From: Thermoleophilia bacterium
Lineage (GTDB): Bacteria > Actinomycetota > Thermoleophilia > Miltoncostaeales > Miltoncostaeaceae
Reading direction: 5' to 3'
DNA: 33,376 nucleotides
Assembly (NCBI GenBank): GCA_016780995.1
Contig: JADHKZ010000008.1
Span: 1-33,376 of the forward strand
The position numbers were made by a program, and so were the translations under genes. Below are positions 1 to 33,376 of the stretch, piece by piece (the first letter of the stretch is position 1; each line of letters begins with the position of its first letter). Under the pieces are notes generated by a model that was not told where the DNA came from, did not search any database, and worked only from the letters and a program-made list of their open reading frames with translations.

Positions 1-1
1 G

Positions 2-709
2 GGTACCACGCTGCGCATCACCGTCCGGGCCTCCATGGGCGCCGCCCTGGATCGCAGCGGGGGCTTCTGCGTGGCGCCGGACTGGGCCGCGGTGGGGCTG
101 CCCGCCGCGGCGCCCGCGTGCATGGACGGCCGCGGCGCCACCCGCGCGCAGATGACCGCCCATGTGCCGGAGGTCACGGTGATCGCCGACTCGGTGGGAA
201 CGGGCCTTGACTACATCGCGGGCGGGCGCGCCCGAGCCACCGGCGGCTGGTCGGCCGTGTTCGACCTGAAGGTGTGCCGCCGGCTGGTGGCACCCCCGTG
301 CCCTCCCAATCCCCCCAGCGCGCTCAAGGTGATCCGCAGGCTGGGCCCGGGGGTGGGCGACATCGCCGTCATCCATGTGGGCTACAACGACTCTGGCGCG
401 CAGTACGACGTGGCGCAGGTGATGGCGGCACTCAAGGCGCGCGGGGTGACGCGCGTGGTGTGGGTGAACCTGCAGGGCATCGCGCCGTTCGCGCCGGGCG
501 TGAACGCGGCCATCTCACGCGCGGCGGGTCGCTACGACTGGCTGCAGGTGGGCAACTGGAACGCCCGCAGCGCCGGGCGCAGCTGGTTCACCTCCGACCG
601 CGACCACGTCACCCCGTCGGGCGCGTACGCGCTTGCCGCCTTCTACCGCGAGGAGATCGCCCGGGCCATCCGGGCGATGCGGGATCAGGCGGGGTCGCCG
701 CCCAGGTAG
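2..709 (+). CDS. SGNH/GDSL-type hydrolase, 5' end outside window
   Basis: The reading frame is open from the first bases of the window, so the start lies upstream and this is the C-terminal part (about 235 residues seen). It carries the SGNH blocks in order: V-I-A-D-S-V-G with the candidate nucleophile Ser at 191-193, V-G-Y-N-D (block III, near 380-391), and D-R-D-H-V-T-P with the candidate catalytic Asp and His (His codon at 605-607). This arrangement is seen in stand-alone SGNH esterases and in the extracytoplasmic SGNH domains fused to acyltransferase-3 proteins, so the missing N-terminus could be membrane-bound. The substrate cannot be told. Its last 25 bases overlap the convergent SRPBCC gene. 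Confidence 0.8.
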   Translation, partial: GTTLRITVRASMGAALDRSGGFCVAPDWAAVGLPAAAPACMDGRGATRAQMTAHVPEVTVIADSVGTGLDYIAGGRARATGGWSAVFDLKVCRRLVAPPCPPNPPSALKVIRRLGPGVGDIAVIHVGYNDSGAQYDVAQVMAALKARGVTRVVWVNLQGIAPFAPGVNAAISRAAGRYDWLQVGNWNARSAGRSWFTSDRDHVTPSGAYALAAFYREEIARAIRAMRDQAGSPPR

Positions 710-1137
710 GCCGCCAGGCGGCGGAAGCTGCTCTGGAACCCCATCTCGGCGTTCTCGCCCCGGAACTCCTCGGGCACGTTGGTCTGCAGCACGGTCACGC
801 GCGTGCGCCCCTCGCCGATGTCCTCGAACGAGATGACGCACCGGATGTCGAGGCCGGGCTCGTGGAACGCCACGTGGTCGGGCGCCATCACGTCGGCGAA
901 CGTGCCGGTCATGGGGAACTCGTCGTCGCCCACCTTCATCACCATGTTGAAGGCCCCGCCGGGCACGGGCTCCAGGTCCACGGAGTCGGGCGGGATCTCC
1001 ACGCCCTCGGGGGCCCAGAAGTGCGGGATGGCCTCGGGGTCGGTGTAGGCCGCGAACACGCGCTCACGCGGGGCGTCCACCTCGCACGAGATCTGGAAGT
1101 CCCCGCGGGGACCGAACTGTGGTGACTGGTCGCTCAT
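685..1137 (-). CDS. SRPBCC / AHSA1-like START-domain protein
   Basis: This is a 150-residue single-domain protein of the AHSA1-like branch of the SRPBCC fold. Signs are the N-terminal strand and helix with V-D-A-P-R-E-R-V-F-A-A-Y-T-D-P, the F-W-A-P-E motif, and the pattern D-x-E-P-V-P-G-G-A-F followed by a C-terminal helix. The family folds around a hydrophobic pocket for lipid-like ligands, and no specific ligand can be read here. A TAGCGT box lies 8 bases before the ATG, which suggests a leaderless transcript. It converges on and overlaps the SGNH gene by 25 bases. The fold is well supported; the function is unknown. Confidence 0.88.
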   Translation of the reverse strand: MSDQSPQFGPRGDFQISCEVDAPRERVFAAYTDPEAIPHFWAPEGVEIPPDSVDLEPVPGGAFNMVMKVGDDEFPMTGTFADVMAPDHVAFHEPGLDIRCVISFEDIGEGRTRVTVLQTNVPEEFRGENAEMGFQSSFRRLAAYLGGDPA

Positions 1138-1145
1138 GGCGCGGC

Positions 1146-1151
1146 ACGCTA
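1146..1151 (-). promoter_or_regulatory. -10 box (TAGCGT) for the SRPBCC gene
   Basis: On the minus strand TAGCGT sits exactly 8 bases upstream of the ATG at 1137, the same spacing as before several other starts in this window. No good -35 is visible. The box lies inside the inverted repeat at 1148-1166. Confidence 0.45.
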
Positions 1152-1166
1152 GCGCGTGGCGCTAGC
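1148..1166. repeat. 8-bp perfect inverted repeat, possible terminator
   Basis: GCTAGCGC and GCGCTAGC are separated by the 3-base loop GTG. The repeat covers the stop codon of the secreted-protein gene (TAG at 1164-1162, minus strand) and overlaps the -10 box of the next gene. A hairpin here could end the upstream transcript, but there is no T-run. It could also be an operator. Confidence 0.45.
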
Positions 1167-1647
1167 CGACCACGCGTCCCACGCTCACCTGGGTGACGCG
1201 CCCGGCCGTGCCGAACCGGATCGTGGTGACCGTGTTGCCCGGCAGGGGCTCGCCCAGCGTGCACTCATGCGGGCCCGCCCCGGATTCGGCGCCCGGCAAC
1301 TGGGCACGCACGGCCGCGGCGGTGGATCCCACGCCGATGCCGTTGGGCATGCGGATGCCGCGGTCGGTGACGTCGATGTGGATCACGCGCCCGCCGGCGC
1401 CATCCCAGCGTCGCACCCGGATCCCGGGCCAGGCCAGGTCCACGAAGGCACCGAGCTCGGTGCGCGTGGCGCGTCGGTGCTGCGGTCGCCCAAGCACCTT
1501 GATCACCTGTGCCTCGCTCATGCCCAGGCGCACGCCGCCCGCGCCCTGGCCGGGTCGCACCTGGTGGTCGGGCATCGGGGCACCGAATGCGCTGGCCGCG
1601 GGGGCCAGCGAGGCCGCCGCGATCACGGCGAGGCTGCGCGGGTACAT
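1162..1647 (-). CDS. small secreted protein with a BamE-like motif
   Basis: This protein of about 161 residues has a clear Sec signal peptide (M-Y-P-R-S-L-A-V-I-A-A-A-S with a likely A-S-A or A-F-G-A cleavage region). The mature part contains G-V-R-L-G-M-S-E-A-Q-V-I-K-V-L-G-R-P, the turn-helix pattern that opens BamE/SmpA-type domains. A second, weaker copy (G-I-G-V-G-S-T-A-A-A-V-R-A-Q-L-P-G-A) follows. I chose the ATG at 1647 because it starts right at the signal peptide and an AATGAT box lies 7 bases upstream; an in-frame GTG at 1665 and ATG at 1659 are alternatives. The function is not known, and the BamE resemblance is only of short motifs. Confidence 0.65.
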   Translation of the reverse strand: MYPRSLAVIAAASLAPAASAFGAPMPDHQVRPGQGAGGVRLGMSEAQVIKVLGRPQHRRATRTELGAFVDLAWPGIRVRRWDGAGGRVIHIDVTDRGIRMPNGIGVGSTAAAVRAQLPGAESGAGPHECTLGEPLPGNTVTTIRFGTAGRVTQVSVGRVVG

Positions 1648-1720
1648 GCAGGGGATCATTCCCACTCCCGCGCCCCGCCCCGCCCCCGAGGTTCCCGGGG
1701 CACGTCGCGACGCGACATGG

Positions 1721-2920
1721 TCAGTCCACGATCTCCAGGGGGTGGCGCACCTGGATTTCCGAGCCCTGGGCCCTCAGGTGGTTGCGGATCTGGATGGCGC
1801 AGCCCGGGTTGGCCACCGCCACCACGCGCGCTCCCGTGGCCATGATGGCCCGCGCCTTCTGCTCGCCCAGGGTGGCCGCCATCTCGGGTTCCAGCACGTT
1901 GTAGATGCCGCCCGCCCCGCAGCACCTGCCGCCATCACCCAGGTCCACGGGGGTTGCCCCGGCGTCGCGCAGCACGCGCCGCACCTCGGGACCGATGCCC
2001 TGGGCGTGCAGGTGGTGGCAGGCGTCGTGCACGGCTACCCGCTCGTCCACGGTGCGCGCGGGTGGGGCATCCAGCTCCACGGCGTCGCGCACGCGGGCGC
2101 TGAACGCCCGCGCGCGGTCGGCCCACGCGGGGTCGTCAGCCAGCAGGTGGCCGTAGGAGCGCAGGTGCGCGCTGCACCCGGCGCTGTCGGCCACCACCAC
2201 CTGGGCGCCCTCCATCTCGGCGATGCGCTGGCGCGCCAGGTGGCGGGCCTCCTCCACCTCGCCCGCATGCGCGGCCAGGGCGCCGCAGCACCCGCCCTGC
2301 GCCGGGGTGGTGGCGCGGTACCCCGCGCGGCCCATGGCGTGCAACGTGGCGCGGTGCGCGGGGCGGAAGGCGATGTCCATCACGCAGCCGGTGAGCAGCA
2401 TGGCCTCCGGGCCGTCGCCCACGGGCTCCGGCAGCGGCTGCCGCATGCCGCGCAGGGTCACCCGCGGGGTGGCCATCCTCAGCCGCGCGGGGGCCAGGCG
2501 GTCCAGCCGCAGGGCCTGCATCACGGCCAGGCCCCAGCCCATGAGCCGCGTGAGGCGCCGGTGGCCGATGACCCCGTTGATCCCCGCGCGGCGCACGGCG
2601 CGCTCGGCGACGGGGCGCGCGGCCTCGGTCTGCGCGCGCGCGGCCTCGATGAGCCGGCCGTAGGGCACCGATGACGGGCAGGCGGCCTCGCATGCCCGGC
2701 ATGCCAGGCACTCGTCGGTGAAGCGGGTGAAGTCGCCGTCCACCGTGGCCTGGCCCTCCTGCACCGCGCGCATGGCGGCGATGCGGCCCCGCGGCGACGA
2801 GGTCTCCAGGCCGGTCACCCGGAAGGTGGGGCAGTGGGGCAGGCACAGGCCGCACTGCACGCAGGTGTTGAGGTCGTCGTGCGTGGGTGCCGGGACGCCC
2901 GGGATCCAGTTGGCGCTCAT
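1721..2920 (-). CDS. glcF: glycolate oxidase iron-sulfur subunit
   Basis: This 399-residue protein is the electron-transfer subunit of GlcDEF. It starts with two [4Fe-4S] ferredoxin motifs: C20-x2-C23-x2-C26-x3-C30 (T-C-V-Q-C-G-L-C) and a second C-L-A-C-R-A-C-E-A-A-C-P cluster. Two C-terminal cysteine-rich CCG modules follow (G-G-C-C-G-A-L and G-R-C-C-G-A-G-G), as in GlcF and heterodisulfide-reductase-like subunits. It takes electrons from the flavin subunits and passes them to the quinone pool. The ATG overlaps the glcE stop as ATGA, so the two are translationally coupled. Lactate utilisation proteins share the CCG domains, but the flanking glcD and glcE favour glycolate or a related 2-hydroxy acid. 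Confidence 0.93.
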   Translation of the reverse strand: MSANWIPGVPAPTHDDLNTCVQCGLCLPHCPTFRVTGLETSSPRGRIAAMRAVQEGQATVDGDFTRFTDECLACRACEAACPSSVPYGRLIEAARAQTEAARPVAERAVRRAGINGVIGHRRLTRLMGWGLAVMQALRLDRLAPARLRMATPRVTLRGMRQPLPEPVGDGPEAMLLTGCVMDIAFRPAHRATLHAMGRAGYRATTPAQGGCCGALAAHAGEVEEARHLARQRIAEMEGAQVVVADSAGCSAHLRSYGHLLADDPAWADRARAFSARVRDAVELDAPPARTVDERVAVHDACHHLHAQGIGPEVRRVLRDAGATPVDLGDGGRCCGAGGIYNVLEPEMAATLGEQKARAIMATGARVVAVANPGCAIQIRNHLRAQGSEIQVRHPLEIVD

Positions 2921-3969
2921 GCCGGCACCGCCTCGCGGGCCGCGAAGCGGCCGGGGCACATGATGCCTGCGGGGTCGAAGGATTCGCGGATGCGACGCAT
3001 GATGTCGGCCCCGGCCGGCACCGGCCCGAAGGGGTCGGCCCGCAGCGCGTGGTCGCCGTCCACCACCTGCGCGTGGCCGCCGTGCAGCATGGCCAGGTCG
3101 CGCACGGCCGCCACCTGGGCGGCCGACTCCACGGCCACCAGGCACACGCCGGTGCCCATCCAGGCCTCGTAGCCACGCCCGTCCTCAGCCAGGCGGCGCA
3201 CCAGCGCGGGCAGCGCGGCCGGGGGCACGCCGGCCTCCACCGTGCCCGCGCCCACCGGCTCCGCGGGCTCGTGGCCCGGTGCCATGCCCGGGGGCGCCAC
3301 CACGTCGCCGGGCACGCCGGTGAGGCACACGTGCAGCGCGCCGGGGCGCAGGATGACCGCCGTGGGGCGGTGCAGCGCCGAGAGCACCTCCTGGGCCAGA
3401 GCCAGCATGTGGTCGTCGTCCCCGGTAGCCGTGAACCACTGCTCGGCCATGGGCAGCGGCCACAGGCGCACGGTGGCCTGCACGATCACCCCCAGGGTGC
3501 CCAGCGATCCCGTGAGCAGGCGCGGCAGGTCATAGCCGGTGACGGTCTTCACCGTGCGCCCGCCGCCCTTCACGATGCGCCCGTCGCCCGTGGCCACCAC
3601 CACCTCCAGCAGCGAGTCGCGCACCGGGCCGAACCGCAGGCGCCTGCGCCCGCTGGCCGCCGCGGCCAGCACGCCGCCCACGGTGGCGTCGGGCTGCGCC
3701 GGGGCCTGGGGCCAGCCCTGCCGGTGGGCGGCGGCGGCCTCCTGCACCTGCCCCACGGTCACCCCGCCCTCCACCGTGATGGTCATGTCGTCGGGCAGGT
3801 GGTCCACCACGCGGCAGAGGCCGCCCGTGTGGATGACGTCGTCGGGCGTGAACGGCCATCCGCGGTGCGCGTGCAGCCCGCCGCCGCGCACGTCCACCAC
3901 CCGGCGGTCGGCCGTGGCCCCGCGCAGCACCTGCGCCATCTCCTCGCGCGTGGCGGGGGTCAGATCCAC
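2917..3969 (-). CDS. glcE: glycolate oxidase FAD-binding subunit
   Basis: The protein has 350 residues and a single PCMH-type FAD-binding domain, matching GlcE in length. Typical segments are D-A-T-V-G-G-V-L-A-A-A-A-S-G, G-P-V-R-D-S-L-L-E-V-V-V-A-T-G-D-G and K-T-V-T-G-Y-D-L-P followed by L-L-T-G-S-L-G-T-L-G-V-I, the GlcE version of the FAD site. The C-terminus ends with the F-D-P-A-G-I-M-C-P-G-R-F motif of the family. It starts with GTG at 3969, overlapping the end of glcD by 10 bases. It forms the second flavin subunit of the membrane-associated glycolate dehydrogenase complex. Confidence 0.92.
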   Translation of the reverse strand: MDLTPATREEMAQVLRGATADRRVVDVRGGGLHAHRGWPFTPDDVIHTGGLCRVVDHLPDDMTITVEGGVTVGQVQEAAAAHRQGWPQAPAQPDATVGGVLAAAASGRRRLRFGPVRDSLLEVVVATGDGRIVKGGGRTVKTVTGYDLPRLLTGSLGTLGVIVQATVRLWPLPMAEQWFTATGDDDHMLALAQEVLSALHRPTAVILRPGALHVCLTGVPGDVVAPPGMAPGHEPAEPVGAGTVEAGVPPAALPALVRRLAEDGRGYEAWMGTGVCLVAVESAAQVAAVRDLAMLHGGHAQVVDGDHALRADPFGPVPAGADIMRRIRESFDPAGIMCPGRFAAREAVPA

Positions 3970-5402
3970 GTGCCCTCCGGCACCTGGGTGTCGGCCAGGC
4001 CCACCTCGCCGCAGCGCGTGCCCGTGGGCAGCACCTTGTCGGGGTTCATGCGCCCGTCGGGGTCGAACGCCCGGCGCACGCAGGCCTGGGCCTGCAGGTC
4101 GTCCTCATCGAACACCAGCGGCATGTAGTCGCGCTTCTCCACGCCGATGCCATGCTCGCCAGACAGCGTGCCGCCCATGGCCACGCAGGCGCGCACGATC
4201 TGGTCGCCTGCGCGCATGGCCCGCTCGGTCTCGTCGGGGTCGCTGCGGTCGAGCGCGATGATGGGGTGCAGGTTGCCGTCGCCCGCGTGGAACACGTTGA
4301 GGCACATCACGCCCTCGCGTTCCGTGATCTCGGCGATGACCTCCATGATCTCCACCAGGCGCGTGCGCGGCACCACGCAGTCGTGCAGGTAGTACGACGG
4401 CTTCACGCGCGCCACCGCCCCGAACGCCGTCTTGCGCGCCTTCCACAGCAGCGCGCGCTCGTCCTCGTCCTGGGCCACCCGCACCGTGCGCACGCCGTGG
4501 CGGGCCGCCACGCGCTGCACCACCGCCGTGCCGGTGTCCACCTCGGCGGGGGTGCCGTCCACCTCCACCAGCAGCAGCGCCGCGGCATCGGTGGGCAGGC
4601 CCGCGTGCACGAACTCCTCCACGGCCAGGGTCATGTTGCGGTCCATCATCTCCAGCGCGGCCGGGATGACCCCCTCGGCGATGATGGCCTGCACCACCGC
4701 CGACGCGTCGGCCACCGACGTGAAGTCGAGCAGCATGGTGCGCACGTCGGGGGGCAGGGGGGTGAGGCGCAGCAGCACGCGGGTGACCACCCCCACGGTG
4801 CCCTCGGCGCCCACCACCACGCCGCGCAGGTCGTAGCCCGGCGCATCGGGCGCCACGCCGCCCAGCACCTGCACGGTGCCATCGGGGCGCACCAGCTCCA
4901 CCGCCAGCACGTGCTGCACGGTCACCCCGTAGGCCAGGCAGTGCGGGCCGCCGGCGTTGGTTCCCACGTTGCCGCCGATGGAGCATGCCTGCTGGCTGGA
5001 GGGGTCGGGGGCGTAGTGCAGTCCCAGATGCGCCACCGCGGTGCTCACATCCAGGTTCAGCACCCCCGGCTGCACCCACACGCATGAGTTGGCCACGTCC
5101 ACCGGTTCCATCTCGCGCATGCGCGCCAGCGAGATGACCAGCCCGCCGTCCAGGGGCACGGCGCCCCCGGTGAGGCCGGTGCCCGACCCGCGGGGGGTCA
5201 CCTCCACGCCGGCCTGGTGCGCCAGCCGCATGCACGCGGCCACCTCGTCGGTGGTCTCGGGCAGGGCCACCATGCCGCAGTCGCCGCCTACGATCGATCC
5301 GTCGTGCGAGTAGAGGTTGCGCGCAAGATCACCCATGAGCAGCCGGTCGGCACCGAGGATCTGGCGCAGGCCATCGGCCAGCTCGGCGGCGGCGGTGGTC
5401 AC
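3960..5402 (-). CDS. glcD: glycolate oxidase catalytic FAD subunit
   Basis: This 480-residue protein oxidises glycolate (or a similar 2-hydroxy acid) to the 2-oxo acid. The N-terminal PCMH FAD domain shows P-R-G-S-G-T-G-L-T-G-G-A and G-G-N-V-G-T-N-A-G-G-P. The C-terminal catalytic domain has V-F-H-A-G-D-G-N-L-H-P with the conserved metal/substrate histidines, and S-G-E-H-G-I-G near the end. I chose the GTG at 5402 because it overlaps the upstream stop as GTGA and gives the usual family length; the open frame continues to 5693 but that part is low-complexity Arg/Gly shadow. D-lactate dehydrogenases share this fold, so the exact substrate is inferred from the glcEF neighbours. Confidence 0.92.
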   Translation of the reverse strand: MTTAAAELADGLRQILGADRLLMGDLARNLYSHDGSIVGGDCGMVALPETTDEVAACMRLAHQAGVEVTPRGSGTGLTGGAVPLDGGLVISLARMREMEPVDVANSCVWVQPGVLNLDVSTAVAHLGLHYAPDPSSQQACSIGGNVGTNAGGPHCLAYGVTVQHVLAVELVRPDGTVQVLGGVAPDAPGYDLRGVVVGAEGTVGVVTRVLLRLTPLPPDVRTMLLDFTSVADASAVVQAIIAEGVIPAALEMMDRNMTLAVEEFVHAGLPTDAAALLLVEVDGTPAEVDTGTAVVQRVAARHGVRTVRVAQDEDERALLWKARKTAFGAVARVKPSYYLHDCVVPRTRLVEIMEVIAEITEREGVMCLNVFHAGDGNLHPIIALDRSDPDETERAMRAGDQIVRACVAMGGTLSGEHGIGVEKRDYMPLVFDEDDLQAQACVRRAFDPDGRMNPDKVLPTGTRCGEVGLADTQVPEGTWI

Positions 5403-6643
5403 GCCACGCCCGCGGGCACGGCGCCCCCGGCCCGGTCGGCCGCGGCCTCGCCGGCCTCGATGGCGGTCACCACGGTGCCGCCGCGCGCAAGCTCCAGCCC
5501 GTCGAGCGACGCCAGCCAGGTGGGGGCCCGCATGGCCTCGCCCACCCGCCAGGCCTCCACCAGCGGGTAGGCCCGCGGCATGCGCACCACCTTCAGCATG
5601 CGGAATGCCGAGGGGGCGTCCACCCAGCCCAGGGGGTGTGCCATCGCATCTGCCACGGCGCGCGCCAGGGCCGCGTCGTCCAGCGACCACCACGGATCGT
5701 CATCGCCGCCTGTGCCGTACACCTCGGCGCAGAGCACGGTGCGCCCTGCGGGCACCATGCCCGGGTCCCAGTTGATGAACTCCGCGATGCGCGAGAACGG
5801 CACCTCGGGGTGGTTCACCTGGATCCAGGCTTCGTCCGACACCGGCGCGCGCTCGGCCATGAGGTACACCAGCGCCACCGCGCGCATGGTGATGGGGGGC
5901 AGCAGGCCCTCGGGCGCCGCGGGGTCCGCCGCGCGCACCACCAGCCCGGGCGTGACGGCCGAGATCACCGCATCGGCATGGATGGTGCCCGGGTCGTCTC
6001 CGCCCACCTCCACGCCCGTCACGCGGCCGCCCCGGTGGTGCAGCGCGGTCATGGGCGTGCCCAGTCGCACCGTGCCGCCCGCCTCGCCCACCGCCCGGTG
6101 CATGGCCTCCATGAGCGACCCGATGCCCCCGGGCGGGAACCAGAAGCCGTCGGGCGCGCGCTGCTCGTCGCGCAGCTTCACCGCGCGGTCGGCGGCGATG
6201 ACCTCCAGCGGCCAGCCGTCCACCTTCTCCATGTACTGCCGGATCACCCTGTCGCGGAACGACGCCCCCACGGTGGAGCCCAGCTCACCCGCGGCGGTGC
6301 CGTCGGGGGCCACGGCGTCGGGCACGTGGTCCGGGTGCTGGTCGATGTAGCGGCCCGGCACCACCCGGCCATCCTGCAGCCGTGCCACCGGGCGGTCCAC
6401 CCAGATGAGCTCCTGCCCCAGCAGGTGCTCGGCCCAGTCCACGCGCTCGGCGGTGCGCAGGAACGGGATGTGACCGCCCAGGTCGTAGCGGCAGCCATGC
6501 GACTGCAGCGTGCGGCACAGGCCGCCCACCTGGGGGCCGGCCTCGAGCAGCGTGACGCGCGCGCCCCCACGCGCCGCGCGCAGGGCCGCGGCGAGCCCGG
6601 CGGGGCCCGCACCCAGCACCACCACGTCGCTGCGGGAGTCCAT
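5399..6643 (-). CDS. FAD-dependent oxidoreductase, protoporphyrinogen oxidase/UGM-like
   Basis: A 414-residue flavoprotein. It opens with the Rossmann dinucleotide-binding motif V-V-V-L-G-A-G-P-A-G-L-A-A-A followed by the acidic end L-L-E-A-G, then Y-D-L-G-G-H, which resembles the Y-D-x-G-G-H-x-F segment of UDP-galactopyranose-mutase-like and protoporphyrinogen-oxidase-like proteins. A second FAD-contact region is F-P-P-G-G-I-G-S-L-M-E-A-M. It is the first gene of the glycolate oxidase operon and overlaps glcD by 4 bases. Its substrate is unknown: it could act on a prenyl, carotenoid-like or sugar-nucleotide compound. A protoporphyrinogen oxidase role is possible given the heme genes nearby, but nothing here proves it. 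Confidence 0.82.
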   Translation of the reverse strand: MDSRSDVVVLGAGPAGLAAALRAARGGARVTLLEAGPQVGGLCRTLQSHGCRYDLGGHIPFLRTAERVDWAEHLLGQELIWVDRPVARLQDGRVVPGRYIDQHPDHVPDAVAPDGTAAGELGSTVGASFRDRVIRQYMEKVDGWPLEVIAADRAVKLRDEQRAPDGFWFPPGGIGSLMEAMHRAVGEAGGTVRLGTPMTALHHRGGRVTGVEVGGDDPGTIHADAVISAVTPGLVVRAADPAAPEGLLPPITMRAVALVYLMAERAPVSDEAWIQVNHPEVPFSRIAEFINWDPGMVPAGRTVLCAEVYGTGGDDDPWWSLDDAALARAVADAMAHPLGWVDAPSAFRMLKVVRMPRAYPLVEAWRVGEAMRAPTWLASLDGLELARGGTVVTAIEAGEAAADRAGGAVPAGVA

Positions 6644-6651
6644 TACCCGGC

Positions 6652-6680
6652 ACGGTGCCGCCTTCGGGGCCGAACGTCAA
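6652..6680 (-). promoter_or_regulatory. promoter of the FAD oxidoreductase-glcDEF operon
   Basis: On the minus strand, TTGACG (6680-6675) is followed after 17 bases by CACCGT (6657-6652), then 8 bases to the ATG at 6643. The -35 is good and the -10 is weak. The spacing to the start fits a leaderless mRNA. Confidence 0.5.
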
Positions 6681-6693
6681 CCCATGTCTGGCC

Positions 6694-6721
6694 ATGACGG
6701 CCTGCCGCGCTGCACTATCCT
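6694..6721 (+). promoter_or_regulatory. promoter before the microprotein-ctaB operon
   Basis: ATGACG at 6694-6699, a 16-base spacer and TATCCT at 6716-6721 lie 8 bases before the GTG at 6730. This matches the leaderless spacing used elsewhere in the window. It faces the minus-strand glc operon promoter. Confidence 0.5.
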
Positions 6722-6729
6722 CGCCCGTC

Positions 6730-6921
6730 GTGCGCCTTGCCGTGCTCATCATCGCCGCTGTGCTGGTCGTCGGGGCCGGGCTGGCAATCATCCGCACCAT
6801 GTGGGGCATGCGGGCACCCCTGGCGCGCGGTGCCACCAGCTCCACCGAGACCCTGTGGCTGGTGCTCCCGCTGGCCATGTCGGTGGCCCTGGTGGCATGG
6901 ACGGCCTGGGTGATGCCCTGA
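6730..6921 (+). CDS. two-helix membrane microprotein, resembles the CoxB membrane hairpin
   Basis: A 63-residue protein with two hydrophobic helices (about residues 3-21 and 40-60) joined by a short basic loop. The segment T-E-T-L-W-L-V-L-P-L-A-M keeps the E-x2-W-x3-P pattern found at the start of the second membrane helix of oxidase subunit II; CoxB in this window has L-E-I-V-W-T-T-I-P-V-I-A. No CuA domain follows. I chose the GTG at 6730 because a TATCCT box lies 8 bases upstream and the protein then begins at the first helix. The stop shares one base with the ctaB ATG, so the two are coupled. It may be a remnant or accessory of subunit II acting in oxidase assembly or heme O synthesis; this is inferred. 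Confidence 0.6.
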   Translation: MRLAVLIIAAVLVVGAGLAIIRTMWGMRAPLARGATSSTETLWLVLPLAMSVALVAWTAWVMP

Positions 6922-7814
6922 TGGCCACCACGACCGCCGACGTCGTGGCGCGGCCACCGGGGCTGCTGCGCGACCTGGTCACCCTCACCAAGCCGCGCAT
7001 CATCTCGCTGCTGCTGGTCACCACCGTGTGCGCCATGTTCGCGGCCGAGCAGGGCGTGCCCGGCGGCTGGCTCATCCTCTGGACGGTGGTCGGGGGCTAC
7101 CTGTCGGCAGGTGGCGCCAACACCATCAACCAGTACGTGGACCGCGACATCGACGCGGTGATGGGCCGCACCGATCGCCGCCCCATCGTGGCCGGGCGCA
7201 TCTCCGCGGCCGCCGCGCTGTGGTTCGGCGTCGGCCTGGTGGTGGCCAGCGTGCTGGTGCTGGGCTTCCTCACCACCTGGCTGGCGGCCGGGCTGTCGCT
7301 GGTGGGCGTGGCGCTGTACGTGGGCCTCTACACCCTGTGGCTCAAGCGCACCACCATCCACAACATCGTCATCGGCGGCGCGGCAGGCGCGATACCGCCC
7401 CTGGTGGGCTGGGCCGCGGTGACCGGCGACCTCACGTTCGGCGCGGTGCTGCTGTTCGCCATCGTGTTCGTGTGGACGCCGCCGCACTTCTGGGCGCTGG
7501 CCCTGATGATCCGCAAGGACTACACCGAGGCCGGGGTGCCCATGCTCCCGGTGGTGTACGGCGAGCAGGCCACCCGCCTGCAGGTGCTGCTGTGGACCCT
7601 GGTGATGCTGGGCACCACCCTGCTTCCCTACGCCGCGGGCGCCGGCGTGCTGTACCTGGCGGGCGCGCTGGTGCTGGGCCTGCCCTTCCTGTGGATGGCC
7701 GTGCAGCTGTGGCGGGGCGATGAGCGCCGCGCGTGGGCCGCCATCACGTTCCACTACTCGCTCCTGTACCTGGCGTTGCTGTTCGTGGTGGTCGCCGTGG
7801 ACGCGGCGCTGTGA
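6921..7814 (+). CDS. ctaB: protoheme IX farnesyltransferase (heme O synthase)
   Basis: A 297-residue UbiA-superfamily membrane enzyme that adds a farnesyl group to heme b to make heme O, the precursor of heme A in aa3/caa3 oxidases. Seen are L-T-K-P-R-I-I-S-L-L-L near the N-terminus, the first Asp-rich motif N-Q-Y-V-D-R-D-I-D-A-V-M-G-R-T, the conserved W-T-P-P-H-F-W-A-L-A, and about nine hydrophobic segments. The length is normal. The ATG overlaps the stop of the microprotein by one base. A coxA-type oxidase starts 1.3 kb downstream. A heme A synthase (ctaA) is not in this window. Confidence 0.95.
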   Translation: MATTTADVVARPPGLLRDLVTLTKPRIISLLLVTTVCAMFAAEQGVPGGWLILWTVVGGYLSAGGANTINQYVDRDIDAVMGRTDRRPIVAGRISAAAALWFGVGLVVASVLVLGFLTTWLAAGLSLVGVALYVGLYTLWLKRTTIHNIVIGGAAGAIPPLVGWAAVTGDLTFGAVLLFAIVFVWTPPHFWALALMIRKDYTEAGVPMLPVVYGEQATRLQVLLWTLVMLGTTLLPYAAGAGVLYLAGALVLGLPFLWMAVQLWRGDERRAWAAITFHYSLLYLALLFVVVAVDAAL

Positions 7815-8995
7815 GGATGCGCCTGGGGTTCTTCGGCACCCCCCTGGGGATCATCTTCTCCACGGTGCTCATCGACCTGATCGGCTTCGGGATCGTCATC
7901 CCGCTGGTGCCGCTCTATGCCGAGAAGTTCGGCGCCTCGGTGGTGGAGATCGGGTTCCTCACCGCGGTGTACGCCCTGATGCAGCTGATCTTCGCCCCGG
8001 TGCTGGGGCGGGTGTCCGACCGCTACGGCCGTCGCCCGGTGATCCTGGGGTCGCTCATGGGGTCGGCCATCGCCTGGCTCATGTTCGGGTTCGCGCCCGC
8101 GCTATGGGTGCTGTTCCTGGCGCGCATCCTCGATGGCATCTCGGGCGCCTCGTACGCCGCCGCGCAGGCCTACGTGGCCGACATCACCACCGATGAGGAC
8201 CGCGTGCGGGGGATGGGCCTCATCGGCGCGGCGTTCGGCCTGGGGTTCATCATCGGCCCGGCCATCGGCGGCCTGTTCGCGGCCATCGATCCGCGCGCGC
8301 CATTCATCGTGGCGGCCGCCGCCGCGCTGGCCAACTTCGCCATCGCCTGGAAGCGCCTGCCCGAATCCCGCCCCCGAGGTAGCCGCGAGGGAACCCAGCA
8401 GTCGCGCTGGTCCGCCCTGTTCCGCGCGGTGGGATCGCGCGACTATGGCCCGCTCATCTGGATCTCGTTCCTGGGTGGCCTCGGATTCGTGGGGATGGAA
8501 TCGGTGTTCTCGCTGTTCGGCAACCGGCGCTTCGACTTCGGGCTCACCGAGACCGGCCTGGTGTTCGTGTTCATCGGCGTGTTCGCGGCCATCGTGCAGG
8601 GCGGCCTGGTGCACCGGCTCACCGCGCGCGTGGGCGAGTGGCCCGTGCTGCGCGCCGGCCTGTGGCTGACCGCCGCCGCGCTCCTCCTCATGTCCTTCAC
8701 CACCGAATTGTGGGCGCTGTTCCCCGTGCTGGTGATGCTTGCCGTGGGCTCGGGCTTCACCTTCCCCACCGTCAACGCCATCGTGTCGCAGCGCGCGCCC
8801 GACGATGACCAGGGCAGCATCCTGGGCGTGCTGGCATCGGCAGGGGGCCTGGCACGCCTCGTCGCCCCCATCGGCGCCACCGTGCTGTTCCAGGAGGTGG
8901 GGGTGGGGTCGCCGCTCCTCATCGGCGGGCTGCTGTTCGTGGCGTGCGGTGTGATCGCCGCCACCCCGCTGGTCCGCAGGCCGGCCGTGACATGA
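7811..8995 (+). CDS. MFS transporter, TetA-like
   Basis: A 394-residue major facilitator with about 12 hydrophobic segments in two halves, separated by a polar linker around R-P-R-G-S-R-E-G-T. The family motif A, G-R-V-S-D-R-Y-G-R-R-P-V, lies between helices 2 and 3. The opening I-D-L-I-G-F-G-I-V-I-P-L is typical of the TetA/drug:H+ antiporter branch. Its GTG overlaps the ctaB stop as GTGA; an ATG two codons later is an alternative. The cargo cannot be read. Its link to ctaB may point to a small-molecule or metal need in oxidase assembly, or may be chance. Confidence 0.88.
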   Translation: MRMRLGFFGTPLGIIFSTVLIDLIGFGIVIPLVPLYAEKFGASVVEIGFLTAVYALMQLIFAPVLGRVSDRYGRRPVILGSLMGSAIAWLMFGFAPALWVLFLARILDGISGASYAAAQAYVADITTDEDRVRGMGLIGAAFGLGFIIGPAIGGLFAAIDPRAPFIVAAAAALANFAIAWKRLPESRPRGSREGTQQSRWSALFRAVGSRDYGPLIWISFLGGLGFVGMESVFSLFGNRRFDFGLTETGLVFVFIGVFAAIVQGGLVHRLTARVGEWPVLRAGLWLTAAALLLMSFTTELWALFPVLVMLAVGSGFTFPTVNAIVSQRAPDDDQGSILGVLASAGGLARLVAPIGATVLFQEVGVGSPLLIGGLLFVACGVIAATPLVRRPAVT

Positions 8996-9075
8996 CCGCT
9001 GCCGTTTTTCCCGGACGGGGGATCAGGGACAACGTGCCCCCCGAATCAGGGCCGTGTCGCGCCCCCTTCTCCGAC

Positions 9076-9081
9076 TAGGAT
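9076..9081 (+). promoter_or_regulatory. -10 box (TAGGAT) of the oxidase cluster
   Basis: TAGGAT lies 8 bases before the GTG start of coxB, with no Shine-Dalgarno between, so a leaderless transcript is likely. No convincing -35 is seen. The 94-base gap at 8996-9089 otherwise holds only a short C/G-rich stretch and two ATCAGGG copies. Confidence 0.5.
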
Positions 9082-9089
9082 TTTCACTC

Positions 9090-10076
9090 GTGTACAAGAA
9101 CGTTCCGATCATCCCGCTCGCCGTCATTGGCATCGTCATCGCCGCCATCACGGCGGCGCAGGCGCTGCTGATCGACTGGCTTCCCCCGGCGCAGAGCGAG
9201 CAGGCCGAGCGCACCTTCGGCCTGCTGTGGTTTCTCTTCTGGCTCAGCGCCATCTTCTTCGTCATCGTCACCAGCATCCTCGTGTACGCCGTCTGGAAGT
9301 GGCGCGCGAAGGACGACGACCTCGAGGATGGCCCGCCGCACCACGGCAACACCAAGCTCGAGATCGTCTGGACCACGATCCCGGTCATCGCGCTCATCAC
9401 CGTGGCCGTCTACGGCTACATCGTGCTGGAGCGCAACGAGGCCGTCGCCGCCGACCGCGTGAACGTGGACGTGTACGCCCAGCAGTTCAACTGGACGTAC
9501 GGCTATCCCGATGCAGGGATCGAGACGGGCACCTTGGTGGTGCCGGTGGATCGCCAGGTGCAACTGAACCTGCGCGCGCGCGACGTGATCCACGACTTCT
9601 GGGTGCCGGAATTCGGCATCAAGGGCGACGCCGTGCCGGGCATCACCCACACCCTCTGGATCAACCCCACCAAGGAGGGCACGTACCCCGTCATCTGTGC
9701 CGAGCTCTGCGGCGTGGGCCACAGCGTGATGCGCTCCGAGGTGAAGGTGGTGTCGGAGCAGGAGTTCCAGGCCTTCCTCACGCGGTCCACCGGGCGCGTC
9801 AAGGCCGGGACGGCCGCGGCCACGGCCGCCGCCAAGCTGGAGACCGCGCCCGGTGACGAGGCGGCGGGCAAGACCATCTTCGAGGCCAAGTGCAGCGGCT
9901 GCCATGCCGGCCTCGGCACCGAGGCCGGAGGCGTGGGCCCGCAGCTCAAGGGCACCACGCTCGACACCGCGGGCATCCGCAACGTGGCCAAGAACGGCCG
10001 CGGCGCAATGCCCGGTGGCCTGGTCAGCGGCACCGAACTGGCCGACGTCGTGGCCTACGTAGAGTCGATCAAGTAG
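9090..10076 (+). CDS. coxB: caa3 oxidase subunit II fused to cytochrome c
   Basis: A 328-residue protein. Two membrane helices (about residues 5-28 and 45-70 with a third hydrophobic stretch around 90-112) are followed by the CuA cupredoxin domain: H168 in V-I-H-D-F-W-V-P and C203-A-E-L-C207-G-V-G-H211-S-V-M214 give the CuA ligands. A linker rich in Ala/Thr leads to a C-terminal cytochrome c domain with C268-S-G-C271-H272 and the Met ligand M307 (G-A-M-P-G-G). This fusion is the hallmark of caa3 oxidases, in which the attached heme c hands electrons straight to CuA. The domain order fits an outside-facing CuA. The GTG start is set by the TAGGAT box 8 bases upstream. Confidence 0.96.
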   Translation: MYKNVPIIPLAVIGIVIAAITAAQALLIDWLPPAQSEQAERTFGLLWFLFWLSAIFFVIVTSILVYAVWKWRAKDDDLEDGPPHHGNTKLEIVWTTIPVIALITVAVYGYIVLERNEAVAADRVNVDVYAQQFNWTYGYPDAGIETGTLVVPVDRQVQLNLRARDVIHDFWVPEFGIKGDAVPGITHTLWINPTKEGTYPVICAELCGVGHSVMRSEVKVVSEQEFQAFLTRSTGRVKAGTAAATAAAKLETAPGDEAAGKTIFEAKCSGCHAGLGTEAGGVGPQLKGTTLDTAGIRNVAKNGRGAMPGGLVSGTELADVVAYVESIK

Positions 10077-10102
10077 CCAACCCGAGACCGAGCGAATACG
10101 AC

Positions 10103-12856
10103 ATGGCAACTCACGCACCCGCTCCCGCACACGCCTCTGGTGGTGGTCATGGCGACCACGAGATCCACCAGGACCCGCGTCCGGTCTCGTATTGGTGGAT
10201 CCGTGCCGCCTACGGCACGGTGGGGGCCATCCTCTTCTCTTTCCTGCTGGTGTTCCTGCTTCGGGTGGGCTTCGGGTTCGAGCCGCTGTGGGACGGCGAG
10301 GTGTACGCCACCGTGGCCGGCCTCCTTGGTGGAATCGGGTTCCTGTGGGGCATTGGCTGCTTCGACTTCTGGCTGGGCTGGGCCAAGGGCGACGACATCT
10401 CCCAGGAGGATCACTCCTTCCATGGGGTGACCAACTGGAAGCAGTACTTCCGCATCAACACCGACCACAAGGTCATCGGGGTCCAGTACCTGGCGATGAC
10501 CTTCTTCTTCATGCTGTGGGGCGGCCTCATGGCCCTGCTCATCCGCACGGAGCTCGCCGCCCCGGGCCAGCAGATCGCCGACGGCCAGACCTACAACGGG
10601 TTCCTCAGCATGCACGCCACGCTGATGATCTTCGTGTTTGCCGTGCCGGTGTTCGGCGGCCTGGCCAACTACGTGCTGCCCATCATGCTGGGCGCCAAGG
10701 ACATGGCCTTCCCGCGGCTCAACGCTCTGTCGTTCTGGTTCCTGCCGGTGGCCGGATTCATGTTCCTGGCCAGCATGTTCACCGGCATGTTCGCGTCGGC
10801 GTGGACGGCCTACCCGCCGCTGGCCAGCCAGGGCACCACGGGCCAGACGCTGTTCGCGCTGGGCGTGCAGTTCGCCGGGGCGTCATCCATCGCCACGGCC
10901 ATCAACTTCCTGGCCACAATCATCACCATGCGGGCGCCGGGCATGACCATATGGCGCATGCCCATCCTGGCGTGGGCCACCGCGGTCACCTCGGTGCTGG
11001 CGGTGTTCGCCACGCCGTTCGTGGCGGGCTCGCAGTTCCTCACGTTGTTCGACCGGATCATGGGCACCAACTTCTTCGTGCCCGACCAGGGCGGCGACGT
11101 GATCATGTACCAGCACATCTTCTGGTTCTACTCCCACCCCGCCGTGTACATCATGCTGCTCCCGGGCCTGGGCATCATCAGCGAGGTCATCGCCACGTTC
11201 GCGCGCAAGCCGCTGTTCGGCTATCGCGCCATGGCCTTCTCGCTGGTGGCCATCGCCGTGCTGGGCTTCGGCGTGTGGGCGCACCACATGTTCGTGTCCG
11301 GCATGGCCTCGTGGCTGCGCGTGCCGATGATGATCACCACCATCATCATCGCGGTGCCCACCGGCGTGAAGGTGTGGTCGTGGCTGGCCACGCTGTGGGA
11401 AGGCAAGATCCACATGAAGACGCCCATGCTCTGGGCGTTGGGCTTCCTCTTCACGTTCGTGATGGGTGGCCTGTCGGGCGTGTTCCTCGGAGTGGTGCCG
11501 GCCGACATCCAGGTGTCGGACACCTACTTCGTCACCGCCCACCTGCACTACGTGCTGTACGGCGGCAGCGTGTACACGGTGTTCGCGGCCGTCTACTACT
11601 GGTTCCCCAAGATGACGGGGAAGATGTACTCGGAGCGCCTCGGGCAGTGGCACTTCTGGCTCACGTTCGCCGGCACCCAGCTCACGTTCCTGCCCATGCA
11701 CTGGCAGGGCCTGCAGGGCATGCCCCGCCGCGTGGCCGACTACGACCCCCGCTTCGCGACGGTCAATGCCATCGAAACGGTGGGCTCCTACATGCTCGGG
11801 GTCGCCACCATCATCTTCTTCTACAACGTCATCGTGTCGTGGAAGTCGGGTCCGAAGGCGCCATGGAACCCCTGGCGCGGAAAGACCCTGGAGTGGATGG
11901 TGTCGTCGCCCCCGCCGCTCTTCAACTTCGACGTGGTCCCGCAGGTGGTGGGTGGCCCGTACCAGTACGGCATCCCCGACGCGCGCCACGCCGTGGTGTT
12001 TGCCCCCGAGGAGTTCGGCGGCGAGCTGAAGGAGGACACCCGCTACCCGGTGCTGGTGGTGGCCAACCAGACCCTCACCTCGCAGGCGCTGGTGGACGAG
12101 ATCCGCTCCCGCGATTCCGAGGGCCTGTGGTCGTTCGAGTTGGTGCTGCCGCTCGAGGGGGGTGACCGCGAGGTGGCCGAGCGCCGCCTGGCCACCGCAC
12201 TGGCCGTACTCGCCGAGTACGGCGTGTCGGCCACGGGCCGCATCGCCGACGGGGACGTGGTGGAGGTGGCCACGCAGGCGGCGGCCGCCAGTCACCCGCA
12301 CGAGTTGGTGATGGCCACCCTGCCGCTGCGCGACAGCGTGTGGATGAAGAGCGACTCGGTGGACAAGGTGCGCAAGGCCACCGGCGTGGCCATGAGCCAC
12401 GTGGTGGTGCCGGCCAACGATGCCCGCGCCATCGGCGCCGCCGGTGCACTGCCGCTGGTGATGGTGGTGGCAACCGACGCCGTGGGCGCCGAGGCCCTGG
12501 CCACCGCCGTGCGCACCCGCGCCGACGCCGAGCCCGCCCGCTTCGCCGTCATCTCGCCGCTCGACCTGCCCGAGCCCCGCTGGGGTGCCGAGGCCGGCGA
12601 GCTGCGCCGCCAGGCCGGCGAGGCAATGACCGCCACCGTGAATGCGCTGGTCAACTCCGGCGTGGCGGTGGAGGGCCAGGTGATGGACGACGGCCCCGCC
12701 GACGCCCTGCCGCTGGCCATCAAGGCATACGGCCCGTCCCGCATCGTGATCGCCGGCGTCAACGGCGAGGCGCGCGGGCTGGCCGAGGCCGCCCAGGCTG
12801 CTGCGGGGGACGTCCCGGTGGACACCGTGAACCTCGGCGCCACGGCGGGGGCATAG
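10103..12856 (+). CDS. coxA: A2-type heme-copper oxidase subunit I with C-terminal tandem USP-like domains
   Basis: A 917-residue protein, far longer than the usual 530-650. Two extra N-terminal helices precede the 12-helix oxidase core. Ligands are H171 (S-M-H-A-T-L, heme a), H345 and Y349 (Y-S-H-P-A-V-Y), H394/H395 (CuB), and H480/H482 (A-H-L-H-Y, hemes a3 and a). D200 (G-A-K-D-M-A-F-P) and K423 (P-T-G-V-K-V) mark the D and K proton channels. Y-S-H-P-x-V-Y in place of G-H-P-E-V-Y defines the A2 class, so the missing Glu is normal. After residue about 640 come two soluble alpha/beta domains (about 648-770 and 783-913) that look like a duplication of actinobacterial USP-like proteins. There is no stop or frameshift between the parts. 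Confidence 0.95.
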   Translation: MATHAPAPAHASGGGHGDHEIHQDPRPVSYWWIRAAYGTVGAILFSFLLVFLLRVGFGFEPLWDGEVYATVAGLLGGIGFLWGIGCFDFWLGWAKGDDISQEDHSFHGVTNWKQYFRINTDHKVIGVQYLAMTFFFMLWGGLMALLIRTELAAPGQQIADGQTYNGFLSMHATLMIFVFAVPVFGGLANYVLPIMLGAKDMAFPRLNALSFWFLPVAGFMFLASMFTGMFASAWTAYPPLASQGTTGQTLFALGVQFAGASSIATAINFLATIITMRAPGMTIWRMPILAWATAVTSVLAVFATPFVAGSQFLTLFDRIMGTNFFVPDQGGDVIMYQHIFWFYSHPAVYIMLLPGLGIISEVIATFARKPLFGYRAMAFSLVAIAVLGFGVWAHHMFVSGMASWLRVPMMITTIIIAVPTGVKVWSWLATLWEGKIHMKTPMLWALGFLFTFVMGGLSGVFLGVVPADIQVSDTYFVTAHLHYVLYGGSVYTVFAAVYYWFPKMTGKMYSERLGQWHFWLTFAGTQLTFLPMHWQGLQGMPRRVADYDPRFATVNAIETVGSYMLGVATIIFFYNVIVSWKSGPKAPWNPWRGKTLEWMVSSPPPLFNFDVVPQVVGGPYQYGIPDARHAVVFAPEEFGGELKEDTRYPVLVVANQTLTSQALVDEIRSRDSEGLWSFELVLPLEGGDREVAERRLATALAVLAEYGVSATGRIADGDVVEVATQAAAASHPHELVMATLPLRDSVWMKSDSVDKVRKATGVAMSHVVVPANDARAIGAAGALPLVMVVATDAVGAEALATAVRTRADAEPARFAVISPLDLPEPRWGAEAGELRRQAGEAMTATVNALVNSGVAVEGQVMDDGPADALPLAIKAYGPSRIVIAGVNGEARGLAEAAQAAAGDVPVDTVNLGATAGA

Positions 12857-12858
12857 GC

Positions 12859-13476
12859 ATGGCCACCACGGCAGCCCCCACACCGGCCACCACCGGGCAC
12901 CAGCCCGAGCCGAAGAAGCACATGAACGCGGCGCTCATCTCGATGCTGCTGTTCATCGGGTCGGAGCTCATGCTGTTCGCCTCGCTGTTCACGGCGTACT
13001 TCTTCATCCGCTACGGCGTGGCCAACGAGACCTGGCCGCCGCTCAAGGAGAACGGCGAGCCCTTCAAGCTCCCTGTGCTGCTCACCGGGGTCAACACGCT
13101 CATCCTGGTGGCGTCGTCGTTCACCCTGTGGTGGGGCGAGAAGCGCCTTGCCGCTGGCGACAACAAGGGGCTCATCCGCGGGCTGTGGGTGACCATCCTC
13201 ATGGGTGGCGTGTTCCTCATCATCCAGCTCAACGAGTACGCCCACCTGGGCTTCACCCCGCAGGACCGCGCGTTCAGCGGCGCCTTCTACACCCTCACCG
13301 GGTTCCACGGCGCGCACGTGCTGGTGGGCCTCATCGTGCTGAGCCTCTGCCTGCGTCGGGCGTACCGCCACGACTTCTCGCACTCGTACAACACGCCGCT
13401 CACGGCGGCCTCGTACTACTGGCACTTCGTCGACATCGTCTGGGTGCTGCTGTTCATCCTCGTCTACGTGATCTAG
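12859..13476 (+). CDS. coxC: cytochrome c oxidase subunit III
   Basis: A 205-residue membrane protein with five helices, the short form of subunit III that lacks the first two helices. Conserved features are F-I-G-S-E-L-M-L-F-A-S-L-F in the first helix, Q-L-N-E-Y, F-H-G-A-H-V-L-V-G and Y-W-H-F-V-D-I-V-W near the C-terminus. It stabilises subunit I and helps proton uptake into the D channel. It begins 2 bases after the coxA stop, with no room for an independent promoter. Confidence 0.95.
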   Translation: MATTAAPTPATTGHQPEPKKHMNAALISMLLFIGSELMLFASLFTAYFFIRYGVANETWPPLKENGEPFKLPVLLTGVNTLILVASSFTLWWGEKRLAAGDNKGLIRGLWVTILMGGVFLIIQLNEYAHLGFTPQDRAFSGAFYTLTGFHGAHVLVGLIVLSLCLRRAYRHDFSHSYNTPLTAASYYWHFVDIVWVLLFILVYVI

Positions 13477-13484
13477 GTACTCCG

Positions 13485-13982
13485 TTGCGCTCACGCCTCA
13501 TCGCACTGTCCGCCGCTGTTGCCCTGGGGGGCGCCGCCCTCGCCCTGTCCGGTTGCGGCAGCGCAGAGGATGCCCTGGCCACGGCCGACACGGCCAGCGG
13601 CAAGACGCTCTTCGTGCAGTCGTGCGGCGGGTGCCACACGCTGGCCGACGCCGGCACCAAGGGGATCAGCGGCCCCAACCTGGACGATGCCTTCCGCTAC
13701 CCGCGCAACCAGGGGTTCGAGGAGACCCAGTTCTACGGGGTCACCAAGCGCTGGATCGAGATCTCGCCCCAGCCCGACAAGCCCGGCTCGTACCCGGTAG
13801 CCATGCCGCAGAATCTGGTCACGGGCCAGGACGCCGTGAACGTGTCGGCGTACGTGGCCAAGTTCGCGGGCATCAAGCCCGACAGCCAGGTGCGCCCGAT
13901 CTCGCCGGCCGTCAAGGGCACGCCGCCGGCACCCGGTGACGGACCGGCCACTCCGGCCGACGGGGGCGCCGAGGTCCCCTGA
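13485..13982 (+). CDS. cytochrome c lipoprotein
   Basis: A 165-residue exported monoheme cytochrome c. A TTG start at 13485 gives a perfect lipoprotein signal: M-R-S-R, a hydrophobic run, then lipobox L-S-G-C with C24 as the lipidated residue. The heme site is C47-G-G-C50-H51, with M107 in V-A-M-P-Q-N as the likely second ligand. The C-terminal tail of about 35 residues is rich in Pro, Gly and Ala. It lies directly after coxBAC, so it probably supplies electrons to the caa3 oxidase, or links it to a quinol-oxidising complex, from the outer face of the membrane. TTG is a rare start, but no ATG or GTG in this frame keeps the signal peptide. Confidence 0.88.
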   Translation: MRSRLIALSAAVALGGAALALSGCGSAEDALATADTASGKTLFVQSCGGCHTLADAGTKGISGPNLDDAFRYPRNQGFEETQFYGVTKRWIEISPQPDKPGSYPVAMPQNLVTGQDAVNVSAYVAKFAGIKPDSQVRPISPAVKGTPPAPGDGPATPADGGAEVP

Positions 13983-14695
13983 TGACCCCGGACGACGCGA
14001 CCCTCTACGGCTCGCGCGTCCTCGTGACCGGTGCATCGCGCGGCTACGGGGCCGCCATCGCCCGGGCGCTCGCGGCGCGCGGCGCGCGCCTGCTGCTCAC
14101 GGCCACGCAGGAGAGCCGCCTGGTCCGGGTGGCTGACGACTGCCGTGCTGCTGGCGCGGACACCACGGCCATGACGCTTCACCTGTCGTCACCCGACTCG
14201 ATCGACGCCCTCGCCACTGCCGTGGCCGCCGCGGTGCCCCGACTGGAGGGCGTGGTGATGAACGCCGGAGTGCTCGGGCCCACCGGGCCGCTGGATGCCT
14301 GTGACCCCGATCAGGTGGCCCGGGCGATCCAGGTGGACATGCTGGGCCAGGCCCGTTTGCTCACCCGCCTGTCGCCCGTCATCGCCGACGGCGCAGGGGT
14401 GGTGCTGGTCACCTCCGGCGCCGCCGGGCGGCCCGGTTACGCCGGGTATGCGCTGGGCAAGGCCGGCCTGGAGGCGCTGGGCCTGATGCTGCGCGAGGAG
14501 TGGGCGCACCGGGGCATTCGCGTCGTGGCCATCAACCCCGGGCCGGTGCGCACCGATATGCGAGCGCAGGCGCACCCGCAGGAGGATCCGGCCACGGTGC
14601 CGCCGCCATCCGAGCGCGTGGCCCCCGTGCTGGCGGTGCTCGCCGGGGAGGACCCCGGCCCGCGGGTGCAGGCGGCGGAGTGGGGTCTCTCGTGA
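13982..14695 (+). CDS. short-chain dehydrogenase/reductase
   Basis: A 237-residue classical SDR. It has the cofactor motif T-G-A-S-R-G-Y-G, N-A-G in the fourth strand (V-V-M-N-A-G-V-L-G), the catalytic Ser in V-T-S-G-A-A-G and Y-A-L-G-K as the Tyr-x3-Lys pair, followed by N-P-G-P-V-R-T-D. The Arg after T-G-A-S suggests, weakly, NADP preference. Its ATG overlaps the previous stop by one base and its stop is overlapped by the next gene as GTGA. The substrate is unknown. Confidence 0.9.
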   Translation: MTPDDATLYGSRVLVTGASRGYGAAIARALAARGARLLLTATQESRLVRVADDCRAAGADTTAMTLHLSSPDSIDALATAVAAAVPRLEGVVMNAGVLGPTGPLDACDPDQVARAIQVDMLGQARLLTRLSPVIADGAGVVLVTSGAAGRPGYAGYALGKAGLEALGLMLREEWAHRGIRVVAINPGPVRTDMRAQAHPQEDPATVPPPSERVAPVLAVLAGEDPGPRVQAAEWGLS

Positions 14696-15390
14696 GCGTG
14701 GCCGACCCCCGCATGCACCAGCCCATTCCGCGGCTGTCGCAGCCCGCGGGCTGGCGCGACCTGCCCATCGCACCCGTGGATGAGCCGCTGGTGCCGGTGG
14801 CGGGGCTTGGCGCACGCATCATCGAGGACCCTCAGTACTTCGCCATGGGCCTGCCCGGGTCGCTTCCCGGGTGTTGGGTGCGCGAGGACGTGGGGCGGCG
14901 CCTGGTGGCCGCCGCCGACTCCCTGCCGGGCGACCTGGTGCTGCTGGTGTGGGACGGCTGGAGGTCCATCGACACCCAGGCGGCGCTGTTCCACGCCTAC
15001 GTGGACGACCTGGCCCTGCAGTACCCCGATCTCGCGCGTCCCGAACTGGAGCAGGTGGCGCGGCCCTACGTGACGCCGCCGGACCCCGGCCACCATGCGC
15101 CGCCGCCGCACCTGACCGGGGGCGCGGTGGACCTGACCATCGCGCATGCCGATGGCACCCCGCTGGACATGGGCACCGGGTTCGACGCCTTCGTTCCCGA
15201 GGCCGGCGCCGCGGCGCTGGAGAGCATCGACATGCCCGCGCGCGCCCACCGCCGCCTGCTGTTCCACGCGCTCACCGCGCAGGGCCTCACGGCTTACGTG
15301 GAGGAGTGGTGGCACTTCGACCTGGGCGACCAGTTCTGGGCCGCCGTCACGGGGGGCACCGCCCGATACGGCCCCATGGAGGCGCCATGA
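14692..15390 (+). CDS. D-alanyl-D-alanine dipeptidase, VanX/DdpX-like (peptidase M15)
   Basis: A 232-residue zinc peptidase of the M15D group, which splits D-Ala-D-Ala. Zinc and active-site residues are in H-L-T-G-G-A-V-D-L-T (His and Asp ligands) and E-W-W-H-F (catalytic Glu and third His ligand). The conserved G-W-R-S segment appears as W-D-G-W-R-S-I. There is no clear signal peptide, so it should be cytoplasmic, as VanX is. GTG overlaps the SDR stop as GTGA, and its stop overlaps the next ATG. No vanA- or vanH-like ligase genes are near, so turnover of cell-wall dipeptide is more likely than glycopeptide resistance; this is inferred. Confidence 0.88.
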   Translation: MSVADPRMHQPIPRLSQPAGWRDLPIAPVDEPLVPVAGLGARIIEDPQYFAMGLPGSLPGCWVREDVGRRLVAAADSLPGDLVLLVWDGWRSIDTQAALFHAYVDDLALQYPDLARPELEQVARPYVTPPDPGHHAPPPHLTGGAVDLTIAHADGTPLDMGTGFDAFVPEAGAAALESIDMPARAHRRLLFHALTAQGLTAYVEEWWHFDLGDQFWAAVTGGTARYGPMEAP

Positions 15391-16277
15391 CGGGCGGCTC
15401 GCAGGCCGCGCGCCCGGCGTCGGGGCTGGCCATCGTGCCGGCGCTCCTGGGCATGGTGCGCTTCCAGCACACGGTGTTCGCGCTGCCGTTCGCCTTCGCG
15501 GGCGCGCTCATGGCCACCAATGCCTGGCCGCCCCTCTCCACGCTGGGCTGGATCCTGCTGGCCATGGTGGGCGCCCGGTCACTGGCCATGGCCCTCAACC
15601 GGCTCATCGACCGCGGCATCGACGCCGCCAACCCGCGCACCGCAGGGCGCCACCTGCCAAGCGGCAGGCTCACCACGGGCCAGGTGTGGGCATTCGCGGC
15701 CGTGAGCCTGGCGGCCATGCTGGGGGCGGTGAGCCAGCTGCCCGCGCTCACGTGGTGGCTATGGCCCGTCCCCGTGGCCCTGTTCGTGGTGTACCCGTAC
15801 ACAAAGCGGGTGACGTGGGCGTGCCACCTGGTGCTGGGGCTGTCCATCGGCATCGCGCCCATCGGGGGGTGGATCGCCGTCACGGGGCAGTTCGCCCTGG
15901 CGCCCGTGCTGCTGTGGCTGGCGGTGGCCGCCTGGATCGCCGGCTTCGACGTGATCTACGCGCTGCTGGACGTGGAGCACGACCGCGCGGCGGGTATCCA
16001 CTCCATCCCCGCCCGGTTCGGCGAGGCCACCGCGCTGCGCATGGCGGCGAGCCTGCACGCGGTGGCCCTGGCGCTCTTCGCGTGGGCCGGTGCCGCCGCG
16101 GGCATGGCGTGGCCGTACTACGCCGGCCTGGCCCTGTGCCTGCTGGTGCTGGCCTGGGAGCACGTGACCGTGCGCCCGGGCGACGATGCCCGCATCCAGT
16201 CGGCCTTCGGAACGGCCAACGGCGTGATGGCCTTGGTGTTCCTGGCGGGCGTGATCGTGGCGGTGGGCGTCGCCTGA
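15387..16277 (+). CDS. mqnP: UbiA-family prenyltransferase, MqnP-like
   Basis: A 296-residue membrane prenyltransferase. The first Asp motif is A-L-N-R-L-I-D-R-G-I-D-A-A-N-P-R-T and the second is D-V-I-Y-A-L-L-D-V-E-H-D-R-A-A-G-I-H-S. Both follow the pattern of MqnP, the enzyme that attaches the isoprenoid tail in the futalosine route to menaquinone; UbiA (4-hydroxybenzoate) is close and remains possible. About eight hydrophobic segments are seen. ATGA overlap with the dipeptidase gene. Its place between oxidase and cytochrome c maturation genes fits a role in making the respiratory quinone. No other mqn genes are in the window. Confidence 0.8.
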   Translation: MTGGSQAARPASGLAIVPALLGMVRFQHTVFALPFAFAGALMATNAWPPLSTLGWILLAMVGARSLAMALNRLIDRGIDAANPRTAGRHLPSGRLTTGQVWAFAAVSLAAMLGAVSQLPALTWWLWPVPVALFVVYPYTKRVTWACHLVLGLSIGIAPIGGWIAVTGQFALAPVLLWLAVAAWIAGFDVIYALLDVEHDRAAGIHSIPARFGEATALRMAASLHAVALALFAWAGAAAGMAWPYYAGLALCLLVLAWEHVTVRPGDDARIQSAFGTANGVMALVFLAGVIVAVGVA

Positions 16278-16281
16278 TCCC

Positions 16282-16977
16282 ATGATCACCGCGCATGCCC
16301 TGGTGCATGCCTATGGCGAGCGCCGGGCGGTGGACGGCGTGGACCTGGTGCTGCACCCGGGCGAACGCGTGGCCCTGGCCGGCGCCAATGGCGCCGGCAA
16401 GAGCACGTTGCTGCGCATGCTGGCCACCCTGCTGCGCCCGCGGTCGGGCGACCTGCAGGTGCTGGGCCACGACCAGCCCGACGGCGCCCGTCAGGCGCGG
16501 GCGGGCATCGGCTACCTGGCCCACGACCCGCTGGTGTACCTCGACCTCACCGCGCGCCAGAACCTGGAGCTCTACGGCGACCTGTACGGCATCGACGATC
16601 GTGACGCACGCATCGACGACCTGCTCGACCACGTGGGCCTGCTGACCCGCGCCGAGGACACCGTGCGCACCTTCAGCCGCGGCATGGCGCAGCGACTGGC
16701 GCTGGCCCGCATGTTGCTGCACCGGCCCCGCCTGCTGCTGCTGGACGAGCCCCACGCCAGCCTGGACGCCCGCGGCGGCGAGCTGCTGGATCGCCAGCTC
16801 ATGGCCGCCCGCGACGACGGCCGCGCGGCCGTGATCGTGACCCACGAGGTGGAGCGGGTGGCCCGGGTGGCCGATCGCCTGGTGGTGCTGCGCGCCGGGC
16901 GCGTGGTGCGGGATGAGCCCACCACGGGGATGGAGCCCATGGACGTGCGCCGCCGGTACGAGGAGGTGGCCGGGTGA
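16282..16977 (+). CDS. ccmA: heme exporter ATP-binding protein
   Basis: A 231-residue ABC ATPase. Walker A is G-A-N-G-A-G-K-S-T (residues 34-42); the signature is F-S-R-G-M-A-Q-R-L-A-L-A-R, with Walker B L-L-L-L-D-E-P-H-A-S-L-D and an H-loop in V-T-H-E. Alone it could be any ABC ATPase, but ccmB, ccmC and a ccmD-like gene follow with overlaps. In cytochrome c system I, CcmA drives release of heme-loaded CcmE from CcmC. It begins 4 bases after mqnP. Confidence 0.9.
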   Translation: MITAHALVHAYGERRAVDGVDLVLHPGERVALAGANGAGKSTLLRMLATLLRPRSGDLQVLGHDQPDGARQARAGIGYLAHDPLVYLDLTARQNLELYGDLYGIDDRDARIDDLLDHVGLLTRAEDTVRTFSRGMAQRLALARMLLHRPRLLLLDEPHASLDARGGELLDRQLMAARDDGRAAVIVTHEVERVARVADRLVVLRAGRVVRDEPTTGMEPMDVRRRYEEVAG

Positions 16978-17654
16978 GGCGCCGCCAGCTGGCCGCCCTG
17001 GTGCGCAAGGACCTGCGCCTGGAGCTGCGCACGCGCGAGACCATCGTGGCCATGGTGCTGTTTGCCATCGTCATGCTGGCCATCCTGCAGTTCGGCTTCG
17101 GCACGCGCGATGATGACCTCACGCGGTTCGTGGGTGGCCTCATGTGGGTGACGCTGGCGTTCACGGCCGTGCTGGGCGTGGGCCGCTCCTACGTGGCCGA
17201 GCGCGAGCAGCGGGTGCTGGACGGCCTGCTGGTGTCGCCCGTGCCGCGCGTGGTGATGATGAGCGCCAAGGCCATCGCCATCTTCCTGTACATGACGGTG
17301 GTGGAGGTGGTGGTCATCCCGCTGGTGGGCATCTTCTTCGTGAAGGGCCCGTACTGGGAGTCCATCGGGTGGATCGCCATCGCAGCGTTGCTGGCCAACC
17401 TCTGCATCGCCCTTGCCGGCACGCTGTTCTCCGGTCTGGCGCTGTTCACCCGGGCCCGCGACCTCATCCTGCCGGTGCTCTTCCTGCCGGCTCTGGTGCC
17501 GGTGGTCATCGCCGCCGCAGGCGCCACGTACTCCGTGGCCGGAGGGCCACATGACATGAGCGAGTGGCGGGGGTACTGCCTGTTCCTGCTCGCATACGCA
17601 ATACTTTTCTCCCTTGTCTCCGTCGCCACCTATGACGCCGTCTTCGATGACTGA
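16974..17654 (+). CDS. ccmB: heme exporter membrane protein
   Basis: A 226-residue integral membrane protein with about six helices, the length of CcmB. The opening L-V-R-K-D-L-R-L-E-L-R-T-R-E and the segment L-I-L-P-V-L-F-L-P-A-L-V-P-V-V-I are typical of the family. It is the membrane partner of CcmA. The GTG start overlaps the ccmA stop as GTGA. Confidence 0.93.
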   Translation: MRRRQLAALVRKDLRLELRTRETIVAMVLFAIVMLAILQFGFGTRDDDLTRFVGGLMWVTLAFTAVLGVGRSYVAEREQRVLDGLLVSPVPRVVMMSAKAIAIFLYMTVVEVVVIPLVGIFFVKGPYWESIGWIAIAALLANLCIALAGTLFSGLALFTRARDLILPVLFLPALVPVVIAAAGATYSVAGGPHDMSEWRGYCLFLLAYAILFSLVSVATYDAVFDD

Positions 17655-18351
17655 GGGTCCGGCCCGCATGCCGGGCGAGCGCGCCGCGGTGATCTGGGGC
17701 TCCATCGCCACGTTGCTGGTGGTGGTGTCCACCATCGGCATCTTCCTGGTGGCCCCCGAGGACGCCGACCAGGGCGTGATCCAGCGCATCTTCTACTTCC
17801 ACGTGGCCATCGCCATCGCGTCGCTGGTGGCGTTCGCCGTGGCGTGCGTCGCCGGCATCCTGTACCTGCGCACCCGCAACGACCGCTGGGACGACGTGGG
17901 CGAGGCCAGCATCCGCATCGGCCTGCTGTTCTCGGTGCTGGTGGTAATCACCGGGTCCATCTGGGCGAAGGCGTCGTGGGGAACCTGGTGGGTGTGGAGC
18001 GACCCCCGCCTGGTCACCTACCTGATCGTGGTGCTCATCTACGCCGCGTACTTCGTGCTGCGCTCCTCCGCCGAGGACGACCGCAAGATGCGCTACTCCG
18101 CCATCTACGCCATCGCAGGCTTTGCGTCGGTGCCCCTGTCGTTCTACTCGGTGCGCGTGGCCGAGTCGTTCGTGCATCCGGTGGTGTTCACCAGCGGCGG
18201 TGCCAACATGCCGGGTTCGATGCTCATCTGGTTCGTGGTGTCGCAGGCAGCGATGCTGGCGTTGTTCATCGCGCTGCTCGAGGTGGACCTGGTGGGCCGG
18301 CGGTCGGAGCGCGCGCTCCGGCGCCTGGCGCTGAGGCTGGAGGGCACGTGA
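17647..18351 (+). CDS. ccmC: cytochrome c maturation heme-handling protein
   Basis: A 234-residue membrane protein with six helices. It contains the tryptophan-rich W-G-T-W-W-V-W-S-D-P-R-L motif that binds heme on the outer face, flanked by the two family histidines in F-Y-F-H-V-A and F-V-H-P-V-V-F. CcmC loads heme onto the chaperone CcmE. I chose the ATG at 17647, which overlaps ccmB by 8 bases; an in-frame start at 17614 would lie deep inside ccmB and adds only low-complexity residues. Confidence 0.94.
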   Translation: MTEGPARMPGERAAVIWGSIATLLVVVSTIGIFLVAPEDADQGVIQRIFYFHVAIAIASLVAFAVACVAGILYLRTRNDRWDDVGEASIRIGLLFSVLVVITGSIWAKASWGTWWVWSDPRLVTYLIVVLIYAAYFVLRSSAEDDRKMRYSAIYAIAGFASVPLSFYSVRVAESFVHPVVFTSGGANMPGSMLIWFVVSQAAMLALFIALLEVDLVGRRSERALRRLALRLEGT

Positions 18352-18557
18352 GCGGTGGATCGCAGTACGTGGTGGCCGCCTATGCGGTGATCTGGTTCCT
18401 GGTGCTGGCCTACGTGGTGGTGCTGGGCGCTCGCACGGCGCGCATCGGTCGCCAGGTGGAGGCCATCAGCCGCATGCTCGATCGCCGCGACCAGCGCGAG
18501 GAGCAGCCCGACTCCGAGCCGGACCCGGAGCCCGAGCCCTCGGGGGATCGCGCCTGA
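18348..18557 (+). CDS. ccmD: CcmD-like small membrane protein
   Basis: A 69-residue protein with one N-terminal helix (Y-V-V-A-A-Y-A-V-I-W-F-L-V-L-A-Y-V-V-V-L) followed by basic and then acidic, Pro/Glu-rich residues. Size, single helix, the A-Y-A-V-I-W start and position right after ccmC match CcmD, which holds the CcmABC complex together. The acidic D-P-E-P-E-P-S tail is not needed for this role. GTGA overlap with ccmC. Confidence 0.8.
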   Translation: MSGGSQYVVAAYAVIWFLVLAYVVVLGARTARIGRQVEAISRMLDRRDQREEQPDSEPDPEPEPSGDRA

Positions 18558-19219
18558 TGGCCCGCGATCTCTACCCGGTGTTCCTGGACCTCACGGACCG
18601 CCCCGTGGTGGTGGTGGGTGGCGGCGCGGTGGCCACCGAGCGGGCGGCCAAGCTGGCCGCGCACGGTGCCCGGGTGCTGCTGGTGAGCCCGGACATCACC
18701 CCGGCGCTGGCCGGGATGGTGGCCGACGGCCGCGTGGCCCGGCATCACGCCCGGGCGTACGCGCCCGGCGACCTGGACGGCGCCGTGCTGGTGGTGGCGG
18801 CCACCAGCGACCGCCAGGTGAACCAGCAGGTGCGCGACCACGCGCTGGCCGCGGGCGCGCAGGTGAACGTGGCCGACGACCCCGCGGGCTCCACGGCGGT
18901 CATCCCCGCGCTCATGCGCCAGGGTGACCTGGCGGTGGCCATCACCACGGGGGGCGCCAGCCCGGTGGTGTCGCGTCGCATCCGCGAGGACCTGGAGGAG
19001 CGGTTCGGCCCGGGCTGGGCCGGCCTGCTGGCGCTGCTGGCCGAAACCCGCGACGAACTGGTGGCCGCCACGCCGGACATCGCCGACCGGCGCCGGCTGG
19101 TGGAGGCCCTGCTCGACTCGGGCGTGGTGGAGCGCATCGCCGCCGAGGGCCCGGACGCCTGCCGCCACCAGGTGCGCGCCGACCTGGGCCTGCACCCCGC
19201 CACGGTGGAGGCCGCCTGA
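18557..19219 (+). CDS. precorrin-2 dehydrogenase (CysG N-terminal domain / SirC-like)
   Basis: A 220-residue protein. It begins with the L-Y-P-V-F-L-D-L segment and the NAD motif V-V-V-V-G-G-G-A-V-A-T-E-R, then I-T-T-G-G-A-S-P-V-V-S-R-R-I-R, the signature of CysG N-terminal, SirC and Met8 proteins. These oxidise precorrin-2 to sirohydrochlorin, and some also insert iron to make siroheme. Its ATG overlaps the ccmD stop by one base and its stop overlaps the hemA start. The methyltransferase that makes its substrate is fused to HemD 2 kb downstream. Confidence 0.92.
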   Translation: MARDLYPVFLDLTDRPVVVVGGGAVATERAAKLAAHGARVLLVSPDITPALAGMVADGRVARHHARAYAPGDLDGAVLVVAATSDRQVNQQVRDHALAAGAQVNVADDPAGSTAVIPALMRQGDLAVAITTGGASPVVSRRIREDLEERFGPGWAGLLALLAETRDELVAATPDIADRRRLVEALLDSGVVERIAAEGPDACRHQVRADLGLHPATVEAA

Positions 19220-20562
19220 TGCCCCACATCGTGGCCGTGGGCATCTCCCACAAGACCGCTCCGGTGGAGCAGCGCGAGAAGGTGGCGCTCACCGACACCA
19301 CCACCCGCACCCTGTCCCGCGAGCTGGTGCGCCACCCCGACATCGCCGAGTCGGTGGTGCTGTCCACGTGCAACCGCACCGAGGTCTACGTGCACGCGCT
19401 CGACTCCGCGGGGGCCGAGGACGCCATCTGCGACGCCCTGGTGGAGCACAGCAAGGGCATGACCCGCAGCGAGCTCGACTGCATCCGCTACGTGCACCTG
19501 GATGACCGGGCGGTGGCCCACCTGTTCCGCGTGGCGTCCAGCCTCGACTCGATGGTGGTGGGCGAGAGCGAGATCCAGGGCCAGGTGCGTGGTGCCTGGG
19601 AGTGCTCGGCAGAGGAGGAGTCCACGGGCGTGTTGAGCGACCGCCTGTTCCGCCAGGCCCTGGAGACCGGCAAGCGCGTGCGCACCGAGACCAAGGTGGC
19701 GGTGCGCCCGGTGTCCGTGTCAACGGTGGCGGCCGACCTCGCGCGCGAGGCCATCCCCGACCTGGGCGGTCGCCGCGGCCTGGTGGTGGGCGGCGGGCGA
19801 ATGGCCGAGGCCACGGCGCGGGCATTGATGGAGCGCGGGCTCGGCGAGCTGGTGGTCATCAACCGCACGGTGGGCACCGCCCGCGAGATCGCCGAGCGCC
19901 TTGGCGGAATGGGACTGGGCTATGACTGCCTGGCCGCCGAGCTGGCCAAGGCCGACGTGGTGGTGTGCTCCACCGACGCCCCGCACCCGGTCATCTCGGC
20001 CGAGCAGGTCACCCTCGCGCTGGACGACCGCCCCACGCGCCCCATGGTGCTCATCGACATCGCGGTGCCGCGCGACGTGGAGCCCGCGGCATCGGGCGTG
20101 CACGGCGCCGTGCTGTTCGACATCGACGACCTGGAGCGCGTGGTGGCCCAGCACCGCGACGAGCGTGAGGACCACGCGCGCCGCGCCGAGGTGATCGTGG
20201 GCGAGGAGGTGGAGCGCTATTCGGCCTGGCGCTCGGGCCTCGCCGTGACGCCGGTCATCACGTCGCTGCGCGAGATGGCCGAGGCCATCCGCCAGGGCGA
20301 GATCGCGCGCATCACCGCCCAGGGCGGCGAGGTGACCGAGCAGGAGATGGAGCGCATCCACCAGGTCACGCGGTCCATCCTCAACAAGTTGCTGCACGAG
20401 CCCACCGTGCGCGCCCGCGAGGCCGCCGCGCACATGGACGGCATGCGGCACGTGGAGTCGCTGCGCATGCTGTTCGGCCTGGACATGCCCGACCGCGGCC
20501 CGGGCGAGGTGGCCGACCAGACCCCGCGGGGCGTGGCCGCGCGTCCCGGCGCCGACGGCTAG
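19219..20562 (+). CDS. hemA: glutamyl-tRNA reductase
   Basis: A 447-residue enzyme that reduces glutamyl-tRNA to glutamate-1-semialdehyde, the first committed step of C5-pathway tetrapyrrole synthesis. The catalytic cysteine is C51 in L-S-T-C-N-R-T-E-V-Y. Other signatures are G-I-S-H-K-T-A-P-V-E-Q-R-E, V-G-E-S-E-I-Q-G-Q-V-R and the NADPH motif L-V-V-G-G-G-R-M-A-E, followed by the dimerisation helices. Length is normal. Glutamate-1-semialdehyde aminotransferase (hemL) and hemB are not in the window. Confidence 0.97.
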   Translation: MPHIVAVGISHKTAPVEQREKVALTDTTTRTLSRELVRHPDIAESVVLSTCNRTEVYVHALDSAGAEDAICDALVEHSKGMTRSELDCIRYVHLDDRAVAHLFRVASSLDSMVVGESEIQGQVRGAWECSAEEESTGVLSDRLFRQALETGKRVRTETKVAVRPVSVSTVAADLAREAIPDLGGRRGLVVGGGRMAEATARALMERGLGELVVINRTVGTAREIAERLGGMGLGYDCLAAELAKADVVVCSTDAPHPVISAEQVTLALDDRPTRPMVLIDIAVPRDVEPAASGVHGAVLFDIDDLERVVAQHRDEREDHARRAEVIVGEEVERYSAWRSGLAVTPVITSLREMAEAIRQGEIARITAQGGEVTEQEMERIHQVTRSILNKLLHEPTVRAREAAAHMDGMRHVESLRMLFGLDMPDRGPGEVADQTPRGVAARPGADG

Positions 20563-20571
20563 GGCCCACGC

Positions 20572-21444
20572 GTGCGCGTGACGGTGGCCACCCGCCGCTC
20601 CGCCCTTGCCCTGGCGCAATCGCGCGCGGTGGCCGGTGCCCTGGCCGCGGCGGGCCACGACGCCCCCCTGCTGGAGATGACCACCACCGGTGATCGCTGG
20701 AGCCTGGCGGGCGCCGAGCAGCAGCCCGGCATGGACGTGAAGGGCATGTTCGTGAAGGAACTGGAGGAGGCACTGCTGGACGGCCGCGCCGACATCGCGG
20801 TGCACTCGGCCAAGGACCTGCCCGGCCAGCTGCCCGCGGGACTGGCCGTACTGGCCACGCCCCCGCGCGAGGATGCCCGCGACGTGCTGGTGGGGTCACC
20901 CGGCGGCCTGGACGCGTTGCCCGATGGCGCGCGCGTGGGCACCACCAGCCCGCGCCGCGCCGCGCAGGTGCAGGCGGTGCGCCCGGACGTGCAGGTGGTG
21001 GAGGTGCGCGGCAACGTGGACACGCGCCTGGCCAAGCTGGACTCCGGGGAGGTGGATGCCCTGGTTCTCGCCGCGGCGGGCCTGAGCCGCCTCGGCATCC
21101 AGCGGGCCGACGCCGCGCTGCTGCCCCTGGACCAGTGCCTGCCCGCGGCGGGCCAGGGCATCGTGGCCATCGAGGGCCGTGACGACGACCCGGCGGTGCG
21201 CGATGCCTGCGTGCTGCTGGACGATCCCGCCGCCCGTGCGTGCCTGGCTGCGGAGCGAGCGTTCCTGGCGAAACTGGGCGGGGGCTGCACCGTGCCGGCT
21301 GGAGCCCTGTGCCAATCCGACGGATCCACGCTGCGCATGCGCGCGTGGTGGGCGGCCACCGGCAGGTGGGCCGACCTGGAGGGCCCCGCCGCCGATCCCG
21401 CCGCCCTGGGCGCCCGTGCAGCCGACATGGTGGGTGCCGCATGA
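20572..21444 (+). CDS. hemC: porphobilinogen deaminase (hydroxymethylbilane synthase)
   Basis: A 290-residue enzyme that joins four porphobilinogens into hydroxymethylbilane. It has the opening V-A-T-R-R-S-A-L-A-L-A-Q, the catalytic-Asp region A-V-H-S-A-K-D-L-P, and the cofactor-binding C239 in G-G-G-C-T-V-P-A-G that carries dipyrromethane. GTG start, 9 bases after hemA. The stop overlaps the next ATG. Confidence 0.96.
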   Translation: MRVTVATRRSALALAQSRAVAGALAAAGHDAPLLEMTTTGDRWSLAGAEQQPGMDVKGMFVKELEEALLDGRADIAVHSAKDLPGQLPAGLAVLATPPREDARDVLVGSPGGLDALPDGARVGTTSPRRAAQVQAVRPDVQVVEVRGNVDTRLAKLDSGEVDALVLAAAGLSRLGIQRADAALLPLDQCLPAAGQGIVAIEGRDDDPAVRDACVLLDDPAARACLAAERAFLAKLGGGCTVPAGALCQSDGSTLRMRAWWAATGRWADLEGPAADPAALGARAADMVGAA

Positions 21445-22964
21445 GCCAGGGGATGGTGTACCTCATCGGCGCGGGCCCGGGCGACCCCGGGCTCATCACC
21501 GTGCGTGGCCGCGAGGCGCTGATGCGCGCCGACGTGGTGCTGTACGACCGCCTGGGCACTGAGGCCCTGATGGACCTGGTGCGCCCCGATGCCCAGCTGG
21601 TGGACGTGGGCAAGGCCCCGGGCCGTGCGGCCATGAGCCAGGACGACACCACGGCGCTGCTGGTGAAGCTGGGGCACGAGGGCAAGGTGGTGGCACGGCT
21701 CAAGGGCGGCGACCCGTTCGTGTTCGGGCGCGGCGCCGAGGAGGCCGAGGCACTGGTGGCCGCGGGCGTGCGGGTGCTGGTGGTGCCGGGCATCACGTCT
21801 GCCATCGGCGCCCCGTCGGCGGCGGGCATCCCGGTCACCTACCGGGCCATGGCCACCGCCTTCACCGTGGTCACCGGGCACGAGGACCCGGCGAAGGACT
21901 CCGAGCAGAACGACTGGGACCTGCTGGCGCGCCTGCCGCACACGCTCATCGTGCTCATGGGCATGGGGCGCCTGCGGGGCATCGCCGAGCGGCTCATGGC
22001 CGCGGGGCGCCCCGCCGACCAGCCCGCTGCCGCCATCCAGTGGGGCACCACGCCGCGCCAGCGCGAGGTGGTGGCCACGCTCGGCACCATCGCCGACCAG
22101 GTGGAGCAGGAGGGCCTGGGCAACCCCGCCATCCTGGTGTTCGGGGACGTGGTGTCGCGCCGGCCCGGCCTGGTCGCCGCGGGGCGCGGTCCGCTGTCGG
22201 GGCGCACGGTGGTGGTCACCCGCGCCCGGGTGCAGGCCAGCGATCTCCGCGGCGCGCTGGAGGCCCTGGGCGCACGGGTCATCGAGATGCCGGTCATCCG
22301 CATCCAGCCGCTGCAGGCCACGCCGCAGATCGCCGCGGCCATGGCCGGCCTGGGCCAGCACGACATCGTGGTGGTCACCAGCCCGAATGGCGTGGACGCC
22401 CTGGCGGCCGCCATGGCCGCCCACGGCGTGGACGCACGCCACCTGAGCCCCGAGCAGACGTTCGTGGCTATCGGCCCTGCCACCGCCGATGCCCTGCGCG
22501 GCATGGGCATCCGCGCCGACATCGTGCCCGAGCGGTTCGTCGGCGAGGCCGTGCTTGAGGCCCTGGAGGGCACGGAGGTGGAGGGCCGCCGGGTGCTCAT
22601 CGCGCGCGCCCGCCATGCCCGCCCGGTGATCGCCGATGGTCTTCGCGATCGCGGGGCCATCGTGGACGACGTGGCGCTGTACGAGACGGTGGCCGTGCGC
22701 CCCCCCGACGACGTGGTGGAGGCGGCGCTCGACGCCGACATCATCACCTTCACGTCGTCGTCCACCGTCACCAACACCCTCGACGTGTTGGACGACCACC
22801 AGCGCGCGCGCCTGATGAGGGGGCCGCTGGTGGCGTCCATCGGGCCCATCACGTCGCAGACCGCGCGCGAGGCCGGTCTGGAGGTGGGGGTGGAGGCCGG
22901 CACCAGCGACATCCCCGGCCTGATCGAGGCCGTCATCCGGGCGGCGGCCACCCCGCGCGCATGA
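21441..22964 (+). CDS. cobA-hemD: uroporphyrinogen-III C-methyltransferase / uroporphyrinogen-III synthase fusion
   Basis: A 507-residue two-domain enzyme. Residues about 1-250 are a SAM-dependent methyltransferase with V-Y-L-I-G-A-G-P-G-D-P-G-L, L-K-G-G-D-P-F-V-F-G-R-G and V-P-G-I-T-S-A-I. Residues about 255-505 are a HemD domain (V-V-V-T-R-A-R, V-V-V-T-S-P-N-G-V, F-T-S-S-S-T-V). HemD closes hydroxymethylbilane to uroporphyrinogen III and the first domain methylates it to precorrin-2, the substrate of the dehydrogenase encoded at 18557. Such fusions are common in Gram-positive bacteria. ATGA overlap with hemC. It can feed both siroheme/cobalamin and heme routes. Confidence 0.95.
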   Translation: MSQGMVYLIGAGPGDPGLITVRGREALMRADVVLYDRLGTEALMDLVRPDAQLVDVGKAPGRAAMSQDDTTALLVKLGHEGKVVARLKGGDPFVFGRGAEEAEALVAAGVRVLVVPGITSAIGAPSAAGIPVTYRAMATAFTVVTGHEDPAKDSEQNDWDLLARLPHTLIVLMGMGRLRGIAERLMAAGRPADQPAAAIQWGTTPRQREVVATLGTIADQVEQEGLGNPAILVFGDVVSRRPGLVAAGRGPLSGRTVVVTRARVQASDLRGALEALGARVIEMPVIRIQPLQATPQIAAAMAGLGQHDIVVVTSPNGVDALAAAMAAHGVDARHLSPEQTFVAIGPATADALRGMGIRADIVPERFVGEAVLEALEGTEVEGRRVLIARARHARPVIADGLRDRGAIVDDVALYETVAVRPPDDVVEAALDADIITFTSSSTVTNTLDVLDDHQRARLMRGPLVASIGPITSQTAREAGLEVGVEAGTSDIPGLIEAVIRAAATPRA

Positions 22965-23773
22965 GCCGCCCGCTCGGGTTCCTCACCGACTACGGCCCCG
23001 GCACCGAGCACGTGGGCGCGCTGCATGCCGTGGCGGCCACCATCGCGCCCGGCTCCGACCGGGTGGACCTGGCGCATGACGTGCCGCCCGGCGACGTGCG
23101 GTGGGGGTCCATCCTGGTGGAGCGCCTGGTGCGCCTGATGCCCCGGCAGTCGGTGACCACCTGCGTCGTGGACCCGGGCGTGGGCACCGGCCGCCGGGCC
23201 GTGGCCCTGGAGCTGGAGTGGGGCAAGGTTGTGGTGGGGCCCGACAACGGCCTGCTGGGCCTGGCCGCCGAGCACCTGGGGCCCGTGCGCGCCGTGGAGA
23301 TCACCTCCCCCGACCACATGCGCCAGCCGGTGTCGGCCACCTTCCACGGGCGCGACGTCTTCGCGCCGGCCGCCGCCCACGTGGCCGAGGGGGTGCCGCT
23401 GGAGGCCCTGGGTGCCGAGGTGGACCCGGCCGGCATCCTGCGCCCGCAGCTGCCCGAGCCCGAGGCCATGCCCGGGGCGCTGGACGCGCTGGTGGCCGGG
23501 GTGGACCGCTTCGGCACCCTGGCCCTGTGGGCCACGGCCGAGCACCTGATGGCGGCCGGGCTGGTGGAGGGCAACCGCGTGTGGGTGGCATCGGCCGAGG
23601 GGGGCAGGTCGCAGGCCACGGTGGGCCGCACGTTCGCCGACGTTCCCCGCGGGGCGCTGCTGGCCTATGTGGACTCGCACGGCCTGGTGGCGGTGGCCGT
23701 GAACGGCGGCAGCGCCGAGGACCGCCTGCGCGCCACCTCAGGCGAGGTGGTGGCCCTGATGCGTCAGGAGTAG
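22961..23773 (+). CDS. SAM hydroxide adenosyltransferase (SAM hydrolase, DUF62 family)
   Basis: A 270-residue protein of the family that splits S-adenosylmethionine with water into adenosine and methionine. Signatures are F-L-T-D-Y-G-P near the start, V-V-D-P-G-V-G-T, G-P-D-N-G-L-L and T-F-H-G-R-D-V-F-A-P-A-A-A-H, and a C-terminal beta domain beginning near D-R-F-G-T-L. Fluorinases and chlorinases belong to the same fold, but nothing here points to a halide. It is the last gene of the tetrapyrrole run and overlaps cobA-hemD by 4 bases. The 3' end overlaps the convergent glycosyltransferase by 10 bases. Confidence 0.9.
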   Translation: MSRPLGFLTDYGPGTEHVGALHAVAATIAPGSDRVDLAHDVPPGDVRWGSILVERLVRLMPRQSVTTCVVDPGVGTGRRAVALELEWGKVVVGPDNGLLGLAAEHLGPVRAVEITSPDHMRQPVSATFHGRDVFAPAAAHVAEGVPLEALGAEVDPAGILRPQLPEPEAMPGALDALVAGVDRFGTLALWATAEHLMAAGLVEGNRVWVASAEGGRSQATVGRTFADVPRGALLAYVDSHGLVAVAVNGGSAEDRLRATSGEVVALMRQE

Positions 23774-24483
23774 GCGCCCCGCCAGGCGTTCATGCGGATC
23801 CGCCAGATGTCCTCGATGAACGGCGGCAGGTGCTTGGCCACGTCGAACGTGGAGTCACCGCGGAACTCCACGGCCACCGGCATCTCGGCGATGGTGGCGC
23901 CCATCCGCCGGGCCAGGTACAGCACCTCGATGTCGAAGGCGAATGAGTTGATGGTTGCCTTGTCGAACACCTTCTGCGCCCACTCCGCCGTGAATCCCTT
24001 GAACCCCGCCTGGGTGTCGGTGATGACCGGCAGCACCAGGATGCGGCGCGTCACCTGCACGGCCGCCCCCGCGGCCAGTCGCGCGGGGCTGTTCTCCGTC
24101 TCGGCGTAGCCCTTGAGGCTGCGCTTGCCGGTGACCACGTCGGCCACTCCCCCGCGCAGCAGGCCCAGGGCGGCGTCCACATGGAAGGGCGCGATGTTGA
24201 GGTCGGCGTCCACGTAGAACCGGTAGTCGCCGGTGGCGGCCAGCATCCCCGACCGCACCGCACCGCCCTTGCCCCGGTTCTCGGGCAGGCAGTTCAGCCG
24301 AATGCGGCGGTCGGCGGCGGCGGCGCGCTCCACCAGCGCGGCGGTGCCGTCGGTGCTGCCGTCGTCGCTCACCACCACCTCGGCGGTGCCCGGGAAGTCG
24401 TCCATCCACGCCGCCCAGCCATCGAGCGTGGGCTGCAGGCGGCGCTCCTCGTTGTAGGCGGGCACGACGATCGAGACGTCCAT
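23764..24483 (-). CDS. GT2 glycosyltransferase, dolichyl-phosphate glucosyltransferase-like
   Basis: A 239-residue GT-A fold enzyme. It shows V-S-I-V-V-P-A-Y-N-E-E-R-R-L at the N-terminus, S-D-D-G-S-T-D-G-T, R-G-K-G-G-A-V-R-S-G, and D-A-D-L as the metal-binding D-x-D. The K-G-G-A-V-R pattern and D-T-Q-A-G-F-K-G-F are typical of ALG5/DPM1-like synthases that move a sugar from a nucleotide donor to a polyprenyl phosphate. There is no membrane helix. The ATG at 24483 begins right at the first strand; an in-frame start 18 bases earlier is possible. Confidence 0.88.
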   Translation of the reverse strand: MDVSIVVPAYNEERRLQPTLDGWAAWMDDFPGTAEVVVSDDGSTDGTAALVERAAAADRRIRLNCLPENRGKGGAVRSGMLAATGDYRFYVDADLNIAPFHVDAALGLLRGGVADVVTGKRSLKGYAETENSPARLAAGAAVQVTRRILVLPVITDTQAGFKGFTAEWAQKVFDKATINSFAFDIEVLYLARRMGATIAEMPVAVEFRGDSTFDVAKHLPPFIEDIWRIRMNAWRGAYS

Positions 24484-24513
24484 CGCGCTGCATGGTCGCA
24501 TGCCCCGAACGCA

Positions 24514-24549
24514 CGCGCGCCGCGATCCGTTTCGGAAGCGCGGCGCGCG
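24514..24549 (-). terminator. GC-rich hairpin after tRNA-Phe
   Basis: CGCGCGCCGCG and CGCGGCGCGCG form a perfect 11-bp stem. Inside the 14-base loop, TCCG and CGGA can add a 4-bp inner stem around TTT. It starts 4 bases past the tRNA 3' end in the minus direction, so it probably ends the tRNA transcript before the glycosyltransferase gene. No T-run follows. Confidence 0.65.
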
Positions 24550-24553
24550 GTGA

Positions 24554-24626
24554 TGGCGAGACCCGGACTCGAACCGGGGACACCACGATTTTCAGTCGTG
24601 TGCTCTACCAGCTGAGCTATCTCGCC
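24554..24626 (-). tRNA. tRNA-Phe (anticodon GAA)
   Basis: The 73-base minus-strand gene folds as a full cloverleaf. The acceptor stem is GGCGAGA/TCTCGCC with discriminator A; the D arm is GCTC/GAGC with loop AGCTGGTA; the anticodon stem is CACGA/TCGTG with loop CTGAAAA, giving GAA for Phe; the T arm is CCCGG-TTCGAGT-CCGGG. The variable loop has 5 bases. CCA is not encoded. Confidence 0.98.
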
Positions 24627-24636
24627 CGGCCGGGGA

Positions 24637-24665
24637 ACGCTAGGGGCGCATCCACGGCGATGCAA
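24637..24665 (-). promoter_or_regulatory. promoter of tRNA-Phe
   Basis: On the minus strand TTGCAT (24665-24660), a 17-base spacer and TAGCGT (24642-24637) lie 10 bases before the tRNA 5' end. This is the clearest sigma-70-type promoter in the window and shows that TANNNT is a real -10 box in this organism. Confidence 0.7.
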
Positions 24666-24679
24666 CCCGCATCCAGCGG

Positions 24680-24685
24680 TACCAT
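24680..24685 (+). promoter_or_regulatory. -10 box (TACCAT) of the two-component operon
   Basis: TACCAT lies 6 bases before the GTG of the response regulator, with no Shine-Dalgarno, so a leaderless transcript is likely. No clear -35. It is back-to-back with the tRNA-Phe promoter. Confidence 0.45.
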
Positions 24686-24691
24686 CGCCCC

Positions 24692-25378
24692 GTGGCCACC
24701 GGCGGACACATCCTCGCGGTCGAAGACGAGCGGTCCATCCGCAAGCTGCTGCGCCTGTACCTGGACGAGGCCGGCTACACGGTGACCGAGGCCGCCGACG
24801 GGGCCGAGGCGCTGGCCAAGATGCGCACAGGCGGCATCGACCTGGTGCTGCTGGACCTCATGATCCCCGAGATCGACGGCCTGGAGGTGTGCCGGCGCAT
24901 CCGCGCCGACCACCCGTCCATCCCCATCATCATGCTCACCGCGCGCGACGATGAGGCCAGCCGGGTGACCGGCCTGGAGATGGGCGCCGACGACTATGTG
25001 ACCAAGCCCTTCTCGCCGCGCGAGCTGGTGGCGCGGGTGAAGGCCGTGCTGCGCCGGGTGCAGGGCGAGCAGGAGCTCACCGGGCCGCTGCGCGCCGGGC
25101 GCGTGGAGATGGATCCCGTCAGCCGCACCTGCCGCCTGGATGGCGACGACGTGGAGCTCACCCGCCTGGAGTTCGACCTGCTGGCCGAACTGGCCGCGCA
25201 CCCCAACGTGGTGTTCACGCGCGAGCGATTGCTGGAGCGGGTGTGGGGCTACCAGTCGGGCGTGGGCGGCAAGACCGTTGACGTTCACGTGGCCAACCTG
25301 CGGCGAAAGCTGGGCAAGGACCTGCCCATCGTGGCCGTGCGGGGCGTGGGGTACCGGCTGGATCCGTCGGTGGCGTGA
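24692..25378 (+). CDS. OmpR/PhoB-family response regulator
   Basis: A 228-residue transcription factor. The receiver domain has the acidic pair in A-V-E-D-E, the phospho-acceptor D55 (L-V-L-L-D-L-M-I-P), and the T and K switch residues (M-L-T-A-R and V-T-K-P-F). The C-terminal winged helix (about residues 130-228) has L-T-R-L-E-F-D-L-L and G-G-K-T-V-D-V-H-V-A-N-L-R-R-K-L, and ends with V-R-G-V-G-Y-R-L. GTG start set by a -10 box 6 bases upstream. Overlaps the kinase gene as GTGA. The stimulus is unknown. Confidence 0.95.
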   Translation: MATGGHILAVEDERSIRKLLRLYLDEAGYTVTEAADGAEALAKMRTGGIDLVLLDLMIPEIDGLEVCRRIRADHPSIPIIMLTARDDEASRVTGLEMGADDYVTKPFSPRELVARVKAVLRRVQGEQELTGPLRAGRVEMDPVSRTCRLDGDDVELTRLEFDLLAELAAHPNVVFTRERLLERVWGYQSGVGGKTVDVHVANLRRKLGKDLPIVAVRGVGYRLDPSVA

Positions 25379-26673
25379 GCGGCCTGCTGCCGGCGTCGTT
25401 CCGCGGCCGCATCGCCCTGGCCATCGTGGCCGCGCTGGTGGTGGCCGTGGTAGGCGCCCAGCTGCTGGTGGGGCTGGTGGTGGGCACCAAGGTGCAGCAG
25501 GAGGTCACCGACCAGCTGCGCCAGCAGGGCCAGCAGATCGCCCAGGTGGCCCGCGCGGATGGCTACGCGGGCGTGGCCGAGGCCAAGCGCTACCTGCCGG
25601 GCACGCGCGTGGTGGTGCGCCAGGGCGGCGAGGTGGTGTACTGGAGCGACCCGGTACAGGTGCTGGAGGCCCGCGCGGTGGTGACCGACGGCGACATCGA
25701 GGTCACCATGGAGCGCCAGGCCGACGCCGGCGTGTGGGGCGAGTGGGCCATCCCCGTGGTGTCGGCCCTCGTCATCGTGCTCATCGGCGGGGTGGCCTGG
25801 TGGCTGGCCGGGCTGGCCAGCCGCAGGCTGCGGCGTGATGCCTCGGCGCTGGCGGGGCAGGCCGAGCGCGTGGCGGGTGGCGACCTGGGCGCACGGGTGG
25901 AGGTGGAGGATGACGAGCTCTCGCGCGTGGCCACGTCGCTCAACCAGATGACCGAGCAGCTGGCCACCACCGACCGCCGCCAGCGTGAGTTCCTGGCCGA
26001 TGTGGCGCATGAGCTTCGTACGCCCATCACGGCCATCGACGGGTTCGCCACGGCGCTGGTGGACGGCGCCACGCGCACCGATGAGGACCGCCGCGAGGCC
26101 GCCGAGATCATCAAGGGCGAGTCCGAGCGCCTGTGCGACCTGGTGGCTGACCTGCAGGCGCTCACCCTGGCCGACCTCGACCACGAGGTGTCCCGCGAGC
26201 CGGTGGATGTGGCCGACTGCTGCCGCGAGGTGGTGCAGCGACTGGAGAAGGCCGCGGCCGAGAAGGGCGTGCTCCTGCGGGGCCCGGCGCACGGGCAGGA
26301 GCCCGTGACGGCCGTGACGAATGCCGCGCACGTGGAGACCATCTTGTCCAACCTCACCACCAACGCCATCCGCGCCACGCCCGCCGGGGGCACCGTGCGG
26401 GTCACGTGCCGGCCCGACGGCGACCGCGCGGTGGCCGAGGTGACCGACACCGGGGTGGGCATCGCCCCCGAGCACCTCCCCCGCATCTTCGACCGCATGT
26501 ACCGCGTGGACAGCGCCCGCGACCGCGACTCGGGCGGCACCGGCCTGGGGCTGGCCATCGTGAAGGGGCTGTCCGACGCGCTGGGCGCCGAGGTGCAGGT
26601 GGAGAGCCGGCCGGGGTCGGGCAGCACGTTCCGCCTGCTGCTGCCCGGGCAGGCGGAGGCCGCGCCCGCATGA
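25375..26673 (+). CDS. HAMP-containing sensor histidine kinase
   Basis: A 432-residue membrane sensor. Helix 1 (about 11-37) and helix 2 (about 122-144) frame an extracellular domain of about 85 residues. A HAMP domain follows (about 145-200), then the phospho-acceptor H212 in V-A-H-E-L-R-T-P, the N box (N-L-T-T-N-A-I-R-A-T), the G1 motif D-T-G-V-G-I and the G2 motif G-G-T-G-L-G-L-A-I-V. The sensor domain has no recognisable ligand motif. It is the partner of the response regulator, with a 4-base overlap at each end of the gene. Confidence 0.94.
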   Translation: MSGLLPASFRGRIALAIVAALVVAVVGAQLLVGLVVGTKVQQEVTDQLRQQGQQIAQVARADGYAGVAEAKRYLPGTRVVVRQGGEVVYWSDPVQVLEARAVVTDGDIEVTMERQADAGVWGEWAIPVVSALVIVLIGGVAWWLAGLASRRLRRDASALAGQAERVAGGDLGARVEVEDDELSRVATSLNQMTEQLATTDRRQREFLADVAHELRTPITAIDGFATALVDGATRTDEDRREAAEIIKGESERLCDLVADLQALTLADLDHEVSREPVDVADCCREVVQRLEKAAAEKGVLLRGPAHGQEPVTAVTNAAHVETILSNLTTNAIRATPAGGTVRVTCRPDGDRAVAEVTDTGVGIAPEHLPRIFDRMYRVDSARDRDSGGTGLGLAIVKGLSDALGAEVQVESRPGSGSTFRLLLPGQAEAAPA

Positions 26674-27092
26674 TGCGTGGCGCCATCGCGCTCGGCGCCG
26701 CGGCCGCGCTGCTGGTGGCCGGCACGGCGTCGGCCGCGCCGCAGTTGCGCATCACCGCCTTCAGGGTGCTGAAGGCCGACGGCCGCACTCCCGCGACCCA
26801 GCCCCTGGCGCGCGGGGTGCGCTACACCTATCGGCTGGACTACCGCATCGGCGGGCGGAAGGTTGTGCGCGTGCGTCGCGCCGGCACGTTCTGGTCGCCC
26901 TATCGAGATCGGCTCATCGACATCGTCCCCCGTCCGCAGCTATCGGATCCCGGTCGGCACTTCGCGTCGGGGCGGCTCCTCGTGAAGCGCGCGGACAGCC
27001 CCGGGGAGTACCGGCTCACCTATGCAGTGACCGCGCGCGCCTCATCGGGCGCCACTACGCGCCGGGCAGAGCTCCGCATGCGATTCCGGTAG
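26670..27092 (+). CDS. small secreted protein coupled to the two-component system
   Basis: A 140-residue protein with a Sec signal peptide (M-M-R-G-A-I, hydrophobic run, T-A-S-A-A-P). The mature part is short, basic (many Arg) and beta-rich, with R-Y-T-Y-R-L-D-Y-R-I and a C-terminal E-L-R-M-R-F-R. There are no cysteines. Its start overlaps the kinase stop as ATGA. I do not recognise the family. The coupling suggests an extracytoplasmic partner or target of the sensor kinase. Confidence 0.75.
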   Translation: MMRGAIALGAAAALLVAGTASAAPQLRITAFRVLKADGRTPATQPLARGVRYTYRLDYRIGGRKVVRVRRAGTFWSPYRDRLIDIVPRPQLSDPGRHFASGRLLVKRADSPGEYRLTYAVTARASSGATTRRAELRMRFR

Positions 27093-27097
27093 CGGCG

Positions 27098-27128
27098 TAG
27101 AGTCCACGGGGTCGCCGACGCAAAGGAG
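27098..27128 (+). promoter_or_regulatory. -10 box and strong Shine-Dalgarno before the TrpB2-type gene
   Basis: TAGAGT at 27098-27103 could be a -10 box. AAAGGAG at 27122-27128 is a near-perfect Shine-Dalgarno 7 bases before the GTG at 27136. This is one of few genes here with a strong ribosome site, and it fixes the start. Confidence 0.6.
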
Positions 27129-27135
27129 TCTCCCC

Positions 27136-28500
27136 GTGGCACAGCACCGCTACCTGCTCCCCGAAGACCGCATCCCCGACCGCTGGTACAACATCGCGGC
27201 CGACCTGCCGGCCATGCCGCCGCCGCCGCTCAACCCCGGCACGGGCGAGCCCATCGGGCCCGAGGCCCTCGCGGCCATCTTCCCCATGGCGCTCATCGAG
27301 CAGGAGGTCTCCACCGAGCGGTACATCCCCATCCCCGACCCGGTGCGCGAGATCTACGCCATGTGGCGCCCCACGCCGCTGTACCGCGCGGTGGGCCTGG
27401 AGCAGGCCCTGGGCACCAACTGCAAGATCTTCTACAAGTACGAGGGCGTCTCCCCGGCGGGAAGCCACAAGCCCAACACCTCGGTGCCGCAGGCCTTCTA
27501 CAACAAGGAGGCCGGGGTCACGAAGCTCAGCACCGAGACCGGCGCGGGCCAGTGGGGGTCGTCGCTGTCGTTCGCCTGCCAGCTGTTCGGCATGGAGTGC
27601 GAGGTATTCATGGTGCGGGTGTCGTACGACTCCAAGCCGTACCGCCGCATGATGATGGAGACCTGGGGCGGCACCTGCATCGCCAGCCCGTCTGACCGCA
27701 CCAACGCGGGGCGGGCCATCCTGGCCGACAACCCCGACTCCACGGGCAGCCTCGGCATCGCCATCAGCGAGGCCGTGGAGGTGGCGGCCACCAACGACGA
27801 CACCAACTACGCGCTGGGGTCGGTGCTGAACCACGTGCTGCTGCACCAGACCGTCGTCGGCGAGGAGGCCAAGGAGCAGCTCGAGATGGCCGGGGCGTAC
27901 CCCGACGTGGTCATCGGCTGCGTGGGCGGCGGGTCCAACTTCGCCGGCCTGGCGTTCCCGTTCCTGCAGGACAAGATCGCCGGCCGCGAGATGCGCATCG
28001 TGGCCGTGGAGCCGGCGTCATGCCCCACGCTCACGCGCGGCACCTACGGCTACGACTTCGGCGACACCGCGCAGATGACCCCGCTGCTGCCCATGCACTC
28101 GCTGGGGCACGGGTTCATCCCGCCGTCCATCCACTCGGGCGGCCTGCGCTACCACGGCATGGCGCCGCTGGTGAGCCACGTGGTGCACCAGGGCCTGGTG
28201 GAGGCCACCTCCTACTCGCAGGTGGAGTGCTTCACCGAGGCCGTGCGCTTCGCACGGGCCGAGGGCATCATCCCGGCCCCCGAGCCATCGCACGCCATTC
28301 GCCAGGTGGTCACCGAGGTGGAGCGGGCCCGCGAGGAGGGAGTGGAGAAGACCATCCTCTTCAACCTCTGCGGCCATGGCCACTTCGACATGGCGGCCTA
28401 CGCCGACTTCCTGGGCGGCAACATGAAGGACCTCGACGTGGACGAGGCCGAGCTCGCCCGCGCCACCGAGGCGCTGGCCGCCCTGCCGGGAATCGCCTAG
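27136..28500 (+). CDS. TrpB2-type tryptophan synthase beta chain-like PLP enzyme
   Basis: A 454-residue PLP enzyme of the long TrpB2 type. The PLP lysine is K112 in P-A-G-S-H-K-P-N-T-S. The phosphate-binding loop is C-V-G-G-G-S-N, and E-T-G-A-G-Q-W-G carries the catalytic Glu. The N-terminal stretch before R-P-T-P-L-Y is longer than in TrpB1, which marks the TrpB2 group. TrpB2 makes tryptophan from indole and serine, and often lacks a TrpA partner. No other trp gene is in the window, so it may salvage indole. GTG start with AAAGGAG 7 bases upstream. Confidence 0.92.
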   Translation: MAQHRYLLPEDRIPDRWYNIAADLPAMPPPPLNPGTGEPIGPEALAAIFPMALIEQEVSTERYIPIPDPVREIYAMWRPTPLYRAVGLEQALGTNCKIFYKYEGVSPAGSHKPNTSVPQAFYNKEAGVTKLSTETGAGQWGSSLSFACQLFGMECEVFMVRVSYDSKPYRRMMMETWGGTCIASPSDRTNAGRAILADNPDSTGSLGIAISEAVEVAATNDDTNYALGSVLNHVLLHQTVVGEEAKEQLEMAGAYPDVVIGCVGGGSNFAGLAFPFLQDKIAGREMRIVAVEPASCPTLTRGTYGYDFGDTAQMTPLLPMHSLGHGFIPPSIHSGGLRYHGMAPLVSHVVHQGLVEATSYSQVECFTEAVRFARAEGIIPAPEPSHAIRQVVTEVERAREEGVEKTILFNLCGHGHFDMAAYADFLGGNMKDLDVDEAELARATEALAALPGIA

Positions 28501-28509
28501 GAGGGGACG

Positions 28510-28539
28510 GGGGACAGTCCCGCCGCGGGGACTGTCCCC
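28510..28539. terminator. 12-bp perfect palindrome between convergent genes
   Basis: GGGGACAGTCCC and GGGACTGTCCCC form a perfect 12-bp stem with a 6-base GC loop. It starts 10 bases after the stop of the TrpB2-type gene and ends 3 bases before the stop of the convergent small membrane protein gene. The place fits a two-way terminator, though there is no T-run. The GGGGACAGTCCC core resembles REP-type palindromes seen in many copies in some genomes. Confidence 0.55.
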
Positions 28540-28541
28540 TC

Positions 28542-28781
28542 CTACTCCACGCTGGGGGTGGACTCGCCCTCGTTCTCCGCCGCCGCGGCGTCCTCGGCCG
28601 CCTTCTTGGCCGCGCTCTTGCCCAGGCGCCACGCGCCGTAACAGAGCAGCAGGCCGATCACCAGGTAGGGCAGGCCGAACAGCAGGTTGTTCTCGCCCAG
28701 GAACAGGAGGAACACCACGCCGCCCACCACGAAGATCAGGCCCAGGAGCCAGGTGAAGAACACGCCGCTCGCGGTGTTCAC
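28542..28781 (-). CDS. small membrane protein with charged C-terminal tail
   Basis: A 79-residue protein with two membrane helices (about 8-30 and 35-53) and a cytoplasmic-type tail that is first basic (G-K-S-A-A-K-K-A) and then acidic (A-E-N-E-G-E-S). I do not recognise the family. Its GTG overlaps the stop of the Nfu-domain gene as GTGA, so the two are co-translated. Confidence 0.7.
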   Translation of the reverse strand: MNTASGVFFTWLLGLIFVVGGVVFLLFLGENNLLFGLPYLVIGLLLCYGAWRLGKSAAKKAAEDAAAAENEGESTPSVE

Positions 28782-29053
28782 GAGGCGCCCTCGCCGAAGT
28801 GGTCGAGGATGGCCTGCTCCACCCTGGGCCCCAGGTCGCTCCAGTCGGCGCCGTCCGCCTTGGTGACGCTCACGAAGTTCGCCGTGGCGAACACGTTGGC
28901 TACGTCGCCCAGCGCGAAGATGCTCGCGCCCAGCGGCGATGCCGCGGGGTCGGAACCCTCCTTGAACGTCTCGGCGCCGCCGCCGGTGGACGGGCGATCG
29001 AGCGTGAACTTGATGGCGTTGGGATTGGGAGTGGGCTCGGGAGAGACCTGCAC
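28778..29053 (-). CDS. stand-alone Nfu N-terminal domain protein
   Basis: A 91-residue protein that carries only the N-terminal domain of Nfu-type iron-sulfur scaffold proteins: P-E-P-T-P-N-P-N-A-I-K-F-T-L-D at the start and the I-F-A-L-G-D-V-A-N-V-F segment. The C-terminal NifU domain with its C-x2-C cluster site is absent, and there is no cysteine at all, so it cannot hold a cluster by itself. It could be an adaptor or target-recognition subunit. I chose the GTG at 29053 because GGAAGG lies 8 bases upstream; a GTG at 29062 overlaps that site. Confidence 0.8.
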   Translation of the reverse strand: MQVSPEPTPNPNAIKFTLDRPSTGGGAETFKEGSDPAASPLGASIFALGDVANVFATANFVSVTKADGADWSDLGPRVEQAILDHFGEGAS

Positions 29054-29118
29054 CGCATGCACCTTCCGGGGTCGGTTTACGCCCCAAGACTAGGCGGGTC
29101 GGACCCCCGTGTGATTGG

Positions 29119-29124
29119 TACGGT
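29119..29124 (+). promoter_or_regulatory. -10 box (TACGGT) of pyrE
   Basis: TACGGT lies 8 bases before the pyrE ATG, which fits a leaderless transcript. No clear -35. The 79-base region between the divergent genes must hold both promoters. Confidence 0.45.
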
Positions 29125-29132
29125 GCCGCCCC

Positions 29133-29696
29133 ATGAGCACAGATGCCGAACGCCAGCGCCTTGCCCAGCTTCTCTCCGAGCGCGCCCTCTTCCGCGAGTC
29201 GGTGGTGCTGGCCTCGGGCCGGCGCTCCGACTACTACCTGGACGTGCGGCAGGTGCTGCTCGACCCCGAGGGGGCGCACCTGTCGGGGCGCCTGTCCTAT
29301 CCGCTGCTGGCGCCCGCCCAGCCGCAGGCCGTGGGTGGCCTCACGCTGGGCGCCGACCCCCTGGTGTGCGCCGTGAGCGCCGCCGCCTACGCCGAGGGCA
29401 CCCGCTGGACGGGCTTCTTCGTGCGCAAGGAGGCCAAGAAGCACGGCCTGCAGCACTGGATCGAGGGCCCGTTCATCGAGGAGGGCACCCCGGTGGCCAT
29501 CGTGGACGACGTGCTCACCAGCGGGGGCTCCATGCTCACCGCCCTCGAGCGTGCCCGTGCGGCCGGCGCCCGGGTGGTGGCCGCCCTGGTGGTGGTGGAC
29601 CGCGAGGAGGACGGCGGGCGGGAGAAGGTGGAGGAGCAGCTGGACGGCGCTCCGCTGCACGCCCTGTTCACCGCGAAGGAGCTGCTCGCCCTCTGA
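29133..29696 (+). CDS. pyrE: orotate phosphoribosyltransferase
   Basis: A 187-residue enzyme of pyrimidine synthesis that makes OMP from orotate and PRPP. The PRPP motif is V-A-I-V-D-D-V-L-T-S-G-G-S. The N-terminal part has the F-x-L/V-A-S-G-x-x-S-D-Y-Y pattern (V-V-L-A-S-G-R-R-S-D-Y-Y-L-D), and K-E-A-K-K-H-G is the flexible catalytic loop. I chose the ATG at 29133 for its TACGGT box 8 bases upstream. rsgA follows closely. Confidence 0.94.
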   Translation: MSTDAERQRLAQLLSERALFRESVVLASGRRSDYYLDVRQVLLDPEGAHLSGRLSYPLLAPAQPQAVGGLTLGADPLVCAVSAAAYAEGTRWTGFFVRKEAKKHGLQHWIEGPFIEEGTPVAIVDDVLTSGGSMLTALERARAAGARVVAALVVVDREEDGGREKVEEQLDGAPLHALFTAKELLAL

Positions 29697-29713
29697 CCTC
29701 CGCCGCCCCGCTC

Positions 29714-30586
29714 GTGGTGCGCGTTGCCGGCCCGCTCGCCGAGGTCGATGACGGCACGGGAGTGCGGGAGGTGCGGCTGGCCCCGCGACTCCCCGGCGGT
29801 CCGCCGGTGGCGGGTGACCGGGTGAGGGTGGACGACGCAGGGTCGCAGGGGATCGTGCGCGAGGTCCTTCCGCGGCGCACCGTGCTGGAGCGCATCGGCA
29901 GCGGGGGCCGGGTGCGGGCCGTGGTGGCCAACGCCGACCTCCTGCTGGTGGTTGCCGCGGTGGCCGAGCCCGCCCTGCAGCCGCGGTTGATCGACCGCTA
30001 CGCCGTGGCCGCCGTGGCCGGTGGGCTGGACATGGCCGTGGTGCTCACCAAGCACGACCTCCCGCACGACGAGCGCCTGGTGGAGGAAGTCACCGCCCGC
30101 CAGCGCGCAGCCGGGCACACGGTCATCATCGGCTCGGCGCTGGATGCCGGCATGGTGGAGCAGGTGCGACAGGTCATCGATGGGCGCCTGGCCGTGCTGG
30201 CCGGCCACTCGGGCGTGGGCAAGTCCACGCTCACCAGCGCGCTCACCGGCGTGGAGCGCGCCACCGGGCAGGTGTCGGAGCGCCTCCGCAGCGGCCGGCA
30301 CACCACCACCGACCCCCGGCTCATCCCCATGCCCGGCGGGGGGGCCGTGGTGGACACTGCCGGGGTGCGCTCATTCTGGCTGCCGCCGATGGGCCCCAAG
30401 GACATCGCCGCGGGCTTCCCCGACATCGTGGATGCCGCCACCCGGTGCCGGTTCCCCGATTGCCGGCACATGGGCGATGCCGGCTGCGCCGCGGCCGACG
30501 AGGTGGACCCCGAGCGGCTGGCCTCGTACCGCGCGCTGGTGGAGGCGGCGGAGTCGGCATCACGGTTTGCACGCGGTCACGGTTAG
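29714..30586 (+). CDS. rsgA: ribosome small subunit-dependent GTPase
   Basis: A 290-residue circularly permuted GTPase that helps mature the 30S subunit. Order: a short OB-fold N-terminal domain; G4 (L-T-K-H-D); Walker A G-H-S-G-V-G-K-S-T; G3 D-T-A-G-V-R-S-F; and a C-terminal zinc finger C-R-F-P-D-C-R-H with a final Cys 5 residues on (C-x4-C-x-H-x5-C). I placed the start at the GTG at 29714, where the OB fold begins. The same frame has a CTG at 29693 that overlaps the pyrE stop as CTGA and is a real alternative. Confidence 0.92.
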   Translation: MVRVAGPLAEVDDGTGVREVRLAPRLPGGPPVAGDRVRVDDAGSQGIVREVLPRRTVLERIGSGGRVRAVVANADLLLVVAAVAEPALQPRLIDRYAVAAVAGGLDMAVVLTKHDLPHDERLVEEVTARQRAAGHTVIIGSALDAGMVEQVRQVIDGRLAVLAGHSGVGKSTLTSALTGVERATGQVSERLRSGRHTTTDPRLIPMPGGGAVVDTAGVRSFWLPPMGPKDIAAGFPDIVDAATRCRFPDCRHMGDAGCAAADEVDPERLASYRALVEAAESASRFARGHG

Positions 30587-30597
30587 TTACGTATGAT
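30567..30597 (+). promoter_or_regulatory. promoter before the repeat-protein gene
   Basis: TTGCAC at 30567-30572 and TATGAT at 30592-30597 are 19 bases apart, a little long. The region overlaps the rsgA stop. It would give a leader of about 55 bases ending in AGAGG before the ATG at 30659. Confidence 0.45.
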
Positions 30598-30658
30598 GCA
30601 AAGCGTCGCCCACAAGGGCGCCCGAATCCCCAACCGCGACGCCGCGCAGAGGTATGAG

Positions 30659-31084
30659 ATGAGCACCAAGAAGACCGGCTGGGAGGCCCTCGACAAGTGG
30701 GTCGGCGACAGCGCCGACGCCGCAAAGGACGTGGGCTCCGCCACGGTCACCGCCGGTAAGACCGGCTGGGAGGCCTTGGACAAGTGGGTGGGCGACAGCG
30801 CCGGCGCCGCCAAGGATGTCGGATCCGCCACGGTCACCGCCGGCAAGACCGGCTGGGAGGCCCTCGACAACTGGGTGAGCGACAGCGCCTCGGCCGTGAA
30901 GAAGGAGGGCGAGGCCACGGTCACCGCCGGCAAGACCGGCTGGGAGGCCCTCGACAAGTGGGTTGGCCCCGATGGCGCGGCCACCGAGCCCGGTGCCACC
31001 GGCAGCAGCGCACCCTCCGGGTCGGGTGCGGCGTCCGGCGGCGGGTTCATGGGATGGCTCAAGCGCCTCTTCGGCGGCAAGTAG
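30659..31084 (+). CDS. Trp-rich 29-residue tandem repeat protein, unknown family
   Basis: A 141-residue cytoplasmic-type protein (no signal peptide). After M-S-T-K it has three full 29-residue units and one partial unit, each opening with K-T-G-W-E-A-L-D-K-W-V and continuing through A-A-K-D-V-G-S-A-T-V-T-A-G. Each unit has two Trp on an amphipathic helix. A low-complexity Gly/Ser/Ala linker leads to the C-terminal F-M-G-W-L-K-R-L-F-G-G-K, which looks like a membrane-binding amphipathic helix. I chose the ATG at 30659 because AGAGG lies 6 bases upstream; an ATG at 30593 falls inside the -10 box. I do not recognise the family. The pattern recalls LEA-like or apolipoprotein-like surface-binding proteins. 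Confidence 0.8.
   Translation: MSTKKTGWEALDKWVGDSADAAKDVGSATVTAGKTGWEALDKWVGDSAGAAKDVGSATVTAGKTGWEALDNWVSDSASAVKKEGEATVTAGKTGWEALDKWVGPDGAATEPGATGSSAPSGSGAASGGGFMGWLKRLFGGK
30671..30967 (+). repeat. 87-bp tandem repeat, 3.4 copies
   Basis: Units start at 30671, 30758, 30845 and 30932, exactly 87 bases (29 codons) apart. Units 1 and 2 are nearly identical; unit 3 is more diverged in its second half; unit 4 stops after 12 codons. The period stays in frame. Confidence 0.95.
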
Positions 31085-31101
31085 TCCCAACGCCATGCGG
31101 G

Positions 31102-31130
31102 TAGCATCCCTCGGGTAATCCACCAGGGGG
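31102..31130 (+). promoter_or_regulatory. -10 box and ribosome site before the aldolase gene
   Basis: TAGCAT at 31102-31107 is a possible -10 box. AGGGGG at 31125-31130 lies 7 bases before the ATG at 31138 and is a good Shine-Dalgarno. Confidence 0.45.
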
Positions 31131-31137
31131 ATACCGC

Positions 31138-32211
<1,074 letters not shown>

Positions 32212-32221
32212 CCCGGATCAC

Positions 32222-32250
32222 TTGGTGGGCGCCGGGCGTGCGGGTATGGT
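32222..32250 (+). promoter_or_regulatory. promoter of the NUDIX gene (leaderless)
   Basis: TTGGTG at 32222-32227, a 17-base spacer and TATGGT at 32245-32250 lie 6 bases before the ATG at 32257. This is the best full promoter directly abutting a start codon in the window. Confidence 0.65.
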
Positions 32251-32256
32251 CGGCCC

Positions 32257-32757
32257 ATGGCACGGGTACGGCATGAGCGATCGGCAGGCGGCGTCCTGCT
32301 GGTTCCGGTCGGGGATCACCTCCTGGTCCCGCTCATCACCGTGCCCGGCACCGAGGTGGTGGGCCTTCCCAAGGGGCGTCTCGAGCGCGGCGAGGGCGCG
32401 GTGCAGGCCGCTGTCCGCGAAATGCGCGAGGAGGCAGGGCTCACCGGGGCGGTGCTCGAGCCGCTTGGCACCATCTCGTACCGCTTCTGGGCCCAGGCAG
32501 AGCGCAGCCGGGTGAACAAGAGCGTCGACTTCTTCCTCATGCTCTACCGGGCGGGATCACCGGCGCGCTACCGGCCCGACGAGGTGGAGAATGTGCGCTT
32601 GGTGCCGCTTGCCGAGGCCGAGGCGCTCATCACCCACGACGGTGAGAAGGCCATCATCCGCGCCGCCCGCCGCCGCGTCCGCGACCTCAGCGCCGACGGC
32701 TTCCTGGCGGTGCGCGACCCCAGCACCCGCGAGCGCCTCATGGCAGTGGTGGCCTAG
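32257..32757 (+). CDS. NUDIX hydrolase
   Basis: A 166-residue pyrophosphohydrolase. The full NUDIX box is G-R-L-E-R-G-E-G-A-V-Q-A-A-V followed by R-E-M-R-E-E-A-G-L, which binds the metal that activates water. The N-terminal S-A-G-G-V-L-L-V and P-K-G pattern before the box resembles MutT/Ap4A-type enzymes; the substrate is not certain. The ATG is set by a promoter whose -10 box is 6 bases upstream. Confidence 0.92.
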   Translation: MARVRHERSAGGVLLVPVGDHLLVPLITVPGTEVVGLPKGRLERGEGAVQAAVREMREEAGLTGAVLEPLGTISYRFWAQAERSRVNKSVDFFLMLYRAGSPARYRPDEVENVRLVPLAEAEALITHDGEKAIIRAARRRVRDLSADGFLAVRDPSTRERLMAVVA

Positions 32758-32762
32758 CCCGC

Positions 32763-33125
32763 GTGTACGCGCTCAACTTCTACTCCCCCCTCTTCATCGA
32801 GCAACTCCGCAAGGGGCGGAAGACCGCCACCATCCGCTTGGGCGACAAGCGCCGCAAGTACGAGCGCGGCCAGTTGGTATGGGTCACGGTGGGGCATCGC
32901 CACGGCCCGCGGCAGCGCCTCTTCACGGCCATCATCGACGAGGTCACCGTCAAGCGCGTGGGCAACCTCACCCAGCGCGAGATCGAGCGCGACAACCCCG
33001 AGTTCCGCCTGGTCGAGGACATCGTGCAGTTCCTCAGCCACATCTACTCGCGCGACATCACCGAGGATGACGAGGTCACGGTGGTGCACTTCAGCGAGGT
33101 CATCGAGTTCCCGCCGCTCGACTGA
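32763..33125 (+). CDS. ASCH-domain protein
   Basis: A 120-residue PUA-like ASCH domain. Typical features are N-F-Y-S-P-L-F near the start, K-T-A-T-I-R-L-G-D-K, G-Q-L-V-W-V-T-V-G and a strand ending with V-V-H-F-S-E-V. ASCH domains are thought to bind RNA or modified nucleotides, and some are amidohydrolases acting on modified cytidine. GTG start, 5 bases after the NUDIX stop. Co-transcription with NUDIX is likely. Confidence 0.85.
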   Translation: MYALNFYSPLFIEQLRKGRKTATIRLGDKRRKYERGQLVWVTVGHRHGPRQRLFTAIIDEVTVKRVGNLTQREIERDNPEFRLVEDIVQFLSHIYSRDITEDDEVTVVHFSEVIEFPPLD

Positions 33126-33376
33126 CGCGCGTCGTCCTGCATGCGGACTGGAGCATGCACCCCGGCAAGCGATGGGTGGTCCGGGCAGATCAGCAGGCCG
33201 GCCGATGGACGCTCCATGCACCCCGGCCGTGGGACCCCGATGAGCACCTCGGGCTCATCCTCCAGCCCGGCCCCGCCGCGGTGCTCGCGGCATTTGACCT
33301 TCCCATCGGCGTGCCCGCCGCCTGGGCGCAGGTGGCCGGGGCGTCGTCGTTCCGGCAGGTCCTCCAGCGGATGGAC
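33122..33376 (+). CDS. RNase H-like (DUF429-like) protein, 3' end outside window
   Basis: The frame stays open to the window end (85 residues seen). It begins with V-V-L-H-A-D-W-S, whose Asp followed by K-R-W-V-V-R-A resembles the first strand of RNase H-like folds, and later has A-A-F-D-L-P-I-G-V-P, typical of DUF429 proteins. No ATG or GTG precedes the first conserved Asp. The best start is a CTG at 33122 that overlaps the ASCH stop as CTGA; the ATG at 33155 would cut off the Asp. The family call is moderate. Confidence 0.55.
   Translation, partial: MTRVVLHADWSMHPGKRWVVRADQQAGRWTLHAPRPWDPDEHLGLILQPGPAAVLAAFDLPIGVPAAWAQVAGASSFRQVLQRMD

Follow-up and report, generated by a model that had tools for sequence, protein, structure and literature searches.

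The noncatalytic C-terminal region of proteobacterial RNase E is disordered and carries an amphipathic membrane helix along with short motifs on which folded partners dock (PMC4435900, PMC11964227). CsoS2 and the pyrenoid linkers EPYC1 and CsLinker are disordered too, and in them a short motif, repeated in variable number, offers a folded partner many binding sites (PMC10484944, PMC11570498). Here we examined a gene on the plus strand of a 33,376-nt stretch of DNA from a Thermoleophilia bacterium of the family Miltoncostaeaceae (contig JADHKZ010000008.1, positions 1 to 33,376; the whole stretch analyzed is hereafter the window). Its product resembles the RNase E C-terminal region in combining a predicted disordered chain, an amphipathic, putatively membrane-binding helix, and short motifs. 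However, it is without a catalytic domain, it repeats a single motif 2 to 14 times instead of carrying several different ones, its tail lies at the very C-terminus, and there is no similarity outside this tail. Compared by description, it is like CsoS2, EPYC1, and CsLinker in having one short motif in variable number on a disordered chain, but it would use a membrane anchor in place of a shell or a free condensate, and BMC shell proteins were absent from the genomes tested. As in MinD, which has FLKRLFGG there, the C-terminus is predicted to form an amphipathic helix; yet the repeat protein has no ATPase domain and only the short tail is alike, a likeness that is probably due to convergence.

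The original prediction was of an unknown Trp-rich repeat protein, to be given up on a match to a known family; Pfam (best E 0.065, 13.6 bits against a cut-off of 29), NCBIfam (best E 0.65), PHROGs (best E 0.022), and a profile search of PDB sequences (best E 4) gave none, and no paper on the motif string turned up in a literature search. A bacteriocin was considered and rejected, as the NCBIfam leaderless-bacteriocin match (E 0.65) spans only the tail and lies far under the cut-off. The protein does show what marks a multivalent short-motif scaffold—i.e., a conserved motif repeated in predicted disordered linkers—although such a scaffold is defined by how it works and not by shared ancestry. 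We filed it with neither the RNase E nor the CsoS2/pyrenoid linker families, as it has no catalytic domain, no BMC protein was found in the genomes tested, and there is no detectable family match.

The whole gene (30659..31084; 141 aa, ATG start, TAG stop) encodes what we call the GWEALDKWV-repeat protein; its open reading frame comprises motifs, linkers, and a tail only, with no RNase E catalytic domain. The motif occurs four times in the form TGWEALD[K/N]WV at a strict 29-residue spacing, as read from the sequence and the family alignment: TGWEALDKWVG at residues 6-16 (30674..30706), 35-45 (30761..30793), and 93-103 (30935..30967), and TGWEALDNWVS at residues 64-74 (30848..30880). There follow a Gly/Ala/Ser/Pro linker (30968..31036), predicted to be disordered from its composition and from a pLDDT <50 at residues 106-127, and a C-terminal amphipathic tail, GGGFMGWLKRLFGGK, at residues 127-141 (31037..31081), for which sequence, lipid index, and AlphaFold suggest a role in membrane targeting. 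Tandem Repeats Finder described the DNA array as having a period of 87 bp, 3.4 copies, 86% matches, and no indels, with a score of 433 that far exceeds those of all other tandem arrays in the window. The repeats had been proposed to be exact, in frame, and 87 bp long; the register and the spacing (87 + 87 nt) hold, but the exactness does not, with DNA copies 2 and 3 being 88% and 81% identical to copy 1 over 144 nt. At the protein level, the 29-residue units with GWEALDKWV were found as described: their motifs start at residues 6, 35, 64, and 93, and the one at 64 has N for K (GWEALDNWV). The FMGWLKRLF end is likewise there, and the sequence shows no sign of a signal peptide. The repeat observation in the window is thus confirmed as real. 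Long minus-strand frames also cross the repeat gene; such shadow frames are frequent in G+C-rich DNA.

We then analyzed the occurrence of the protein across genomes. Among 41 genomes searched (the window's own and 40 relatives), 21 matched, every one of them in the window's family. Using a profile built from 20 members for a class-wide search, homologues were found in 34 of 42 Miltoncostaeaceae genomes, spanning 12 genera, while 0 of 357 other Thermoleophilia genomes had one; a 396-genome sample of the phylum likewise gave no match outside the family. None of the eight negative family genomes is a demonstrated loss, because either the contig ends in rsgA, the upstream neighbor, or just inside the repeat gene, or the orthologous region was not found: the contig stops in rsgA in G010 and G017 and inside the repeat gene in G137, G116 yielded no more than a different, rsgA-like gene, and the rsgA search gave no match in G011, G147, G165, and G173. 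Contigs often stop inside the gene (G016, G019, G021, G061, G072, G120, G124, G132, G137, and G142), so the repeats break short-read assemblies and copy numbers there are lower bounds. Three records (L036, L044, and L035), titled Bifidobacterium breve (two MAGs) or Acidobacteria bacterium, carry the repeat protein and its gene order at ~75-95% protein identity, and their names look wrong. The actinobacterial lineage carrying the repeat protein is poorly known. A viral origin was rejected, since no relative turned up in the viral contigs searched and it is the chromosomal place that is conserved instead.

A comparison of copy number between relatives had been proposed at the outset as a check, and we found 2 to 9 motifs per protein in 20 full-length members (only two in member L048) and 14 in G041, a complete single-contig genome of 3.4 Mb. 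The linkers (36% Ala, 23% Gly, 10% Pro, and 9% Ser) differ in both sequence and length, and the repeat period ranges from 22 to 43 aa across the family. In 99 motif copies taken from 20 proteins, T, G, W, E, L, and V were invariant, with no exchange among I, L, F, and M at W, L, or V; the second W was retained in 97 of the 99, and H or Y occupies its position in several genera. The frame, whose lack of conservation in close relatives had been named as grounds for abandoning the prediction, is strongly conserved between species (motif pN 0.062, pS 0.356). Between copies within single proteins, pS was 0.27 with only slight amino-acid change; this is nearly the between-species level, so the sameness of the copies for the most part does not reflect recent duplication. 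These substitution patterns indicate that the motif is under purifying selection. Two further elements were noted outside the repeats. Most members outside the window's genus start with a conserved element, approximately F-x-PP-x-x-G-[GA]-[AD], while members of the window's genus are without it, and the last motif and the tail of L047 and L109 (genus g22) are separated by ~50 residues that are charged and look like a coiled coil.

In contrast to the motif, the tail has drifted between species (pN 0.33, pS 0.42), with variants such as FMGWLKRLF, FWDKLKAFF, LVAALKRLF, and FMAALKRFF, but its positive charge and amphipathicity are kept, and its lipid-binding index stays at 1.0-1.7 over windows of 18 residues. 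The threshold of this index is 0.68 (PMC3189734), and both it and AlphaFold are weak predictors for disordered chains. In a positional orthologue located between rsgA and nudix/ASCH genes (G168/L105), a transmembrane helix replaces the tail, with a mean hydropathy of 3.27 over 19 residues in G168. This anchor swap, seen in one genus, is strong evidence that the tail's job is anchoring. Similar tails were found elsewhere: the E. coli MinD C-terminus, translated here, reads KKGFLKRLFGG; a Burkholderiaceae RNase E (L053) contains TGGFMGWLKRLFGG, which is nearly identical to the tail; and a Chromatiales 62-residue frame (L054:5256-5444, MTANKMPEDSVLRRHYETHLKMM...), probably a further small protein whose membrane anchor arose by convergence, ends in RGGFMGWLKRLFGG. 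As none of these proteins otherwise resembles the repeat family, the tail is best seen as a recurrent kind of membrane anchor. Taken with the steady lipid index under drift and the transmembrane replacement, the sequence of the tail makes its predicted binding to membrane, which had been raised as a possibility, well supported. Since a signal peptide is lacking, the repeats would face the cytoplasm.

This difference in constraint is our main argument: a tail that drifts would meet lipid, which tolerates drift, while a frozen motif would meet a protein surface. We consider it probable, if well short of settled, that the repeat protein is a cytoplasmic, intrinsically disordered, membrane-tethered multivalent scaffold that docks a folded partner. 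The C-terminal 12-15 residues would lie on the inner membrane, folded into an amphipathic, positively charged helix, and from there 2-14 copies of TGWE[AS]L[DE]KWVG, each with the capacity to fold into a short helix, would extend on flexible Ala/Gly/Pro/Ser linkers. Judging from the freezing of the motif, every copy may dock the same folded partner, and many weak contacts per membrane-bound chain might then concentrate or cluster that partner to a degree tuned by copy number. The docking partner should be a protein that the family conserves; there is no hint that a neighboring gene encodes it.

AlphaFold, run on the window protein with a 20-member alignment, gave a mean pLDDT of 52 and a pTM of 0.20, with helices at residues 7-24, 36-50, 65-81, 94-102, and 130-139; confidence was good only at the tail (pLDDT 85, residues 131-140), and there was no confident packing of motif on motif. 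The model agrees better with short helices set apart along a disordered chain than with a stacked repeat domain. The stacked amphipathic helices on a membrane originally envisaged are therefore disfavored by the variable Ala/Gly/Pro/Ser linkers, the low confidence (pLDDT 52, pTM 0.20), and the neutral to acidic motifs, which instead point to a flexible chain with short, separate docking motifs. A close relative of that idea is that the motifs, like the tail, lie as helices on the membrane surface, with the whole chain coating the membrane. The motif has a hydrophobic moment of ~0.6 and two tryptophans, a residue that favors membrane interfaces, and the tail would hold the chain at the membrane; however, the charge of the motif is 0 or -1, its lipid index is mostly 0.2-0.6 as against 1.0-1.7 in the tail, its second W gives way to H or Y in several genera, and it is frozen, unlike the putatively lipid-binding tail. 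We regard such a coat as improbable. Within the repeat region the index did not exceed 0.54 in the window protein, while windows above 0.68 were found in other members (L031, 0.91; L045, 1.04).

A further question is whether the motifs bind each other, their tryptophan faces packing within or between chains to yield a membrane-bound homopolymer or condensate with no separate partner. The motif pattern was absent from any other gene in 16 genus and 12 family genomes searched, which rejects a second motif-bearing protein in those genomes and means that the receptor must be another thing, or the motif itself. Self-association would suit a motif that is short, amphipathic, repeated, lineage-private, and confined to the repeat gene, and variable copy number would suit a sticker-and-spacer polymer. 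On the other hand, hydrophobic packing should tolerate exchange among I, L, F, and M, of which the 99 copies hold no case at W, L, or V; the structure prediction shows no confident motif packing (pTM 0.20); and a two-copy member such as L048 would make a poor polymer. We therefore judge self-association unlikely, yet somewhat less so than a membrane coat, and retain docking of a folded partner by a tethered scaffold as the preferred reading.

Another source of a partner would be the genes on either side, with the motifs helping a neighbor's product by binding the ribosome GTPase RsgA (upstream) or fructose-bisphosphate aldolase (downstream). The repeat gene is the immediate downstream neighbor of rsgA in every assembly that covers the region, and in the window's genus a class I fructose-bisphosphate aldolase gene (fba, 31138-32211) follows 53 bp away, with no plus-strand terminator found between the two. 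However, nudix or ASCH-domain genes, not fba, follow the repeat gene in other genera of the family. The aldolase is thus a variable neighbor, which argues against an aldolase-specific role, and an aldolase scaffold as a general role was rejected because the adjacency is not conserved beyond the genus. Moreover, the pyrE-rsgA block is conserved as a whole, so synteny alone may explain why the gene stays with rsgA, and the repeat gene has promoter-like and ribosome binding sites of its own. The ribosome binding site AGAGGTA (30648..30654) precedes the ATG and is kept in all 14 aligned genus members, bearing out the good ribosome site that had been noted. The claim of an own promoter fared less evenly: a -10-like element (TATGAT, 30592..30597, plus strand) is kept as TATGAT or TATGCT in the 14 aligned members, but a sigma-70 consensus scan found no promoter, so the claim is carried by conservation. 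With these points on both sides, a helper of a neighboring product seems very unlikely. Downstream of the -10-like element and ahead of the ribosome site, the leader also contains a hairpin-like CCC-N4-GGGC (30607-30620; same place in L031-L044, L010, and L014), which is kept in nearly all 14 aligned members of the genus while the loop bases vary.

We also considered known cellular structures that a membrane-tethered scaffold might serve. A storage granule had been suggested, but a PHA granule is unlikely, as PhaC (PF07167) had no match in ten family genomes; on the same ground, a PHA granule protein of the phasin or PhaM kind was rejected. Binding to the nucleoid, likewise raised at the outset, is not suggested by repeats that are neutral to acidic and accompanied by a membrane tail. 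BMC shell proteins (PF00936) also had no match in ten family genomes, and a BMC cargo or linker protein was rejected accordingly. Finally, a stand-in for SepF as Z-ring tether was rejected, since SepF scored above cut-off in all 16 genomes tested, with and without the repeat protein. A second, weaker SepF-like gene was observed in 4 of the 10 family genomes tested (G003, G008, G018, and G024), and the six genomes of other families had one SepF each.

More tentatively, and below even odds in our estimate, the protein may be a lineage-private inner-membrane organizer, a stand-alone bacterial scaffold in which a MinD-like tail and up to 14 invariant motifs cluster a partner, valence evolves by gain and loss of repeats, and the motif-receptor pair is one that has not been described. 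If so, the family would offer a natural valence experiment, with a frozen motif, free linkers, 2-14 copies, and an amphipathic or transmembrane anchor. A motif-receptor pair would then have been kept throughout one bacterial family while being absent from the rest of the class as sampled, and it would represent a way for bacteria without BMC shells to gather proteins at the membrane.
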